From the NCBI RefSeq assembly GCF_024609325.1, contig NZ_JANHMQ010000001.1:992001-1056000 (forward strand): a DNA stretch of 64,000 bases, written 5' to 3'. The notes beneath the pieces are model-generated. The model ran no database searches. It had not been told where the DNA came from and saw only the letters and a program-made list of their open reading frames with translations. The position numbers and the translations under genes were made by a program. This stretch comes from Geothrix fuzhouensis. GTDB lineage: Bacteria; Acidobacteriota; Holophagae; Holophagales; Holophagaceae. This document shows, one piece after another, positions 1 through 64,000 of the stretch (positions are counted from its first letter, which is position 1; every line of letters starts with the position of its first letter).

Positions 1-398
1 TCGCCCACGGCTCGCCGGTGGATGAGGACGCCTACCTGCTCCACATGCGCGAAATCGGCCAGGCCTTCGACGCCTTCGAAGGCCCCCTTTGCTTCTTTGG
101 CCATACCCACCTGCCGGGTTGCTTCGAGCTGGACGAGGCCCAGGGCCGGTTGAACTGGATCTGCCTCCAGCCCGGCGAGTGGTTCGAGATGCAGCCCCAC
201 TCTCGCTACCTGGTAAACCCCGGGTCGGTAGGTCAGCCCAGGGACCGTGATCCGAGGCTCTCGTTCATGACCTACGATCCCAAACGCCGGCGGGTACGCC
301 TCCACCGGCTGGACTACGATGTGCATGGCGCCGCCAAGGCCATCCTGGCCGCAGGGCTGCATGTCAACCTGGCAGACCGGCTGAGCCAAGGCATCTGA
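1..398 (+). CDS. Metallophosphoesterase family protein, 3' part
   Basis: This is the C-terminal part of a calcineurin-like phosphoesterase; the frame is open to the left edge of the window, so the start is missing. It begins in the middle of a HGSP motif. It then carries GHTHLP (a metal-binding GHTH block) and YLVNPGSVGQPRD, the NPGS block typical of the YfcE/MJ0936-like family of small dimetal phosphodiesterases. The substrate cannot be told from this part. A PilZ protein follows 13 bases downstream on the same strand, so the two may be cotranscribed. The family is clear; the precise role is not. Confidence 0.85.
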   Translation, partial: AHGSPVDEDAYLLHMREIGQAFDAFEGPLCFFGHTHLPGCFELDEAQGRLNWICLQPGEWFEMQPHSRYLVNPGSVGQPRDRDPRLSFMTYDPKRRRVRLHRLDYDVHGAAKAILAAGLHVNLADRLSQGI

Positions 399-411
399 AA
401 GGCACTACCCC

Positions 412-1113
412 ATGGGAACTCCCATTTCCGCCCTGTCGGCCCCCGTTCTGGAACAGTTCCTCATCCAGGCACGCCTCACGAAGGCCGTGGCGAGCCTCCG
501 GCTTCAGGGCGTCAACTCCAGGTTGCTGGGCGATCTTCGCCTCCACAGCTTCCGTCCCGGTTCGACCCTGGAACTGTCCGGCATCCATGCCCGGGACGCA
601 GTGCCCGCCGAAGGCACACCCGTCACGCTCACCCTGCTGCTGGGAGAGGAGGTGCTCACCCTGGAATCCATCCTGCTCCCTCCCCTTCCGGGCGAGGACG
701 GGGACACGCTCCTGTGTCTCGATTGGCCGCATGAATCGGCGCAGTTGCACCGCCGCCGAGACATGCGCGTGGCCGCCCCGGAGCAGTCCCCCCTAAAAGT
801 CCGCGTGGGCCTCGGTGGACAGATCCACGACGCCCTGCTGGTGAACCTCACGGAAACCGGCGTCGGCCTCGCCCTGGAGGAATCCCTCGTCGTGGACCTC
901 CACGCTCCCGTGGACATCGACGCCGAGCTGCCGGATGGTTCAGTCCTCCACTGTCCCGGTGAAGTGCGACACCTGGCGTACCTCGAAGGCCAGGATTTCC
1001 CCACCCGGCTCGGCGTGGTCCTGCTGCCCGGCCCCGACACGGATCTCGAACCCATCCACCGCTTCATCCAGGCCCGGCGCACCGACCGGTCCCATCGGTT
1101 CAAGCAGGACTGA
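412..1113 (+). CDS. PilZ domain protein (YcgR-like)
   Basis: This 233-residue protein has an N-terminal beta-rich part (about 1-110) like the YcgR N-domain, then a PilZ domain from about residue 113. The c-di-GMP binding signature is visible as RRRDMR at 114-119 (the RxxxR arginines). It is followed by NLTETG at 145-150, a Thr variant of the usual D/NxSxxG. Proteins of this kind transmit c-di-GMP levels to motility or surface functions. No flagellar or pilus genes lie next to it, so the output is unknown. The HD-GYP phosphodiesterase at 35810-37585 is a possible opposing enzyme, but that link is only inferred. Confidence 0.8.
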   Translation: MGTPISALSAPVLEQFLIQARLTKAVASLRLQGVNSRLLGDLRLHSFRPGSTLELSGIHARDAVPAEGTPVTLTLLLGEEVLTLESILLPPLPGEDGDTLLCLDWPHESAQLHRRRDMRVAAPEQSPLKVRVGLGGQIHDALLVNLTETGVGLALEESLVVDLHAPVDIDAELPDGSVLHCPGEVRHLAYLEGQDFPTRLGVVLLPGPDTDLEPIHRFIQARRTDRSHRFKQD

Positions 1114-1125
1114 CCGGGCCTGGAA

Positions 1126-2598
1126 TCAGGCCTTGCGGAGGCTGACGAGGGTTCCGCCGGCACCCAGAGCCAGCATGATCACCGCCTGGACCAGGGTCTT
1201 GTAGGAGACCGAGTCCCCGGAGACGGCCGACCAGACGAAAAGCACGCCCGCGACGAGCAGCAGGACGTAGATCCCCAGCATGATCTTCCGGGCCTTCTCG
1301 TTCGTTTCTGGCGTGTCCTCGGAGAAGATCCGGTCGTAGAAGATGAGGCCGATCGCGGCGAGGACATTCAAAGCCACGAAGAGCAGCCAGAAGAGCCTGG
1401 CCGCCGCGGGCCCCCCAGGCTGGCCCACCAGAGGCTTCAGCATGGAGCCGTAGAGGGCGCCACCGAGGCTGGAGCCGATGAGGCTGCCGATCACTCCGTA
1501 CAGGAAGGCATAGCCCATGTAGACGGCCTTCTTGTCCGCTGGCGCCACCAGGCCCACATAGCTGTAGTACTTCGGGTGGGCCGTCATTTCGCCGATGGAG
1601 AAGACCGAGATGCCCAGGATGAACACCCATACGTTGGTGGAGGCCGCCAGGCAGAGGAACCCGAGGGTACCGATGACGATGCCCGACACCATGGTGGGGA
1701 GCGGCCGGATGTTCTTCACGAGCCGGCTGACGAGGACCTGCAGCAGGATGATGGTGCCGCCGTTGACCACCGTGACGTGCTCGGCGTCGAACTTCAGCGG
1801 CACGCCGAAGGAGGCGAAGAACCGGTTCACCGGTGTGGCGTCCACGAAATCGCGTAGGTACCAGAGCACCGATCCGAAACTCTGGAAGTACAGGATCCAG
1901 AAGCCTGAATAGACCACGATCATCAGCATGAACCGGGCGTCCCCCAGCACCAGGGCCGCGCCATGGGCCACCTCGCGCAGGCTCTTGGTGTTGGCGGGCT
2001 TCGGTGGGTCCTTGAAGAGAAATACCGTGGGCACCAGCATGGCGGCGCAGTAGAGGGCCGAGGCGATGAACACGTAGCGCCAGGAGAAGCCCTTCAGCAC
2101 GCTCACGACGAGGGGCGCCAGGAAGGCCCCGATGTTGATCATCCAGTAATAGATGCCGAACCCGAACCCGGAGTTCTCCTCTGTGGTGGTGCGCGCCAGG
2201 GTCCCCGAGATGATGGGCTTGAACAGGCCGGCGCCGGTGGCCATCACGAGGAGCCCCGCGAACACGGCCCCGTAGGACGTGACATTCCCGGCGATGAAGT
2301 AACCCGTCGCCAGGATCGAGAACGCGAAGAGCAGCATGCGCCGATACCCATACCGGTCCGCCAAAGCCCCGCCCGCGATGGGGATGACGTAGGTGAAGGC
2401 GTAGATCAGGCTTTGGAGGAAGCCGACGGATTGTTCCGTGAAGCCCAGGCCGCCCTTCACGACCTCGTTCGTGAGGTAGACCGCGAGCACGGAGTTGAGG
2501 CCGTAGTAGGCGGCCCGCTCGAAGAGCTCCATGACGTTCGCCAGCCAGAAGACGGGCGGGAAGGAGCGCAGGATTCCGGTGGGACGCTGGTTGGGCAT
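1126..2598 (-). CDS. POT-family (proton-dependent oligopeptide) MFS transporter
   Basis: This protein of about 490 residues has roughly 12-14 hydrophobic segments. It shows the POT/PTR hallmarks: ERAAYYG near the N-terminus (the ExxER-like motif), GALADRYGYRR in the first cytoplasmic loop, and GAGLFKPIISGTL (the FKPxxS block). The family imports di- and tripeptides with protons across the inner membrane. The ATG at 2598 is preferred over an in-frame GTG at 2637, because that GTG has no ribosome-binding site. A TATAAT sits at 2605-2610 just before the ATG, so the gene may have its own promoter and a nearly leaderless message. It lies downstream of the aldehyde oxidoreductase operon on the same strand. 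Confidence 0.85.
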   Translation of the reverse strand: MPNQRPTGILRSFPPVFWLANVMELFERAAYYGLNSVLAVYLTNEVVKGGLGFTEQSVGFLQSLIYAFTYVIPIAGGALADRYGYRRMLLFAFSILATGYFIAGNVTSYGAVFAGLLVMATGAGLFKPIISGTLARTTTEENSGFGFGIYYWMINIGAFLAPLVVSVLKGFSWRYVFIASALYCAAMLVPTVFLFKDPPKPANTKSLREVAHGAALVLGDARFMLMIVVYSGFWILYFQSFGSVLWYLRDFVDATPVNRFFASFGVPLKFDAEHVTVVNGGTIILLQVLVSRLVKNIRPLPTMVSGIVIGTLGFLCLAASTNVWVFILGISVFSIGEMTAHPKYYSYVGLVAPADKKAVYMGYAFLYGVIGSLIGSSLGGALYGSMLKPLVGQPGGPAAARLFWLLFVALNVLAAIGLIFYDRIFSEDTPETNEKARKIMLGIYVLLLVAGVLFVWSAVSGDSVSYKTLVQAVIMLALGAGGTLVSLRKA

Positions 2599-2604
2599 CC
2601 GGGG

Positions 2605-2610
2605 ATTATA
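2605..2610 (-). promoter_or_regulatory. Candidate -10 box of the POT transporter gene
   Basis: Read on the minus strand this is a perfect TATAAT ending 6 bases before the ATG at 2598. That spacing would start the transcript at or next to the start codon. No good -35 hexamer is visible upstream, so the call rests on the -10 alone. Confidence 0.35.
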
Positions 2611-2651
2611 CGGGACCGGCAGGTCATTCTTGGGCACAGATGCGTGCGGGC

Positions 2652-2939
2652 CTAGCCCCCGCCGCGCTGGAAGCCACGGTGGAACCGGGCCATGAAGGCT
2701 TCGACCTCGCCCTTCGAGTACCCCTCGAGCTGGATGTCGATCCGGTGCCGGGGCAGGACCACGCTGCCCAGACGGAGATCCGCGAGCGGGCTGAGCCGGA
2801 TCGTCCAGCGCCCTGAGCCGTCCCGACCCCGGAAACCCCCGCCATCCCCCGTTGCCTCGGCCAAGCCGACCGCCCCAGGCAGCAGGCGCAAAAATTCCTC
2901 GCGACTGAGGGTCATCTCCAGGCTCACCGAATCACGCAT
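2652..2939 (-). CDS. Small unknown protein of the aor operon
   Basis: This 95-residue protein has no domain I recognise. It is predicted soluble, with alternating beta-type segments and an acidic/basic C-terminal helix (EGYSKGEVEAFMARFH). Its ATG overlaps the stop codon of the MoaD-like gene by one base (TGATG), which indicates translational coupling. It is therefore probably part of the aldehyde oxidoreductase system, perhaps in cofactor maturation or assembly. The position is suggestive, but no function can be read from the sequence. Confidence 0.65.
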   Translation of the reverse strand: MRDSVSLEMTLSREEFLRLLPGAVGLAEATGDGGGFRGRDGSGRWTIRLSPLADLRLGSVVLPRHRIDIQLEGYSKGEVEAFMARFHRGFQRGGG

Positions 2940-3193
2940 CAGCCGCCGGCCACTGGAGGCCAGATGGCCAGGGCTTGGCCTTCAGCAAGGGTTCGCGTAC
3001 CCCATTCCGGGCCGGCCACCCAGACGCCGTCCACCAGCACGATGGCGCACTGGCTCGGCGGAATGCCCTGGCGTTGGATCAGGTCGGCCACAGTCACGCC
3101 TGGTTCGACGTCCAACTCGATGCGATGGCGGGATCTGGCCTCCGCCGGGAGGTGGGCCGCGAGCGAGGCGAACAGCTTGAGGGTGACCTTCAT
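2939..3193 (-). CDS. MoaD/ThiS-like sulfur carrier protein
   Basis: This 84-residue protein has a ubiquitin-like fold and ends in the diagnostic Gly-Gly (PPVAGG). That terminus is thiocarboxylated in MoaD and ThiS. The body matches MoaD-type proteins: LKLFASLAAHLP, the GVTVADLI segment, and ALAIWPPVAGG. In W/Mo enzymes it would supply dithiolene sulfur for pterin cofactor synthesis. Its ATG overlaps the end of the preceding flavoprotein gene by 4 bases (ATGA), tying it to the aldehyde oxidoreductase operon. It probably serves the tungstopterin of the enzyme encoded upstream. Confidence 0.85.
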   Translation of the reverse strand: MKVTLKLFASLAAHLPAEARSRHRIELDVEPGVTVADLIQRQGIPPSQCAIVLVDGVWVAGPEWGTRTLAEGQALAIWPPVAGG

Positions 3194-4434
3194 GCCACGC
3201 TGTGCGCTGCGGCCAGGTAGGCCTGCATGATCTGGGTCGGATCCTGCAGGAGCCGCTGTTTCCACTTGCCCAGGCGAACCCGGCCCTCGATGAGGCCCCG
3301 GAAGGCGCCCACATGGTCGGCGAAGCCCACGCAGTTCGCGCCCACGAGCCGGTCCCCGTCGAACTGCAGGTTCAGGTAGCGGTAGTGGGCCTCGTCGAGC
3401 ACCTCGGTGGATTCCCCGTCGGGGACACCCTGCCACTCACCGAAAGAGGAGGAGACGAGGCCGAGAGTGGTCAGCACATTGAAGACAAAGCTGCCTCGGA
3501 ACTCGGCGGTCTTTCCGGCCATGTTCAGCGCCGCGATGCGGCCCTGCTCCACGGCGTTGGGCTGAATGGCGTTGAGCTGCCGCCGGCCTGTGAGGCAATC
3601 GGTGGCCTCGGCGACGTCCCCGGCGGCATAGATGCCGGCAACGTTGGTCTGCATGGTGGGATCCACCAGGATCCCGCGGTCCACCTCGATGCCGCTGCCC
3701 TCCAGGAAGCCCAGGTTGGGATCCACACCCACCACACTGAGGTAGATATCCGCGGGCAGGACGCGCCCCTCGCCCAGGGCCACCTGCAGGACGCCCTCCT
3801 TGAGGGTGATGCCCTGAGGCTGGGTGTGCGTGAGGATCTTGACGCCCTTGGCCTCGCACCAGGTGCGGATCATGCCGCTGGCGGTGGGGTTCATCATGCG
3901 GCGCACCATGTAGCCGCTGCGGACGAGGATGGTGAGGTCCACGCCCCGCGACAGCAGGCCCTCCATGATGATGCAGCCCACAAAGCCAGCGCCCATCTGG
4001 ACGATGCGGGTGCCAGGCCGGGCCTTGGCGAGGATGGTCCGGGCGTCTTCAAGAGTCCAGCAGCTGTGCACCCCCGGCAGATCCATGCCCGGGATCTTCT
4101 CCAGGCTGGGCCGCGATCCCGTGGCGATGAGCAGGCGATCGAACGGCAGGTCCCGGCCATCACCCAGGTCCACGGTGCGGCGGGCGACATCGACGCCTCT
4201 CGCGCGGGCCTGCACCAGCTGGATGCGCAGGCGGTCGTAGTGGTCGGCATCCTTCCGGATGTGGGTGCCCCCCTCCGCGATCTCCCCCTTCAGCAGGTAG
4301 GGGATGGCCATGCGGGCATAGGGCGGCTCGCCCTCGCCGCAGAGCAGGGTGATCTCTGCGGCAGGGTCCGCCTTGCGCAAGGTCTCAGCGGCAACCACGC
4401 CGGCGGGACCGCTACCGATGATCAGGTGTCGCAT
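3190..4434 (-). CDS. aorC: FAD/NAD(P)-binding oxidoreductase, AorC-like subunit
   Basis: This 414-residue pyridine-nucleotide-disulfide-type flavoprotein has an FAD dinucleotide fold at the N-terminus (GSGPAG, residues 7-12), a second NAD-binding fold around GAGFVG (148-153), and the FAD-contacting AAGD block near 270-273. Its position directly after the tungsten subunit gene matches the FAD subunit (AorC) of multi-subunit aldehyde oxidoreductases such as that of Aromatoleum. In those enzymes AorC links the Fe-S chain to NAD. The gap from aorB is 15 bases, and it overlaps the downstream MoaD-like gene. A generic NADH oxidase-like role is the alternative if it is not in the complex. Confidence 0.85.
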   Translation of the reverse strand: MRHLIIGSGPAGVVAAETLRKADPAAEITLLCGEGEPPYARMAIPYLLKGEIAEGGTHIRKDADHYDRLRIQLVQARARGVDVARRTVDLGDGRDLPFDRLLIATGSRPSLEKIPGMDLPGVHSCWTLEDARTILAKARPGTRIVQMGAGFVGCIIMEGLLSRGVDLTILVRSGYMVRRMMNPTASGMIRTWCEAKGVKILTHTQPQGITLKEGVLQVALGEGRVLPADIYLSVVGVDPNLGFLEGSGIEVDRGILVDPTMQTNVAGIYAAGDVAEATDCLTGRRQLNAIQPNAVEQGRIAALNMAGKTAEFRGSFVFNVLTTLGLVSSSFGEWQGVPDGESTEVLDEAHYRYLNLQFDGDRLVGANCVGFADHVGAFRGLIEGRVRLGKWKQRLLQDPTQIMQAYLAAAHSVA

Positions 4435-4449
4435 GGGACGACCTGCCGC

Positions 4450-6300
4450 TCATACGCCGAGGCGCGAACGCGTCTCGGCGGTGGGAACGCCTTCCTTGGT
4501 CCAGCCGCGGAGTTGGTAGTACTCGGGCAGCATGATGTCGAGCTTGGATACGGCGCCTTTCTGGGGGCCGGTCTTGGCGGGTTCCTTCATCAGCCGCGGC
4601 GGCAGGTTGTCGTCCTTGGCCGTGAAGCCAGCGGCGAGGTTGAACTCGCGCTCCAAGTTCCAGATGCGCTCACCCACCAGGAGCAGGCGCTCTTCCGACC
4701 AGTCGCCCTCGCAAGCGGCCTGGATCTGCGGCTGGATGTCCGACAGGCCCCAGGCGAAGGTGGTGAAGAGGCAGATGCCGGCGGAGTCCACCACGGCGGT
4801 GAGATCCTGGAAGGCCTTCAGCATGGCGGGCTTCCCTTCGGTGGCCTGGGGCTCCATCTTTACGGGAATGCCCAGCACCTCGGGGGACACCATGTAGCCG
4901 CGCAGGTGGCAGGCGCCCCGGTTGTTGGTGGCGTAGGCCAGGCCCATGCCTTGCAGGCCGCGGCCATCGTAGGCCGGGAATTCCTGGCTCTTCACCGTCA
5001 TGGACAGGTCGGGCCGGCCGTATTTCTCGCACAGGCGCCGGGAGCCAAGGCCGATGATCTTGCCGAACCCGATCCCCTGGGCGGTCCATTCGGCGAGCTT
5101 GACCAGAGCCTCGGTGGAGCCGAAGGGCATCTTCAAGCCGGTCTCCTTCTCCGTGAGGATGCCCAGGTCGAAGAGCTCCATGGCCGCGCCGACGGTCGCG
5201 CCGAAGGAGATGGGGTCGAAGCCGTCCTCGTTGCAGAGGAAGTTGGCGTAGGTGAGGGCCTCCAAATCATTCACGCCGTTGGCGGCGCCCAGGGCCCAAG
5301 CGGCCTCGTATTCCACGCCACCGGAGGCGCCGTGGTACTGGGGCTTGTCCTTGACGCTGAAGTGGCTGGGATCCATGCGGGAGATACGTCCGCAGGCGAT
5401 GGTGCACCCGAAGCAGGCGCCGTTGGTGACGAGGTTGGCCTTGCCGTCCGTGGGCCGCTTCTCGTGCATGGCCTCGCCGGAGATGTCATGGGCGCCTTCG
5501 AACTGAACCTCGCGGTGGTTCCGCGTGGGCAGCGCCCCCAGCTCGTTGATGACGTTCATGAGCACCTGGGTGCCGTAGGTGGGGAGTCCCTGCCCCGTCA
5601 CCCCGTTGGCGGCCAGCACCTTCTTGCCCGCCTCGGTGGCGGCCAGGAAGGCCTGGGGGTTCGCCATCTGGTACGCGTCCGTGCGGGTTCCCCGCACAGC
5701 CACAGCCTTCAGGTTCTTGGAGCCCATGACCGCCCCCACGCCGGACCGCCCGGCGGCGCGGTGCAAGTCGTTCACGATGGCCGCGTAGAGCACGCGGTTT
5801 TCGCCCGCCCGGCCGATGGCGGCCACGCGGATCTGGGGATCCTGGTGCTGGGCTTTGATGGTCTCCTCGGTCTCCCAGACGGTCTTGCCCCAGAGGTGGG
5901 AGGCGTCCACCAGTTCGGCCTTGCCATCGTTGATGAGGAGGTAAACCGGCTTGGGCGAGGCCCCTTCGAAGATCACCATGTCCCAGCCCGCGAACTTCAG
6001 CTCGGCGCCGAAGTAGCCACCGGAGTTCGAGCAGGCGATGGCGCCCGTGAGCGGGCCCTTGGTGACCACGGAATAGCGCCCGCCCGTGGCGGCCATGGTC
6101 CCCGTGAGCGGGCCCGTCACGAAGATCAGCTTGTTCATGGGCGAGAAGGGATCAACTTTCGGGTCAATCTCGGACACGAGGTATTTGGTGGCGAGGCCCC
6201 GCTGGCCCAGGTAATCCTGGGCCCACTGCATGTTCAGCAGTTCCGTGGTGCAGGTGCCGGCCTCGAGGTTCACGCGGAGAACATTCTTGGTCCATGCCAT
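4450..6300 (-). CDS. aorB: Aldehyde:ferredoxin oxidoreductase, tungsten subunit (AorB-like)
   Basis: This 616-residue protein is typical AOR-family size and oxidises aldehydes to carboxylates at a tungsten bis-pterin centre. The [4Fe-4S] ligands are visible as C296, C299 and C303 (GACFGCTIACG) and a distant C510, matching the spacing in archaeal AOR. N-terminal signatures include VTGPLTGTMAATGGRYSVV and KGPLTGAIACSNSGG. It lies 12 bases after a four-cluster ferredoxin-like gene and 15 bases before an FAD subunit gene, so the bacterial AorABC heteromeric form is likely. In that form the reverse reaction, acid reduction, is also possible. Substrate preference cannot be read from sequence. Confidence 0.95.
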   Translation of the reverse strand: MAWTKNVLRVNLEAGTCTTELLNMQWAQDYLGQRGLATKYLVSEIDPKVDPFSPMNKLIFVTGPLTGTMAATGGRYSVVTKGPLTGAIACSNSGGYFGAELKFAGWDMVIFEGASPKPVYLLINDGKAELVDASHLWGKTVWETEETIKAQHQDPQIRVAAIGRAGENRVLYAAIVNDLHRAAGRSGVGAVMGSKNLKAVAVRGTRTDAYQMANPQAFLAATEAGKKVLAANGVTGQGLPTYGTQVLMNVINELGALPTRNHREVQFEGAHDISGEAMHEKRPTDGKANLVTNGACFGCTIACGRISRMDPSHFSVKDKPQYHGASGGVEYEAAWALGAANGVNDLEALTYANFLCNEDGFDPISFGATVGAAMELFDLGILTEKETGLKMPFGSTEALVKLAEWTAQGIGFGKIIGLGSRRLCEKYGRPDLSMTVKSQEFPAYDGRGLQGMGLAYATNNRGACHLRGYMVSPEVLGIPVKMEPQATEGKPAMLKAFQDLTAVVDSAGICLFTTFAWGLSDIQPQIQAACEGDWSEERLLLVGERIWNLEREFNLAAGFTAKDDNLPPRLMKEPAKTGPQKGAVSKLDIMLPEYYQLRGWTKEGVPTAETRSRLGV

Positions 6301-6312
6301 GGCAGTCGCTCC

Positions 6313-6789
6313 TCACACCGTCGCGGGGTTGGTGTCGGTCTTGCCGGCCCACTGGCGCATCTTCCCGAGTCCCGTCCAGTCGGCGTCCACGTAGGTGATG
6401 GCGCCGGTCGGGCAGGCCTTGGCGCAGGCCGGCTCGCCGCCGCAAAGATCGCATTTCTGCACCTTCCCCGAGGAGGCCACGTAGTTGATGGTGCCGAAGG
6501 GGCAGGCGATCGTGCAGACCTTGCAGCCCACGCAGGTGGGCTCAAGCACGATCTTCGCGCCGGTGACGGGATCCAGCCGGATGGCATCCACGGGACAGGC
6601 CGTCATGCACCAGGCCTCGTCGCACTGCGTGCAGGTATAGGGCACAAAGCGACCTTCCTTGTGGAACGTGAACACCTTGATGCGCGACTTGGCGATGGTG
6701 AAGCTCCGGTGGTTCTCCCAGGCGCAGGCCATCTCGCACTGAAGGCAACCCGTGCACTTGTTGGGATCGAGGTGGAGGGACTTCTGCAT
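6313..6789 (-). CDS. aorA: Four-cluster 4Fe-4S electron-transfer subunit, AorA-like
   Basis: This 158-residue polyferredoxin has sixteen cysteines in four ligand sets: 12/15/18/22, 53/56/61/65, 86/89/92/96 and 113/116/122/126. That suits four [4Fe-4S] clusters, as in HycB/DmsB-type subunits. The ATG at 6789 is chosen because a strong AGGAGG lies 7-8 bases upstream; the open frame extends further but without signals. It is the first gene of the operon and would carry electrons between the tungsten and FAD subunits. AorA of Aromatoleum is known to polymerise into filaments; whether this one does is unknown. Confidence 0.9.
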   Translation of the reverse strand: MQKSLHLDPNKCTGCLQCEMACAWENHRSFTIAKSRIKVFTFHKEGRFVPYTCTQCDEAWCMTACPVDAIRLDPVTGAKIVLEPTCVGCKVCTIACPFGTINYVASSGKVQKCDLCGGEPACAKACPTGAITYVDADWTGLGKMRQWAGKTDTNPATV

Positions 6790-7106
6790 GGCGAAACCTC
6801 CTATGTGATGGGACTGTCGCGAATGGATCGCGATGATCATAGATCGGATAACGCTGGGCCGAATCCCTTTTTCACAGCCTTCGATGAGGACCACGCAGAT
6901 GCAGGAAGGGAAAGGCTTTCAGGCGCATTCGACGAATCATGGATCTAGAGACTCGGTCTCGTTATTTCACCAAATCACGCGAACCGCGGACCGACCCTGA
7001 GCGCGTCAGCCAGCCGGACACGTTTGGCACTTTCCCGGGTCCCGAGGAGCCCGCGCCTTGTGGTGCGCCCCGTTCGCGGGTGGAATGGAAGCTTCGAGGA
7101 TTCAGC
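6790..7106. other. Divergent intergenic region between aorA and the arnD-like gene
   Basis: This 317-base gap separates two divergently transcribed genes and must hold both promoters. The aor side has a strong ribosome-binding site at about 6797-6802. A TCGCGA hexamer occurs twice about 11 bases apart near 6818-6834, the second within ATCGCGAT, which could be a regulator site. In-frame codons continue upstream of the arnD-like ATG but look non-coding. I see no RNA gene. Confidence 0.4.
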
Positions 7107-7997
7107 ATGAAAGCCATTTCCCTCCGCGTGGACGTCGACACCCTGGAAGGCTCGGTCACGGGCATCCCCACCCTGCTGCGCCTGCTGGACAAGCACCAGA
7201 TGCGGGCTAGCTTCTACTTCAGCTTCGGCCCCGACAACAGCGGCAAGGCCATCCGGCGCATCTTCCGCAAGGGCTTCCTGGCCAAGATGCGGCGCACCAA
7301 CGCCACCAAGCTCTATGGCTTCAAGACCATGATGTACGGCGTGCTCATCCCCGCGCCTATCATCTGGAAGCGGGCCGCCGCCGAAATGCAGGCCGCGAAG
7401 GCGGCTGGCCACGAGGTGGGCATCCACGCCTGGGACCACGTGCAGTACCACGACCTCCTGGACCGGAAGTCGCGAAAGTGGCTGGCCGACTGGTACTCAA
7501 ACGCCCACGAGGCCTTCGGCACCGTGTTCGGCGAGAAGCCCCTGGGCGCCGTGAGCCCCGCCTGGCGCTGCAACGACACCACGCTGGAATTGCAGGAGGC
7601 CTATGGTCTGGCCTACGCCGGCGACTGCCGCGGCTTCGCGCCCTTCTACCCCATCGTGAAGGGACGCACACTCAGCACCCTCCAGATCCCCACCACCCTG
7701 CCCACCCTGGACGAGTTGCTGGGCCTGGACGGCCGCACGCCAGAGCAGGTGAACCGCGAAGTCTGGGACCTAGTGCGGGAGGACGCCCTGAACGTCTACG
7801 CCCTACACACCGAGGTCGAAGGCGGCGCGCTGTTCGAAACCTTCGACGCCTTCCTGGGGGGTCTGCGCGAGCGCGGCGTCCACGCCCGCACCCACGCTGA
7901 CTGGCTACCAGAGCTGGAGGCCGCCCACCCGCCGGCCAAGGCCGTCTCCCGCCGGGAGATCCCAGGACGGGCGGGCTGGGTGAGCTGGGGAGGATGA
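7107..7997 (+). CDS. arnD: ArnD-like polysaccharide deacetylase / deformylase
   Basis: This 296-residue protein has the NodB-type deacetylase fold. It matches ArnD closely: the start resembles VGLRIDVDTFRGT of the family (here LRVDVDTLEGSVTG), then FYFSFGPDN, EVGIHAWDHVQYH with the metal-binding His residues, and YAGDCRG. ArnD removes the formyl group from undecaprenyl-phosphate-Ara4FN in the lipid A aminoarabinose pathway. No other arn genes lie in the window, so the substrate could be another polyprenyl-linked sugar. The ATG at 7107 has GAGG about 8 bases upstream, and the resulting length equals that of known ArnD. Confidence 0.85.
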   Translation: MKAISLRVDVDTLEGSVTGIPTLLRLLDKHQMRASFYFSFGPDNSGKAIRRIFRKGFLAKMRRTNATKLYGFKTMMYGVLIPAPIIWKRAAAEMQAAKAAGHEVGIHAWDHVQYHDLLDRKSRKWLADWYSNAHEAFGTVFGEKPLGAVSPAWRCNDTTLELQEAYGLAYAGDCRGFAPFYPIVKGRTLSTLQIPTTLPTLDELLGLDGRTPEQVNREVWDLVREDALNVYALHTEVEGGALFETFDAFLGGLRERGVHARTHADWLPELEAAHPPAKAVSRREIPGRAGWVSWGG

Positions 7998-8056
7998 CCA
8001 TCGCATGACGATGGCCGTTGCAGTACCCTCGGTGGCAGTCTCCTCCTGAGGTCGTC

Positions 8057-9076
8057 ATGCATCTCCCGCTCTCTTGTCTCATCCTCACCTTGGCCCTCGG
8101 CCCACTCTCAGCCCAGGAAGGCGCCGAGGCGGCTCGGCTCAAGCGAGTGGAGTCCCGCGTCAATAGCCTGGACTGGGAGCTGGATTCCGTACGGAAAGCC
8201 GCGGACGACCAGCTCTGGTTCCAGCGTCTGTCCGACGTGGCCGTGGTGGACAAGGTGACCTACACCGGGCCGCCGAACCCCCGGGGCGAGGAGACTTACG
8301 GCATCAAGAACCAGCGCCACCCCCTGAAGATCCAGCAGTACGTCTTCGTGCCCCGCAAGGCCGAGAAGGGCCGCAAGCTGCCGCTCATCGTGCTGCCTCA
8401 TGGCGGTGTCCACGGCGACTTCGGCACCTACCACGTCCACATCGTGCGGGAGATGATCGAGCGCGGCTACATCGTGATCGCGCCGGACTACCGGGGTTCC
8501 ACGGGCTACGGCAAGGGTCTGTACGATGCCATCGACTATGGCGGCCTGGAGATCGAGGACGTTGTAGCCGGCCGTGACTGGGCCGTGGAGCACCTACCCG
8601 TGGACCCGAAGCGCTGCGCCATGGTGGGCTGGAGCCACGGTGGCCTCATCGCCCTCATGGCCGTCTTCGACCACCCCGATAAGTTCGCCGCCTGCTATGC
8701 GGGCGTGCCCGTCTCCGACCTGCTCGCGCGCGTGGGCTATGCTGGCGAGGAATACCGGGACGACGCCGTGGTCCGGACCATGTTCGCCGGCAAGACCCCC
8801 AGCGAGGATGTGGAGGCGGTGCGGCATCGCAGCCCCGTCTGGAACGTCCAGAAGCTGCGCACCCCCCTGCTCATCCACACCAACACCAATGACCGGGACG
8901 TGAACGTGGTGGAGGTCGAGACCCTCATCAACGCCCTCAAGGCCGCCGGCAAGCCCTTCGAGAGCAAGATCTACCAGGACGCCCCCGGCGGCCACAGCTT
9001 CAACCGCATCGACACCACGCTGGCACAAGAGTCCCGCAAGGACATCTACGCGTTCCTGGAGAAGCACCTGAAGTAG
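8057..9076 (+). CDS. Secreted alpha/beta hydrolase, S9 peptidase-like
   Basis: This 339-residue protein starts with a signal peptide (MHLPLSCLILTLALGPLSAQ), so it acts outside the cytoplasm. The alpha/beta-hydrolase core follows: LPLIVLPHGG (oxyanion region), nucleophile elbow GWSHGG, an acid in NTNDRDV, and the catalytic His in GGHSF. The layout resembles prolyl oligopeptidase-type (S9) catalytic domains without the beta-propeller, so either a peptidase or an esterase is possible. The ATG at 8057 is preferred because it begins the signal peptide and has GAGG nearby. A strong hairpin ends the transcript at 9101-9129. Confidence 0.8.
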   Translation: MHLPLSCLILTLALGPLSAQEGAEAARLKRVESRVNSLDWELDSVRKAADDQLWFQRLSDVAVVDKVTYTGPPNPRGEETYGIKNQRHPLKIQQYVFVPRKAEKGRKLPLIVLPHGGVHGDFGTYHVHIVREMIERGYIVIAPDYRGSTGYGKGLYDAIDYGGLEIEDVVAGRDWAVEHLPVDPKRCAMVGWSHGGLIALMAVFDHPDKFAACYAGVPVSDLLARVGYAGEEYRDDAVVRTMFAGKTPSEDVEAVRHRSPVWNVQKLRTPLLIHTNTNDRDVNVVEVETLINALKAAGKPFESKIYQDAPGGHSFNRIDTTLAQESRKDIYAFLEKHLK

Positions 9077-9100
9077 GGCACAACGATCATCAGCGAAATA

Positions 9101-9129
9101 GAAGAAGCCCGGCTTTGCCGGGCTTCTTC
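9101..9129 (+). terminator. Hairpin after the secreted hydrolase gene
   Basis: A perfect 13-bp stem GAAGAAGCCCGGC / GCCGGGCTTCTTC has a 3-base loop. It starts 24 bases after the stop codon. There is no T-run, so termination may be imperfect or bidirectional. Confidence 0.7.
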
Positions 9130-9230
9130 GCGGGGGTCCGGGGGGAGGCTCCATCTCCACGAGCCATCAGGCGAGTGGGAGCCGCGCACGGCGTGGCGTT
9201 AGACGGAGGCGCGCAGCGCGGACCATAGAT

Positions 9231-9254
9231 CCCCGCCACGCAAGCGTGGCGGGG
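9231..9254 (-). terminator. Hairpin downstream of secDF
   Basis: An 11-bp perfect stem CCCCGCCACGC / GCGTGGCGGGG with a 2-base loop lies 16 bases beyond the secDF stop codon on the minus strand. It has no T-run. Confidence 0.55.
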
Positions 9255-9270
9255 AAACCCCCGGAGAACA

Positions 9271-12117
9271 TTACGCGTGCTGCTTCAACTTGTCCTTGCC
9301 GCCGAACCACTGATCCCAGTAGACCACCACGGGGCTGGCGATGTAGATGGACGAGTAGGTGCCGGTGATGACGCCGATGACCAGCGGGAAGGCCAGGTCG
9401 TGGAGGGCTGGGCCGCCGAAGAGCCAGAGGCAGACCGAGACGAACAGCACGGACAGGGACGTGAGGATCGTCCGGCCCAGGGTCTGGTTGATGGAGTCGT
9501 TCACCAGCTTGGTCACCGTGGCGCGGCGGTACTCCGGCCTGTGGCTGTTCTCACGGATCCGGTCGAACACCACGATGGTATCGGCCATGGAGTAGCCCAT
9601 GAGGGTGAGGAAGCTGGCTACCACGGGTACGTTGAACTCGTAACCAAAGGCCGCGAAGAGCGCCAGGGCCATGAGCATGTCGTGGATCAACGCCACGATG
9701 CCGCCCACCGCGAAGCTGGCCGTGAACCGGAACATCACGTAGACCAGGATGGCGCCCAGGGCCCACGCCACGGCGGTGAGGGTCTTGCGCGTCCACTCGC
9801 CGGAGATGCTGGGGGAGAAGCTCTCGTCCTTGAGGATGCCCACGGAACCCAGTCGATAGTTCTTCTGGACCGTGTCCCTCACCGCCTGCGGCAGGTCTTG
9901 CGGAAGCTCCCCAAAATTCTGGTAGAGGCCCGAGGGCAGCCGGTCCCGGGCAGTGATGATCTTATCCGCGAAAGGAGCATAGGCGGCTCCGAGGACGGTC
10001 TCATCACCCCCGAGCCCGGCAGGGTTAAGCCTTACCAGGGTGTCGGCAAGCGTCTTGGAACCTTCCAGGTTAAGGGCCGGGAGCGTGCTGCTCGATCCTT
10101 CGGGATCCATCTGCTTGAAGATGGCACGGAGGGCGTTGGCCTGGATGGTGCTGTCCTTCTGGTCCGCATCCTTCCTGGCTTTCACCTTCACGGAGAAATC
10201 GCGAATCGTCTTGTCGGCATTCTCATAGGCCACAACGGAGGCATCCGTGTAGCCGTTTTTAGCCAGGGCCGCCCGGATGATTTCGGGCTCCATGACACCG
10301 CGGAACCGCACCGTCATGTCATTGCCGCCTACGAACTGCATGCCCAGGTGGATGCGGTTGCTGTGGGTGAGATTCCAGGGCCGCACATAGAGGAGCGAGA
10401 TCAGGATGATGCTCCAGCTGATGGCGATGGCGGTGCCCTTGTACTTCATGAAGTCGTAGGACGAGCCCTTGAAGAAGGTGTGAGTGCCCACGGACAGGGT
10501 CTTGGCGCCTGGGTGGTGCTCGAGCACCCAGTCGTAGATGAAGCGGCTGATGTAGATGCTGGTGAACAGCGAGGCTACGACGCCCACGGTGAGGGTCACG
10601 GCGAAGCCCTTCACGGGGCCCGTGCCGAAGATGAAGAGCAGCAGGGCCGCGAAGAGCTGGGTCACGTGGCTGTCCACGATGGTCCAGAACACCCGGTCGA
10701 ACCCGGCGTCGATGGCGCCTGGCACGCTCTTGCCGAGGCCGAGTTCTTCTTTGATGCGCTCGAAGATGAGGATGTTGGCGTCCACCGCCATGCCCAAGGT
10801 GAGCACGAAACCCGCGATGCCGGGGAGCGTCAACGTGGCCCGGAAGGAGCCCAGCAGACCCATCATCACGATGACGTTCACGGTGAGGGCCACGATCGCA
10901 TTGACGCCGGACCAGTGGTAGAAGATGACCATGAAGCCGATGATGGCGGCGAAGCCGATGACGGCGGCCCGCACACCGGCGTGAATGGAGTCGCGGCCCA
11001 GGCCGGGGCCCACGACGCGCTCTTCCAGGAACTTCATAGGTGCGCGAAGGGCGCCGCTGCGGAGCTGGCTGGCGAGGTCGTCGGCCTCCTGGGCGCTGAA
11101 GCTGCCGCTGATGCGGACGGCGCCGCCGATGATCTTCTCCTTGGCGCTCAGCTCCGTGACAATCTTGCGATCAAGCACGATGGCAATGAGGCGGTTCTCC
11201 TCGGAGGCGATGCCAGTCAGGCGGGCGAAGTCATCATCCCCCTTCTTGTTGAGGGTGAAGTTGACCTCGTTGGCCTCGGTCTGGGAGTTGGAGGCCCGAT
11301 GCGAGTCGATAATGTCGGCGCCATCCACGGCCACGCGGCTCTCCAGCAACACCCAGCGGCTGATCTTCTCTTCGCCGGGTTTGGCCTTCACCGCCGGCTG
11401 GCCGGCGCGGCGGGCCTGGCGCTCGCTCTCGATCTCAGGGAACAGTTCGAATTCCTGGGGGATCTGGCCCTTGAAGAACTCCAGGGCCGCTTCCTTGGAC
11501 GGGAAGTACACCTGGGGGGCCTTGGCCACCAGGCGCTGTTCCAGATGACCAGGGGTGGCCAGAAGGGTCTTGATACGCTCCCGGTCGCCTTCCTCAATGC
11601 CAGGAATCTCCACCACGATGCGGTTGCCTTTGGCGCCGCTGGCGGTGATCTCAGGCTCCAGCACGTTGGCGGGATCGATGTCGCGGATGCGCTTCTCGAT
11701 GACCTCCAGGGCCCGCTTGTTGGCGTCGTCCTTGAGCTGCTTCTGGTAGGAGTCCTTCTGCGTGAGCTTGAAGACGTCCCCCTCGGCGGCAAAGGCGTAG
11801 CCGGGGAAGAAGTCCTTGGCGACCTTCTCCACCGTGGCCTTCTGGTCGGCACCCGCGCCGTCCACCCTGAGGACGTCGACATCCACGCGCACCGTGGCGC
11901 CCGGAAGGCCCTTTTCCTTGAGCCGGGACGCAAGGCGGTCCTTGCTGTCACGCAGGTCGGCCGCGAGGGCTTCCTGGCCCTGGACCTCAAGCTCGAAGTG
12001 GACGCCGCCCCGGAGGTCGAGCCCCAGTTTCACCTTGGACAGAGGCGTGAAGAAGTATCCGCAGCCGAACAGTACGGCGAGGACGATGGCGAGGCGCCAG
12101 AGGCTCCGCTTGGTCAC
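9271..12117 (-). CDS. secDF: Fused protein translocase SecD-SecF
   Basis: This 948-residue single polypeptide carries both SecD and SecF. The SecD half has a first membrane helix, GLDLRGGVHFELEV, a large periplasmic P1 region and the membrane block GMAVDANILIFERIKEE. The SecF half begins about residue 540 with GMQFVGGNDMTVRF and has YSMADTIVVFDRIREN. Twelve membrane segments are expected. SecDF uses proton flow to pull exported proteins through SecYEG. It sits at the end of a tgt-yajC-secDF operon, 71 bases after yajC. Separate secD and secF genes are the more common state. Confidence 0.95.
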   Translation of the reverse strand: MTKRSLWRLAIVLAVLFGCGYFFTPLSKVKLGLDLRGGVHFELEVQGQEALAADLRDSKDRLASRLKEKGLPGATVRVDVDVLRVDGAGADQKATVEKVAKDFFPGYAFAAEGDVFKLTQKDSYQKQLKDDANKRALEVIEKRIRDIDPANVLEPEITASGAKGNRIVVEIPGIEEGDRERIKTLLATPGHLEQRLVAKAPQVYFPSKEAALEFFKGQIPQEFELFPEIESERQARRAGQPAVKAKPGEEKISRWVLLESRVAVDGADIIDSHRASNSQTEANEVNFTLNKKGDDDFARLTGIASEENRLIAIVLDRKIVTELSAKEKIIGGAVRISGSFSAQEADDLASQLRSGALRAPMKFLEERVVGPGLGRDSIHAGVRAAVIGFAAIIGFMVIFYHWSGVNAIVALTVNVIVMMGLLGSFRATLTLPGIAGFVLTLGMAVDANILIFERIKEELGLGKSVPGAIDAGFDRVFWTIVDSHVTQLFAALLLFIFGTGPVKGFAVTLTVGVVASLFTSIYISRFIYDWVLEHHPGAKTLSVGTHTFFKGSSYDFMKYKGTAIAISWSIILISLLYVRPWNLTHSNRIHLGMQFVGGNDMTVRFRGVMEPEIIRAALAKNGYTDASVVAYENADKTIRDFSVKVKARKDADQKDSTIQANALRAIFKQMDPEGSSSTLPALNLEGSKTLADTLVRLNPAGLGGDETVLGAAYAPFADKIITARDRLPSGLYQNFGELPQDLPQAVRDTVQKNYRLGSVGILKDESFSPSISGEWTRKTLTAVAWALGAILVYVMFRFTASFAVGGIVALIHDMLMALALFAAFGYEFNVPVVASFLTLMGYSMADTIVVFDRIRENSHRPEYRRATVTKLVNDSINQTLGRTILTSLSVLFVSVCLWLFGGPALHDLAFPLVIGVITGTYSSIYIASPVVVYWDQWFGGKDKLKQHA

Positions 12118-12188
12118 GGGGCGCTCCTAACAGAAGGCGGGACGGCCCAACAGTGGTGCATTGGTCCCGGCCCGGCAGGTCGGGAAGA

Positions 12189-12500
12189 TCAGTTCTGAGG
12201 TTCTGATTCGTTGGCCAGGGACGCCACAGCGGCACGCCGGGCCTTCACCACGGAACCACCGAGCTTGAGCCAGATGTGCTTGTCCTCAACGCGGTCGATG
12301 GTGGCGTAGAGGCCGGAGGTCAGGACGACTTCGTCGCCAGCCTTCAGCTTCGACAGGCGGGCCTCCATCTCCTTGCGGGCCTTGCTCTGGGGCCGGATGA
12401 GGAGGAAGTAGAACATCAGGGCCATGCCGCCGATGAACACGAACTGGATCCAGGCCGGGCCACCACCGGCCGTGGGCTGCTGAAGAAGGGCGTACATCAT
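12189..12500 (-). CDS. yajC: Preprotein translocase accessory subunit YajC
   Basis: This 103-residue protein has one N-terminal membrane helix (about 17-35, FVFIGGMALMFYFLLIRPQ) followed by the conserved cytoplasmic part KLKAGDEVVLTSGLYATIDRV. YajC associates with SecDF in the inner membrane. It begins immediately after the tgt stop codon and precedes secDF, the classical order in many bacteria. Length and motif agree fully with the family. Confidence 0.95.
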   Translation of the reverse strand: MMYALLQQPTAGGGPAWIQFVFIGGMALMFYFLLIRPQSKARKEMEARLSKLKAGDEVVLTSGLYATIDRVEDKHIWLKLGGSVVKARRAAVASLANESEPQN

Positions 12501-13649
12501 CTAAGGCTCCTCGGTCTGCCAACGAGCCCGCACGGACTGGGCGAACGCTGGAAAGCGGTTTTCCAGCAGGGCCTGCCGCGCGGCGCGGGTGAGCCCAACA
12601 GTGTAGCTCAGGTTGTGGATCGTGTTCAGCGTGAAGCCCAGCAACTCGCCGCAGCGGAAGAGATGATGGAGGTAGGCCCGGCTGAAGGTCCGGCAGGTGT
12701 AGCAGGCGCAGTCCGGATCGAGAGGCAGGTCGGTTTCCCGGTGCCGGGCGTTCTTGAGGTTGAGTTTGCCCCGGCTGGTGAGGATCCGGCCGTGCCGGGC
12801 CTCGCGGCTGGGCAGCACGCAGTCGAAGAGGTCCACCCCCTGTTCGATGCCGAAGAGCAGGTCCTCCGGGGTGCCTACCCCCATGAGGTACCGGGGCCGG
12901 TCCTCCGGCAGCTCCTTCACGAATTCCGCGAGAACGGCGTTCATATCGTCCTTGGGCTCACCCACGCTGAGGCCACCCACCGCGAAGCCCTGGAAGGGGG
13001 TCTTCGCATCGAGCTCCATCGCCTCGGCCAGATGGCGGCGGCGGAGATCCAAGTGCGTGCCCCCCTGATTGATGGCAAAGAGCCCCTGGTGGGCCTGCAG
13101 CGGCACGGCCCGGCTCCGGGCCAGCCAGCGGGTGGTGCGCGCCATGCTGATTTCCAGCTTGGACCGCTCCATGCGCCCCGGTGGGCACTCGTCGAGGGCC
13201 ATGCAGATGTCGGAGCCCAGGTTTCGCTGGATTTCCAGGCTGCGCTCTGGCGAAAGGAACTGGGCACTGCCGTCCAGGTGACTTTGGAAGGTGACCCCTT
13301 CCTCAGTCATCTTTCTTAGAGAGGCCAGGGAAAAGACCTGGAAGCCGCCGGAATCCGTGAGGATGGGTCCATCCCAGCCCATGAAGCGGTGCAGGCCACC
13401 ATGCTGAGCCACCAGAGCGTCCCCTGGGCGGAGGCCCAAGTGGTATGTGTTTCCCAGAATCACTTGAGGGCCGATGTCTCGGAGCTGCGCCGGGCTGACG
13501 CCCTTCACCGTGCCCTGAGTGCCCACGGGCATGAAGGCTGGCGTTTTGACCTCGCCATGTGAGGTATGAAACTGGCCAGCTCGGGCCGCCCCGGGCAAGC
13601 CCCAGGCGCTGTGGGTGAATGAGAAATCGGGACTTGTGATCTTCGGCAT
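12501..13649 (-). CDS. tgt: tRNA-guanine transglycosylase
   Basis: This 382-residue enzyme swaps guanine 34 for preQ1 in tRNAs with GUN anticodons during queuosine synthesis. Seen are the catalytic region ILTDSGGFQVFSL, the substrate-pocket block GGLSVGEP, DLFDCVLPSR, and the zinc site CACYTCRTFSRAYLHHLF (three Cys and a His). The ATG at 13649 is used; a TTG eight codons upstream lacks a ribosome-binding site. It heads the tgt-yajC-secDF operon, with only the stop/start junction between it and yajC. Confidence 0.95.
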   Translation of the reverse strand: MPKITSPDFSFTHSAWGLPGAARAGQFHTSHGEVKTPAFMPVGTQGTVKGVSPAQLRDIGPQVILGNTYHLGLRPGDALVAQHGGLHRFMGWDGPILTDSGGFQVFSLASLRKMTEEGVTFQSHLDGSAQFLSPERSLEIQRNLGSDICMALDECPPGRMERSKLEISMARTTRWLARSRAVPLQAHQGLFAINQGGTHLDLRRRHLAEAMELDAKTPFQGFAVGGLSVGEPKDDMNAVLAEFVKELPEDRPRYLMGVGTPEDLLFGIEQGVDLFDCVLPSREARHGRILTSRGKLNLKNARHRETDLPLDPDCACYTCRTFSRAYLHHLFRCGELLGFTLNTIHNLSYTVGLTRAARQALLENRFPAFAQSVRARWQTEEP

Positions 13650-13910
13650 GGGGAGTTCCAGCTTTCTTAACAAAAATTAACAATGTCACCCTTTTGAAAC
13701 GCAGATGGGTGTTACGAAACCCGCCCAAAAAACGCCGAATGCCCTGTTCATGGGGCTTACGCACGTTATTCCAGCTTGACCATCCGCCCGCCCTTTGCCA
13801 TCTTAGCCGTTGGGCTTGCCCCAGTTCTTTATCTCAATCTCCGTAGCCGGATCGATGTTCCCGTCGATTCGGCTCGCTGTTTTTTCCCCTGGATCTTTCA
13901 CGGGAGTCGC

Positions 13911-14708
13911 ATGAGCAAAGATCCCAAGAAATCAACCCCCGCAAAGCCGGCCCCTCCGATGGAGACGCTGGAGGACGCCGTCTACAAGTCCTCCCTCGCA
14001 GCGGGGAACGACGCCATCAGGCGGGGCAACCCCAAGGTCACCATCCCCACGACGATTGCCATGTATGCGCTCTTCGCGCTCGTGGCCTTCCAGCTGGCGA
14101 AGCACACGGAGACTGGCCAGAAAGTGCTGAAGACGATGTCGATCGACCTCGCCGAACAGGCTGAGGCCGCACCGCCGCCGCCGCCGCCTCCCCCGCCTCC
14201 CCCGCCGCCGCCGCCGCCGCCGATGGCCGTGTCGGCCGGCAAGGTGGATACGACCCCCATCGACCCGCGCCAGGAAGTGGTGCCTGAGCAGGCGCCGAAA
14301 GAGCTTCCGAAGCAGGATCATTCCCTCGGCGGTGTTCCGGGCGGCGTGCCTGGCGGCGTCCCCGGTGGCGTCATCGGCGGCGTGGTTGGCGGCGTCGTCG
14401 GCGGTGTGGTCGGTGGCACTGGCAAGGTGGTGGACTTCGACTTCAGCCAGATCAAGGTGAAGTACCAGCCCCCCGCCCCGCCCTACCCACCCCTCGCCAA
14501 GATCGCCAAGATCCAGGGCACGGTGGTCGTGGAGATCGTGGTTGGCCCCGATGGCGTGCCCACCTCGGCCGTCGCGAAAGAAGGCCCCCCCCAGCTGCGG
14601 CCCACGGCCGAAGCCTACGCCATGCAGTGGAAGTTCGAGCCTGCCCTTCTGAATGGCGCCCCGCAATACGCGCGCTTCAAGCTGACGATGCCGTTCCGGC
14701 TGAGGTAA
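13911..14708 (+). CDS. tonB: TonB-family energy transducer
   Basis: This 265-residue protein has a cytoplasmic N-terminus and one membrane helix (about 45-64, TIPTTIAMYALFALVAFQLA). A run of 17 prolines (about 88-104) and a Gly-Gly-Val repeat tract (GGVPGGVPGGVPGGVIGGVV and on) follow as the periplasm-spanning part. It ends in a TonB C-terminal domain (YPPLAKIAKIQGTVVVEIVV to the end). It couples the ExbB/ExbD proton motor to outer-membrane receptors. GGGAG stands just before the ATG. The ExbB and two ExbD genes follow directly. Confidence 0.9.
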   Translation: MSKDPKKSTPAKPAPPMETLEDAVYKSSLAAGNDAIRRGNPKVTIPTTIAMYALFALVAFQLAKHTETGQKVLKTMSIDLAEQAEAAPPPPPPPPPPPPPPPPPMAVSAGKVDTTPIDPRQEVVPEQAPKELPKQDHSLGGVPGGVPGGVPGGVIGGVVGGVVGGVVGGTGKVVDFDFSQIKVKYQPPAPPYPPLAKIAKIQGTVVVEIVVGPDGVPTSAVAKEGPPQLRPTAEAYAMQWKFEPALLNGAPQYARFKLTMPFRLR

Positions 14709-14758
14709 CAGCCCCCTTTCCCACGTTCATAACTCTCCTCATTCCATAAGGAAATCTC

Positions 14759-15487
14759 ATGAACCTGCTTTACTCCCCCCTGATGCTCGGTCTCGCCGAA
14801 GGTGGCCACGACAGCTTCTCCGCGGCTGAGATCTGGCGCTCGGCCTCCATCGCCAACAAGTTCATCATCTCCGTCCTGTTCATCCTGATGGCCTACCAGA
14901 TCTACGTGGCCATCGAGCGCTTCGTGACCTACGCGCAGAGCAAGCAGGCCTCTGACAAGTTCCTGAAGCTCTTCATGGATACCCTCCGTCGTGGCGACTT
15001 CGAAGCCGCCAAGCGCGCCGCCACCACCCACAACAAGAGCCACATCGCCCTGGTGCTGAAGCACGGCCTGGACATCTTCCAGTACGAGAAGCAGCTCAAG
15101 ACCATGAACCCCAACCACGACGCCATCCAGCCCGTGGAGCGCGCCATCCAGCGCGGCACCGCCGAAGTGGTCGAGCTCCTCAAGAAGGGCATGAGCGGCC
15201 TGGGCACCATCGGTGCTCTGGCTCCCTTCATCGGCCTGCTCGGCACCGTGATCGGCATCATCAAGGTGTTCTCCGACCTGAAGACTAAGGGCGCTGGCGA
15301 CATCAACGCCCTGGCCGGCTCCATCGGTGAGGCCCTGGCCACCACCGCGCTCGGCCTGTTCGTCGCCATCCCGGCCGTGTGGATCTACAACCTGCTGACC
15401 ACCAAGCAGGATGTCGTCGTCACCAACATCAACAACGCGGCCTCCCAGATGATCGACGAGTTCATCCGCCGCGAGAGCCAGAACTAA
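14759..15487 (+). CDS. exbB: MotA/TolQ/ExbB proton channel family protein
   Basis: This 242-residue inner-membrane protein has a first helix near 37-52 (FIISVLFILMAYQIYV), a cytoplasmic loop, then the two-helix MotA/ExbB core with LGTIGALAPFIGLLGTVIGIIKVF and ALATTALGLFVAIPAVWIYN. ExbB pentamers form the proton path that energises TonB. It lies 50 bases after tonB with an AAGGAA ribosome-binding site and is followed by two exbD genes, so its role with TonB is well supported by context. Confidence 0.92.
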   Translation: MNLLYSPLMLGLAEGGHDSFSAAEIWRSASIANKFIISVLFILMAYQIYVAIERFVTYAQSKQASDKFLKLFMDTLRRGDFEAAKRAATTHNKSHIALVLKHGLDIFQYEKQLKTMNPNHDAIQPVERAIQRGTAEVVELLKKGMSGLGTIGALAPFIGLLGTVIGIIKVFSDLKTKGAGDINALAGSIGEALATTALGLFVAIPAVWIYNLLTTKQDVVVTNINNAASQMIDEFIRRESQN

Positions 15488-15546
15488 AGATCCGCCACCC
15501 AGCCCGGGGGCGCGAGCTCCCGGGCGATTTCTGAGGAGAACACACC

Positions 15547-16044
15547 ATGGATACAGGTGGTTCCAAGGGTGGGATGAAGTCCGACATCAACGTCACGCCA
15601 CTTGTGGACATCGTGCTGGTGCTGTTGATCATCTTCATCGTGATCACACCCGCCGTGAACAATGCTGTGAAGTTGCCGTTGTCCAAGCACGCCCCGAAGG
15701 TGGACCAGCAGGTGGACGCGGGCCAGAAGTACCTGACCCTCATGTTGACCTCCAAGCGCAACGACAAGTACGAAGTGACCGGCCCTGGTCCCGTGCTCAT
15801 CGACGACAAGGACGCCAAGGACGAACGGTTCTTCATCAATGACGAAGGCCAGCGCCAGAAGCTCGAGGATTACATCAACAGGAACGTCTCGATGCTTAAC
15901 GACAAGCGCGTGTTCATCAAGGCCGATGCGGATCTGCCCTTCAAATACATCAACGAGCTGTTCCAGTCCTGCCGGAAGGGTGGTGCCGACGAGGCCTCCA
16001 TCGTGACGAGCGAGGACAAGGACAAGAAGGAAGGGGGTAACTGA
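15547..16044 (+). CDS. exbD: ExbD/TolR family protein (first copy)
   Basis: This 165-residue protein has a short cytoplasmic N-terminus, the ExbD signature SDINVTPLVDIVLVLLIIFIV with the proton-carrying Asp in its single helix, and a periplasmic domain of about 125 residues. Its periplasmic part has an extra charged stretch (DDKDAKDERFFINDEGQRQ) absent from the second copy. Its start has GAGGAG upstream. The stop overlaps the next exbD start by one base (TGATG). Confidence 0.92.
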   Translation: MDTGGSKGGMKSDINVTPLVDIVLVLLIIFIVITPAVNNAVKLPLSKHAPKVDQQVDAGQKYLTLMLTSKRNDKYEVTGPGPVLIDDKDAKDERFFINDEGQRQKLEDYINRNVSMLNDKRVFIKADADLPFKYINELFQSCRKGGADEASIVTSEDKDKKEGGN

Positions 16045-16538
16045 TGGATGCCGGCGGCGCCAAAGGCAAGGCAAAAACCGATATCAACGTCACCCCGCTG
16101 ATCGACATCGTGCTGGTGCTCCTGATCGTGTTCATCGTGATGGTCCCTGGCCTCAGCAAGGCCATGAAGGTGGTAGTGCCCCAGGTCGTCCAGACCGCCA
16201 CTCCCCCCAAGGCCGATCCGAACAACATCCTAATCCAGGTGGATCAGGACGGCACCCTGACCCTCCAGCAGGACAAGATCGACGCCCAGGGCATCAAGGA
16301 CAAGCTGCCCGAGGCCGTGATGTTGCAGCCCCTCAACTACCGGAAGGTCTTCCTGAAGGTGGATGAGGACGTGAAGTTCCAGGCCATGGTGGATGTACTC
16401 GATGCCATCCGTGTTGCCTCGGATCTGGCGAAGAAGAAGTCCCTCGAGAACCTGGACAAGTTCCAGGGCCAGGATGGGGGCGACGTGAAGGTTGCGGTCT
16501 CTCTCAAGAAGCGGATCGTGGCTGCGCCGGTCAGCTAG
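16044..16538 (+). CDS. exbD: ExbD/TolR family protein (second copy)
   Basis: This 164-residue protein has the signature TDINVTPLIDIVLVLLIVFIV with the conserved membrane Asp, followed by a periplasmic domain. It is similar to the first copy in the helix but diverged beyond it, which suggests a heterotypic ExbD pair working with one ExbB. It is translationally coupled to the first copy and is the last gene of the tonB-exbB-exbD-exbD operon. A clear terminator follows. Confidence 0.92.
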   Translation: MDAGGAKGKAKTDINVTPLIDIVLVLLIVFIVMVPGLSKAMKVVVPQVVQTATPPKADPNNILIQVDQDGTLTLQQDKIDAQGIKDKLPEAVMLQPLNYRKVFLKVDEDVKFQAMVDVLDAIRVASDLAKKKSLENLDKFQGQDGGDVKVAVSLKKRIVAAPVS

Positions 16539-16555
16539 GCTTGCCCCGAACCACG

Positions 16556-16584
16556 AAAAGGGCCCCCATCCGGGGCCCTTTTTT
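16556..16584. terminator. Bidirectional intrinsic terminator
   Basis: An 11-bp stem AAAAGGGCCCC / GGGGCCCTTTT with a 5-base loop is followed by more T. The A-run on the other side makes it work for both the exbD operon and the convergent EamA gene. Confidence 0.9.
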
Positions 16585-17471
16585 CATGCCCGCCTGCGGT
16601 GCCCCAGCACCGTGCCGTAGGCCACTCCAGCCACGGTGATCAGGACGCCGGCCAATCCGGCCCCGGTGGCGCGCTCCCCCAGCATGGGTACCGCCAGGAG
16701 GTACTGGACGATGGGCAGGAGCTGAAGCCAGACCGCCGCCTCGGAGACCGCCAGGGTCCCGTAGGCCTCGGACATCAGCATCTGCCCTCCGAAGGCCAGC
16801 AGACTCATGAGGATGGCCAGACCCCAGGCCTCGAAGCCGCCGGGCCAAGGCGAAAGGGCGAAGGGCACCACCACGGGAAGACCCGCCACGCAGAAGAAGA
16901 AGAAGATGGTGGCGGCATTCTCGGTGTGGCGGGCCGCGCGGATGGCGTTGGCGCTGGTGGCCGCGAAGATGGCCGCCGCCAAGGCCGCCAACGCTCCCCG
17001 ACCGAGACCTAGGCCCAGGTGGCCCTGGCTGAGCACAAGCACCACGCCCAGGGAGGCCGCCAGGATCGCCAACCAGAGGTGGATCGTGGGCCGCTCCTTG
17101 AAGAGCACCAGGGACATCACCACGGCGATCACTGGGAACACGTTGTAGAGGATGCCCGCCTCCCCCGCCGGGATGTGGGCCAGGGCGTAGAAATAGAGCA
17201 CCACCACCGCGCCGCCGGAAAGCCCACGCGCCACCAGCAGCCGATAGTTGTTGGGGCGGTAGAGCCCGGGGATCAGGCCGAAAGCCAGGAGGCTCACCAG
17301 GGCCCCCACCACGAACCGCAGCACCGCCAGATGGCCCGCCGAGAACCCCATGCCCGGTAGCGTGAGCTTCCGCGCCAGGATGGCCATCAGGCCAAAGCAG
17401 AGCGCAGAACCGGCAAGCTCCGCACGGGCCACCATGCGGCGGCGGGACAGGGCGGGAATGGAAGCAGTCAT
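16584..17471 (-). CDS. EamA/DMT-family transporter
   Basis: This 295-residue membrane protein has ten predicted helices in two EamA repeats. Typical features are the N-terminal ALCFGLMAILARKL helix, AGEAGILYNVFPVIAVVMSLVLFKERPT at the end of the first repeat, and the matching AAVWLQLLPIVQYLLAVPMLGE in the second. The family exports small metabolites, but substrates cannot be predicted. The ATG at 17471 is the first in frame; an upstream TTG lacks signals. It stands alone, with its own upstream region of 160 bases. Confidence 0.88.
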   Translation of the reverse strand: MTASIPALSRRRMVARAELAGSALCFGLMAILARKLTLPGMGFSAGHLAVLRFVVGALVSLLAFGLIPGLYRPNNYRLLVARGLSGGAVVVLYFYALAHIPAGEAGILYNVFPVIAVVMSLVLFKERPTIHLWLAILAASLGVVLVLSQGHLGLGLGRGALAALAAAIFAATSANAIRAARHTENAATIFFFFCVAGLPVVVPFALSPWPGGFEAWGLAILMSLLAFGGQMLMSEAYGTLAVSEAAVWLQLLPIVQYLLAVPMLGERATGAGLAGVLITVAGVAYGTVLGHRRRA

Positions 17472-17510
17472 CCTCGAGTCATCCAAGGTTGGACAATAAA
17501 GAATCTGATA

Positions 17511-17598
17511 AGCAGAGGAAGCGGAGTCGCCAAGGAAAGCGGAGAACAGCCTTTTTCTTTCTCAGCTATCCTCCGCTCCTCTGCTGCCCTCCGCTTTC
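17511..17598. repeat. Inverted repeat cluster of AGCAGAGGA-GCGGAG units
   Basis: AGCAGAGGAAGCGGAG (17511-17526) is mirrored by CTCCGCTCCTCTGCT near 17570-17584. A second unit, GAAAGCGGAG near 17535-17544, is mirrored by CTCCGCTTTC near 17589-17598. The pairs are crossed rather than nested. The region lies between the EamA start and the DUF512 gene end, and holds no gene. Confidence 0.65.
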
Positions 17599-17631
17599 AT
17601 TCATTCCTATTCGTTGAAGAGAAGAAGCCAA

Positions 17632-19140
17632 TCAGGGGTTGTAGGCACCCTGCGGCAGATTCAGACCGGCCGTGTGGAAGGCGGAGGTCAAGGCCCCACC
17701 CCGGAAGGCGCCGCGGTCTGCGGCCTCCAGGTGGTCGAGGAGATGGGAGAGGTTCGCCCCGCTGGGCACCGTGGGAACCCCGAGCTCCGCCGCCATCTGG
17801 GGCAGCGTGAGGTCGTCCAGGAACGTACCCTCCTCCCGCACCACCACGCCGCGCAGGGTGTACTGGTCCGTGGGGCCCGTGTGGGTGCGCAGGCTGGACG
17901 AGGGCACCACCACCGCATCCACCCAATCCTTCCGGCCGCCGCGCTCCTGTTGCCTGGCGTGGGCATCACGATCGGCGTGAGCCGCGTACTTCAGATCCTC
18001 GCCGCAAAGCAGGCCCGCCACGGTGACACTGTCGCCGAAGCTGAAGTTCCGGGCGGGCACTACGCGTAGCTGGCTGCCCACGGCGCGGTTCAATTCGGCG
18101 GCTACCCGCGAGAGTGTGGGGGCGAAGCTCGATCCCGTCAGCAACAGCACCCGCCGGCCCGCAAAACCCTTGGCTCGCGGGCTCTTGATGAAACGACGGC
18201 TGTGTTCCAGGAAGCGCCGCACCAGGCCCACACCGTTCTCCAGCTGGGCCCAGGACCGCGAATAGAAGACCCGCCCTGGCACCTCGATGCCCGCCCGGGT
18301 GAACCACTCGTCCGCCAGCAGCAGCCAGGGCTCGCCGTCGTTGGCTTTGGCGTATTTCCGCACCTCGGGCGCCCAGCGGGCCACCCACTCCCGGGCAAAG
18401 ACTGCGTCCACATCCTGGACCGAAGGCAGGTTCTCCCGATGGGCCGTGAGCCCCACGGGCACGCAGGACAGGCTGAGGACGCTACCGCGCCCTTCCTGGT
18501 ACCGGGCCCAGAGGTCGTCCACAGTCTGCTGCCAGATGGCCCCGTCGTTGAGCCCCGGCGCCACCACCGCCTGGGTGTGGACATCGATACCTCCCGCCAG
18601 CAGGCGGTCGATCTTGCGGAGAATGTGGCCTTCGCGGGGGTTGCCTACCACTTTCACCCGGGCTTCCGGATCTGTGGCATGGACCGAGACGTGGATGGGG
18701 CTCAACCGCTCGCGGATGATGCGATCCAGCTCAGCATCATCACTGCTCGAGAGCGTGGTGAAGTGGCCGTAGAGGAAGGAGAGGCGCACATCCTCATCCT
18801 TCAGGTAGAGGGACTTCCGGAAGCCCTTGGGCATCTGGTGGACGAAGCAGAACACGCAGTTCTGCTTGCAGACCTTCACCTCGTCCTGGGCCAGATCGAC
18901 CCCGATGCCCTCGCCGCCGTTCTCCACCGAGGCCATGAAGGTGCTGCCATCCGGCCGCTGCACGAGCAGCTCCGCCTCGTCCTCGCGAGTGATGAGGAAC
19001 TGGTAGTTCAGCTGATCCAGCACCGCCTCGCCGTGGATCTCAAGCAGAGTGTCGCCGGGGCGCAGGCCCGCCTCCTCGGCCAGACTGCCGGGTTCCACCG
19101 CGATGATCTGGACGCCTTTTTGGGCCAAGGAACACTCCAT
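17632..19140 (-). CDS. DUF512 family protein (PDZ plus radical-SAM-like)
   Basis: This protein of about 502 residues has an N-terminal PDZ-like segment (about 8-70: VQIIAVEPGSLAEEAGLRPGDTLLEIHG). A radical-SAM-type cysteine cluster CKQNCVFC (C91, C95, C98) follows, then the DUF512 block FVHQMPKGFRKSLYLKDEDVRLSFLYG. The C-terminal half contains VLLLTGSSFAPTL and NFSFGDSVTVAGLLCGED. The family is common in anaerobes and its reaction is unknown. The start at 19140 fits the PDZ domain, but its ribosome-binding site is weak, and an in-frame ATG at 19182 is possible. The EF-G-like gene lies upstream on the same strand, about 100 bases away. Confidence 0.85.
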   Translation of the reverse strand: MECSLAQKGVQIIAVEPGSLAEEAGLRPGDTLLEIHGEAVLDQLNYQFLITREDEAELLVQRPDGSTFMASVENGGEGIGVDLAQDEVKVCKQNCVFCFVHQMPKGFRKSLYLKDEDVRLSFLYGHFTTLSSSDDAELDRIIRERLSPIHVSVHATDPEARVKVVGNPREGHILRKIDRLLAGGIDVHTQAVVAPGLNDGAIWQQTVDDLWARYQEGRGSVLSLSCVPVGLTAHRENLPSVQDVDAVFAREWVARWAPEVRKYAKANDGEPWLLLADEWFTRAGIEVPGRVFYSRSWAQLENGVGLVRRFLEHSRRFIKSPRAKGFAGRRVLLLTGSSFAPTLSRVAAELNRAVGSQLRVVPARNFSFGDSVTVAGLLCGEDLKYAAHADRDAHARQQERGGRKDWVDAVVVPSSSLRTHTGPTDQYTLRGVVVREEGTFLDDLTLPQMAAELGVPTVPSGANLSHLLDHLEAADRGAFRGGALTSAFHTAGLNLPQGAYNP

Positions 19141-19242
19141 GCTCCGGATTACCTGCGGGAATCCGGAGATAGATTGTCTCATTTTGAAGGAAGAATGGCT
19201 TTTCCTATCTCCAGCCGGGCAAGGCTGGAGCCGCATTCGACC

Positions 19243-21282
19243 TCAGGCCGTGGTCTTCGCCGCCTTCCTCGCCTCCACCACCTTGTCCGCATCCCGTCCC
19301 ACCAGTTCCTGAAGGTGGTGGAAGGACCAGGTGAAGGAGCCAACGCCCATGGTGAGGCTGCGGAGCTCGACGATGACATCGCTCATCTCGGCCTGTGGGA
19401 TGTAGGCGGAGACCACGTCCCAGCCCTTCCAGCCGGGCTTGGCGTCGAAGCCGAGCACCTGGCCGCCGCGGCGGCCCGTCACGAGGCGCTGGGCCTTCGG
19501 CGTGTACTCGCTGGGAACGCTGATGTGGACTTCAGAGATCGGCTCCAGCAGCACGGGATGACAGAGGGGCGCAGCCTCGGTCATGCCGATGCGGGCGGCC
19601 GTCTTGAAGGCCATGTCGGAGCTGTCCACGGTGTGGTAGCTGCCGTCCACCAGGGCCACGTGGATGTCCACCACGGGGAAGCCCAGGGGGCCGCGCTTCA
19701 TCCACTCCACCACGCCGTGTTCGATGGCGCCGAAGAAGTTCTTGGGCACCACGCCACCAACGATGCGCTCCTCGAACTCGAAACCCGTGCCGCGCGGCAG
19801 GGGCTTCACCTCGAACCACACATCGCCGAATTGGCCGTGGCCGCCGGTCTGGTGCTTGTGGCGACCATGCACCTTGGCGCCCTTCGTGAAGGTCTCGCGG
19901 TAGGGAACCATGGGCGGGTGCTGCTGGACATCGAGGCCAAAGCGGCTCTTGAGGCGGTCCAGCGCACATTTCAGGTGCACCTCGCCCTGGCCCCAGAGGA
20001 CGCGCTCCTGGGTCTCGGCGTTCTGCTCCACCTGAAGAGAAGCATCCTCCTCGCAGAGCTTCTGGAGCGCCAACGACAGCTTCACATCGTCACCGCTCTT
20101 GAGGGTGTGCAGGCTGAGGGCCAGCATGGGCTGGAGAGGTTCCGGCCAGTCCAACTCCAGCTTGGCGGAAGGGGTCAGGGCCTCGCTGGTGCGCACCTCG
20201 TCCATGCGGCCCAGGGCCACCACTTCGCCAGCCGAGGCCTTCGTCTGCTTGATCTGCTGGGCGCCGAAGAGCCGGTTGATGCCGCTCACGCGGTTGCCGG
20301 CCAGGACCGCGCCATCGGCCACTTCGCCGCGCCACACCCGGGAGATGCTCAGCTTGCCCACGTGCTGGGCATGCACACTCTTGAACACCTGCACCAGCGT
20401 GTCCTTGCCCTCGGGGATGCCCAGCCGCTCGGCCGTGGCCTCCACCCGGGGCGCTTCGTCACAGAGGGCCTGGAACAGACGGCGCACGCCGGCATCCTTG
20501 TCGGCGGACCCGAAGAAGACCGGCACCAACAAGTCGTCCCGTACATCCTTGGCCAGGTCTTCAGAGACTTCCTCCAGCGAAGGCACCACATCACCCAACA
20601 GCTCTTCCATGAGGTGGTCATCGAAGTCCGCGAGCTTCTCCAGCATGAGCTGGCGGGCCTCGCGCTCCTCGGGCAGCACGGAATCCGGCAGCTGCTTGAG
20701 GTCCGCGTCCTTGCCCGCTTCGTACTGGTAGGCATGCTCACTGATGAGATCCACATAGCCCGTGACCTGATCGCCCTCGTGAATGGGGATTTCCACGAGC
20801 ACCAGGGGGCGCTCAGACACCAGCTGCAGGGCGTTGAACACATCCTTCAGCCGCCCCGCACTGCCCGGAGCTTCCATCTTGTTGATGAACATCACGTGCG
20901 GGATCTTGTGGTCGTCGAGGAACTTCAAGGCCGGCGCGGCCATCAGCGCGCGGGCCGGATCGGGATCGCACACCACCACCGCGATGTCCGCGGCCATGAG
21001 GGCGTGGACAGTCTCCTGGCGGAACTCGACAGAACCTGGGCAGTCGATGAGCGTCCAGCCCTCACCCTCGTAGGTGCAGGCCGCGAGACTGGCCTCGACG
21101 CTCATCTGGCGGGCCTTCGCTTCCAGGGAAGCATCGCCGACTGTGTTCCCCTCCTTGACAGAGCCCTTGCGCGGCAGGGCGCCTGCCACGAAGAGAAGGC
21201 TCTCCATCAAGGAGGTCTTTCCGGAGAGGTAGGGGCCCACGATGGCCGCTACGCGTGGAGTTGACTGAGAATTGCCGCTCAC
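19243..21282 (-). CDS. Elongation factor G-like GTPase
   Basis: This protein of about 679 residues has EF-G domain order: P-loop GPYLSGKT (16-23), switch region with DCPGS (G3), NKME in place of the usual NKxD (G4), then domains II-V with PYRETFTKGAKVHGRHKHQTGGHGQFGDV and the C-terminal EF-G block. It differs from housekeeping FusA in G4 and in short loops, so it is an EF-G paralogue (EF-G2/FusA-like) of uncertain role. GTG at 21282 is chosen because AGGAGG lies 5 bases before it, although the frame stays open upstream. No rps genes adjoin it. Confidence 0.85.
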   Translation of the reverse strand: MSGNSQSTPRVAAIVGPYLSGKTSLMESLLFVAGALPRKGSVKEGNTVGDASLEAKARQMSVEASLAACTYEGEGWTLIDCPGSVEFRQETVHALMAADIAVVVCDPDPARALMAAPALKFLDDHKIPHVMFINKMEAPGSAGRLKDVFNALQLVSERPLVLVEIPIHEGDQVTGYVDLISEHAYQYEAGKDADLKQLPDSVLPEEREARQLMLEKLADFDDHLMEELLGDVVPSLEEVSEDLAKDVRDDLLVPVFFGSADKDAGVRRLFQALCDEAPRVEATAERLGIPEGKDTLVQVFKSVHAQHVGKLSISRVWRGEVADGAVLAGNRVSGINRLFGAQQIKQTKASAGEVVALGRMDEVRTSEALTPSAKLELDWPEPLQPMLALSLHTLKSGDDVKLSLALQKLCEEDASLQVEQNAETQERVLWGQGEVHLKCALDRLKSRFGLDVQQHPPMVPYRETFTKGAKVHGRHKHQTGGHGQFGDVWFEVKPLPRGTGFEFEERIVGGVVPKNFFGAIEHGVVEWMKRGPLGFPVVDIHVALVDGSYHTVDSSDMAFKTAARIGMTEAAPLCHPVLLEPISEVHISVPSEYTPKAQRLVTGRRGGQVLGFDAKPGWKGWDVVSAYIPQAEMSDVIVELRSLTMGVGSFTWSFHHLQELVGRDADKVVEARKAAKTTA

Positions 21283-21353
21283 AGTGCCTCCTGATTGTGG
21301 GGTTCGGATATCGACCGCCCCAAGTGTTCCGACCTGCGTATCCCCTGGCAACC

Positions 21354-21384
21354 CAAAAAAATGCCGCCTCAAAAAAGGCGGCAT
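21354..21384 (-). terminator. Intrinsic terminator of the beta-oxidation operon
   Basis: On the minus strand a 9-bp stem (ATGCCGCCT / AGGCGGCAT, 6-base loop) is followed by a run of seven T. It lies 26 bases beyond the stop of the hydroxyacyl-CoA dehydrogenase gene. Confidence 0.9.
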
Positions 21385-21410
21385 AAGTCACAAAATAACG
21401 GGAGTTCGAG

Positions 21411-23774
21411 CTAATTCCGCAGGGGTTTGCCAGTTTTCAGAATGGCATCCATGCGGGCCTGGGTCTTCTCGTAGCTGCAGAGGCGGGCGAAGGCCTGCCG
21501 CTCCAGCTCAAGAATCCGTTCCTCGCTGACCTCCTGGACGAGGCTCACATCCCCACCGCAGAGGATGTTGGCCAGCTCGCCCATGATGATCGCATCGTGC
21601 TCGCTGGCCAATCCCTGCAGTTGGAAGTCCTTGACGGCCATCTTCAGGGCCTCGCTGCCGCCCAGGCCAGGGAGACGCAGGGTGCGCTCCTTCACGGGCT
21701 GGAAATCTGCGGCCATCTTGAGAACCTCCTGCTTAGCCTCGTTCAATAGGAAGGCCTTGTTCATCACGCGGCGGTCCGTGCGGCGCAGATAGCCATTGCG
21801 CTGGGCCTCATCGAAGCTGGTGTTCACGTTCGCGGTGCCGATGAACTGGAAGGCTGTCTTCACCTTGGGCATGGGGCCCAGCTGGCCCTTGGCGGCCATG
21901 GCGTCTTCCATCCGGAGGAGCATCTGGAGGCAGCCGCCACCCGCCGGGATGACGCCCACACCCACTTCCACCAAGCCGATGTAGAGCTCGGCATGGCCCA
22001 CGGCCCGCTGGCAGGCCATGGTCATCTCGCAGCCGCCGCCGAGGGCCAGGTTGAAGGGAGCCGCCACGGTGGGGAACGGCGCGTAGGTGAGCATGCGGGC
22101 TGCGTACTGCAGGCGCCGAGCCACTTCTTCGATCAGGTCGAACTGCTTGTCCTTGGCGGCGTTCAGCACCATCACCAGGTTGGCGCCAGCGCTGAAGTGC
22201 TGGCCCTGGTTGCCCACCACCAGGCCCTTGAAGCGGCCGGGGATATGCTTCTGGATGGTGTCCTCCATCAGCATGATGATGCCGTCGTCGAGGGCGTTCA
22301 TCTTGCTGTGGAAGCTCAGGCAGGCCACATCATCGCCCAGATCGAAGAGCTGGCAGCTGCCGTTCTCCGCGATCACCTTCCCGCGACCTTCCTCGCGCTT
22401 GAGGATGATCACGCGCTTGTCTTCCAGGATCGCGTCGTAGGCCAGGGTCTTCGGATTGAGCTGCGCCACGGGGACGCCGTGCTCCCAGCGGTAGAAGCTG
22501 GTGATGCCCTTGGCGAGCATCTTCTCCACGAGCGGGGCGATGGGCAGCTCCTCGAATTTCATGCGGGCCACGACCCGCTCGACGCCCAGGGTGTCCCAGG
22601 TCTCGAAGGGGCCCAGATCGAAGGCGAAGCCGTTCTTGATGGCGCGGTCCACGTTCAGGGGGCCGTCCGTCACCTCGCCCAGCCGGTTCACGGCGTAGGT
22701 CAGGTTGGGCGCGATGCAGCGCCAAGCCAGGCGGCCGGCCTCAGTGTCGCTGGTCAGCAGCGTCTTCACCTTCTCGGCGGGATCGTCGATGCCCTTCAGT
22801 TCCTTCAGGATCGGCCAGTCCCGCTTCACCTGAGGAATGTACTCACGGGTGGCGGGGTCCAGGGCCAGGAAGCTCTTCTTGCCCTTGGCGTCCTTCGGGC
22901 CCTTCTTGAAGAAGCCCTGCTTCGTCTTGTTCCCCAGCAGCTTGTTGTCCAGCATGTACTGGAGGAACTCGGGGAACTTGAAGACATCGCGCACTTCGTC
23001 GTTGGGGCAAAGGTCGTAGACGTTCTTGGCCGTGGCGGCGAGGATATCCACACCCGCGAGATCCGCCGTGCGGAAGGCCGCGCTCTTGGCCCGGGCCGCC
23101 GCGTCGCCCAGCACCGAATCCAGCACCTCGAAGGGGATCTTCTCGGCGAGGGCCATCTGCAGGGTGGCCATGATGCTGTGGATACCGATGCGGTTGCCGA
23201 TGAAGGTGGGGCTGTCGTAGGCCGGCACAACTTCCTTGCCGAGCGCTTCCTCCAGCCAGGTGCGGAAGGCCAGGGACTCCTGCTCGTCCACCTCGGGGCC
23301 CTTCACGAACTCCAGCAGCCGCAGGTAGCGCACGGGATTGAAGAAGTGGGTGATGACGAAGTGCTTGCGGAAGGCGTCGCTGCGGCCCTCCACCAGCAGC
23401 TTCAGGGGGATGCCCGACGTGTTCGAGCTGACCCAGGCGCCGGCCTTGAGCTTGGGCTCCAGGCGGCCGTACAGCTCGCGCTTGATGGCGAGGTCTTCCT
23501 TCACCACCTCCACCACCCAGTCGCAGTCCGCCAGACGGTCCAGGTGATCCCGCAGGTTGCCGGGCCGGATCTTCTTGAGGAACGACGGGTGCATGGCCAG
23601 GGCGGGCTTGGACTTCGCCAGGGCCGCCAAGGCACCCTCCGCCAGCTTGTCCGGCGCCGCTTCGTCGATGACGATATCCAGCAACTCCACCTGGCAGCCC
23701 GCTGACGCCACATGGGCCGCAATGCCCGAGCCCATGACGCCGGACCCGAGGACTCCGATCTTCTTGATGTTCAT
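21411..23774 (-). CDS. 3-hydroxyacyl-CoA dehydrogenase / enoyl-CoA hydratase (FadN/FadB-like)
   Basis: This 787-residue bifunctional enzyme hydrates enoyl-CoA and oxidises 3-hydroxyacyl-CoA in fatty-acid beta-oxidation. The N-terminal dehydrogenase has the NAD fold GSGVMGSGIAAHVA and the NTSGIPL and HFFNPVRYLRLLE blocks. The C-terminal part is a crotonase-like domain with LVVGNQGQHFSAGANL and FNLALGGGCEMTMAC. Dehydrogenase-first order resembles FadN rather than FadB. ATG 23774 has AGGAGG 6 bases upstream. A thiolase gene precedes it by 34 bases, completing the cycle, and an intrinsic terminator follows. Confidence 0.92.
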   Translation of the reverse strand: MNIKKIGVLGSGVMGSGIAAHVASAGCQVELLDIVIDEAAPDKLAEGALAALAKSKPALAMHPSFLKKIRPGNLRDHLDRLADCDWVVEVVKEDLAIKRELYGRLEPKLKAGAWVSSNTSGIPLKLLVEGRSDAFRKHFVITHFFNPVRYLRLLEFVKGPEVDEQESLAFRTWLEEALGKEVVPAYDSPTFIGNRIGIHSIMATLQMALAEKIPFEVLDSVLGDAAARAKSAAFRTADLAGVDILAATAKNVYDLCPNDEVRDVFKFPEFLQYMLDNKLLGNKTKQGFFKKGPKDAKGKKSFLALDPATREYIPQVKRDWPILKELKGIDDPAEKVKTLLTSDTEAGRLAWRCIAPNLTYAVNRLGEVTDGPLNVDRAIKNGFAFDLGPFETWDTLGVERVVARMKFEELPIAPLVEKMLAKGITSFYRWEHGVPVAQLNPKTLAYDAILEDKRVIILKREEGRGKVIAENGSCQLFDLGDDVACLSFHSKMNALDDGIIMLMEDTIQKHIPGRFKGLVVGNQGQHFSAGANLVMVLNAAKDKQFDLIEEVARRLQYAARMLTYAPFPTVAAPFNLALGGGCEMTMACQRAVGHAELYIGLVEVGVGVIPAGGGCLQMLLRMEDAMAAKGQLGPMPKVKTAFQFIGTANVNTSFDEAQRNGYLRRTDRRVMNKAFLLNEAKQEVLKMAADFQPVKERTLRLPGLGGSEALKMAVKDFQLQGLASEHDAIIMGELANILCGGDVSLVQEVSEERILELERQAFARLCSYEKTQARMDAILKTGKPLRN

Positions 23775-23808
23775 ATCCAACCTCCTGATGTCGATTTGCG
23801 TGGTTGGA

Positions 23809-24957
23809 TCAGAGCTTCTCGATGATGGACGCGATGCCCTGGCCGCCGCCGATGCACATGGTGGCGATGCCGTACTTCCCGCCATCGGTCTCGAGGCGGT
23901 TCAGCAGGGTCGTCAGAATGCGCGCGCCGCTGGCGCCGAGCGGATGGCCCACGGCGATGGCGCCGCCCCAGGCATTCACCTTCTTGGGGTCGTAGCCGCC
24001 TTCGCGGATGACGGCCAGGCTCTGCGCGGCGAAGGCCTCGTTCAGTTCCATGGCATCGATCTGATCCAGCTTGAGGCCGAAGCGGTCCAGCACCTTCTTC
24101 ACGGCGGGCACGGGGCCGATGCCCATGCGATCCGGCTCCACGCCAGCGACGGCACCACCGATGATGCGCGCCCGGGCCTTCAGCCCCAGAGACTTCGCTA
24201 GGCCTTCTTCCATCACCAGCATGAAGGCGGCGCCGTCTGTGACGGGAGAGCTGTTGCCGGCGGTGACGCAGCCATCGACCATGAAGGCGGCCTTCAGCTC
24301 GCCCAGCTTCTCGATGGTGGTTTCGGCGCGGATGCACTCGTCCTGCTGGAGGGTCACGGGCTTGCCGTCCAAGCCCTTGGCCTCGAAGCGGACGACCTCC
24401 CGCTCGAACTTCCCGGCCTTCCAGGCGGCAGCGGCCTTCTGGTGGCTCTGGTAGGAGAACTCATCCTGGTCCTGGCGGCTGATCTTGTATTCCTTGGCCA
24501 GGTTCTCGGCGGTGATGCCCATGGAACAGTAGGCCTCGGGGTAGTGCTCGCTGATGTAAGGATCCACGCTGGGGTTGAAGCCCATCATGGGCACCTTGGA
24601 CATGCTCTCCACGCCGCCCGTGAGGAAGAGGTCGCCCTGATTCGCCATGATGGCGCGGGCGGCCATGAGCATGGTCTCCTGGCTGCTGCCGCAGAAGCGG
24701 TTGATGGTGGCGGCCCCAGCGGTGATGGGCAGGCCGGCGCGGAAGCTGATCAACCGGGCCATGTTCATGCCCTGCTCGCCTTCGGGCATGGCGCAGCCCA
24801 CCAGGACGTCCTCCAGGCCCGACCAGTCCTTCAGCAGGGGCTTGATGGCCTCGATGACCACCGAGCCCAGTTGCTCGGGTCGGGTGGCGGCGTAGGCGCC
24901 CTTGACGCCCCGGCCGATGGGCGTGCGCTTGGCTTCGACGATGACTGCAGATCGCAT
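23809..24957 (-). CDS. Acetyl-CoA C-acyltransferase (thiolase)
   Basis: This 382-residue thiolase cleaves 3-ketoacyl-CoA. The nucleophilic Cys is C89 in NRFCGSSQETML. The C-terminal catalytic His is in AVGHPLGASGARI (about 339), and the second Cys is in IATMCIGGGQGIA (about 369). Length and motifs match FadA-type degradative enzymes. GGAGG precedes the ATG. It is the first gene of a two-gene beta-oxidation operon with the FadN-like enzyme. A pair of TGACC/GGTCA sites lies in the divergent region upstream. Confidence 0.93.
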   Translation of the reverse strand: MRSAVIVEAKRTPIGRGVKGAYAATRPEQLGSVVIEAIKPLLKDWSGLEDVLVGCAMPEGEQGMNMARLISFRAGLPITAGAATINRFCGSSQETMLMAARAIMANQGDLFLTGGVESMSKVPMMGFNPSVDPYISEHYPEAYCSMGITAENLAKEYKISRQDQDEFSYQSHQKAAAAWKAGKFEREVVRFEAKGLDGKPVTLQQDECIRAETTIEKLGELKAAFMVDGCVTAGNSSPVTDGAAFMLVMEEGLAKSLGLKARARIIGGAVAGVEPDRMGIGPVPAVKKVLDRFGLKLDQIDAMELNEAFAAQSLAVIREGGYDPKKVNAWGGAIAVGHPLGASGARILTTLLNRLETDGGKYGIATMCIGGGQGIASIIEKL

Positions 24958-25031
24958 GGGTCCTCCAAGGTGAAGTGACTGAGATCAGGGTTTGGAGGAG
25001 CCTAGCACCGGCCACAGAGCGCGTAAGCACT

Positions 25032-25063
25032 TACCGTGGGTCATGCTGACCTACCGGGGGTCA
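25032..25063. promoter_or_regulatory. Operator-like repeats upstream of the thiolase gene
   Basis: TACCGTGGGTCA (25032-25043) is repeated as TACCGGGGGTCA (25052-25063), 20 bases apart. Between them TGACC (25047-25051) forms inverted pairs with both flanking GGTCA copies. The site lies in the gap between the divergent thiolase and MoxR genes. A TetR-type fatty-acid regulator is a plausible but unproven binder. Confidence 0.4.
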
Positions 25064-25122
25064 ATGCACCATTCCGGTCTGGCCCGGTTCCAGTCAAGAT
25101 GAGTGGACCTTCAGGACACCCC

Positions 25123-26076
25123 ATGACCGCGACCTCCGCCCACTCCCTGGAACCCCTGCTTGCCGAATGCCGCAAGGTGATCGTGGGCCAACCCCAGCTG
25201 CTCAGCCGACTGGTGGTGGCCCTGCTCTGCCGCGGCCACGTGCTGCTGGAGGGCCTGCCGGGTCTGGCGAAGACGCGCACCATCAAGACGCTGGCGGCCG
25301 CCAGCCACACCACCTTCCATCGCATCCAGTTCACGCCGGACCTGCTGCCCAGCGACGTGGTGGGCACCCTGGTCTTCGATCCCAGGCAGCTCACCTTCAC
25401 GCCCAAGCGAGGCCCCATCTTCACGAACCTGCTGCTGGCGGACGAGATCAACCGCGCCCCCTCCAAAGTGCAGGCCGCGCTGCTGGAGGCCATGGAGGAG
25501 CGCCAGGTGACGCTGGGCGAGGAGAGCTTCCGCCTGCCGGATCCCTTTCTCGTGCTGGCCACCCAGAATCCCCTGGAGCAGGAGGGTACGTTCCCTCTGC
25601 CCGAGGCGCAGATGGACCGGTTCCTTTTCAAGCTCCGCGTGGACTATCCCAAGCACGAGGATGAGGTGGAGGTCCTCCGCCGTGCCCACCTGAACGGCGA
25701 TGAGGTGAACCCCGTGGTGGATGGCCCCTTCCTGCTGGCGGCGGGCCGGGAGGCCCAGAAGGTGCGCCTGGACGACGCCATCCGCACCTACATCGTGCGG
25801 CTGGTGCAGGCCACCCGGCCCGGCCATGGCAAGGTCTGGAAGGGCAAGGAGCTGCTGCGCTGCGGGGCCAGCCCCCGGGCCTCACTCTCGCTCCAGGCCT
25901 CCACCCGCGCCCTGGCCTACCTCCAGGGTCGCGACCACGTGCTGCCCCAGGACGTAGTGGACTTGGCGCCCGATGTGCTGCGCCACCGCCTGCTACTCAC
26001 GTTCGAAAGCGAGGCCGACGGCGCCACCACGGACCAGGTCATCGCCCAGCTGCTCCAGGCCGTTCCCCGCCCTTGA
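25123..26076 (+). CDS. MoxR-family AAA ATPase
   Basis: This protein of about 317 residues is a MoxR AAA+ ATPase: Walker A GLPGLAKT, Walker B LLLADEINRAPSKVQ, sensor region FLVLATQNPLEQEGTFPLPEAQMDRF, and a C-terminal lid with SPRASLSL. MoxR proteins remodel or mature client complexes, usually with neighbouring VWA-domain partners. No such partner lies next to it here; a small unknown gene follows 39 bases downstream. The ATG at 25123 (CAGGA nearby) is preferred; an in-frame ATG at 25099 is possible. Confidence 0.88.
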   Translation: MTATSAHSLEPLLAECRKVIVGQPQLLSRLVVALLCRGHVLLEGLPGLAKTRTIKTLAAASHTTFHRIQFTPDLLPSDVVGTLVFDPRQLTFTPKRGPIFTNLLLADEINRAPSKVQAALLEAMEERQVTLGEESFRLPDPFLVLATQNPLEQEGTFPLPEAQMDRFLFKLRVDYPKHEDEVEVLRRAHLNGDEVNPVVDGPFLLAAGREAQKVRLDDAIRTYIVRLVQATRPGHGKVWKGKELLRCGASPRASLSLQASTRALAYLQGRDHVLPQDVVDLAPDVLRHRLLLTFESEADGATTDQVIAQLLQAVPRP

Positions 26077-26115
26077 ACCTGAACCTCACGTCACCTCACA
26101 CCACAGGAGAACCTC

Positions 26116-26469
26116 ATGGCCGCTCCGCTACGCCCCCGCATAACCGGCATCACCCTGAACGTGCTCATGCCCGACGGCACCACGCGGGTCCACACCATCG
26201 ATCCCAAGGCCACCGATGCGCTCGTGTGGAGCGACCGGGCCGTGGAGGTCTTCGGCAAGTTCTACGACAAGGGCGGCCCGGCTGAAGGCAAGCACATGAG
26301 CCGGGAGGATTTCCTCCGCCACTTCCCCCACGGCGAACCCATCATCGGCGACCAGCCGCACCTTCCCATGACCCCAACCGTGGTGAATCAGATCTGGAAC
26401 CACCCCAAGGAGGACGGGACGACCCCCGCCTACCTGTCCAAGAGCATCATGAATCCGACGAACGGCTAG
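26116..26469 (+). CDS. Small conserved-looking protein of unknown function
   Basis: This 117-residue soluble protein has no domain I recognise. It starts with a beta-type segment (ITGITLNVLMPDGTTRVHTIDP) and ends with a proline-rich stretch (QIWNHPKEDGTTPAYLSKSIM). A good ribosome-binding site, AGGAG, lies 6-7 bases before the ATG. It is probably cotranscribed with the MoxR ATPase. Its stop codon shares a CTAG palindrome with the stop of the convergent kinase gene. Confidence 0.65.
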   Translation: MAAPLRPRITGITLNVLMPDGTTRVHTIDPKATDALVWSDRAVEVFGKFYDKGGPAEGKHMSREDFLRHFPHGEPIIGDQPHLPMTPTVVNQIWNHPKEDGTTPAYLSKSIMNPTNG

Positions 26470-29400
26470 CGAGAGCGCCACCTCGAGTTCAGGGCCCTGC
26501 TTCGCCTCCGGGCCAGTGCGCCTGCGGGCGCATTGCCACAGGCGTCATGAAACTCAGCCAAGGCCATCCAGAACGCAGGATCCACGGGCTGGAGTCGGGC
26601 CAATGACCGGGCCGTAGCCTCCCCCAAAACCCGAAGGCCCTGTGGCTGCGGCCGGTAGCCTGTTCGTAACATGAGGGCACAATAGCGGAGCCATACTGTG
26701 CCAGGTTCCACGGGATCATCCGAACCCCGTTCCTGAGGGTTCGGCAGCCTGCCCGCCTCCTCCAGATATCTACCTGGATCCTCGTCCTGCGCCAAGGCCT
26801 GGGTGGCCGCAGAGAGGAGCACATCCAGGAAATACGGCGCCAAGGTCGAGAGGGGAACCTGAAGGTTCCGGGCTCGTTCATAGGCGGCCCGCGCCTGAGC
26901 CACCACAGCGCTGGGATCGCGCCCATCGCGCGCGAGGGCTTTAGCCTGGGCATCCCGGGCGATGAGAATGCCCCGGTGGAACCCCACATGGCGCGGCTGG
27001 CTCTTCAGACTTGCTTCATAGGCCCGAACCGCCTCTTCCGCGTCAGCAGAAGGATCCCCACCTGAAGCGACTTCAGCTTTGGCCATGGCCTGCGCCACGT
27101 TTCCCAAGTTCCCCTGAAAATAGGCATCTTCGGGATGAGCCTCCGCTGTGGCCCGGGCCTCCTGGAGATAAGGCGCTACGGTAGCCCGGTCATAAGTGCC
27201 GCACATGCGGGCCGTGTCGATCCAGGCGAGCAGGGCGGAATTGCGGATATTCAGCAGGACGATATGCCCCGGATCGAGGCGAAGGCCCCGGTCGGCCACC
27301 GCCATCGCCTCCTTCAGACGCGGCGAAGGATCTTCCCCACGGCTCAGCAAGCGATACCCCTCTGTGCGCAGGACCGAGGCTTGGGCTGCATACGCTTCGA
27401 TTTCCGAGGGGTCCCGTCGAATGGCCTCGCTGGCATCCGCCTTCGCCTGGGTCAGCCAGACGCCAGGATCGGTTTCCCGGTAAGTCAGATATCGCGCCAT
27501 CTCTCCCCGCGCCCGGGCGCGCCAGGCCAGGGGCTCGGCGGCGGAAGGTTCCAGTTGGACCCAGCGGTCGGCCACGGCCACCTGGGCCAGGACCGGCGCC
27601 TTGGGATCCGCTCCCGATTCCCAACCCCGCGCCACGGCCTCCTGCCAACGCCGCATGTCCAGGCTGAGGAGATCCACATCGCAGGGTGCCCGGAGTTCGG
27701 CCTGCGCGAGAACTCGGCCCGCCGCTTCCAGGGCGGGCTGGGCGACTTGCGCTTCCTGGGCGAACCGCGCCTGGGCCAGCCAGGCCTCGGCCTCAAGCCG
27801 CAGGGCCTCGTAGAACCAGGGGGCCTGGACCTCGGCTTCCCGTGCCAGCCGGACGGCCTCCTGCGGCTGGCCCTCCATCAACCTGAGCAGGCCCGACCGG
27901 AAAGCCGGGGGTTCAAGGCTGGCGCTGGCGCCGCGCCTCAGCCAATCGGCCGCGGGCTCCCGCAAGGTCTCCTTCAACTCGTCGAGCCGACGCTGTCTGA
28001 GCTCTGGATCGGGCAGTGCGGAAGCCTTGCCCAGCTCGATCTGGTAGATCGCCGCCAGGGCGCGACCTTCGGCATGGGCCGCCTCTGGTGTCCGGAACCC
28101 CAGCGCCCAGGCCCGTTCCAGCTGGATTCGGGCCCCGGCCGGGTCGCCCAGGGCCAGGTGCGCCCGCCCCAGCGCGTAGGCGCCCGGGGCCGCGGCCAGC
28201 GGGCCGGCGGCCTCGACCTCGTGGGCGAGGGTCTCCACCCGGGCCCGGAGATCCGCCTGATCGCGAGTCAGGTCCCGCGCCGGCTGGATGCGCAGGTATC
28301 TGCCCAGGGCCTCGATGCGTTCGGCGGCCTGGGCAAACCGCTGGGCATGGGCGGCCTGGGCCTGGGCCCGCAGCCGTTCCCGCACGCCGAAACCACCGAA
28401 GACCGCGATGGAAAGGCAGACTGCGGCTGAAGCCGTGACCAGGGCCTTGCGCTTCCGCGCCCAGTGGACCATCCGCTCCACCGGCGTCGCGGCGCGGGCC
28501 TGGATGGGCTCTCCATCCAGAATGCGCTGGAGGTCCTCCCCCAGCGCCCGGGCGGTGGCGTACCGGCGCCGCGGATCCTTCTGGAGGCAGGTGAGCACCA
28601 CGGTATCGAGATCGGCAGGGATGGTGGGCACTCGAATCCGGACCGGCACCGGATCGTCCTTCACGATGCGCGCCATGCATTCGAGCCCTTCCCCCCCGAA
28701 GGGTGGCTCCCCGGTCAGTACCTCGTAAAGGGTGGCGCCCAGGGAATAGACATCCGACCGGCGGTCCAGCAGGGCCGTGTTCCCACGCGCCTGCTCTGGA
28801 GACATGTAGCAGACGGTGCCCATCACCTGACCGGTTTGCGTGAGCTTCCCACCCCCGATGCCCCGGGCCAGCCCGAAGTCGAGCACGCAAGCCCGGGTGG
28901 ACCCGTCGTCCAGCCGCTCCACCATCAGGTTGGCCGGGTTCAGGTCGCGGTGGATGAGGCCCACGCGGTGGGCCGCATGGACGCCCTCGCAGACCTCCGT
29001 CATCAGGCGGAGCAGCGCCTCCAATGACAATGCGGGCGCAGCCTTCAGCAAGGTCTCCCCGGCGATGAACTGCATGACAATGTAGGGCTGCCCGCGCCAC
29101 TCGCCCACCTCATGCACCCGGCAGACATTCGGGTGGTCGACCCGGGCCTGGAGCTGGGCCTCCTGGATGAAGCGCCGGAGGAGGTCCGGGTCGTCCCGCC
29201 GGAGGAGCTTCAGGGCCACGACCCGGCGGAGGCGGGAGTCCGTGGCCCGGAACACGCGACCCATGCCGCCTTCGCCTAAGAGTTCGAGGGCTTCGAAGCG
29301 GCCCCAGCGTTCCAGGGTTTTGGCGCGGAAGATCCCACTCTGCCGGAATCCGGCGACAGGGAAGGCCGCCTCCAGCTCAGCCCCGGAGGGATCCGCCAGG

Positions 29401-29639
29401 GAAGCCAACCCAGTGATCGCCCCCTCCGTCGCCGCGTGGGTCTGCGCCGTGATCTCCACGGACCAGTGATTCGCCTCGACGGCCTCCAGATCGGCCAGTT
29501 CCTGCTCCAGCATCAAGCGGTCGCCGCCAGCCAGGCGCCCCGAGGTCACCAGGTCCTCCAGGTGGCCGCTGATATCGCCGGGTTCGAGCAGGCCGCGGGC
29601 CACGGCCAGGGCTAGGACCCGCTCCTCAGCGGTCGCCAT
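26466..29639 (-). CDS. Transmembrane Ser/Thr protein kinase with long repeat-rich C-terminus
   Basis: This 1057-residue protein has a 110-residue lead, then a Hanks-type kinase domain (about 112-375). It shows LLGEGGMGRVF (Gly loop), the VALK lysine K144, catalytic loop HRDLNPANLM (230-239), DFG (254-256) and MSPEQARG. A membrane helix follows at about 399-418. About 640 residues of Ala-rich helical, TPR-like repeats follow, likely on the outer side as sensor or scaffold. The catalytic-loop Lys usually after HRDL is Asn here. It stands alone, convergent with a small gene. Confidence 0.88.
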   Translation of the reverse strand: MATAEERVLALAVARGLLEPGDISGHLEDLVTSGRLAGGDRLMLEQELADLEAVEANHWSVEITAQTHAATEGAITGLASLADPSGAELEAAFPVAGFRQSGIFRAKTLERWGRFEALELLGEGGMGRVFRATDSRLRRVVALKLLRRDDPDLLRRFIQEAQLQARVDHPNVCRVHEVGEWRGQPYIVMQFIAGETLLKAAPALSLEALLRLMTEVCEGVHAAHRVGLIHRDLNPANLMVERLDDGSTRACVLDFGLARGIGGGKLTQTGQVMGTVCYMSPEQARGNTALLDRRSDVYSLGATLYEVLTGEPPFGGEGLECMARIVKDDPVPVRIRVPTIPADLDTVVLTCLQKDPRRRYATARALGEDLQRILDGEPIQARAATPVERMVHWARKRKALVTASAAVCLSIAVFGGFGVRERLRAQAQAAHAQRFAQAAERIEALGRYLRIQPARDLTRDQADLRARVETLAHEVEAAGPLAAAPGAYALGRAHLALGDPAGARIQLERAWALGFRTPEAAHAEGRALAAIYQIELGKASALPDPELRQRRLDELKETLREPAADWLRRGASASLEPPAFRSGLLRLMEGQPQEAVRLAREAEVQAPWFYEALRLEAEAWLAQARFAQEAQVAQPALEAAGRVLAQAELRAPCDVDLLSLDMRRWQEAVARGWESGADPKAPVLAQVAVADRWVQLEPSAAEPLAWRARARGEMARYLTYRETDPGVWLTQAKADASEAIRRDPSEIEAYAAQASVLRTEGYRLLSRGEDPSPRLKEAMAVADRGLRLDPGHIVLLNIRNSALLAWIDTARMCGTYDRATVAPYLQEARATAEAHPEDAYFQGNLGNVAQAMAKAEVASGGDPSADAEEAVRAYEASLKSQPRHVGFHRGILIARDAQAKALARDGRDPSAVVAQARAAYERARNLQVPLSTLAPYFLDVLLSAATQALAQDEDPGRYLEEAGRLPNPQERGSDDPVEPGTVWLRYCALMLRTGYRPQPQGLRVLGEATARSLARLQPVDPAFWMALAEFHDACGNAPAGALARRRSRALNSRWRSR

Positions 29640-29774
29640 GGCTGCCTTTCCGCACGATTCCGCTCCTTGATGATCCGTTCATGGTGCCCCCTTTTGTGGC
29701 TGCAGGTGAAGCACTTCCCGTGTTGACCGGGGCCGGGGCGGGGGTCAGACTGGCCATGGCCCTGGCGCCGGAAA

Positions 29775-29815
29775 GGAGGTTCGATGGGACGACAATCCGA
29801 CCTCTCCGAACCTCC
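29775..29815 (+). promoter_or_regulatory. Inverted repeat that would hide a strong ribosome-binding site
   Basis: GGAGGTTCG (29775-29783) and CGAACCTCC (29807-29815) form a perfect 9-bp stem. The 5' arm is part of AAAGGAGG, and an ATG lies just inside the loop at 29784, opening a 17-codon frame. The site is in the leader region of the ABC permease gene, 120 bases before its ATG. No function is established. Confidence 0.3.
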
Positions 29816-29934
29816 GTCGTGTTGCGCCGCCCGCTGAGGCGGCCCTCACCTGTTGTTCCGGCTCCCCCGAATCCGCCCCCTGAACGGGATGGCGGCGTGC
29901 CCCACAGCGCCCCATCCGCTCCTCCGGACCGGCT

Positions 29935-31683
29935 ATGATCCACCGCTTCCTCGACACCGTCTGGGGCCAGGCGATGAACCTGCTGACGGCGCCCATCCGG
30001 CACCGCCGCTGGATCGACCTGCTCGTGCTCGCGGCCCTGGTGGGCACGCTGGCGGCGCTCTGGCTGGTCGGGAAGGAATGGACCGCCGTCCAACGACCCA
30101 CGGTGCAGATCGCCCTCAGCGCCTGGGCCCTGCCCAAGTACCTCCTGCTGTCCCTGATCCGGGCCATCGCGGCCTACACGGTGTCGCTGGCCTTCACGCT
30201 GGTGGTGGCCTACTGGGCCGCCAAGGACCCGCGGGCCGAACGGGTCCTGGTGCCCATCCTCGACATCCTCCAGAGCGTGCCGCTGCTGGCCTTCCTGCCG
30301 CCCGTGCTGCTGCTCATGCTCACCCTTTTCCCCCGCAGCAACATCGGGCTGGAACTGTCGGCGATCCTGCTCATCGTTACTTGCCAAGCCTGGAACATGG
30401 CCTTCAGCTTCTACCAGTCGCTGAAGACGTTGCCCAAGGAGCTGGAGGAGACCTCGAGCCTCTACGGTTTCACCTGGCTCCAGAAGCTCCGCTGGGTTGA
30501 GATCCCCTTCGCCACACCCGGCCTGGTCTGGAACTCCATGGTCAGCGTGGCGAACAGCTGGTTCTTCCTAATGTCCGCCGAGGCCTTCCACGCGGGCAAC
30601 AAGAACTTCCAGCTCCCGGGACTGGGGTCGTACATGAACACGGCGGTGGAGCAGGGGAGCACCCGCGCCCAGATCTACGCCATCGTCACCATGCTGGTGC
30701 TGGTGATCCTGCTGGACCAGTTGGTCTGGCGACCCGTGGTGGCCTGGTCCCAACGCTTCCAGGTCGACGAAGGTGGCGAGGTGGACCCTGGCGAGAACTG
30801 GCTGCTCCGCCTGTTTCGCCGCTCCCGCCTCCTGAAATGGCTGGAGAACCGGCACAACCAGCGCCTGCATCGCCGGACGCCCCGCCCGGCCTTCATCCGG
30901 AAGGCCCACGAAGAATTTCAAAGACCTGGCCGGCTTGGGTCCTGGGTAGCCACCTCAGCCATGGTGGGAATCCTCGTGCTGCTTTCGCTGGGCGCGTTCT
31001 CCGTCGTGCGATTGCTGGCCGAGGTGAGTGGCGCGAAGTGGCTGGTCCTGCTCAAAGCCGGTGGGGCCTCCCTGTCCCGGGTGCTCCTCTCCACGTTCCT
31101 GGCCACCCTCTGGACTCTGCCTGTGGGCCTGTGGATCGGCATGTCGCCGAAGTGGTCCCGGCGCCTCCAATCCGTGGTGCAGGTGGCGGCCTCTTTCCCC
31201 TCCTCCCTGATCTTTGCGTCGCTGATCCTGGTGTTCAGCTCCCTGGGCATCGGCCTGGGCGTGAGTTGCGTGCTCCTGATGGTGCTGTCCACCCAGTGGT
31301 ACCTGCTCTTCAACATCATCGCGGGGGCCCAGGCCATCCCTGCGGACCTCCGCGAGGCCGCCACGGCTTATCGGATGTCGCTGTGGAAGCGCTGCTGGAA
31401 CCTCTACTTCCCCGCGGTGTTCCCCTTCCTCGTGACCGGCTGGGTGACCGCCACCGGCGGGGCCTGGAATGCGAGCATCATCACGGAGATCGTCACCACC
31501 AGGCAGCACACGCTCCGGACCTTCGGCCTGGGCGCTGAAGTGGTGCTGGCCACGGAACAAGGTTCCATGCCCCACCTCGCGGCCAGCGCCCTGCTCATGG
31601 CGGCCCTGGTCGTCCTCTTCAACCGTCTCGTCTGGGTGCCGCTCTACCGCCTGGCCGAAACCCGCTACGCACTCAACCGCTGA
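29935..31683 (+). CDS. ABC transporter permease, two fused permease domains
   Basis: This 582-residue inner-membrane protein contains two binding-protein-dependent permease domains joined by a charged linker (about 275-330). Each has its EAA loop that docks to the ATPase: ELEETSSLYGFTWLQKLRWVE in the first half and DLREAATAYRMSLWKRCWNL in the second. The nearest types are the NitT/TauT-like (nitrate, sulfonate, bicarbonate) permeases. The ATPase gene starts 7 bases after its stop. No periplasmic binding protein gene is nearby, so the substrate is open. Confidence 0.88.
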   Translation: MIHRFLDTVWGQAMNLLTAPIRHRRWIDLLVLAALVGTLAALWLVGKEWTAVQRPTVQIALSAWALPKYLLLSLIRAIAAYTVSLAFTLVVAYWAAKDPRAERVLVPILDILQSVPLLAFLPPVLLLMLTLFPRSNIGLELSAILLIVTCQAWNMAFSFYQSLKTLPKELEETSSLYGFTWLQKLRWVEIPFATPGLVWNSMVSVANSWFFLMSAEAFHAGNKNFQLPGLGSYMNTAVEQGSTRAQIYAIVTMLVLVILLDQLVWRPVVAWSQRFQVDEGGEVDPGENWLLRLFRRSRLLKWLENRHNQRLHRRTPRPAFIRKAHEEFQRPGRLGSWVATSAMVGILVLLSLGAFSVVRLLAEVSGAKWLVLLKAGGASLSRVLLSTFLATLWTLPVGLWIGMSPKWSRRLQSVVQVAASFPSSLIFASLILVFSSLGIGLGVSCVLLMVLSTQWYLLFNIIAGAQAIPADLREAATAYRMSLWKRCWNLYFPAVFPFLVTGWVTATGGAWNASIITEIVTTRQHTLRTFGLGAEVVLATEQGSMPHLAASALLMAALVVLFNRLVWVPLYRLAETRYALNR

Positions 31684-31690
31684 GGTGGAT

Positions 31691-32989
31691 ATGCAGCAGC
31701 CCAACACCTCCCCTATCTGCGAACTCCGCGGCGTCCAGATGCGCTTCCCCGGGCCTCGGGGTGGCGTCCAGCGCGTGCTCGAGGATATCCGTCTCGAGGT
31801 GCGCCCCGACGAGATCCTCTGCCTCATCGGCCCCAATGGATCAGGCAAATCCACCCTGCTGCGACTGCTCGCGGGCCTCATGCCGCCCACCCAGGGCGAG
31901 GTCCGCCACCATGGCGAGAAACTCGATGGCCTGAATCCCGGCGTGGCCATGGTGTTCCAGAGTTTCGCACTCTACCCCTGGATGACCGTGGAGGAGAACG
32001 TCCGCGTGGTACTGCGCGCCCGGGATCTGCCCGAGGGTGAAGTCCGCGAGCGGGCCCACCAGGCCATCCGCAAGGTCGGCCTCGAAGGCTTCGAGGAAGC
32101 CTTCCCCCGCGAGCTCTCCCGCGGCACCAAGCAGCGCGTGGGCGTGGCCCGGGCCCTGGCCGTGGACCCGGAGATCCTGATCATGGACGAACCCTTCAGC
32201 CAGGTGGACGCCCTCACCGCGGAAGCGCTGCGGGCCGAGATCATCGACATCTGGGCGGACAAGGAACGCAATCCCTCGGCCATCGTGATGGTGAGCCAGT
32301 CCATCCGCGAGGCCCTGCTCATGGCCGACCGCGTGGCCCTGCTCTCCGGCAGCCCCGGCACGCTGCGGACCATCGTGGACGTTCCCATGGCCCGGCCCCG
32401 GGACAGCCGCTCGCCTGAGTTCATGAAGCTCGTGGACCACCTGCACGACATCTTCACCAGCGCCGAATTGCCCGACGTCCAGGTCACCGCCCCCATTCCC
32501 AGTGCCGCGGTCCAGGAGGACCAGGTGGAGCCCCTCCCCCAAGCCCAAAGCGGCGACATCCTCGGCCTGCTGGAGTTCCTCGACGCCCAAGGCGGCACCA
32601 GCGACCTCTTCCAGGTGGCCTCGCATACCCATGTGGCCTTCGAGAAGGTGCTCACCACCGTGAAGGCCGCGGAGATGCTGGATTTGGTGGACACCCCCAA
32701 GCGCGCCGTCCTGCTCACGCCTCTGGGCAAGCGCTTCGTGAACGCCAACATGGATGACCGCAAGGATCTCTGGCGGGCCCAGCTCCTGGAGCTGCGGCTT
32801 TTCCGTGTCGTGCAGGAGATGATGCACCTCGAGGAGGGCGAGCTGTCCGAGGAGACCCTCCTCCAGGAACTGGCCACGCGACTGCCCATGGAGGATCCGG
32901 AGAAGACCTTCGAGACCCTCGTGGCATGGGGCCGCTTCGGGGAACTCTTCGCCTACCGTGAGGAACGCGGCGTCCTCACCCCGGAATAG
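31691..32989 (+). CDS. ABC transporter ATPase with C-terminal AAA-associated domain
   Basis: This 432-residue protein has a nucleotide-binding domain with Walker A GPNGSGKST (47-55), Q-loop Q90, signature LSRGTKQ (142-148) and Walker B ILIMDEP (162-168). The helix after the H-loop position reads VSQSIREA instead of VTHDxxEA, so the switch His appears to be Gln203. From about residue 270 a second domain follows, similar to the AAA-associated C-terminal domain of NitT/TauT-type ATPases. It works with the fused permease just upstream. Its last 20 codons recur 106 bases downstream. Confidence 0.88.
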   Translation: MQQPNTSPICELRGVQMRFPGPRGGVQRVLEDIRLEVRPDEILCLIGPNGSGKSTLLRLLAGLMPPTQGEVRHHGEKLDGLNPGVAMVFQSFALYPWMTVEENVRVVLRARDLPEGEVRERAHQAIRKVGLEGFEEAFPRELSRGTKQRVGVARALAVDPEILIMDEPFSQVDALTAEALRAEIIDIWADKERNPSAIVMVSQSIREALLMADRVALLSGSPGTLRTIVDVPMARPRDSRSPEFMKLVDHLHDIFTSAELPDVQVTAPIPSAAVQEDQVEPLPQAQSGDILGLLEFLDAQGGTSDLFQVASHTHVAFEKVLTTVKAAEMLDLVDTPKRAVLLTPLGKRFVNANMDDRKDLWRAQLLELRLFRVVQEMMHLEEGELSEETLLQELATRLPMEDPEKTFETLVAWGRFGELFAYREERGVLTPE

Positions 32990-33095
32990 CGCCCGGCCAG
33001 GCCTCACCTGACTACCGCCCCGATCGCACGCGACATCAAGTCGCGTGCTCCCGCTCCCGCTACGCCTCTGGCTTGCGATCGCGGAGGGGGCCCCG

Positions 33096-33158
33096 TGGGG
33101 CCGCTTCGGGGAACTCTTCGCCTACCGCGAGGAACGCGGTGTCCTCACCCCGGAGTAA
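33096..33158 (+). pseudogene. Duplicated 3' end of the ABC ATPase gene
   Basis: These 63 bases repeat positions 32927-32989, the last 20 codons plus stop of the ATPase gene. There are four differences, all at third codon positions that leave the amino acids unchanged (CGT/CGC, GGC/GGT, GAA/GAG, TAG/TAA). The frame encodes the same ending GRFGELFAYREERGVLTPE. No start or upstream domain remains, so it is a scrap of a second copy. The convergent EamA gene ends inside it. Confidence 0.8.
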
Positions 33159-34053
33159 GTTTCTTCTCTGCAGCGGGTGGGCTGAAGGCGCAGGCAGCGA
33201 TGCCTGCCAGCACCAGGAGGGTGCCCAGCCCCTGCATGGGTCGCACGGATTCCCCCAGCAGCAGCCAGCCCAGGATGACCGTGGCCACGGGCTGAGTCAT
33301 GAGCCCCATGGCGCCCACGTTCGTGGACACGTGGCCGATGCCCCAGGTGATGAGCCACCAGGCCACGACCTGCACCCCCAGCCCCAGGCCCGCCAAGGCC
33401 CACCAGGCGCGCGCCGGATAGCCGCTGAACGTCTCGCCCTGCGCGAGGCCGAGGAGACCGAAGCCCACCACGCAGCAGAGGACGACCCAGAACAAAGCCT
33501 CCGGGGCGCTGAGGTCCCGGCGGGCGCGCCCGAGCACCAGCGTGAAGGCCCCGTAGGCCAGGGACGCCAGAGCCCCCAGCAACTCGCCCAAGCCCGTGCC
33601 CCAGCGCGCGCCCTTGGCCAGCCCGAGAACCAGGGCACCGGCCAGGGCAAACCCCACGCCCAGCCAGAAACGGCGCCGCAGGCGGGCGCCCATCCAGACA
33701 ACCGAGACCACCGCGACCCAGATGGGTGCCAGCGTGACCAGCAGCGTGGCGTTGGCGGCGCTCGTATGGTGCAGGGCCGAATGCCACATCCATAGATCGC
33801 CCACGAAGCAGAGGCCGGCCACACCGGCCCAGAGCCGGGCCCGCCCGATGCCGGACCGCGCGGTGCCCCGCGCCCGCCAGGCCAGCCAGGCCACGGGCAG
33901 CAAGGCGATGGCCATGCGGTAGAAGCCCACCGCCAGCGGGCCTGCGGGAGCGGCCCAACGCACCAGCATGGCCGCGAAGCCCAGGAGCGAAGCCCCGAGG
34001 ATCAGGGCCGCCAGGCCTCTCGGATCTGGCGTCCCCGCCTGTGTCTCTTCCAT
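33145..34053 (-). CDS. EamA/DMT-family transporter
   Basis: This 302-residue protein has ten predicted helices in two EamA repeats. Visible are ASLLGFAAMLVRWAAPAGPLAVGFYRMAIALLP, the ANATLLVTLAPIWVAVVS end of repeat one, and VGAMGLMTQPVATVILGWLLLGESV in repeat two. Substrate is unknown. The start at 34053 fits the first helix; upstream in-frame codons lack signals. Its last codons (LTPG and the stop) are read from the antisense strand of the duplicated ATPase scrap, so its original C-terminus may have been changed by that event. Confidence 0.87.
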   Translation of the reverse strand: MEETQAGTPDPRGLAALILGASLLGFAAMLVRWAAPAGPLAVGFYRMAIALLPVAWLAWRARGTARSGIGRARLWAGVAGLCFVGDLWMWHSALHHTSAANATLLVTLAPIWVAVVSVVWMGARLRRRFWLGVGFALAGALVLGLAKGARWGTGLGELLGALASLAYGAFTLVLGRARRDLSAPEALFWVVLCCVVGFGLLGLAQGETFSGYPARAWWALAGLGLGVQVVAWWLITWGIGHVSTNVGAMGLMTQPVATVILGWLLLGESVRPMQGLGTLLVLAGIAACAFSPPAAEKKLTPG

Positions 34054-34108
34054 GGTTCCAGCATCGCCGCCGGATGCACTGGCCCGCAAGGCCAGGGTTG
34101 GCAGCGGC

Positions 34109-35254
34109 TCAATTCGCCCAGCGGGAGATCTGCTCCCAGACATCCTCGTCCCGGGCGGGTCCGTTCAGCAGGATGGCGAAGACGCGCACCCGGCCATCGA
34201 AGGTCTGGAGGTAGCCGCAGAGACTCGTGACCCGGTCGAGATGTCCTGTCTTCACCCGCACCCGGCGAGTGAGGTTGGGATCCTTCACCTTCAGCTTCCA
34301 AGGCTCGCCCCCGATGATCTTCAGCGACGACACGAACTCGGACCCCACCTCGAAATCGTGGTACGCCCCCCGGAGGATGATGGCCAGCGTGCGAGCCGAC
34401 AGTCGGTTGTCCTTGCTCAGCCCCGAGCCATCCGTGATCTGCAGCGCCTCCGGTCCCAGGGCGAAGGCCGTGCGATAGAAGGCTTGCACGCGCTGGATGC
34501 CGCGGGGCCACGACCCGGCCCCGAACCTCCGCACCAGCATCTCGATCATGAAGTTGTTCGACCACTTGTTGATGTCCTGCACCAGGGCCCGCAGGGGCGG
34601 CGAGGTCCAGGCGGTCAGCTTGCGGGGGACGCCTTGGCCCAAGTTCTCGATCCGGCCTTCCACGGCGATCCCTGTTTCTTGGAGGATGCGCTGGATGGTC
34701 TCCCGGGCCAGGCGGTCGGGGTCGATCACGAAGTGCCCGTTCTCCCCCCGGTTGAAGTCCACGGAGAGGGCCCGCACGACGGGCAGGGTGTTGGCCGATG
34801 TGTTCTCCCAACCCAGTGGTTCCCGCTGGGCGTCAAAGGCACTCTGATCGAGTCGAATGTTCCCGGTGATCCGTTGCAGGCCCAGCTTCTTCAGCGACTG
34901 GGCCAACAGCCAGATCCGCTCGCTGGTGAAGAGGGGATCACCATCGCCCTTGAAGATGAGATCGCCCTGGACCACGCCATCCTTCAGGTCACCCCACACT
35001 TCAGTCTCGATGGTGGCGTCCGGCTTCAACGTCTTCAGCAGGGCGTAGGTGGTCACCACCTTGGTGGTGCTGGCCGGCACCAGGGCCAGTTCATCATGGT
35101 GGCGCTCCAGGACCTTCCCTGTATCAATCTCCCAGAGCCCGGCAGAGACAGAGATCCCGCGGGCTTCCAGGCCTCGCACCCAGGCCTGAAAACCCTGGGC
35201 CATCGCAGGCAGGGTGGACAGCAGCAGGAGGATGGTCAGGAAGGACAGCCGCAT
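34109..35254 (-). CDS. D-alanyl-D-alanine carboxypeptidase/endopeptidase, PBP4 (S13) family
   Basis: This 381-residue protein has a signal peptide (LTILLLLSTLPAMAQ) and so acts on peptidoglycan in the periplasm. The penicillin-binding motifs are SxxK at S62-K65 (ASTTK), SxN as SNN near residue 240, and KTG in VRVKTGHL near 343. It also has the S13-typical GDLIFKGDGDP stretch. At 381 residues it is shorter than DacB (about 470), mainly in the inserted domain. A pseudopilin gene ends 6 bases upstream, so cotranscription is likely. Confidence 0.88.
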   Translation of the reverse strand: MRLSFLTILLLLSTLPAMAQGFQAWVRGLEARGISVSAGLWEIDTGKVLERHHDELALVPASTTKVVTTYALLKTLKPDATIETEVWGDLKDGVVQGDLIFKGDGDPLFTSERIWLLAQSLKKLGLQRITGNIRLDQSAFDAQREPLGWENTSANTLPVVRALSVDFNRGENGHFVIDPDRLARETIQRILQETGIAVEGRIENLGQGVPRKLTAWTSPPLRALVQDINKWSNNFMIEMLVRRFGAGSWPRGIQRVQAFYRTAFALGPEALQITDGSGLSKDNRLSARTLAIILRGAYHDFEVGSEFVSSLKIIGGEPWKLKVKDPNLTRRVRVKTGHLDRVTSLCGYLQTFDGRVRVFAILLNGPARDEDVWEQISRWAN

Positions 35255-35260
35255 GCAACC

Positions 35261-35788
35261 TCAGGGTTTTGGAAGCGTCGGCATGGTTCCCCGGAGGCTC
35301 CGTCGCGTGCGTTCGTTCTCCGTGGTGGCGCCGCCCCCGAGGAGGTTCTCGTCGGCCGTGAACAGCCAATCTCGCACCAGGGTCTTGCCCTGGTAGGCAT
35401 GGATGCTGTCTTTTTCTGAACGGCTGCGCACCCCTACGATGGGCAGACCCTGAGTGTCCCCCGAAGCGCCAGCCTGCACCTGGGTCACGAACTGCCACTC
35501 GCCGCTGGTGGTCATGGGATCTAGGTACTTCTGGCGCAGGATACGGGGTCGAATTTTCATCACCTCGTCCAAGTCCGTGGGGTAGTGCTTGGTCTTGGCG
35601 AAATAGACCCGCAGGGCCGTGGCGATGGCCTCGCCCCGGAAGATCAGCTCAGATTCATTCTCCCGTTGGACTTCGGCGCTCAGCCGGGGACCGACCTTCA
35701 TGAGCATCACGCCCATCACCACGGCCATGGCCAAAGCCAGGGCCATGGTGAAGCCGCGCTGGGTATTGGCTGGAAGGAGGGGCCGCAT
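35261..35788 (-). CDS. Type II secretion / pseudopilin-like protein
   Basis: This 175-residue protein carries a prepilin-like N-terminus: a short basic leader ending in RG, then FTMALALAMAVVMGVMLM as the hydrophobic helix. The usual Glu at position 5 after cleavage is missing. A helical and then a beta-rich domain follow (FAKTKHYPTDLDEVM, GEWQFVTQVQ), as in GspG-like pseudopilins. No other pilus or secretion gene is in the window. It lies between an HD-GYP gene and a PBP4-like gene on the same strand. Confidence 0.7.
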   Translation of the reverse strand: MRPLLPANTQRGFTMALALAMAVVMGVMLMKVGPRLSAEVQRENESELIFRGEAIATALRVYFAKTKHYPTDLDEVMKIRPRILRQKYLDPMTTSGEWQFVTQVQAGASGDTQGLPIVGVRSRSEKDSIHAYQGKTLVRDWLFTADENLLGGGATTENERTRRSLRGTMPTLPKP

Positions 35789-35809
35789 GGATGCTCCGAG
35801 CCTTGATTA

Positions 35810-37585
35810 TCAGACTCTTTCACTCTTTCGTGCCATGAGCTCGGAAAAAGCTTCCACCACCGCTGGATCAAACTGGGAGCCGGCTTCGTTCCGCAGTTCC
35901 GCCAACACCTGCCGGAAGCCCTGGGGTCGACGGTAGCTCTTGCCACTGGTCATCACCTCGTAGGCTTCGATGAGTCCGATGATCCGGCTGCCCATGGGGA
36001 TGGCCGTTTCACGCAGGCCCTCGGGGTAGCCCAGACCGTCCCAGCGCTCATGGTGATGGCGGATCATGCGGACCACGTCGAAGGGGAAGCGCAGGTCCTT
36101 GAGGAAGACCGCCGCCAGCTCCGGGTGGTCGCGGACCTTCTTCATCTCCTCGTCGCTCAGCGTCGGCTTGGCGAGCATCTGGGGGTCCAGCAGCAGCAGC
36201 CCCACATCATGGAGCATGGCGGCGATGCTCACGGCCTCCACATCCTCTGTGGGCAGGTCGAGCATCTGGGCCAGATCCCGGGCCAACCGCGCGGTGGCCA
36301 GGCTGTGGGGGCGCAGGCTCGGCACCCGGCCTTCGCCGGATTGCAGGATGCGGTGACTTACGGACAGGAAGGCGTGGTGATACCGCACATGAAGTCGCGC
36401 CTCCTGGAGATAGAGGGCCAGCACCCGGCTCAGCTGCTGGATGGCCTCGACCTCGGAGAGAGAGAAGGAATGGTCCTCCAGGCGGAACACCATCACCAGG
36501 TCGTGACCGTGAAGGGTCTCGTTGAGCAGGAGGGGCAGGTAGGTGGCAAATGCGCCGGTCAACGGCGGCACCTCAGGCATCTCCGTCCGGCTGATGAGGC
36601 GCAGGTCCGATTCTCGGACGGCCGGCAGGTGGAAGGTGGCGTGGGCCAGGATCTGCTGCTGGAGATCCGGGGACAGGGGCAGGGTACTGAAGACCAGGAT
36701 GGGGCGGAGCTCTTCGGGGTCCTCGATCCAGAGCGCCACGGCGGTGGCCGGAAGAATCTGGCTGATGAGTCCGGCGATCTCCCAGAAAAAGGCCCGTTGC
36801 TCAGGCGGCACCATGCCCTTCCCGCGTTCGGCGTTCACGGGGGCAGGCGCCACCCAGCCACTGAGGGTGCGGTCAGGCTCCCAAGGCAGGGAGGTATAGC
36901 CGTCCTTGCCCGCGGGAAAGCCATAGAGCCGCTCGTTGTCCGAGGGCCTCGTGGAAGGGGTGACCGGCCCCGGAGCATGCATGGGCGGAACGGCGGCGCG
37001 GGCCGGTGGCAGCAGGCGTTCCGGCGCGGGGGCCAGCTCTCCGAGGAGATCTGCCGCTGTGGGCAGTCCCTCTGGCACCGGGCCCGGGCCGACGGGCTGC
37101 TCCCGGGAGGGGTGGGGCCCCCCGTGGAAGCGGAACTCCTTCAGGGCCGCCACCAGGTCCCCGCAGATGGCCAAGGTGGGCGGTTCGTCGCGATCCGTTT
37201 CGAAGGTCCCGCCTTTGATACGGTCCCGCTGAATGAGCAGACCCACCCAGTCGCCCTGGAGGTAGACCGGTGTGATGAGGTATCGGGGCCATTCTCCACC
37301 CTGGCCGAAGGCCGAAAGTTCCGGCAATTCCGAAGCATCGTTCACCACATAGGTCCGGCGGGCCCGCTGGGTCTTCAGTAGGAGCGGGTGCCCTTCCGGG
37401 ATGGCCACGGGCGGGCGGGTGCCCCGGGGCCAGCCGTAGAAGCTGACGACCTCGAAGCCTCCCTGGCCAGGCACGCGCAAGTAGAGCGCCCCTTTCGTGC
37501 TGCCAACCTCTTCCATGCAGCGGTAGAGCACTTGGGAGCACCGGTTCGCCAGCGCTTCACCGAGAAAGTGAGGGGAAACCATCAT
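35810..37585 (-). CDS. GAF and HD-GYP domain protein (c-di-GMP phosphodiesterase)
   Basis: This 591-residue protein has an N-terminal GAF-like part (about 1-155), a proline-rich linker (about 160-225), a second GAF-like part (about 260-400), and a C-terminal HD-GYP domain. The metal-binding HD is in AAMLHDVGLLLLDP, and the signature HHHERWDGLGYPEGL follows. HD-GYP enzymes hydrolyse c-di-GMP to pGpG or GMP. No membrane segment is seen, so it should sense a cytoplasmic signal. The PilZ protein at 412-1113 could read the same messenger. Confidence 0.9.
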   Translation of the reverse strand: MMVSPHFLGEALANRCSQVLYRCMEEVGSTKGALYLRVPGQGGFEVVSFYGWPRGTRPPVAIPEGHPLLLKTQRARRTYVVNDASELPELSAFGQGGEWPRYLITPVYLQGDWVGLLIQRDRIKGGTFETDRDEPPTLAICGDLVAALKEFRFHGGPHPSREQPVGPGPVPEGLPTAADLLGELAPAPERLLPPARAAVPPMHAPGPVTPSTRPSDNERLYGFPAGKDGYTSLPWEPDRTLSGWVAPAPVNAERGKGMVPPEQRAFFWEIAGLISQILPATAVALWIEDPEELRPILVFSTLPLSPDLQQQILAHATFHLPAVRESDLRLISRTEMPEVPPLTGAFATYLPLLLNETLHGHDLVMVFRLEDHSFSLSEVEAIQQLSRVLALYLQEARLHVRYHHAFLSVSHRILQSGEGRVPSLRPHSLATARLARDLAQMLDLPTEDVEAVSIAAMLHDVGLLLLDPQMLAKPTLSDEEMKKVRDHPELAAVFLKDLRFPFDVVRMIRHHHERWDGLGYPEGLRETAIPMGSRIIGLIEAYEVMTSGKSYRRPQGFRQVLAELRNEAGSQFDPAVVEAFSELMARKSERV

Positions 37586-37676
37586 GGAGCGCGTCCAGAC
37601 CGAAGGGTTCGGAAGCTCATCATGCCAGAGCCACAGCCGGCATATCCATTGGCAGTCCCAAAGGCTCTGCGGTTTT

Positions 37677-38576
37677 TTACCGAACTGGAGGCACTTGGAG
37701 CGAGGCCACGGCCAGATCCCGGTCCGCCCATCGGGTCAGTCCCGCCAGCTGTCGGCCATGGCCACATTCCGCCAAAGGGGCGCCCAGCACCTTCAGCCGG
37801 GCCACCACCGCCAGCCAGTCGACCGGCAGGGCCACGGACGCGATGCCTTCATCCCAGGCCGCCTGCCCGGTGCCAAGCAGGCGCCCATCGAAATGGGAGA
37901 TCAGCGGGAAGGCGGGTTCCGCAGGCTGCACCGCCGCCAGCCTACGCGAGATGCCGGGCAGCAGGGGGGCCATATGGGGTCCATGCAGGGGATGTTGCAC
38001 CGGCAGCAGGCCCGTCTTGAGGGCTGCAGGACCCAGGTCCCGCACCAGCGATTCCAGGGCGGGCACCGGTCCCGAGGCCGTGAACTGGGCCTGGCCATTG
38101 CGGTTGGACAGCACCAGTTCGGGGTGGTCCAGCAAGGCCCGCCGCAGGTCCAGCTCGGACACCCCGATGAGGAAGGCCATGCCCATGGCCCCCGCGGCGA
38201 AGGCGGTCTCGCTGAGATCCTCTACCGCGGAAATGAGGTCCAGAGCCGCCTCCAGCGGAACCACTTCGGCGGCCACCAGGGCCGAATAGAACCCCATGCT
38301 GTGTCCCGCGGCTGCCACGGGAAGCGCCAGCCCCGCCGCACGCCAGGCCCGGTAGATGCCCACAGAATGGGCCAACACCGCGCAGGGGGCGAGGCGCTGC
38401 TGCCGCAACAATTCCTGTGGCCCCTTGGCCATGGCCTGCCTCAGGGGACGACCGGTGTGGGCCTCCGCAGCCCGCAGGGTGCCCTCCCAGGCGTCGTGAG
38501 CCTCCCAGCCCTGGGCCATGCCCACGGCTTCGGTGCCCTGGCCGGGGAACAGGAGGGTGTGAGCGGAAGCGGGCAT
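37677..38576 (-). CDS. Malonyl-CoA:ACP transacylase-like acyltransferase
   Basis: This 299-residue protein has the FabD fold: LLFPGQGTEAVGMAQG at the N-terminus with the Gln of the oxyanion site, and the nucleophile elbow GHSMGFYSA with S93, where FabD has GHSLGEYSA. A His in LHGPHMAPLLP is the likely second catalytic residue, and the TASGPVPALE segment matches the family. It is not in a fab gene cluster, so it may be a second acyltransferase or a divergent FabD. The start at 38576 is the best fit; an ATG at 38588 is possible. Confidence 0.75.
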   Translation of the reverse strand: MPASAHTLLFPGQGTEAVGMAQGWEAHDAWEGTLRAAEAHTGRPLRQAMAKGPQELLRQQRLAPCAVLAHSVGIYRAWRAAGLALPVAAAGHSMGFYSALVAAEVVPLEAALDLISAVEDLSETAFAAGAMGMAFLIGVSELDLRRALLDHPELVLSNRNGQAQFTASGPVPALESLVRDLGPAALKTGLLPVQHPLHGPHMAPLLPGISRRLAAVQPAEPAFPLISHFDGRLLGTGQAAWDEGIASVALPVDWLAVVARLKVLGAPLAECGHGRQLAGLTRWADRDLAVASLQVPPVR

Positions 38577-38626
38577 GGTTCCGAGCATAGGGTGCCGGAA
38601 CCCCCGGCATCCAGTAGGCTGAGGCC

Positions 38627-39619
38627 ATGCCCCCCCTCCCCTTCCCGGCACCCCAGCCCTGGCAGCAGGTTCCCTGGCACGAACGCCGCTCCTATTGGGA
38701 GCTGGGCGAAGCCCAGAGGCGGGATCTGTGTGGGGCCCTGGAAGCCGAAGCCGCCGACCTGGCCCGTCATGCGGATGCCTCGCTGGACGATTACGCGGCC
38801 CGGGCGGGAACCCTCGAGGGCCAGCTGGTGAATGGCGACGTGCTCGCCACCCTGCTGCCCACCCTGCGGCAGAACCCCACCCAGGGCTACGAGGCCCTGG
38901 AGGATCCGGCGGGGCGCGCCGCCGTGCACATGAACGCCCTGGGCAAGCGCCTGCGCGACCGGGCCCTGGCCCACGCCCGAGGGGAGCCGGTGATCCTCTT
39001 CATGGGCGGCCAGGCCACCGGCAAGACCACAGGTGCCCTGGCCATGGGCCCGGCCTTCGGCGCCGTCTTCGACGCGCCCCACACGGATCCCGAGGGCGTG
39101 GCCTTCCTCCTGGGCCGCATCCGCCAGGCAGGGTGTGGCGAAGTCCACCTCGTCTACACAGACCGCGATCCCGACAGCGCCCTCAAGGCCATGCTGGCCC
39201 GCTCCGAACGCGAAGGCCGCTACGTGCCCCTGAATCGCATGGCCCAGACCCACGCCTGGGCACCCTTCACCTTCCTGGGCCTGGCGCCCCGGGTGGGCCG
39301 CTCCTTGCAGCTCTACCACGTGCGGGTGGACGCGGAAGGATCAGGCCGCATGACCGAGGGGCACGATGCCCTCGCCAGCGTGCGGGCCCGCCCGAAACCC
39401 GCCGAATCCGTGGTTGCCTACCAACTTCAGACCGCTTACCTTTTTCTCCTGAGGACCCGAACCCATGACCCCCAAGCCTGGTACCCGCGAGATGTGCTCG
39501 CAGGACTCAATCGAACACTCGACCCCTGGCGCCGAAGTGAAGCCGACCATCTCCTTCGCCGATTTCTCGGAGCTGTGGCAGAGCGAGGTCCCGAAGGTGA
39601 TCCAGGCCCACGAGGATGA
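38627..39619 (+). CDS. P-loop NTPase, possibly zeta-toxin-like kinase
   Basis: This open frame of 330 codons starts divergently from the FabD-like gene. It has a P-loop GGQATGKT (127-134) preceded by VILFM, and a downstream DRDPDSALKAMLARSEREGRY block. Zeta-toxin-type kinases have this arrangement, but the match is only general. The codon pattern loses its strong G/C third position after about 39410, and another frame becomes the well-coded one. The true C-terminus may therefore be earlier, or a frameshift may be present. Confidence 0.6.
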   Translation: MPPLPFPAPQPWQQVPWHERRSYWELGEAQRRDLCGALEAEAADLARHADASLDDYAARAGTLEGQLVNGDVLATLLPTLRQNPTQGYEALEDPAGRAAVHMNALGKRLRDRALAHARGEPVILFMGGQATGKTTGALAMGPAFGAVFDAPHTDPEGVAFLLGRIRQAGCGEVHLVYTDRDPDSALKAMLARSEREGRYVPLNRMAQTHAWAPFTFLGLAPRVGRSLQLYHVRVDAEGSGRMTEGHDALASVRARPKPAESVVAYQLQTAYLFLLRTRTHDPQAWYPRDVLAGLNRTLDPWRRSEADHLLRRFLGAVAERGPEGDPGPRG

Positions 39620-39656
39620 TCGGTTAGAGGTTCGGAAGAACCTGGGCCTCGCCTAG
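39465..39656 (+). CDS. Small protein overlapping the P-loop gene
   Basis: This 63-codon frame overlaps the end of the P-loop gene. CTGAGGA lies 7 bases before its ATG. About 83% of its third positions are G or C, against about 46% for the P-loop frame over the overlap, so this frame looks like the coding one. The end resembles a short helical protein (FSELWQSEVPKVIQAHEDDRLEVRKNLG). It could be a separate small gene, or the displaced C-terminus of its neighbour. Confidence 0.55.
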   Translation: MTPKPGTREMCSQDSIEHSTPGAEVKPTISFADFSELWQSEVPKVIQAHEDDRLEVRKNLGLA

Positions 39657-39660
39657 TCTG

Positions 39661-39713
39661 ATTCGCTACGAGAATTCAGATGGGACCTGCATTTCCGAAT
39701 TCGCGCAGCGAAT
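39661..39713. repeat. Imperfect hairpin between convergent genes
   Basis: ATTCGCT (39661-39667) pairs with AGCGAAT (39707-39713), and inside it GAATTC (39672-39677) pairs with GAATTC (39697-39702). It fills the gap between two convergent genes and may end both transcripts, though no T-run is present. Confidence 0.45.
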
Positions 39714-40115
39714 TCACTCGTGATAGCCCATCATCACCAGCAGGCACGGCCCTCCGGCGATGACATTCATCCCCAGCGACTCCGCCGTGCGGATGGCCGC
39801 GTCGCTCTCGGCGCCTGGTTGCATCCAGATGTGCTTCACGCCGGCGGCGGCGGCTTCGCCCACCACCTGTTCCGTGATTGCAGGTGGTGTGATCACGGAG
39901 ATGGCCGGCACCTTCACCGGGAGCACCGCCAGCGACGGGTAGGCCTTCAGGCCTTCCACTTCTGGCGCCTTTGGATTGATGGGATACACCTCTTTCCCGT
40001 GCTGCTGGTAACAACGCAGCACCTTGTTGCCGTACTTCGAGCGATCCGTGCTGGCCCCCACCACCGCGAAGGGGCCTGAGGCGAGGAAGGCTTGGATGCG
40101 GTCTTCAATGGACAT
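39714..40115 (-). CDS. CoA-binding protein (YccU-like)
   Basis: This 133-residue protein has a Rossmann-type CoA-binding domain: FAVVGASTDRSKYGNKVLRCYQQHG, then VYPINPKAPEVEGLKAYPSL and VITPPAITEQVV, and HIWMQPGAES. These are the typical blocks of the YccU family, small stand-alone relatives of succinyl-CoA synthetase alpha domains. Its cellular role is not established. It is a single gene convergent with the P-loop/small ORF pair and upstream of the carB hairpin. Confidence 0.88.
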   Translation of the reverse strand: MSIEDRIQAFLASGPFAVVGASTDRSKYGNKVLRCYQQHGKEVYPINPKAPEVEGLKAYPSLAVLPVKVPAISVITPPAITEQVVGEAAAAGVKHIWMQPGAESDAAIRTAESLGMNVIAGGPCLLVMMGYHE

Positions 40116-40150
40116 GGCGACCTCCAGGCTTGGTCGGGGAAAGGCAATTT

Positions 40151-40226
40151 AACCGCAGATGTCGCAGATGGCCGCAGATAAAAACTGCCTTGGCTTTTAT
40201 CTGCGCCATCTGGGACATCTGCGGTT
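40151..40226. repeat. Long hairpin built of CGCAGAT repeats
   Basis: An arm of about 32 bases (40151-40183) containing three CGCAGAT-type units pairs with 40195-40226, with one mismatch, one bulge and an 11-base loop. It lies 9 bases beyond the carB stop, in the gap before the CoA-binding gene. It resembles an extragenic palindrome type rather than a classical terminator. Confidence 0.8.
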
Positions 40227-40234
40227 TCAACTTT

Positions 40235-43200
40235 TCATCCCAGCGACTGGATGGCCCGTACCTTCATCTCGCCGCGCAGGGTCTCGACGGCTTCGCAGGC
40301 GGCGAGGGCGGCGCTGAGGTTGGTGAGGCAGGGGATCTTCAGGCGCAGGGCCTCGCGGCGGATGGCGCTTTCGTCGAAGAAGGCATCGCGGCCCAGGGGC
40401 GTGTTGATGACCCACTGGACTTCGCCGTTCTTCAGCAAGTCCACGGCGTTCGGTCGACCCTCGTTCACCTTGAAGATTTTGCGCACCTTGAGGCCGGAAG
40501 CCTCAAGCGTGCGGGCCGTGCCTTCCGTGGCGCACAGGCCGAAACCAAGCGCCACGAGCTTCTGGGCTAGCTCCGGCAGGCGGGCCTTGTCCCGGTCGTT
40601 CACCGTAAGGAACACCGTGCCCGACAGCGGCAGCGGAATGCCCGCGGCCAACAGGGCCTTGGCGTAGGCCTCGCCGAAGGTATCGCCGATGCCCATGACC
40701 TCGCCGGTGCTCTTCATCTCGGGGCCCAGCACCGGATCCACGCCCGGGAACTTGGCGAAGGGGAAGACCACGCCCTTCACTGACACGGCGCGCGGGACGC
40801 CATCCGTGATGCCCTGCTGCTTCAGGCTCTGGCCCAGGCCGATGCGGGCGGCCACGCCTGCCCAGTCGACATTGGTGGCCTTGCTCACGAAAGGCACCGT
40901 GCGGCTGGCCCGGGGGTTGGCCTCCAGGCAGTAGGCGATGCCATCCTTTACGGCGAACTGCAGGTTCATGAGGCCGAGCACACCCAAGTCCAGGGCCAGT
41001 TTCCGGGCGTAGCCCTTCACGGTTTCCAGGATCTCCTCAGGCACGCCCAGGGCGGGGATCACGGCGTAGCTGTCGCCGCTGTGAATGCCCGCCTCCTCGA
41101 TGTGGGCCAGCAGGCCGGCGATGACCACCTGCTCGCCATCACACACCACATCGATGTCCAGCTCCTGCGCGCCATCCAGGAAGCGGTCCAGCAGGATGGG
41201 CTGGTCGTTGCTCACAGCCACGGCCTCGCGCATGTACTTCTCCAGACCGGCGTCATCGAAGACCACGGCCATGGCCCGGCCGCCCAGCACGAAGCTGGGC
41301 CGCACCATCACGGGGTACGCCAGACGCTGAGCGATGTCCTTGGCCTGCTCGTAGCTGGTGGCCATGCCCCAGGCCGGCGCCGGAATGTCCAGGCGCTTAA
41401 GGGCCTGGCCGAAGCGCTCGCGGTCCTCGGCATCGAGGATGGTGTTGAGTGGCGTGCCCAGCAGCTTCACACCGGCGGCATGCAGGGGCGAGGCCAGCTT
41501 GAGCGGCGTCTGGCCGCCAAACTGGGCGAAGACGCCCAGCAGCTTGCCGCCCGCGGCCTCGCGGTCCACCACGGCCTTCACGTGCTCGTAGGTCAGCGGC
41601 TCGAAGTAGAGGCGGTCGCTGGTGTCGAAGTCGGTGCTGACGGTCTCGGGGTTGCAGTTGATGAGGATGGCTTCCACGCCGCTGGCCCGGATGGCTTCCA
41701 CGGCCTGCACGCAGCAGCAGTCGAATTCCACACCCTGGCCGATGCGGTTGGGCCCGCTGCCCAGCACGATGGCCTTGGGACGGTCCGTGGGGCTCGCCTC
41801 GCTGTAATCCTCCCAGGTGCCGTAGAGGTAGGGCGTTTCCGCCAGGAACTCGCCCGCACAAGTGTCCACGCGCTTGTAGGCAGGGCGCAGACCCAGCTTG
41901 TCCCGCCGCGCGGCGACCTCAGCTTCCGTTCCCGAACAGAACACCGAGATCTGGTCATCGGCGAATCCCGCGCGTTTGGCCTTCTCCAGGAGCTCTTCTG
42001 GCAGTCGGTCGACGGGGAAGCTGCGCAGGCGGCCCTCCAGCACCACGATCTCCTCGATCTCACGCAGGAACCAGGGCGTGATCCGCGTGAGGCGGTGCAA
42101 CTCCTCCACGCTGTGGCCAGCCTTCAGCGCGTGGTAGACCCAGAAGATGCGCTGGGGCCCCGGGATGAGCAGGTGTTCCTTGAGGCGGCCCAGATCCAGC
42201 TTGCCCTCCAGGGCGCCGGAGATTCCCTTGTGGCTTTCTTCCAGCGAGCGCACGGCCTTCTGCAGGGCTTCCTGGAAGCTGCGGCCGATGGCCATGACTT
42301 CGCCCACGCTCTTCATCTGCGTGCCCAGCACCTTGTCGGCCTGAGGGAACTTCTCGAAGGTGAAGCGCGGCATCTTCACCACCACGTAATCCAGCACGGG
42401 CTCGAAGGCCGCCTTGGTCATGCGCGTGATGGCATTGGGCAGCTCCCAGAGCCGGTAGCCCAGGGCGAGTTTCGTCGCCACCCAGGCGATAGGGAAGCCG
42501 GTGGCCTTGGAGGCCAGCGCGGAGCTGCGGCTCACGCGGGGATTCATCTCGATGACGATGATGCGGCTGGTCTCGGGTTCCAGCGCGAACTGGATATTGG
42601 AGCCGCCCGTCTCCACGCCCACGGCGCGGATGACCGCGAGTGCCGCGTCGCGCATGCGCTGGTACTCGGGGTCCGTGAGGGTGAGCGCGGGCGCCACCGT
42701 GATGCTGTCGCCGGTGTGGATGCCCATGGGGTCCAGGTTCTCGATGGAGCAGATCACCTCGACGTTGTCGTCCAGGTCGCGCACCACCTCCAGCTCGAAC
42801 TCCTTCCAGCCCAGGATGCTCTCCTCGATGAGCACCTGCTTGGTGGGGCTGAGATCCAGGCCCCGGGCCACGATGGTCTCGAACTCGTCCACGTTGTAGG
42901 CGATGCCGCCGCCGCTGCCGCCCAGGGTGAAGCTGGGCCGGATGATGGCGGGAAAGCCGGTGAGCTTGAGCAGGTCGCGAGCCTCGCCCATGTTGTGGGC
43001 GAACCCGCCACGGCAGGTCTCCAGGCCCAGGCCGTCCATGAGGGCTTTGAAGAGCTGGCGGTCCTCGCCACGGTTGATGGCCTCGGGCTGGGCGCCGATG
43101 AGCCTGACGCCCGCACGCTCCAGCAGGCCACTCTCGTGGGCCTCCATGGCGAGGTTCAGCGCCGTCTGGCCACCCACCGTGGGCAGGATGGCGTCGGGCT

Positions 43201-43444
43201 GCTCGGCCTCGATGATCTTTTCCAGCACGCCGAGCGTGAGGGGTTCGATGTAGGTGGCGTCCGCCCGGCCCGGGTCCGTCATGATCGAGGCCGGGTTGGA
43301 GTTCAGCAGGATGGTGCGGATGCCCTCCTCCCTCAGGGCCTTCAGCGCCTGCGTCCCCGAGTAGTCGAACTCGCAGGCCTGCCCGATCTGGATCGGACCG
43401 GAACCGAGGACTAGCACACTCTTCAGATCCGTCCGCTTAGGCAT
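40235..43444 (-). CDS. carB: Carbamoyl-phosphate synthase large subunit
   Basis: This protein of 1069 residues is close to the usual 1070. It makes carbamoyl phosphate from bicarbonate, ammonia and two ATP for arginine and pyrimidine synthesis. It has two ATP-grasp halves: [23 protein letters not shown] at the start and [19 protein letters not shown] at about residue 550, each with its Asn/Glu metal site ([30 protein letters not shown]). An MGS-like allosteric domain follows at the C-terminus. Its ATG lies within the last codons of carA, so they overlap by 8 bases and are translationally coupled. Confidence 0.97.
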
Positions 43445-44519
43445 GGTGGAACTCCTGGAGCAGCGCCACAAAGCGATTGAAGGCTGGGTGCGCGTCGTGG
43501 GGACCAGGCGAAGCCTCGGGATGATGCTGGAGGCTGAAGATGGGCAGCCGCGTGTGCCGGAGGCCCTCGACCGTACCGTCGCTGAGGTGGCGGTGGGTGA
43601 CCTCCACATCCTTCGGCAGGCTGGCCTCATCCACGGCGAAACCGTGATTCTGGGCCGTGATCTCGATGCGGCCGGTCATGAGGTCATGCACGGGCTGGTT
43701 GGCGCCTCGGTGGCCGAACTTGAGCTTGAAGGTGCGGCCGCCGAAGGCCTGGCCCAGCAGCTGATGGCCCAGGCAGATGCCGAAGATGGGCAGCTTCCCG
43801 ATGCAGGCTTCCACCTCCTTCTGCATGCCGGGCAGCGCGGCGGGATCACCGGGGCCGTTGCTGAGGAAAAGGCCGTGGAAGCGCTTGGCGGCCAGCTCCG
43901 TGGCGGGGGCGTCCCAGGGGAACACTTCGAGGTGCAGCCCCGCGCCCACCAATTGATCGAGGATGCTCAGCTTGATGCCGCCATCCAGCACCGCCACGCG
44001 GAAGGCGCCATCGGGGTTCAGCTCGTAGCGGTCCTTGCAGCTCACTTCGGCGCAGAGGGCCTGGCCGGTCATGTCCGGCAGGGCCTTGGCCTTGGCCACG
44101 CCCGCGTCGAGGCTGCCGTCCAACTCAGTCCAGATGAGCGAAGGCTGAGCGCCCTGATCGCGCAGATGCTGGGTGAGCGCCCGTGTATCGAGGTCCGTCA
44201 TCACGGGGATGTGGTGGCGCTTGAGCCAGGCCGGCAGATCCCCTTCGGACCGCGTGTGGTCCGGTGCGAAGGTGAGGCGGCGGCAGAGCAGGCCCGTGGC
44301 CCAGGGCCGCGTGCCCTCGTTCAGATCGGCATGGATGCCGTAGATGCCCTGCTCCGGAAAGGTCATGCAGACCATCTGCCCGGCGAAGCTGGGATCCGTG
44401 AGGATCTCCTGGTAGCCAGCCATGGCCGTGGTGAACACCGCCTCGCCGCCCCCGCCGAAACCCAACGGCGCCCGCCCCCGGAAGATGGTCCCGTCCTTCA
44501 GGATCAGGTGCGCGTGCAT
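43437..44519 (-). CDS. carA: Carbamoyl-phosphate synthase small subunit (glutamine amidotransferase)
   Basis: This 360-residue protein supplies ammonia from glutamine to CarB. The class I amidotransferase triad is visible: Cys in [12 protein letters not shown], with His and Glu in [14 protein letters not shown]. The N-terminal domain has [11 protein letters not shown] and [24 protein letters not shown]. The ATG at 44519 is chosen because GGGAGG lies just upstream; the frame is open further but crosses the leader hairpin. It is followed by carB with an 8-base overlap. Confidence 0.97.
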
Positions 44520-44546
44520 GTGCCTCCCCCCGCTCGGTGGCTCTGC

Positions 44547-44578
44547 AAAAACCCCGCGAAGGCCAAGCCGTCGCGGGG
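44547..44578 (-). terminator. Terminator-like hairpin in the carAB leader
   Basis: On the minus strand CCCCGCGA pairs with TCGCGGGG (8 bp, loop of 11 with a possible 3-bp inner stem), followed by five T. It ends 27 bases before the carA ATG, so any carAB message starting upstream must pass it. That is the layout of an attenuator. Confidence 0.65.
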
Positions 44579-44605
44579 CGGTGAGAATGACTCGATCCTT
44601 CAGGA

Positions 44606-44671
44606 TCAAGGTGAGTGTAACGACCTGGGAAACCGAGGATCAGCCTTTTTCTTCAAGGGGAAATCGGCCAT
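44606..44671 (-). CDS. Possible carAB leader peptide
   Basis: This 21-codon frame begins at an ATG with AAAGGAG five bases upstream and ends 27 bases before the leader hairpin. It contains a Lys-Lys-Lys run and two Arg codons in PRFPR. A translated leader just upstream of a terminator hairpin suggests transcription attenuation. No alternative antiterminator fold was worked out, so this stays a candidate. Confidence 0.4.
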   Translation of the reverse strand: MADFPLKKKADPRFPRSLHSP

Positions 44672-44769
44672 ACTGCTCCTTTGTTTCCGACGTACCGGAT
44701 GGGCTTTTGAAGCATTAACTCCAGACTCCGGGCTCCAGGCCCTAGCCTGATTTGCGCCACACTGGATCC

Positions 44770-45231
44770 ATGTGGAGCGGCGACGACATCTACTTCATGA
44801 AGCTCGCCCTCGAGGAGGCCGAGAAGGCGGATCGTCTGGACGAAGTGCCTGTGGGCGCGGTGCTGGTGTCGGAGGGCGCCCTGCTGGGCCGGGGACACAA
44901 CCATCCGGTGAAGCTGAACGATCCCACGGCCCACGCGGAGATCCTGGCCCTGCGTAGCGCCGGCGCCTGGGCGAAGAACTACCGGCTGACGGACGCCACG
45001 CTCTACGTGACGCTGGAGCCCTGCCTCATGTGCTTCGGGGCCCTGATCCACGCTCGGGTGGGCCGCGTGGTGTTCGGCGCCTCGGATCCCAAGGTGGGCG
45101 TCAGTCGCTGGCTAGGTGCCCTGGAGGATGCGAACCTGAACCACCGCATCGCCTTCGAGGGCGGCCTGCTGGAAGCCGAGTGCCGCGAGCAGCTCCAGTC
45201 CTTCTTCCGGCGGCGACGTAGCCAGCACTGA
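44770..45231 (+). CDS. tadA: tRNA adenosine(34) deaminase
   Basis: This 153-residue zinc deaminase makes inosine at the wobble position of tRNA-Arg(ACG). The site is HAE (55-57) with PCLMC (84-88), and the family block VPVGAVLV is present near the start. VVFGASDPKVG and the LEAECREQLQSFFRRRR C-terminus are typical. The ATG at 44770 lacks a strong ribosome-binding site. It is divergent from carAB and convergent with the exported-protein gene at 45236. Confidence 0.92.
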   Translation: MWSGDDIYFMKLALEEAEKADRLDEVPVGAVLVSEGALLGRGHNHPVKLNDPTAHAEILALRSAGAWAKNYRLTDATLYVTLEPCLMCFGALIHARVGRVVFGASDPKVGVSRWLGALEDANLNHRIAFEGGLLEAECREQLQSFFRRRRSQH

Positions 45232-45235
45232 AGGA

Positions 45236-46354
45236 TCAATCTCTTCCTGAAGGAACCTGGAAGAGGCCGGACAGATCCCCGGCAAAGCCGTCTTCTGGCG
45301 GGAGGAAGGCAGCTGTCAGGGCCCTGACCAGGCTCGGTCGCACCACGCCGTCCCCTTCGGACCAGAGGAAGGCCACCAGGGGAGACAGCGCAGGCAAGCC
45401 CGGGTCGGTCGCGGCGACATGGCGGGGCCGCGGCAGTACCTCCAGCCGGGCGGGGCCGCGACTACGTCCGGCCTTGCTGGCGGCCTGGGTCTCGCGGAAG
45501 CCGGGGTGGGCCGTGGGCGCCACGAAAATCTTGGCGATGGCCCAGCCTGGTTCGGGGAACCGCAGGGGCGCCACCAGGGCGATGTCTTTGCCGAAGGAAA
45601 CGAGCATCCCGGGAGCCAGACGGCGCCCGCGGATCCGCAGTTCGGTCTCTTCGCCAGGGCGTACCGCCGTGGGGATCACCTCATCGATCTGAGGGGCCTC
45701 CTCGCCGCCCTGCTTCACGAAATAGCGGATCTGGGGCGACTCGATGTATACCTGGGGAGAAAGGATCCTCAGGGTGACCCAGTGTTCCCCCGGGGCGGTG
45801 GTGGGGAGCGGCAGCATGCTGTGGGAATCCAGCGTGACCGTCCCCGCAAAGGCCAGCTGGGCCGCGAAGGTGCCCAGCGGGATGCCGTCCACCACCCACT
45901 GGGCCTGGAAGATCCCCGTGCCCTCGAACTTCAGATCGGCGAACACCACCAGGGGGCTGAAGCCCTGCTCCACCGACCTGTCCACCCGGCCATCCTCCCA
46001 CCGCAGACGCAGCATGGAGATGGTGAACGGGGCCGAGGGACCCAGGCGGGCTGCCACGAGGATCGGCAGCTGAACGGTCAACGGCAGCCCCTGGCCCGCA
46101 GCATAGGGATAGGACGCACGCACCGTATACGATCCTGTCCGGGCATAGATGTGGGAGGCCACGATCCCGCCGCTGAGGGGCTGCGTCTGGTCCCCGAAAT
46201 CCCAGGACACGGGCCCCACGGGAGGGTACGTCGGGGAAAGCACAAAGGTGGTGGGTGCTCCGACCACTGGTACACCCGGGGTGACGGTGATGGTGCCCTG
46301 GGCCCGCAGGGAAAGAGCGCAGAAGAGTGTGAGGGAGATGAGGAGGGTTCGCAT
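45236..46354 (-). CDS. Exported protein with PKD-like domain
   Basis: This 372-residue protein has a signal peptide (LLISLTLFCALSLRAQ). A PKD-type beta-sandwich follows at about 25-95, with VSWDFGDQTQPLSGGIVASHIYARTGSYTVRASY. The rest is beta-rich, and an IPT/TIG-like block with EVIPTAVRPGEETELRIRGRRLAPGM lies near 220-260. It is the last of three exported-protein genes read on the minus strand, 11 bases after the barrel protein gene. Its job may be at the cell surface or in the periplasm; nothing specific is recognisable. Confidence 0.65.
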   Translation of the reverse strand: MRTLLISLTLFCALSLRAQGTITVTPGVPVVGAPTTFVLSPTYPPVGPVSWDFGDQTQPLSGGIVASHIYARTGSYTVRASYPYAAGQGLPLTVQLPILVAARLGPSAPFTISMLRLRWEDGRVDRSVEQGFSPLVVFADLKFEGTGIFQAQWVVDGIPLGTFAAQLAFAGTVTLDSHSMLPLPTTAPGEHWVTLRILSPQVYIESPQIRYFVKQGGEEAPQIDEVIPTAVRPGEETELRIRGRRLAPGMLVSFGKDIALVAPLRFPEPGWAIAKIFVAPTAHPGFRETQAASKAGRSRGPARLEVLPRPRHVAATDPGLPALSPLVAFLWSEGDGVVRPSLVRALTAAFLPPEDGFAGDLSGLFQVPSGRD

Positions 46355-46365
46355 GGGTCAGCTCC

Positions 46366-48423
46366 TCAGTACGAGATGTTCAGGAGAATGGAGACCGAGT
46401 TGTCGTTCGCCAGAAATGCCGCCGTCGGAGTGCCCGTGCCCGTTCCCCCCGTACTCGTCCCGGTGGGGGTCATGGCCACCAGGCCCGGCGCGTGCGTGTA
46501 GCGGCCCTTGAGACCGAGGCTGGCCCGGCCACGGCCCTTGAGGAAGGTATCCAGGAAGTACTGCAAGGTACCCTCGGCCACAGAGTTCTCCATCACATCG
46601 CCGGTGACGAGCACGGTCCGGGAGATGCCTCCATTCAGGAGGAAGCCCAGGATGCCCGGAATGAGGGCCACATCGGCGTTGAGAAAGGCGTTCTCCATGG
46701 TGGTCTTCTGGTCGCCGGGATCGCTGAGAGTGCGGGACCAGCTCAGGTTTGGAGAAACGCGCACCCGCTGGCCCATGGCCAGACTCCCTCCAAGCGAGAA
46801 GGTGGTGCTGCTGCCCGTGGTGTTGCTGGCGCCCTCGGAACGCAACCGGTCGAACTGGGCGTTGAAGGCCAGGCTCGACGCGGGCGGCAGCATGACATCG
46901 AAGCCGGTGGTGAGGCCGGTGCGTTTGCTGTTGCTGAAGGGAATGAGCGGATTGGAGATCAGCTCGGCTTCCTGGTGAGCTTGGCGAAGCCCCACTCGCC
47001 AGAAGAGGGTCTGGGTGAGGCCCACCCTCGCATCCAGGCTCTGGGACTGGTTCCACGCCTGATCCAGCCCCGGCTGTCCCGTGGGATTGGTGCGTTCATC
47101 GAGGGCTGTGGCGCTGAGGCTCCAGGTGGCGCGGTTGAAGCCGAGGCTGCCGTTCAAGGTGCGGCGGTCCCCCACGAAGAAGGCCACGCCCACCGTGCCG
47201 AAGTCCCGGCCCACGTCCCGGTAGCCCAACTGGGCGCTGAAGGGCCCATCGGCCCACAAACTGCTGAGGCGCCAAGCCTGGTCGCTGAGGTGGGGCGCTT
47301 CGTTCACCAGGTCCTTGGTGAAGAGACTCCGGGCATACTCCCCGGACAGGGCCAGGCGGCTGTCGAGGAACCGGCCGTCCAGGACGAAGGAACCCGTGGA
47401 GCCGTCCTGCACCGTGGGCGCGTAGGCGGACACCAGATTCATGGCGGTGGCGGGGTCGTCCTTCCCCGACAGGAACACCACCTTGGCCCGGAGGTTGCCA
47501 TTGAGCCACCCGTAGCCGAGGGATCCACCGTAGGCCTCGCTGCCCTTCACCGGCCAGACAACGCCCTCGGTTCCGGAATGGGCCTGCGTGTTGAGTGCGA
47601 AGAGGTGACCTCCCAGGGCCTGCCCGGTGTAGGCGTAATCGAGGCCCCGACGCCCGGCTCCGGCCAACGTGAACTCGGATTCCTGGACCACCATGTCCCC
47701 GGCCTGGAGCTTGTGGTTTCCGACCGCATAGGCCGCCTGCAGATCGCCAAGGCTCCACCGGGGTTGGCCTCCGAAGGGCTGGTTGGTGTAGACCACCCGC
47801 GCGTTCAGGAGCACCTGCTGATCGCCCTCACTCTTCTGGTAGGCGAACCGGAGCTGGCCCGAGGCCAGGTTTCGCCGTTCTCCCTCGATCGGGGTCTGGT
47901 GGTGGACCATGCGCTCGAAAGCACCATCGAAGTAGATGGGGCCATGGGCTGGAGCCGGGCTCCCGAGCGCGGCTCCCGTGGCCGTGGCAGAAGATGCGGG
48001 GACCTGGCCCGCCTCGGCCTGGGCGGGAGTCGCGCCACCAACCGCGGGGGCGGTAGCGGTGCCGGGCATCTGCAGGCTCGCGAAGGTGGCCGGTGCCTCT
48101 GCAGGCAGGTACTTGATTCCGGAGGGCGTGCGCAAGGCCGCGTAGTACTCGAGCTTCGCCCCGGCCGGGAAAGGACCCTCCAGCTTGCCTGCGTAGGAGG
48201 TGCCATCCGGTCCGACATCCAGGTTGAAGCTGGAGAACTCCTCCTCGCCAGCCACCCGGTAGAAGACCACGACCCATTCGGTCCCCGCAGGCGCCGTGGC
48301 AGTGCCCTGGATGGGCCCGCCGGGCGCTGGGGGTGGCTTCAGCTCAAAGCCATCCGCGGCCGCCACCACCGTGGCGGCGGAGACGGCGGCCAGGACGAGG
48401 GCCCGCAGGCACAGGTCGATCAC
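46366..48423 (-). CDS. Predicted outer-membrane beta-barrel protein
   Basis: This 685-residue protein has a signal peptide (ALVLAAVSAATVVAAADG). A beta-sandwich follows (about 35-115, GTATAPAGTEWVVVFYRV). A long region of alternating amphipathic strands follows from about 150 to the end. It ends in NISY, an aromatic terminus typical of barrels inserted by BamA. It has no TonB box or plug, so it is not a standard receptor. It lies between two other exported-protein genes. Function is unknown. Confidence 0.65.
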   Translation of the reverse strand: MIDLCLRALVLAAVSAATVVAAADGFELKPPPAPGGPIQGTATAPAGTEWVVVFYRVAGEEEFSSFNLDVGPDGTSYAGKLEGPFPAGAKLEYYAALRTPSGIKYLPAEAPATFASLQMPGTATAPAVGGATPAQAEAGQVPASSATATGAALGSPAPAHGPIYFDGAFERMVHHQTPIEGERRNLASGQLRFAYQKSEGDQQVLLNARVVYTNQPFGGQPRWSLGDLQAAYAVGNHKLQAGDMVVQESEFTLAGAGRRGLDYAYTGQALGGHLFALNTQAHSGTEGVVWPVKGSEAYGGSLGYGWLNGNLRAKVVFLSGKDDPATAMNLVSAYAPTVQDGSTGSFVLDGRFLDSRLALSGEYARSLFTKDLVNEAPHLSDQAWRLSSLWADGPFSAQLGYRDVGRDFGTVGVAFFVGDRRTLNGSLGFNRATWSLSATALDERTNPTGQPGLDQAWNQSQSLDARVGLTQTLFWRVGLRQAHQEAELISNPLIPFSNSKRTGLTTGFDVMLPPASSLAFNAQFDRLRSEGASNTTGSSTTFSLGGSLAMGQRVRVSPNLSWSRTLSDPGDQKTTMENAFLNADVALIPGILGFLLNGGISRTVLVTGDVMENSVAEGTLQYFLDTFLKGRGRASLGLKGRYTHAPGLVAMTPTGTSTGGTGTGTPTAAFLANDNSVSILLNISY

Positions 48424-48462
48424 ACATGCCTCCCAGGCAGGGACAAAACCCCGAGCGAGGTT

Positions 48463-49923
48463 CTACTGCTCACGCACGGCGGGACCATGCGGACCGCCAA
48501 GATGCCCCTTGATGATGGGATCGCCATCGAGCATGGCCTCGACCTTCCGGAGCAGCGCCGGATCCTTGGCAAACCGCGCGCGGGCCTCGTTCAGCATGGC
48601 CTGCCGTTCAGCCTCGGCCTGCGGCCCCGTCTTCCCGGCGAAGCGTCGGGAGATCTCGGCGTCCACTCGGGGTTTGGCTGCCGGATCCACCTTCGGAGAC
48701 GCAGCCTGAAGGCGCTTGAAGTCCTGCCAGGGGCCCTTGAGCTTGGCGCCCATCTGGGTGCCGACGGTCCGGGCGGTGAGCCGAGAGGCGGTGGTCCGGT
48801 TGAAGGGCGCCATGGCCATGGTCTTGTGCTGGTTCAGGTTCAAGGCCAGGATCCCCGGCGCGGGCGCGGCCCCGGCCACATGGACCGTGAAGGCGCGGAC
48901 ATCCAGACGCTGGCGCGGAATCAGCGCGTTCAGCGCATCGCAGGAGGCTTTCGTCTTCGCGTGCTGGACCTTCTGCATGGCGTCGGCGATCTTTTTCGCC
49001 ACAGAGGCACGGTCCAGGGCGTCCTGGATGGGCCTTTGCGCCTGATCGAGGGTGGCCTTGGCCTGCTGCATGACCGCATCGTGCACCTGGGTCATGGTGG
49101 TGACGACCTGGTTCGTGATCTGGTTGATCGCGTTGTCCACGATCTGGCTGGGATCGAAGATATGTTCCGGGTGGTTGACCAGGTCCGTGAGCATGTTCCC
49201 CAGCGTCTGGAGAGGGGCCAGCAGGGCGGTCTGCGCGATGTTGGCGGCCGAAGAAGCGGCGGAGGTCACCTGCTGTTCGGCCTGGGTGGCGAACTGGCGC
49301 ACCTGGTTGATGGGCTGGGTCACATCGGGGCGGAGGGCGTCGATGGCGTCCTTGGCCCTGCGAAGGGCATCCAGCACCTGCTGAGGATCGGCTGGCAGCT
49401 GATCCATCCGCACGCCGGTCGCGGCTCCGACCGCTCCCACACCCCCGGGTTTTGGCGCGGCGGCCATGCCTGGATGAACGCCAGGAGGCTGGACACCCGC
49501 CGTGGCTGCGCGGGTTCCCGCGGTTCCAGCCGTGGCCAGCGCCCCGGCTGCCATATGGGGTGACACCAGCTGCGGCCGGCTGGCTTCGTTCACGATGGAC
49601 TGGGCGGCCTGGGCAGCGGCATTGAAATCTCCCTCGGCCTGGCCCGCGAGGTTCCGCAGGTCGTTGGCCGCGCCGTTCAGCTCAGTCTTGGCGAGGTTCA
49701 CCACGTCCGCCGCCTGTTGCGCCAGGGTGGAGACCAGTCTCCCGACGTTCTGGATGATTGTTTTGATGCTATTGACGAGGCTTTCCACCGCGCAGGTGAG
49801 GCCCCCGGAGGCCACTGCCCCCACGCAGCTCCAGAAATCGTCGCAACAGGCCTGCAGCGGGGCAGCGAGGGGGAAGACGCTGACGAGCGCCACGGTGGCG
49901 ATGGAAAAACTTCGAAGTCTCAC
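48463..49923 (-). CDS. Exported Ala/Gln-rich helical protein
   Basis: This protein of about 486 residues starts at GTG 49923, which has GGGAGG five bases upstream; in-frame codons further upstream lack such a site. A signal peptide (SIATVALVSVFPLAAPLQA) is followed by Cys-Cys. The mature part has long amphipathic helices rich in Ala, Gln and Val (about 50-330), a Pro/Gly-rich stretch near 135-170, and a basic C-terminal part. No domain is recognised. It precedes the barrel protein gene by 39 bases and may be its partner. Confidence 0.6.
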   Translation of the reverse strand: MRLRSFSIATVALVSVFPLAAPLQACCDDFWSCVGAVASGGLTCAVESLVNSIKTIIQNVGRLVSTLAQQAADVVNLAKTELNGAANDLRNLAGQAEGDFNAAAQAAQSIVNEASRPQLVSPHMAAGALATAGTAGTRAATAGVQPPGVHPGMAAAPKPGGVGAVGAATGVRMDQLPADPQQVLDALRRAKDAIDALRPDVTQPINQVRQFATQAEQQVTSAASSAANIAQTALLAPLQTLGNMLTDLVNHPEHIFDPSQIVDNAINQITNQVVTTMTQVHDAVMQQAKATLDQAQRPIQDALDRASVAKKIADAMQKVQHAKTKASCDALNALIPRQRLDVRAFTVHVAGAAPAPGILALNLNQHKTMAMAPFNRTTASRLTARTVGTQMGAKLKGPWQDFKRLQAASPKVDPAAKPRVDAEISRRFAGKTGPQAEAERQAMLNEARARFAKDPALLRKVEAMLDGDPIIKGHLGGPHGPAVREQ

Positions 49924-50134
49924 GAGACCTCCCAGGGCAGGGCCCGGGGGTCCCATATGGATCGGCAAAACCGAACCAGCGGGCTCCATACGGGCAGTTA
50001 ACTTTCCATCTCAATGTCAGGCAACGCCTGCCGATGTTCGTGCGACAGCGTCTTTGCGTCAAGGGCCTGAATGGTATTTTTCAGAAATCTGAATCGTAGA
50101 TGACCAGAATGTTCCCTTTTATATCCAACGATAT

Positions 50135-51217
50135 CTATCTGATACCGGTGCCTCTGGCCTCGAGCATGCGAACGGCGAAGGTGGCCAGCCAATGTTCCCC
50201 CTCGTAGCTCCCCGTGGCCAGGTGCGGGAGGGAAGCCCTGGCATGGCGGTCGGCAGCCCGCACCAGGGCCGATCGTCGCGGGTCCTTCGGCCCGAAGGTC
50301 CGGGCCAGGTCGTACAGGGCCCGGGCGCGGCTCAAGTTCAAGCCGTCCAGGTGGACGATCTTGGGATCTGTGCGGTCCGAGACGGTGACGGGGCCTAGGG
50401 TGCCGGGCAGGCCGGGCAGGAACCCATCCAGCCATCGCCCGAACCGGTCGCGGGGAAGCAGGCGGGCCATGAGGGCCGCCTCTTCCAGGCAGGGCGACAG
50501 GAAGTCCTCCCCGCCCGGCTCCCAGGCCAGGGGACCGCTGTGATCTTTCCAGAACCAGATCTGTGCGCGATCGAGGATGGCCGCCTCCAGACGGGCGTCC
50601 TTCGCCGCCCTTGCATAGTCCAGCGCCAGGTCGAGGCTGAACGCCGAATTGGGATGCACACCTGTGCGGATGGGATAGGTCTGCTTCGGCAGAAAGTCCT
50701 GGAAGGCCACGGAAACCCGGTCGGCCAGAGGCTGCAGCGCCCCAGACCAGCGTCGGGCCTCGGGGGCATCCCAAGCCTTCAGTTCCGCCGCCAGCTTGAG
50801 CAGCCAGGCCCAGCCGTAGGTTCGTTCGAAACTCCGGCGACCCGGCTGGTCGAAATAGGCGACTTCCGCGGCGATGCGCTCCGGGGTCAGGTTCTCGTTC
50901 AGCACCCCACGGATCTCCGCCGCCTTCGCCATGTCCGGATGGGTGCGCAACAACCGCACCAGCATCCAGTGGCCATGCACCGAGGAATGCCAGTCGAAGC
51001 ATCCGTAGAACGCCGGGTGGAGCGCCTTCGGCGCCTTCACCTCCTCGGCACTGTTCATGACGTGATCCAGCTTGTTCGGGTATTCCTGGCGTGCGCATTT
51101 CAGCGCCAGCGCCGCGAAACGGTCCGCCGCCGCGTCCGTCAAGGCCAGGTCCGCCTCCTGGGCCGACAGGGTGATCACCACCATCGCCAGCCCCAGTCCC
51201 CACGCCCTCGTCACCAT
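50135..51217 (-). CDS. DUF2891 family exported protein
   Basis: This 360-residue protein has a signal peptide (GLGLAMVVITLSAQ). It matches DUF2891, with the block HPAFYGCFDWHSSVHGHW near residue 75 and later RTYGWAWLLKLAAEL, YPIRTGVHPNSAFSLDLALDYA and FLSPCLEEAALMARL. The conserved His, Asp and Trp residues suggest an alpha/alpha-toroid enzyme, but the reaction is unknown. GGGAGG precedes the ATG at 51217. It is the last chromosomal gene before tRNA-Ser, on the opposite strand. Confidence 0.85.
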   Translation of the reverse strand: MVTRAWGLGLAMVVITLSAQEADLALTDAAADRFAALALKCARQEYPNKLDHVMNSAEEVKAPKALHPAFYGCFDWHSSVHGHWMLVRLLRTHPDMAKAAEIRGVLNENLTPERIAAEVAYFDQPGRRSFERTYGWAWLLKLAAELKAWDAPEARRWSGALQPLADRVSVAFQDFLPKQTYPIRTGVHPNSAFSLDLALDYARAAKDARLEAAILDRAQIWFWKDHSGPLAWEPGGEDFLSPCLEEAALMARLLPRDRFGRWLDGFLPGLPGTLGPVTVSDRTDPKIVHLDGLNLSRARALYDLARTFGPKDPRRSALVRAADRHARASLPHLATGSYEGEHWLATFAVRMLEARGTGIR

Positions 51218-51271
51218 CTCCACCTCCCGGATGCTGGATTCTATCGGCCGGTTTGCTAGAATGAGCGTCCC

Positions 51272-51361
51272 GGAGAGATGGCCGAGTGGTTGATGGCACC
51301 GCACTCGAAATGCGGAGACGGGGAAACCTGTTCGGGGGTTCGAATCCCTCTCTCTCCGCCA
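51272..51361 (+). tRNA. tRNA-Ser (anticodon CGA)
   Basis: This 90-base gene has an acceptor stem GGAGAGA / TCTCTCC, an anticodon stem CCGCA / TGCGG with loop CTCGAAA giving anticodon CGA (51306-51308), a long variable arm typical of tRNA-Ser, and the T-loop GGTTCGAATCC. CCA is encoded at the 3' end. A strong hairpin terminator follows. The 3' end marks the left border of the integrated element. Confidence 0.97.
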
Positions 51362-51368
51362 GAACGAT

Positions 51369-51404
51369 CTCCAAGATGTTGATTCTAGACATCTTGGAGT
51401 TTTT
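51369..51404 (+). terminator. Intrinsic terminator of tRNA-Ser
   Basis: CTCCAAGATGT (51369-51379) pairs with ACATCTTGGAG (51389-51399), an 11-bp perfect stem with a 9-base loop, followed by TTTTT. It begins 8 bases after the encoded CCA. Confidence 0.9.
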
Positions 51405-51408
51405 GCAT

Positions 51409-51555
51409 TTACTCACCCATATTTCTACCCATATTTTTACTTGGCTTTCGAGTTTCTGTCACCGGGCTGACCTCGACCCACTCCGTTTCCGTCTTCTCGA
51501 CCAAGGGCGATGAGGTACGGTGCCCGCGAAGCAGATCGGGATTCAGGTCGGAGGG
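51409..51555 (-). pseudogene. Remnant of a coding sequence next to tRNA-Ser, perhaps an integrase end
   Basis: A minus-strand frame of 48 codons ends in TAA 48 bases from the tRNA. It has no start, and a TAG cuts it upstream. Most of its first 32 codons end in G or C, as real genes here do, and the end contains WVEVSPVTETRKPSKNMG. The position, tail-on to a tRNA 3' end, is where tyrosine integrases usually sit, but no catalytic residues remain to prove it. Confidence 0.35.
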
Positions 51556-51730
51556 CTAACGCTGGGAGACCGCCTGAGAACTTCCGGGTGACGCCCTGAG
51601 GTCCAGCATCCCTGCAAGGTGGGACTGGAGGACCGTCGGTGCACTTGACTCGGTCTGAATGCAACGTGATACGAAACCCAGACGTATCATTGAGGAAGAC
51701 CATCCAGACTGGATTGCAACGGAGGCAGCA

Positions 51731-52108
51731 GTGCCACTTAACGAGAGACACCTTGAGGCCGTCATTGCTGCCACCTTGGCCGTCAATAAGTATGGACTGG
51801 AGAAGTCCTACAAATTGCTTCCGAGTCTCCGGAAAGCTGGCCTCACAGATCCTGTAACGGTGGCAAAGGCCGATGCGGGTGATGTGATGATGCGGCTGTG
51901 CAAGGCCGGGTACGACCGAGGCATGTTGACCGAGATGATGGCCGGTCGGTTAATTAACCTGATGCAGGCCGTTCATTCTGGAGCACTGGATGGCCTGAAT
52001 ACCCTTGTCGATAACCGCGCCAAGGGAGGGGCTATGGAGCTCCTTTGCGCTGTGAAAGGCATTGGTCCAAAGGTCGCGGCTGACGCATGGATGCTCCTCA
52101 CCACATAG
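51731..52108 (+). CDS. Small HhH-motif protein
   Basis: This protein of about 125 residues is largely helical and ends with a helix-hairpin-helix-like block (LLCAVKGIGPKVAADAWMLL), which usually contacts DNA non-specifically. The GTG at 51731 is preferred because GGAGG sits 6 bases upstream; an in-frame ATG at 51659 would add 24 residues but has no ribosome-binding site. It is the first intact gene of the element and points towards the ParB-recombinase operon. Function is unknown. Confidence 0.6.
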   Translation: MPLNERHLEAVIAATLAVNKYGLEKSYKLLPSLRKAGLTDPVTVAKADAGDVMMRLCKAGYDRGMLTEMMAGRLINLMQAVHSGALDGLNTLVDNRAKGGAMELLCAVKGIGPKVAADAWMLLTT

Positions 52109-52134
52109 GTCTTAGCATCACTATGCGCTCCACG

Positions 52135-53013
52135 CTACTCCAAGTTCGCGGCCTCGATGATCCGTTGGAATTCAAAAAGGAACTCTCGGAAGTTTTGGGA
52201 GAGAAAGCGCACAACCCGACCATTCTCTAGCAGAGGCCTGAGGTAGCCACGGGCGATCGTCAGGGCCATGATGTGCTCGTTGTAGGTTTCATCGAGCATA
52301 CGGAAATCCTTCTCCTGGATCCTCATCTCGTGCTCGATTCGAGCGAGGTCGTCTGGATGAATGCCTGGGATCTTCTTCGGGCTCTCAGGATCCACAAGCT
52401 GTTCCCTCGACGTGGTCATCACGAGGGCACGGGCATACGTCACCGAGTAGTTCCCAGCCGCGACCATGATCTCGGACATCTCGATCTGGCGAAGTGGTTT
52501 CACCTTTTTGAGGAGTGACAGGGTCTTGAGGGCAACCTGCTTGTCCTGGAGCAAGCCAACAGCCTCTGGGCAGATGGTAAAGAGCAGGCTTCGATTCATG
52601 CGTACCGTATCGACCGCTAGGTTGAGCGCCCGCGCAATTCGCTCTTCTGGAACCCCAGCGTCCATTGCCTTCAGGATCATGCGATTTGCCTGGATGGGCG
52701 CAATTCGGTTCACCCGCTTGTTGAAGGTGTAGCCCTCATTGGCGAGGGAAACGAGACAGGGGGCCTCGGAGATCCCAAGCTCTCGCAGTGCTTCGACACG
52801 AGCGTGCCCATCGAGTAGAAGGTATTTCCCACCCTTTTGTGGGAACACGCTCAAGGGCTCAATGATTCCCACCTCGCGGATGGAGGCGGTCAGGGCACGG
52901 AACTTGGATGACTCCTTCAAGTTCTCGCCGGTGGCTCGCGTCGGCAAGAGCCGGTCCAGCCGGATTGTGATCCCCTCCAACTCAAATGCTGGTTCAAGCC
53001 GTGGGGCGCTCAT
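52135..53013 (-). CDS. ParB/RepB-like protein, second of pair
   Basis: This 292-residue protein has a ParB N-terminal-like domain with LLLDGHARVEALRELGI (the position of the ParB CTP/DNA-binding block) and ISEAPCLVS. A helical middle resembles the HTH part (VPEERIARALNLAVDTVRMNRSLL). The C-terminal half fits the RepB plasmid-partition type. It is the last gene of a recombinase-ParB-ParB operon, and its start overlaps the preceding gene by four bases (ATGA). No ParA is next to it, so simple partition is unlikely. Confidence 0.78.
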   Translation of the reverse strand: MSAPRLEPAFELEGITIRLDRLLPTRATGENLKESSKFRALTASIREVGIIEPLSVFPQKGGKYLLLDGHARVEALRELGISEAPCLVSLANEGYTFNKRVNRIAPIQANRMILKAMDAGVPEERIARALNLAVDTVRMNRSLLFTICPEAVGLLQDKQVALKTLSLLKKVKPLRQIEMSEIMVAAGNYSVTYARALVMTTSREQLVDPESPKKIPGIHPDDLARIEHEMRIQEKDFRMLDETYNEHIMALTIARGYLRPLLENGRVVRFLSQNFREFLFEFQRIIEAANLE

Positions 53014-53864
53014 TTCTGAAGCATTTCATTTAAATACTTCGGCAGGGCATCGAGTTTCTCGGCCCGAAGAAGGGTCACGAAGTGATCGTTCTTCATCAAA
53101 TCCTTCAGAGCCGTCAAGACAAACCGTAGTTGCTGCTCGCAATGTCGGGATTTCTTCACCAGCAGTTCCTGCTTTTGAGTTTCCTTCCGCAGTGTGCGGA
53201 CCAAATCCTGTTGTGAAGGTGCCTTGGATCGTCGCGAGCTAGACCTTCCTAGGTCTTTGCCATGAGCCCGACGCTCTTCAATGAGCCTGCGCATCTTCAC
53301 TAGCGAGCGTCCACGAAGTTTCCCGCTGTCATAGGCATCCTGGAGGCTACGCTGCATGCCCGCATCATCAAAGGTGGCGATTTCAATGGCCGATGTGATG
53401 GGAATGTCGCCACGTTCGACCGCCGCGACCAGACGATCTTCTCCGTTCTCAATCAGGCGGATGAGTTGCACGACGTAGCTCTCGCTCACGCCCGTGATTG
53501 CGGCGATGGCAGACAGGCTGTGGCCGCGCTCCCTTAACCCAGCCAAGTCCCTTGCCAACTCCAGGCAGGATGGTGTGCGTCTGGTCAGGTTTTCGACCAG
53601 GCTACAGAGAAGGCGATCCTCCAGAGGTATGTCTACAACCACCGCCGGGATTTCTCGGGCTCCGTAGGCGATATAGGCTTCAAGCCTCCCCTGCCCACAG
53701 ACGAGATCGAATCCATCTTCTCCCTCGCGTCGACTGACGGTAATTGGCTTCTTAAGGCCGATCTTGGCGATGTTCTCCACGATCTCCCTGAACTTCCCTT
53801 TGCTGCGACCTCGTGCATTGATCACGCGAATCTTATCGATGGAAACAATCTGGACCGTGGTCAT
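53010..53864 (-). CDS. ParB-like protein, first of pair
   Basis: This 284-residue protein has a ParB N-terminal domain with FDLVCGQGRLEAYIAYGAREIPAVVV, then LVENLTRRTPSCLELARDL and an HTH (HSLSAIAAITGVSESYVVQLIRLI). The C-terminal part is basic and coiled-coil-like (RTLRKETQKQELLVKKSRHCEQQ). It overlaps the recombinase gene upstream and the second ParB-like gene downstream, by four bases each. Its neighbours suggest that it acts with the recombinase on the element's own DNA, not as a plasmid partition protein with ParA. Confidence 0.82.
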   Translation of the reverse strand: MTTVQIVSIDKIRVINARGRSKGKFREIVENIAKIGLKKPITVSRREGEDGFDLVCGQGRLEAYIAYGAREIPAVVVDIPLEDRLLCSLVENLTRRTPSCLELARDLAGLRERGHSLSAIAAITGVSESYVVQLIRLIENGEDRLVAAVERGDIPITSAIEIATFDDAGMQRSLQDAYDSGKLRGRSLVKMRRLIEERRAHGKDLGRSSSRRSKAPSQQDLVRTLRKETQKQELLVKKSRHCEQQLRFVLTALKDLMKNDHFVTLLRAEKLDALPKYLNEMLQK

Positions 53865-55393
53865 GCTGCCACCACAGCCCTAACCGTTTGAGCAATTCCG
53901 AAGAAATACTCAAGCGACTGATAGCGGTATCCATCCAGGAACATCCCGTTGTCCTCCTTGATGCGAAGACGGGCCTCCCTCACGTCCAGAGACGGGAGAA
54001 CGTAGTAATCGAGTGGGGCCATATTTGCTGCATCCATCCGGACGACGATGGTGAGATCTGGCACGAGCCCAGTGTCCAAGCGGACCATCCAGCGCATGGC
54101 ATCGGCTCTGGAGACCTGGCATCGAGAGATGACAATCGAGACCGAATGCATGCCGTTGATGAGAAGCAGGTCCGTCCTAGGATCCTGTGTGACGGTGCCT
54201 CCATGCTCCTCAAGAGCCCTTATTACCTCCGCCATGATCTCGGGGTGAAGTCGTCGTAACCTCCGATTGATTTCCACATAGGCGAAATCCCGATCAGGCA
54301 GGTAGTCGACCAGTTGATAGGCCCTTGCGAGGCTGCCGAAGCGATGCCGGTAAGCTGAACTCGATGGCATGCCCTCTGCCTCGTCAATGATCAGCCCGCT
54401 CAGGCGACCATTGCGTTGGGCAAGGCCTCGAAGCAGTTCCAGAAACTCCGTGTCCGAGACCCTCTTGTGGCGTTCCAGGATGATTTCCTGCGCTAGAGTG
54501 AAATCAATCATGTCCACCACGGCATCGAAGGCCTCGTTGCGCCGAACCCACATCTGGGGTGGATTTTTGACACGCTTCTTTTTCAATTTGAATGAAACCT
54601 TGTTATACACGTTGTTTCCAACGTATTTTTCGTTCGTGAGCACCTGGTGAATCATCCCTCGGGTCCAGTCCCGGCCTAGCTCTCCGAAGATTCCAGCCCG
54701 GTTGAGTTCTCCAGCGATCTGCCGTTCGGTGTATCCCTCCGAAACGAACAGACGATAGATCCTACGGACCACCGCCCGCTCGTCCGGTGGGCCAGGCACC
54801 AGCACCACGCGATCGGTCTGAAGGCTCTTCTGTTCACCAGGTTGTAGCTCTGTTTTTGGTTTTCCAGCCTGATCGATGAGCAGCCTCCGTAATCCGTATC
54901 CGGCTGCTCCCCCTTGCCGGAACCCTAGTTCAATCAAGCGGCATTGGCCCTTGAACACCTTTGTCGAAAGCTCTCGGCTGTATTCACCGGCCATGGCCCG
55001 CTTGACGCCCTTCACGATGGTGCTGACCGGGCTACCATCATTTTCAAATTGCTCTGCACAGTACTGAACGTTGATCCCGGCCCGTTTACAGATGTATTCG
55101 TAGTAGGCACTTTCGTCGGCGTCCTGGAATCGCCCCCAGCGGCTCACGTCGTACACAAGAATCGTGGTGAAATCCGCCCGACCGCATTGGACGGTCTCGA
55201 TGAGTTCTTTCAGACCATCCCGGCCATCAAGGCGAAGCCCACTTTTCCCTGCATCGCAGAATGTCCGGACGATCTGAATACCCCGTCTTGTGGCGTATTC
55301 CTTCAGGGCATCAGACTGATTTTCCGTCGAGTACTGCTGATGCTCTGTGGACATCCGCACGTATTGGGCTGCCTGGATCAGGTCGTCACTCAT
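53861..55393 (-). CDS. Large serine recombinase
   Basis: This 510-residue site-specific recombinase has an N-terminal resolvase catalytic domain with the nucleophile S15 in YVRMSTEHQQYSTENQ and the conserved DVSRWGR block near 80-87. A recombinase domain follows (about 180-270: GYGLRRLLID, DERAVVRRIYRLFVSEGYTERQIAGELN, MIHQVLTNEKYVGNNVYNK). No Cys-based zinc ribbon, as in phage integrases, is visible; the last 200 residues are of a different type. It is the first gene of the operon with the two ParB-like genes, all overlapping by four bases. Confidence 0.9.
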   Translation of the reverse strand: MSDDLIQAAQYVRMSTEHQQYSTENQSDALKEYATRRGIQIVRTFCDAGKSGLRLDGRDGLKELIETVQCGRADFTTILVYDVSRWGRFQDADESAYYEYICKRAGINVQYCAEQFENDGSPVSTIVKGVKRAMAGEYSRELSTKVFKGQCRLIELGFRQGGAAGYGLRRLLIDQAGKPKTELQPGEQKSLQTDRVVLVPGPPDERAVVRRIYRLFVSEGYTERQIAGELNRAGIFGELGRDWTRGMIHQVLTNEKYVGNNVYNKVSFKLKKKRVKNPPQMWVRRNEAFDAVVDMIDFTLAQEIILERHKRVSDTEFLELLRGLAQRNGRLSGLIIDEAEGMPSSSAYRHRFGSLARAYQLVDYLPDRDFAYVEINRRLRRLHPEIMAEVIRALEEHGGTVTQDPRTDLLLINGMHSVSIVISRCQVSRADAMRWMVRLDTGLVPDLTIVVRMDAANMAPLDYYVLPSLDVREARLRIKEDNGMFLDGYRYQSLEYFFGIAQTVRAVVAA

Positions 55394-55485
55394 GCTGCAC
55401 CCCGTCTGTCTAGGTGGTGGTGGGCTTCGGCAACCGTTCCTTGGCCCTGGCAGACGACCCTACCTGCCTCTCGGCTCGCCCACCA

Positions 55486-55556
55486 TGACCTAATAGGTCA
55501 AGTTTTCGGCGAAAGCATGACCAGTTAGGTCAAGTCCATGGGGGAATCTGACCTGG
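55486..55556. promoter_or_regulatory. Operator-like palindromes between recombinase and XRE genes
   Basis: TGACCTAATAGGTCA (55486-55500) is a perfect odd palindrome. A close copy, TGACCAGTTAGGTCA (55518-55532), starts exactly 32 bases further on, about three helical turns. A TGACCTGG half-site near 55549 continues the same spacing. The sites lie between two divergent genes and are natural targets for the XRE protein encoded at 55593. Confidence 0.65.
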
Positions 55557-55592
55557 CGTGTCGGCGTGCCCTCCTCGACAGAGGCTCCCCCT

Positions 55593-55940
55593 ATGAACTC
55601 CCTTCCCAAACGCCTTGGTCAAAGGATCGCCAGACAACGACGGGCTGCGGGGCTGACTCAGGCCGAATTGGCCGAAAAGGTCGGTGTCCAACCTGAAACC
55701 ATCAGTCGTCTCGAAACCGGGAAAAGAACTGTTTCCCTTAGAGTGGTGGCCACAATCTCTGAATCGCTCGGCCTTGAACTCCATGAACTCTTCCGACTAC
55801 AGCTTTCTGACAGCGCCAAGGACCAGGCCATGGGAAGGCTTACGTGGTTTGCTTCACGGCTCACGGCAGCCGAAATCGAGCTCATTCTTGATGTCGGATC
55901 CGCAGCGTTAATGCATGTCCGAAGGGCTCAAGGGAAATAG
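55593..55940 (+). CDS. XRE-family transcriptional regulator
   Basis: This 115-residue protein has an N-terminal Cro/C1-type HTH (about 3-60: RLGQRIARQRRAAGLTQAELAEKVGVQPETISRLETGKRTVSL). A short helical C-terminal part follows, with a possible oligomer interface. The ATG at 55593 is used; an in-frame GTG at 55566 is possible. It is divergent from the serine recombinase operon, with two palindromic sites between them, so it probably represses the recombinase-ParB operon and itself. Confidence 0.88.
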   Translation: MNSLPKRLGQRIARQRRAAGLTQAELAEKVGVQPETISRLETGKRTVSLRVVATISESLGLELHELFRLQLSDSAKDQAMGRLTWFASRLTAAEIELILDVGSAALMHVRRAQGK

Positions 55941-56161
55941 GAGGCAATTCCGTCCACTCCCCCTCATTTCCGTCATGGCGGCCATGAGCGACGCAGGGCG
56001 GAACCCGCAAAGCGCAGCGGCCCGCAAGACGGAGGGCTCCCCCTGGGAGACCATCTTGGGGGCTTGCGGGCTCCGACCGGAGGCGCAGCATCCTCGCCAG
56101 AACGGGAAGGAGGGGGCCACCTTCAGTAGCCAGAAGGCCCCCCCAGCGCTCCTGCCGAGGC

Positions 56162-57055
56162 TCAGGCGGCCTCCTCTTCGCCCACGCCCTGCATCCGACG
56201 GCCAAGAATAAAGTCAGCGGCCTTCTGGGCGCGGGCGGCAGCGGTAACGAAAGCGCTCTGGTCCTTCTGAAGCTTCTCCAGCCATCCCTGGAGGTAGGCC
56301 GTCTGGTTTTCAATCACGGCCTGGTCGATGCCAACCTCGGCACACAAGAAGGCCGCACAAAGCTCAGCCACCAACTCTTCCATGGAATAATCCCGACCCC
56401 CAAAGTGAGAACCGGACATGAGTTCCTTCCGATTCAGCCGACTGGCATGGCCCGTGGCGTGACCAGCTTCATGGAAAAGGGTCTCGTAATACCCCTCAGG
56501 AGTTCCGAAGGCCTTCCGATCGGGCAGCTTCACCAGATCCAGGCCAGGTATGTAGCAAGCGCGGTCCCCGCCATAGTGCAACTCTGGACGATGCGGCATG
56601 CCTTCCCACAAGGCCTCAGCGTCCTGGATGGGGTCAAACTCGGCAGTGACAGGAAGGGCTTCTGGCAGCACCAGGGAAAGTCCTTCGCATTGGGACACAT
56701 TGAAAACGATGTAGGTCTTTGCAAAGGGGATCTTCCTTCCCACCTGATCGGCTTCTGTGGCGGTGTCCTCAGTGATCTCCAAGAGCTTCCAGAAGACGAC
56801 TGGGAACCCATGCTCACCTTTGCGGATGTGGCCGCCGAGCGCCTGCGCCTGACGGTAGGTCAAGAAGATCGGGTTTGGGTAGGACAGCATGCCCAGCAGG
56901 AACCAATTGGCACCCCTGTATAGGTTCCCGCTGATGTTGCGCGGATGCTGCATTCCTAAACCTTTGATGGCCCTCCAGGGACGACGCCAGGGGATCTGGC
57001 CATGGGAGAGCATGTCGAGGATGCGGGCAGTGATGGATTCATAAGCTGGGGACAT
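56162..57055 (-). CDS. ArdC-like antirestriction protein with zincin domain
   Basis: This 297-residue protein has the ArdC N-terminal ssDNA-binding domain (about 1-125: ARILDMLSHGQIPWRRPWRAIKGL, then NLYRGANWFLL and KGEHGFPVVFWK). A zinc metallopeptidase-like domain with HEAGHATGH (195-203) follows. ArdC protects incoming conjugative DNA from restriction in plasmids such as pSa. Its presence points to entry of this element by conjugation. It is followed by no gene for about 220 bases, and the ssb gene lies upstream on the same strand. Confidence 0.92.
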   Translation of the reverse strand: MSPAYESITARILDMLSHGQIPWRRPWRAIKGLGMQHPRNISGNLYRGANWFLLGMLSYPNPIFLTYRQAQALGGHIRKGEHGFPVVFWKLLEITEDTATEADQVGRKIPFAKTYIVFNVSQCEGLSLVLPEALPVTAEFDPIQDAEALWEGMPHRPELHYGGDRACYIPGLDLVKLPDRKAFGTPEGYYETLFHEAGHATGHASRLNRKELMSGSHFGGRDYSMEELVAELCAAFLCAEVGIDQAVIENQTAYLQGWLEKLQKDQSAFVTAAARAQKAADFILGRRMQGVGEEEAA

Positions 57056-57098
57056 GGTGGACTCCTGAATCGTGGGGTGAGGGAGAGAGAAGACCGCC

Positions 57099-57443
57099 CT
57101 ACTGGGCGGCCTCCTCTCGGGGCTCAGCCTGCTTGCGGCTCAGGATCTGAAAGTCGGAGGCCACAAGCTCGACCACTTGGCGCTCCACGCCATGCGTGTC
57201 GGTGTAGCTTCGCGTGCGCTTCTCGCCGTAGATCAGAACGGCCTGGCCCTTGCTCAGGAGTTTCTCGGCGCGGGCTGCGAGGGTGCCCCAGATGACGACA
57301 GGCGTCCATTCGGTGTGTTTCTGGCCCCGATATACACGGCTGGTGGCTATGGAGAAGGAAGCTTTCTGCTTCCCGGTGGGGGTGAGGGCGAAGCGCGGAT
57401 CGCTGCCGAGGTGGCCGGTGATGATGAGGGTGTTGAGGGTCAT
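57099..57443 (-). CDS. ssb: Single-stranded DNA-binding protein
   Basis: This 114-residue protein has an OB-fold SSB: LNTLIITGHLGSDPRFALTPTGKQKASFSIATSR, then KHTEWTPVVIWGTLAARAEKLLSKGQAVLIYGEKRTRSY. It lacks the long Gly/Pro linker and acidic tail of the chromosomal SSB, a form common on plasmids and elements. The ATG at 57443 has AAGGAG 6 bases upstream. It precedes the ArdC gene by 43 bases and is probably cotranscribed with it. Single-stranded DNA handling during transfer or replication is the likely role. Confidence 0.92.
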   Translation of the reverse strand: MTLNTLIITGHLGSDPRFALTPTGKQKASFSIATSRVYRGQKHTEWTPVVIWGTLAARAEKLLSKGQAVLIYGEKRTRSYTDTHGVERQVVELVASDFQILSRKQAEPREEAAQ

Positions 57444-57680
57444 GGTGTGCTCCTTGGGGTCTGCCGCTCCCTGCGGCTCGACCAAGACAAGCGACGCCGC
57501 TCCCAAGGCAAGAGGACGCTTTCGCGGAGGGGCTCCCGCTCGGCGGGAAACAAGAAAGCAGAGGACTCGCCGCCGCCGGGCGCAAGGGAAGCGCAGGCAA
57601 GGCCGCAGGGAACGGCTGAACAAAAGCGAAATTGCTCTCAGCCTCTGTGTCTGTGCCGCCCCTGGAGACGGTCTGCCGGG
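57444..57680. other. Intergenic region of 237 bases between ssb and abrB-like gene
   Basis: No gene is seen in either strand; the only open frames follow the GC-rich shadow of ssb. It probably holds the ssb-ardC promoter. No repeat or RNA gene was recognised. Confidence 0.5.
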
Positions 57681-57971
57681 TTAGCCCTTTGCCGGATAGA
57701 CCACCCTAATCGTTCGGGCTACAATTTCGGCTGTCATTGCGGGCGCAACCTGAGCATTGAACTCCTTGATGGTTTCTTGGATCACACCTTCCAGCATTTC
57801 GGCAAGCTTGTATCGTCTGTGGGCAGGTTCCGCCTTTCGGATCACGAACCCGTCGGGGAGCACGTCCAAGTCGAGGGCATCTCCCGCCTTGATGTCGAGG
57901 AGTTTCAGCAGACCGGCAGGAATGGTGATGATGACTGCCCCACCCTGTTTCCGTGCCTTGACCAGGATCAT
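57681..57971 (-). CDS. AbrB/MazE/SpoVT-type DNA-binding protein
   Basis: This 96-residue protein has an N-terminal swapped-hairpin AbrB domain (about 3-47: VKARKQGGAVIITIPAGLLKLLDIKAGDALDLDVLPDGFVI), the fold of MazE/PemI-type antitoxins and of transition-state regulators. A short helical C-terminal part follows (RRYKLAEMLEGVIQETIKEF) that could hold a toxin. No MazF/PemK-type gene is adjacent in either direction, so it may be an orphan or a regulator of the element. Confidence 0.85.
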   Translation of the reverse strand: MILVKARKQGGAVIITIPAGLLKLLDIKAGDALDLDVLPDGFVIRKAEPAHRRYKLAEMLEGVIQETIKEFNAQVAPAMTAEIVARTIRVVYPAKG

Positions 57972-58126
57972 CGTGCCCTCCGAATTGTCCCCAGCGGTGA
58001 CGCAAGACAGGTGATAAGCCTGGATTCGAACAGCGTCACTAAATTCTCCTCATGCATAGCCAGCCCTCCTTTCCATGGAGAACGCAGGTTCAAGTGCCTC
58101 TTCAGGGCCTGTCGTCGCCACTCCCA

Positions 58127-58402
58127 TTAACGGACTCTAGGTGGGACCAGCGCGGCGATCCAGGATCGGCATTCCTGCTCGTCACGGAAGATCCGGCAGA
58201 GCCTCTGATCGGCTCCGGCTGCGACGACCCGTGCCCACTGGGAAAACCGCTCGTGTGACGAATCGAAGACCGTCTCTGCGAATACCGGGCTGAATCGATC
58301 GGTCATCACATTGCTCGCGAGGAAGCATCCTGCCGGGGCTGCGAAGTAGACCTTCTTCGTGAGGCGAAGAGAAATGGGGTTGATGTTCATGTTCAGATCC
58401 AT
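58127..58402 (-). CDS. Small protein of unknown function in the element
   Basis: This 91-residue open frame has a beta-type start (ISLRLTKKVYFAAPAGCFLASNVM) and a charged helical end (EQECRSWIAALVPPRV). No domain is recognised. No good ribosome-binding site is seen before the ATG at 58402. It lies between the AbrB-like gene and the RepA-like gene on the same strand, and shares their general composition. Its reality is likely but not proven. Confidence 0.45.
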   Translation of the reverse strand: MDLNMNINPISLRLTKKVYFAAPAGCFLASNVMTDRFSPVFAETVFDSSHERFSQWARVVAAGADQRLCRIFRDEQECRSWIAALVPPRVR

Positions 58403-58490
58403 GGGCTAGGGTGATGTGAAATGAATCGAAGGGCACTCCCTTCCACCCCCCCCATAGGGGGGACACAAGGGAGTGCTGAGGCGGGTGATG

Positions 58491-59870
58491 TCAGTCTTCG
58501 TCAGGGGCCTCGGTGAGCAACTCCTGGATGTGGCGCAACCCCTGCTCTGAGACCTGCAAGGTACGCGGGAGCAGGTGACCGTCCTTCCGGAGCCTGGTAA
58601 GGGCGTTTTCGAGGGCCTTCCGCGCCTTCTGGCCAGCCCCGAAGACCTGCAACTGTAGGGCCTCACGGTCGATGGGTTCCTTGGCCCGGCTAAGCGCCAC
58701 GAGAAGCTGGAATTGCAGGCCAAGCTCCTTGAGCTTCCCCCGGTTCTTGAAAAGCGTGGCGACGATTTCCTCCCCCTTGGGGTGAAGCCGAAAGCAGCCC
58801 TGGCCAGGATCTCCAGGGTCGATGCGGTCCAGGAAGAGCAACTCAGGTTTAGCGGCCTTGACCTTGCTGACTCGCCCAACCGCGTAGCCCAAGTTGTAGG
58901 CCTTTTCCGGGTCTAGGCCCGACCGATCGGCTTCATCCCAAGTGATCCAGCCAAGCTGGAGAATGAACCGTGCCGCACCTTCGTTGGCGCTGCTTCCGCG
59001 CATCATGCTGGGATGCAGGCGCTCGTGGATGGGGCTGCGATCCTTGCCAATCTGCCCCTCCTTCCGCAGGTGGTGGGAGAAAATGACGGTGACGCCGTAC
59101 TTCCGCGAGAGTGAACGGGCCACCGCCCAGAGCATTCGCGATGAGGACGCATCATTCTCTGATCCATCACTGACCGCCGCGAAGGTATCGATGATCACCA
59201 GAGCAGGCTTGATTCCTGCCGTGATCATCATGCCAAGCTGGTGCTCCAGATCTTGATGCAACCGTGCGAATGAAGTGTCCAGAGTATGTTCCCAGTTGGG
59301 CACATAGGGCCAAAGGTGCTTTCGGTAATTGGCCTCGTTCTCGTCCGTCCAATCAGGGAAGGTCTCCGCAACGCTATCCACGCGAGGCTTGACCTCCTCA
59401 ACGCTGTCATCCTCCAGGAAAACCATCAGGACTCCGCCAGGTTCATCCAAGGTCTTCCTTCCAAGCACCGGCCTCGCAATCGAGACTCCAGCAGCGATCT
59501 GCAACAGAAGTGAGGTTTTCCCGTGGTCACTGACCGCGCCGACCAGACCAGGCACCCCAAGAGGAATCATCCCGTCCCAGAGCCACCTTCGCGGAACAGA
59601 GGGAGAATCCCTCAGTTGATCCATGTTCAGCTTGATGAGTGGGCCAGGACGTGCGGGAGCCTGCACCTCCTGCATGGGGGCCTTGGGCGCACCCGCCACC
59701 AGCTTTTGGAGGTCTGCCAAGGAAAAGAAGGGGGGGAACATATCAGCGATGTCCCACCCATGAAGAAGGCCCCCTGGAAGCGTGACAATCCGCGCATACG
59801 CCGTGGATTTGGAAATCCGGAAATCCGTTGCGTACTCTGCAACGGTCATTGCAATTCTGGTTGGTCCCAT
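58491..59870 (-). CDS. RepA-like AAA ATPase (replicative helicase family)
   Basis: This protein of about 459 residues starts with an HTH-like segment (EYATDFRISKSTAYARI). A RecA/RepA-type ATPase core follows, with Walker A GAVSDHGKTS (111-120), FLEDD near 155 and Walker B ALVIIDTF near 225, then SHHLRKEG and RGSSANEGAARFILQL. Plasmid RepA helicases and KaiC-like proteins share this layout. The ATG at 59870 has CAGGAG upstream. An inverted repeat cluster lies just before the start. It is likely the element's replication helicase. Confidence 0.82.
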   Translation of the reverse strand: MGPTRIAMTVAEYATDFRISKSTAYARIVTLPGGLLHGWDIADMFPPFFSLADLQKLVAGAPKAPMQEVQAPARPGPLIKLNMDQLRDSPSVPRRWLWDGMIPLGVPGLVGAVSDHGKTSLLLQIAAGVSIARPVLGRKTLDEPGGVLMVFLEDDSVEEVKPRVDSVAETFPDWTDENEANYRKHLWPYVPNWEHTLDTSFARLHQDLEHQLGMMITAGIKPALVIIDTFAAVSDGSENDASSSRMLWAVARSLSRKYGVTVIFSHHLRKEGQIGKDRSPIHERLHPSMMRGSSANEGAARFILQLGWITWDEADRSGLDPEKAYNLGYAVGRVSKVKAAKPELLFLDRIDPGDPGQGCFRLHPKGEEIVATLFKNRGKLKELGLQFQLLVALSRAKEPIDREALQLQVFGAGQKARKALENALTRLRKDGHLLPRTLQVSEQGLRHIQELLTEAPDED

Positions 59871-59879
59871 TTGGACACT

Positions 59880-59918
59880 CCTGGTCACGTTTGTGATCAC
59901 CGCGATCACAGAACCAGG
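59880..59918. promoter_or_regulatory. Nested inverted repeat upstream of the RepA-like gene
   Basis: TGTGATC (59892-59898) and GATCACA (59904-59910) flank ACCGC, and an outer CCTGGT (59880-59885) is mirrored by ACCAGG (59913-59918). The inner repeat lies 22 bases upstream of the ATG. It could be an operator or a replication-initiator site. Confidence 0.5.
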
Positions 59919-60001
59919 ATTTGGGCAGGCAACTCCACCAACCTGAGGAGACGCCTCCTCTGGTTGGTTGGACTGTTATATGGTGGATCCGAGCCGAAAA
60001 C

Positions 60002-60919
60002 CTAGCCTAAGACCAGGTGTGACATCGGCGACTCAAGCCTATTTCTTCGCCGCAGTAGATCAGCCGCAGAGCGCAGATCTTTTGGAAAATCGACGAGGCC
60101 ACCGCTCTTGCCTCCAATAAATGCATCATCTTCGCGTAGGAGCAGATGTTTAAATCGTCGGCTATTGAAGTCGGCGTCCCAATCGGAGACATACACCGGA
60201 AATGGCGAATACGGAATCTCGGGCTCAATGTCGCGAAGAATATACCCCCAGGTCATGGCTGGTCCTTCTGGTCCTTCTACTACGCGAATGGTCTTTTGGA
60301 TTTCCTGGCCTGAGGTATCGATCGGGAATGATCTCCCAAGATGCAATAGTGCATGTTGTTCTGTCTCACTCGATTTTTGGCGTATTGAAAGGGTTGATTG
60401 AGATTTTGGAACACGGTCTTGTTTGGAGATCCTATCGAGCTCCTGAGGCACCCATTCGAGAAAACTGACTGAATTTTCTTTCTCGTGGCATTTCAAGAAC
60501 CAGGAATCCATCCAATTCCACGAGCTAGATAAATCTCGTTTCTTAATATCAATTTTTTTCAACATTTCTGGTGTTACCAGATTGACTTTTTTTAAATTGA
60601 TTCGATCTTCAATGCTGTACTCATTACCTAATTTTTTACTAAAAAACATAGAAATCCCTCTACAAATATCAATACCTTCTATGTCATCACATAGCATATC
60701 CAAGGTATTGTTTATCCATAAAATTTCGAGTTCCAAAAATATTTTAAATCTGGAATATTTCCACTGCTCCATAGCAATAAACATTTTCGCAAATTCATCT
60801 TTGGTTTCTGGGCCTGTGGTCAAAAAAGCCCAAATCAATGCCGCCCGAAATTCAGATGGTATGTCGTCCCACTCAAGCCATTGCTTGTTCCAGCGGGGAT
60901 CCTTCCACACTTTGGTCAT
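60002..60919 (-). CDS. Unknown protein coupled to the mod-res operon
   Basis: This 305-residue protein has no recognised domain. It is soluble and helical near the start (FRAALIWAFLTTGPETKDEFAKMFIAMEQW), Lys/Ile-rich in the middle, and has a more conserved-looking end (MTWGYILRDIEPEIPYSPFPVYVSDWDADFNSRRFKHLLL). The ATG at 60919 overlaps the res stop codon as ATGA, so it is translated with res. Its 5' two thirds are strongly AT-rich, unlike all neighbours, showing recent transfer. It may be a third component of the restriction system. Confidence 0.75.
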   Translation of the reverse strand: MTKVWKDPRWNKQWLEWDDIPSEFRAALIWAFLTTGPETKDEFAKMFIAMEQWKYSRFKIFLELEILWINNTLDMLCDDIEGIDICRGISMFFSKKLGNEYSIEDRINLKKVNLVTPEMLKKIDIKKRDLSSSWNWMDSWFLKCHEKENSVSFLEWVPQELDRISKQDRVPKSQSTLSIRQKSSETEQHALLHLGRSFPIDTSGQEIQKTIRVVEGPEGPAMTWGYILRDIEPEIPYSPFPVYVSDWDADFNSRRFKHLLLREDDAFIGGKSGGLVDFPKDLRSAADLLRRRNRLESPMSHLVLG

Positions 60920-63654
60920 TTTGAAGTTACGCCTAATGGAACTTCTGTCGCGCATGTTTTCAACAAAAAGACCAAAGAACTGTTTGGAAGTATTTGGTCA
61001 TGCGGAATAAGCACATATTTCCAAGGCTTCCCACCATTTTCAAGCTCGTGTTTTGTGGCGTGCTGGCACCACAAATCCGCTGCCGCTTTCTTGGCCAGAA
61101 CAATTTCGTCCTTCATTTCCTTGGCCATCTTCGGCTCACAGATAAGCTTCATGCTCTCTGTCTCCACCACAAAATCCGGCTCGTAGGCATGGTCTTTGTT
61201 GTAGAAAATTCTGAACTGCCCCGACGCTGGCTTCATCCACTTCAGCGCCTCCCGCTCGTTTTCGAGGATCTCGGCGAAACGGCGCTCTGAATCAGAATCG
61301 AATTTCTGGATGGGATACATGCAGCGCTTGAACCCATTGAAGAGCATCTTGGGGATGTCCTGCTTGTTGGAAACGGGCGTTTTAAAGTCCCGCAGGGGTT
61401 CGTCTGTCGGGGCTTGGAAGACGTTGGCCTTGAGAACCACGAAGCCCTTCGTGACACGGGCTTCGTAGCCGGTAGCCTTCTCCCACACCTGCGCCTGCAT
61501 TTGCGCGTGGATGAAGTCTCCAAGCTGCTTCTGGTGGTACTGGAGCACATTTTCAACTTCGCCATCATCGGCCAAGTAACTTTGCAGGTGCTTCACCAAC
61601 TGCCCCGCTAGCTTGTACAAGAGGGCGGCATGGTCGTCGTAGGAGATGTCATCTCGATCGATGAGCTCGCGCACCAGGTAATCTTCAAGGCGCTCCTCAT
61701 GCCCAAAGGCCAGTCCTGCTTGCAGGAAGCGCCTTTCGTTGGTACGGATTTCCTCCAGAAGGATGTTCCGATCCACTGGCTGAAGCCGAACCCCTGTGGT
61801 ATCCAGATCGAAATCCGAAAAGCCAGAACTCACTTCTCCGGTGGGCACCACGATGATGCGTGGAATCGAAATCGTCTCTTTGACCACATGGGCGAGCGTT
61901 TGCTCGACGATGGCGGCGATGTCTGGCTTGACCTCCCCTTCCACCACTGGGCGGGCCGCATAGGCTATCTCGGCCTCACGGACGATCTCTGCCCGTACAT
62001 CTTCCTTCTTCAGTTCATAGGCCCCGCGAAGGTGCTCAAAGTTGGGAAGTGAGGTAAGCACAGAGCGAACAACATTCTTTTCTGCCTCGGTCTTGAACAT
62101 CGGCTCTTCGGCGGTAGGTAGCAACAATGTGTGCTGACCTCCGTCCGTGGCTTCAACCAGGGTTCCAAGAAGGCTCGCTTCGAGCACCGATGGCACTGTG
62201 ACCACCTGTTGTGGTTTATCGGGGATGTCCTTCCCGATCACCAGGCCCTTCCTGATGATGGAATCAGGGTCCTTCGCATGATCCACAATGTCCTGGAAAC
62301 GGTCGTGAGCCACGATAGTCAGGGTGTCTACCTCGGGCACACCTGTCCGCTTCCCGTAGGGCAAGCGCAGACCACGCCCAATGGACTGCTCCACCAGGGT
62401 TCTGGAATTGGCAGCCCGCAGCGGGACGATGGTGTACAGGTTCCGAACGTCCCAGCCCTCCTTGAGCATATTCACGTGAACCACAATTTCCGTGGGTTCC
62501 AAGGGGTCTTCCACCGCGAGCAGTTTCGCCACAACGTCTTCGGATTCCTCTCCACGTAGATTGGAATGGACCGTGATCACGCGGCTCTTGTAGCGCCCAT
62601 CGAAGAAATCATCGTTTTGGATGATTGCCACTAATTCATTGGCGTGGGCGACATCCTGAGCCACGACGAGCATGAAGGGCTTCACATAGGGAACCCCATT
62701 CTGCTTCGCGTAGGTGGTGAGCTCCACTTTGGTGAATTCGTGGATTCGAACTCCGTCCTCTAACTTCAGCTTTTCTAACTGCTTTTCGGTGTAGTTGGCT
62801 GGATTGAAATTTTCCCGCGTGGCGACGGCGGGTTCCTTAACGAAGCCGTCCTTCATGGCATTCGCCAAAGAGTAGTCATAGATGACGTTCTTGAAGGGAG
62901 TGCGGCTTCCTGCACTGCCTTCGACGAAGGGGGTTGCCGTAAGCTCCAAACCCATGATGGGCTTGAGCTCGTTGATCGCTTTCATGCCAGCGGCGGCTCG
63001 ATAGCGATGCGCTTCATCCATCAGCAGGACGAGGTCCGGTAGGCCCGCCAGATAGTCGAAATAGCTCTGGCCGATGTATTCCGCCAAGCGTTTGATACGA
63101 GGAGCCTTGCCGCCGCGAACTTCGCTGTTGATCTTCGAGATATTGAAGATGTTGATATGGATCGAATCCATGCCCGGTAGAGCCTGGACTTGCATCCCCT
63201 CTGGACGGTCCTCCACCCGGACACCGCGACCACTTTCGTAATTGTCGCCAGTGATGATTTCAGGATGATTGAAGGTGAAATCCGAGATGCCCTGGAAGAC
63301 ATACTTCGATGTTCCAGGCGTGAAGTCTGTGATCAGCTTGTTGTAGATCGTAAGGTTGGGCGCGAGGACAAAGAAGTGCCGGATGCCCTTGGCTTGGTAC
63401 AGGTAGGCGATGAAGGCACCCATGAGCCGCGTCTTGCCAACTCCTGTTGCCAGGGCGAAGCATAGCGAAGGGAAGTCGCGCTCGAAATCCTCCACCGTCG
63501 GGAAAAGGGCCTTGATCGCGTCCAGAGAGGCTATCGCGTCCTGATCCTTAGTCATGGGCAGAAGGTCTGCAACCTGCGCCAGAATCTTAAGGGATTCTGC
63601 CTGGGGAGCACGGAGGCTCATGCGCCCCACGAGGGCGTTCAGGGTCTTATTCAT
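60916..63654 (-). CDS. Type III-like restriction enzyme, helicase-nuclease (Res) subunit
   Basis: This 912-residue protein has a DEAD/DEAH helicase: Walker A ATGVGKT (69-75), LMDEAHRYR near 213, GLELTATPF (motif III), and IGRGLRLPYGKR (motif VI). The C-terminal part holds a PD-(D/E)xK-like nuclease (SERRFAEILENE, then YEPDFVVETESMKLICEPK). This order is that of Type III Res subunits. It overlaps the upstream methyltransferase gene and the downstream unknown gene, each by four bases. It cuts or translocates DNA only with its Mod partner. Confidence 0.88.
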   Translation of the reverse strand: MNKTLNALVGRMSLRAPQAESLKILAQVADLLPMTKDQDAIASLDAIKALFPTVEDFERDFPSLCFALATGVGKTRLMGAFIAYLYQAKGIRHFFVLAPNLTIYNKLITDFTPGTSKYVFQGISDFTFNHPEIITGDNYESGRGVRVEDRPEGMQVQALPGMDSIHINIFNISKINSEVRGGKAPRIKRLAEYIGQSYFDYLAGLPDLVLLMDEAHRYRAAAGMKAINELKPIMGLELTATPFVEGSAGSRTPFKNVIYDYSLANAMKDGFVKEPAVATRENFNPANYTEKQLEKLKLEDGVRIHEFTKVELTTYAKQNGVPYVKPFMLVVAQDVAHANELVAIIQNDDFFDGRYKSRVITVHSNLRGEESEDVVAKLLAVEDPLEPTEIVVHVNMLKEGWDVRNLYTIVPLRAANSRTLVEQSIGRGLRLPYGKRTGVPEVDTLTIVAHDRFQDIVDHAKDPDSIIRKGLVIGKDIPDKPQQVVTVPSVLEASLLGTLVEATDGGQHTLLLPTAEEPMFKTEAEKNVVRSVLTSLPNFEHLRGAYELKKEDVRAEIVREAEIAYAARPVVEGEVKPDIAAIVEQTLAHVVKETISIPRIIVVPTGEVSSGFSDFDLDTTGVRLQPVDRNILLEEIRTNERRFLQAGLAFGHEERLEDYLVRELIDRDDISYDDHAALLYKLAGQLVKHLQSYLADDGEVENVLQYHQKQLGDFIHAQMQAQVWEKATGYEARVTKGFVVLKANVFQAPTDEPLRDFKTPVSNKQDIPKMLFNGFKRCMYPIQKFDSDSERRFAEILENEREALKWMKPASGQFRIFYNKDHAYEPDFVVETESMKLICEPKMAKEMKDEIVLAKKAAADLWCQHATKHELENGGKPWKYVLIPHDQILPNSSLVFLLKTCATEVPLGVTSK

Positions 63655-64000
63655 TCTTCCACCTCCAGCCCGAGCGCCTGTGAGCCTTCGCTGGGCTTGG
63701 CTGTCTTCGGTGGCCTGCTTCGACGTTTAGTAACCCCTCCGGGCTCTGGCGTAGCCACGGGATCTAGGGGCGCGGCTCCAAGGTCAGAGGCGCTGGGAAG
63801 GTTCTGGATGTTCAAGCTGTAGTCGTCGTGCCCCCACTCGCATTTCGAAAGCACACTCTGGGGAATCTTCTTGAGGGTGAGATTCGGGTAGGACTCTGCA
63901 TCACCTCGGAATGCCCCACAACACACCAACAATGTCTGCTTCTCACCGACCTCTTCGGAGATCGCGCGAAGCTGAGTCTGGGTGAGGGACTGTGTTGTGA
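63651..64000 (-). CDS. Type III-like DNA methyltransferase (Mod), 3' end only
   Basis: Only the C-terminal 116 codons are in the window; the frame is open through the right edge. The end contains LTQTQLRAISEEVGEKQTLL, LTLKKIPQSVL and KCEWGHDDYSLNI, typical of the C-terminus of Mod-type adenine methyltransferases, followed by a Pro/Arg-rich tail. The catalytic motifs lie outside. Its stop overlaps the res start as ATGA, fixing the mod-res order. Confidence 0.78.
   Translation of the reverse strand, partial: TTQSLTQTQLRAISEEVGEKQTLLVCCGAFRGDAESYPNLTLKKIPQSVLSKCEWGHDDYSLNIQNLPSASDLGAAPLDPVATPEPGGVTKRRSRPPKTAKPSEGSQALGLEVEE

Follow-up and report, generated by a model that had tools for sequence, protein, structure and literature searches.

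Analysis of a 64,000-nucleotide stretch of the Geothrix fuzhouensis genome (the window) identified a three-gene operon encoding a large serine recombinase (SR) and two ParB-like proteins (ParB1 and ParB2). The reading that we favour, at somewhat better than even odds (probability about 0.55), is that the trio serves a compact integrative element as its recombination module, with SR as the catalyst and the ParBs as its DNA-binding partners. All three genes were assigned using Pfam and lie on the reverse strand: SR (510 aa) at 53861-55393, ParB1 (284 aa) at 53010-53864 and ParB2 (292 aa) at 52135-53013. The preliminary description of this DNA had reported three genes with four-base overlaps, a diverging XRE gene and no ParA, and all of this held. 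The SR/ParB1 and ParB1/ParB2 junctions each overlap by 4 nt (ATGA), and an XRE-family regulator (HTH_3, E 8e-15) is encoded divergently on the forward strand at 55593-55940 from an ATG, or from an in-frame GTG at 55566, giving 115-124 aa depending on the start. Neither the genes annotated between 51 and 64 kb nor those annotated elsewhere in the surrounding island included a ParA. Across 82 loci the SR-ParB1 spacing was -4 or -1 in 41 and no more than 41 nt in all but one of the remainder, and the ParB1-ParB2 spacing was -4 in 56; because these short spacings recur, the overlaps are not due to chance. A repeat scan located two operator-like palindromes between XRE and SR (55486-55532), TGACCTAATAGGTCA at 55486-55500 and TGACCAGTTAGGTCA at 55518-55532.

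SR contains the N-terminal catalytic serine domain (Resolvase) and the Recombinase domain that define large serine recombinases, both above the Pfam cut-off, followed by a weak HNH_repeat match below cut-off and an unclassified C-terminal domain. The catalytic motifs YVRMST and YDVSRWGRFQDADES are nearly invariant across relatives, as are S15 and the arginine motifs, and at the sequence level the catalytic residues of SR are intact. The predicted model of SR aligned with the YokA, Bxb1 and phiC31 integrases over residues 2-311 (Z 11-16). For the C-terminal half a PDB sequence search returned no match, and the predicted fold of the C-terminal part gave a borderline match to 2ost (I-Ssp6803I; Z 8.2, 122 residues). 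The lack of visible zinc-ribbon cysteines noted previously for the recombinase extended to its relatives: the cysteine pattern was absent from the window SR and from all 72 complete relatives (0/72), and the zn_ribbon Pfam family gave no match.

ParB1 is composed of ParB_N, an HTH and a RepB-type C-terminus (PF07506) by Pfam and matches Spo0J/Noc/KorB by both profile and fold. It has the C-box, ENxxR box and HTH of a ParB N-domain, retaining the CGxGR and ENxxRR motifs with G57, G59, R60, E91, N92, R95 and R96 invariant across relatives. ParB2 has these elements only in part; Pfam detected RepB (PF07506) and a sub-threshold ParB_N, the divergent N-domain carries LDGHxR in place of GERR and is missing the ENxxR box, D68, G69 and R72 are invariant, and the profile matches were to Noc/Spo0J. 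Judged from these profile and fold matches, both ParBs are Noc/Spo0J-like, DNA-clamp-type proteins. The ParB family usually serves chromosome sorting, and Spo0J/ParB, Noc and KorB act in segregation, occlusion and repression. The trio proteins resemble the ParB/Noc/KorB CTP-clamp proteins and RepB of repABC in their predicted ParB_N-HTH core, with ENxxRR and GxGR in ParB1, but differ in being tied to a recombinase without ParA, in their PF07506-type C-terminus and in the loss of the usual motifs in ParB2. ParA was absent from the annotated surroundings of the trio in pAtC58, pANY103d, pSF1, a P. aeruginosa plasmid and the window, and in the absence of a ParA-type ATPase from annotated neighbourhoods we rejected a parABS or repABC partition system.

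All 80 of the relatives retrieved, from at least six phyla, preserve the order SR-ParB1-ParB2 as far as their contigs extend, and the distance matrices of the three proteins matched (Mantel r 0.93/0.95/0.96 vs a permutation maximum of 0.20). These two results support the ParB pair as an obligate partner of this SR lineage, and the proposal that the pair belongs with the recombinase survived the search for gene order across genomes. A DNA-binding companion gene almost always lies 5' of the trio. The XRE companion described for the locus is specific to the window's lineage (a companion of this class was seen at 9 loci, which represent about 6 distinct elements), whereas other lineages carry an HTH or zinc-finger gene. 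Within the family the trio was sporadic: of 77 genomes, 5 encoded it, with SR identities of 75-100%, and one of these copies was a broken remnant. No trio match was found in E. coli complete genomes. No published account of a recombinase-ParB-ParB arrangement was found in the open-access full-text literature, and the trio element has apparently not been described before; databases label these proteins just 'recombinase' and 'plasmid partitioning protein'.

The trio unit, about 4-5 kb long, is a compact mobile element and is not to be equated with the larger surrounding island. The window copy measures 4.6 kb and lies within a 35.8-kb island, at the end where tRNA-Ser is located. On the right is a dyad-rich site of about 130 bp (55964-56093, forward strand; E 9e-32) with copies in 4 other genomes, and on the left a diverged second copy in the same orientation (51484-51611, forward strand; E 1.7e-12), also recovered by a blind repeat scan. 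The boundary-site model giving these matches was built only from trio-less genomes of the genus, without the window copies; on that strand it had exactly two matches in the 64 kb, which flank the element, and it gave 0 matches in 20 shuffled windows. In the window as in Pseudomonas, the repeats enclose no recombinase other than SR. The tRNA was the one credible Rfam match near the element, and the repeats matched no known RNA family. Flanked by convergent genes and folding into a strong hairpin, the window site may act in part as a terminator. Between the left repeat and ParB2 a 149-aa protein is encoded on the forward strand (51659-52108; Pfam HHH, E 0.008, below cut-off), possibly cargo or an accessory protein.

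The island itself is integrated at tRNA-Ser(CGA) (51272-51361, forward strand; ARAGORN), whose last 14 bp (51348-51361, CTCTCTCTCCGCCA) recur at G000:C1:1079148-1079161, and has a P4-type tyrosine integrase at its far end and arm-like repeats at both ends. The locus is empty at tRNA-Ser in genome G002. With its own integrase, 14-bp repeat and arm-like repeats accounting for the island, we rejected the trio as integrase of the whole island. The trio had been described as part of a mobile element, and this membership was supported; the element in question is the nested 4.6-kb unit rather than the large tRNA-Ser island. AAA_25, SSB and ArdC genes were also seen in the neighbourhood. In G008, the genome with the SR 90% identical to that of the window, the window-type site was absent and the trio had no other clear repeat at its flanks. 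The G008 copy is at a different tRNA, also in a tRNA-bounded island with a tyrosine integrase at the far end, and an HTH_17-like protein takes the place of the 149-aa helix-hairpin-helix protein. In a blind scan strong flanking direct repeats were detected in about 8 of 72 loci, 2-3 of which probably reflect coding similarity.

In Pseudomonas an 85-bp dyad site occurs exactly twice in a 6.5 Mb genome, both copies flanking ZnF-SR-ParB1-ParB2. Three related genomes (G233, G129 and G302) carry the same island with a single site and without the trio, which gives a clean empty site for comparison with the occupied locus of Pseudomonas sp. GL-B-19 (L031:9081-13881). This comparison isolates a 4.6-kb unit while the island stays in place; the minimal element consists of these four genes only, with no replication gene. 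Defined ends together with an empty site, as expected of an integrative element, were thus seen in one lineage, and junctions in others were supportive. In Agrobacterium the core CTTGANNGGRRTYGAACC was present at both trio ends in two contexts, and a reversed pattern gave 0-1 matches. One 18-bp boundary site is common to the trio and a VapBC cassette, and the VapBC segment has moved core to core to two places (99.5% identity). In pAtC58 and pAt1D1460 the trio block has shifted as one piece from one set of neighbours to another, and no tyrosine recombinase is annotated close to it. In Sphingobium the site was found once in 22 plasmids and twice in both plasmids with ars and the trio; this was rejected as a clean insertion, since its two flanks derive from plasmids of different types, and therefore only the left junction is informative. 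No trio-less relative with an empty site was found for P. aeruginosa p12939-PER. Trio ends are sharp and clade-specific, the right ends being noncoding and conserved, and the boundary-site sequence varies by lineage despite SR identities of about 60-66%. A universal tRNA-T-arm site, present at the Agrobacterium trio and missing from most loci, was rejected.

In the proposed mechanism the element would comprise the companion DNA-binding gene and SR-ParB1-ParB2 between two copies of a dyad-containing site. SR would cut and rejoin DNA at these boundary sites, so that a 4-5 kb circle is integrated or excised, and XRE would repress the divergent operon from the two palindromes. ParB1 and ParB2, co-translated with SR, would bind near the sites and take part in recombination, their clamp and HTH domains aiding site selection and synapsis and biasing direction. 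In other large serine recombinases a zinc-ribbon/coiled-coil domain and a directionality factor perform these tasks. Phage serine integrases join dissimilar attP and attB sites to give hybrid attL and attR, and are unidirectional without an RDF. Both ends of the Pseudomonas and window elements bear similar full-length sites, unlike attL/attR hybrids, and homologous recombination between the repeats is therefore possible.

It is conceivable, if rather unlikely, that SR integrates and excises the element alone while the ParBs serve maintenance or regulation, through partition of the excised form by a host ParA, as a KorB-like repressor clamp or in a nucleoid-occlusion-like role, with translational coupling giving common timing and not a common complex. 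The closest solved relatives of the ParBs (Spo0J/ParB, Noc and KorB) fit such roles, and a Mesorhizobium sister lineage pairs an SR (46% identity) with a single ParB-like gene that resembles a fusion of both C-terminal parts and lacks the ParB N-domain. The AAA_25, SSB and ArdC neighbours likewise point to a phase in which the island is extrachromosomal or being transferred. However, the trio is without ParA, the minimal Pseudomonas element has no replication gene, and strict 1:1:1 co-inheritance over several phyla exceeds the needs of loose maintenance cargo. Less probable still is that the trio is a passenger in islands and plasmids moved by tyrosine integrases or by homologous recombination at dispersed repeats, the boundary repeats being regulatory dyads or terminators that flank it by coincidence. 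The tRNA-bounded islands of the window and G008, the repeat-less G008 copy, the plasmid-plasmid recombination at the Sphingobium junction and the hairpin of the window repeat are all in keeping with this, but the near invariance of the SR catalytic residues, the unit isolated within a stationary island in Pseudomonas and the block movement in pAtC58/pAt1D1460 argue against it.

Among known systems, the trio shares with the CcrA/CcrB cassette chromosomes (SCCmec/ECC) a large serine recombinase within a variable element, flanking direct repeats and restriction-modification genes as frequent cargo. ECC elements carry direct-repeat att sites of about 50 bp at their flanks, with restriction-modification genes as common cargo (PMC6222049). 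The trio differs in having lineage-specific sites instead of a single fixed target (the rlmH 3' end), one recombinase instead of CcrA plus CcrB, and a C-terminal half that is not of the zinc-ribbon type. CcrB was the best NCBIfam match of SR at 40.7 bits vs a cut-off of 900, and with insertion at other loci an SCC/ECC identity was rejected. We know of no ParB partners in Ccr systems. With the phage large serine integrases (phiC31 Int-gp3, Bxb1, SPbeta YokA-YotN) SR shares the Resolvase plus Recombinase architecture, but it has no zinc ribbon, shows a borderline homing-endonuclease-like match in its C-terminal part and is encoded with two ParB-like partners. phiC31 gp3 belongs to PF18897, not ParB, and was rejected as a precedent for a ParB-type directionality factor.

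The trio element adjoins anti-virus and toxin-antitoxin genes. A speculative wider reading, which we regard as unlikely, is that the trio is a serine-recombinase analogue of the integron or cassette chromosome, mobilising in trans single toxin-antitoxin and defence cassettes equipped with just the lineage's boundary site, with the ParB pair as site selector and the ParB partners and homing-endonuclease-like C-terminal domain replacing the zinc ribbon. In Agrobacterium the candidate cassettes would be VapBC and AbiE; in the genus of the window, AbiEii and RelE-like genes would qualify. The single toxin-antitoxin cassettes, short common site and several places per replicon resemble integrons and tandem cassette arrays, whereas the candidate recombinase is a serine and not a tyrosine enzyme, the site in Agrobacterium differs from an attC hairpin and the trans action of the trio is putative.

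Operons that encode a recombinase together with two ParB-type clamps occur in several hundred sequenced species, ranging from Acidobacteriota to Pseudomonadota and Planctomycetota, and the Pseudomonas, Agrobacterium and window elements supply concrete candidate sites. If the ParBs control the reaction, DNA-clamp biology would be joined to site-specific recombination, providing a new means of setting serine-recombinase directionality and site choice and, for islands and megaplasmids, a candidate carrier of toxin-antitoxin and defence genes.

To delimit the element we compared Pseudomonas genomes with and without the serine recombinase (SR)-ParB1-ParB2 trio. The 6.5-Mb genome of Pseudomonas sp. 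GL-B-19 (locus L031) contains exactly two copies of an 85-bp dyad site, and these flank a zinc finger-SR-ParB1-ParB2 unit. Three other genomes (G233, G129 and G302) share the island context, with a DUF932-like gene and an inovirus-type gene (named by reading ORFs) as neighbours, and carry a single site and no trio. This comparison delimits a 4.6-kb element in which SR is the sole recombinase.

As the preliminary description had it, the window carries a three-gene minus-strand operon encoding SR (53861-55393), ParB1 (53010-53864) and ParB2 (52135-53013), with an ATGA overlap at each of the two junctions, and the gene diverging from it (55593-55940, plus strand) is an XRE regulator. Two palindromes between XRE and SR, TGACCTAATAGGTCA (55486-55500) and TGACCAGTTAGGTCA (55518-55532), are good candidates for XRE operators. 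Pfam assigned Resolvase and Recombinase domains to SR and found no zinc ribbon in it; ParB1 received ParB_N and RepB, and ParB2 received RepB and, below threshold, ParB_N. Over residues 2-311 the predicted SR structure matched the YokA, Bxb1 and phiC31 integrases, and the SR catalytic motifs are nearly unchanged among relatives. In the C-terminal part, residues 374-506 matched the PD-(D/E)XK homing endonuclease I-Ssp6803I at a borderline score (Z 8.2), and HNH_repeat was hit below threshold. ParB1 is Spo0J/Noc/KorB-like and retains motifs of the CTP-pocket type; ParB2 retains the fold signature with altered motifs. A sister lineage on Mesorhizobium plasmids (SR identity 44-46%) has a single ParB-like gene (L216:6521-7348, L217:5530-6327, L219:5512-6360) in which the ParB1 and ParB2 C-terminal parts appear to be fused and the ParB N-domain is missing.

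A GTDB contig scan returned more than 580 relatives and gene order was checked in the best 80. The order seen in the window held across genomes, with ParB1 directly after SR in 80 of 80 and ParB2 next wherever the contig extended. Hosts, as named in the sequence records, include Acidobacteriota, Myxococcota, Planctomycetota, Verrucomicrobiota, Nitrospirota, Pseudomonadota and others. SR-ParB1 spacing was -4 or -1 nt at half of the junctions and ParB1-ParB2 spacing was -4 nt at 56/82. The distance matrices of the three proteins agreed (Mantel r 0.93-0.96; maximum of 500 permutations, 0.20). The gene 5' of SR encodes a zinc-finger protein read in the SR direction at 46 loci, a divergent HTH protein at 20 and a divergent XRE at 9 (about 6 distinct elements), leaving 5 loci outside these three classes; the window XRE is therefore one solution of three. 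The zinc-finger protein (L029:9329-9823 and equivalents) is small and conserved (CxxCGxPFxPxPQxPxQxFC..CQRxRxRxW), and the recombinase family downstream of it has no zinc ribbon of its own. One trio of proteobacterial type lies on a 13.5-kb linear 'plasmid' of Lactiplantibacillus plantarum (NZ_CP110863.1), which is probably a contig from contamination rather than a Lactobacillus plasmid.

Boundary sites were sought with a blind scan for direct repeats flanking the trio, scored against controls across loci. Scores were far above controls at L003, L031, the window, L084 and L021 and weaker at L029 and L048, and no flanking repeats were detectable at most loci. The L032 repeat was rejected since coding similarity accounts for its score. 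The opposite-strand control gave one case, an artefact of a contig end, and 2 of about 4,970 cross-locus pairs scored as high. In the window the repeats lie at 51484-51611 and 55964-56093. Copies of the right repeat (74-88% identity) occur in four trio-less genomes of the genus (L210:740-899, L211:4615-4729, L212:4616-4751, L213:2343-2507, L214:4248-4348), where they adjoin AbiEii, RelE-like toxin (Gp49) or other genes; the genus repeat is about 130 bp, dyad-rich, noncoding and low copy. A model trained solely on these five outside copies, with the window copies excluded, matched the plus strand of the window only at the two flanking repeats (E 9e-32 and 1.7e-12) and had no match in 20 shuffled windows. 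A weak reverse-strand match arose because the site is a dyad. The dyad is strong, with paired stem changes between copies. Elements of the Burkholderiales type end, after an extra ~454-aa gene, in repeated ATTTCGCT units (about +1475 after ParB2; L017, L020, L028, L029, L033, L036, L039, L052, L079), possibly a ParB binding array.

The small element is nested inside a 35.8-kb island (window 51348-64000, on to G000:C1:1079161 in the same contig) inserted at the tRNA-Ser(CGA) 3' end; the locus is empty in G002. Copies of a 14-bp repeat (51348-51361 and G000:C1:1079148-1079161) mark the two ends of the island, and a P4-type tyrosine integrase is encoded at the far end, so SR is not required as the island's integrase and that role was ruled out. 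With a type III restriction-modification pair, McrBC, a TIR protein, a large AAA_13 protein, RadC and a T4SS coupling protein gene, it is possibly a mobilisable defence island. The trio is sporadic in the genus. A close relative, G008, carries it at another place, near tRNA-Ala versus tRNA-Ser in the window, and similarity between the two is limited to XRE-SR-ParB1-ParB2.

In Agrobacterium a 3.9-kb trio block occurs in two different contexts with CTTGANNGGRRTYGAACC, which is similar to a tRNA T-arm, at both ends (one mismatch at 1/4 junctions). Within the stretches examined, the annotation around the trio shows no recombinase other than an IS3 transposase. On plasmids without the trio the CTTGANNGGRRTYGAACC core also lies at the end of an AbiEii gene region. 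It further delimits a VapBC cassette (L132:9472-10361; L154; L156) present at two places in pAtCFBP5877, 99.5% identical, and once in pAtCFBP5507; identity begins and stops at the cores. Plasmids carry 1-13 cores, almost always in a single orientation per replicon half, versus 0-1 hits for a reversed control pattern. We hypothesize that the trio moves VapBC-type cassettes in trans. A clean insertion in Sphingobium was rejected, the junction being plasmid recombination.

The simplest interpretation is that of an integrative element with a ParB-dependent SR. The recombinase would act without a zinc-ribbon/coiled-coil control domain and would depend on two ParB-type partners. As a near-identical site lies at both ends, SR alone would lack attP/attB asymmetry, which gives phage integrases their direction; it is therefore plausible that direction is supplied by protein. 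Counting against a ParB-dependent element are G008, where no such repeats were found despite a 90% identical SR, the variation of boundary sites among lineages, the undetectable repeats at most loci and the Sphingobium junction. The nearest known way of working is that of cassette chromosomes, and the best NCBIfam match of SR is CcrB (40.7 bits, cut-off 900). ECC have direct-repeat att sites of about 50 bp (PMC6222049). Full-text searches of open-access papers turned up no account of a recombinase-ParB-ParB element, and we file the trio element as a new form of serine-recombinase integrative element.
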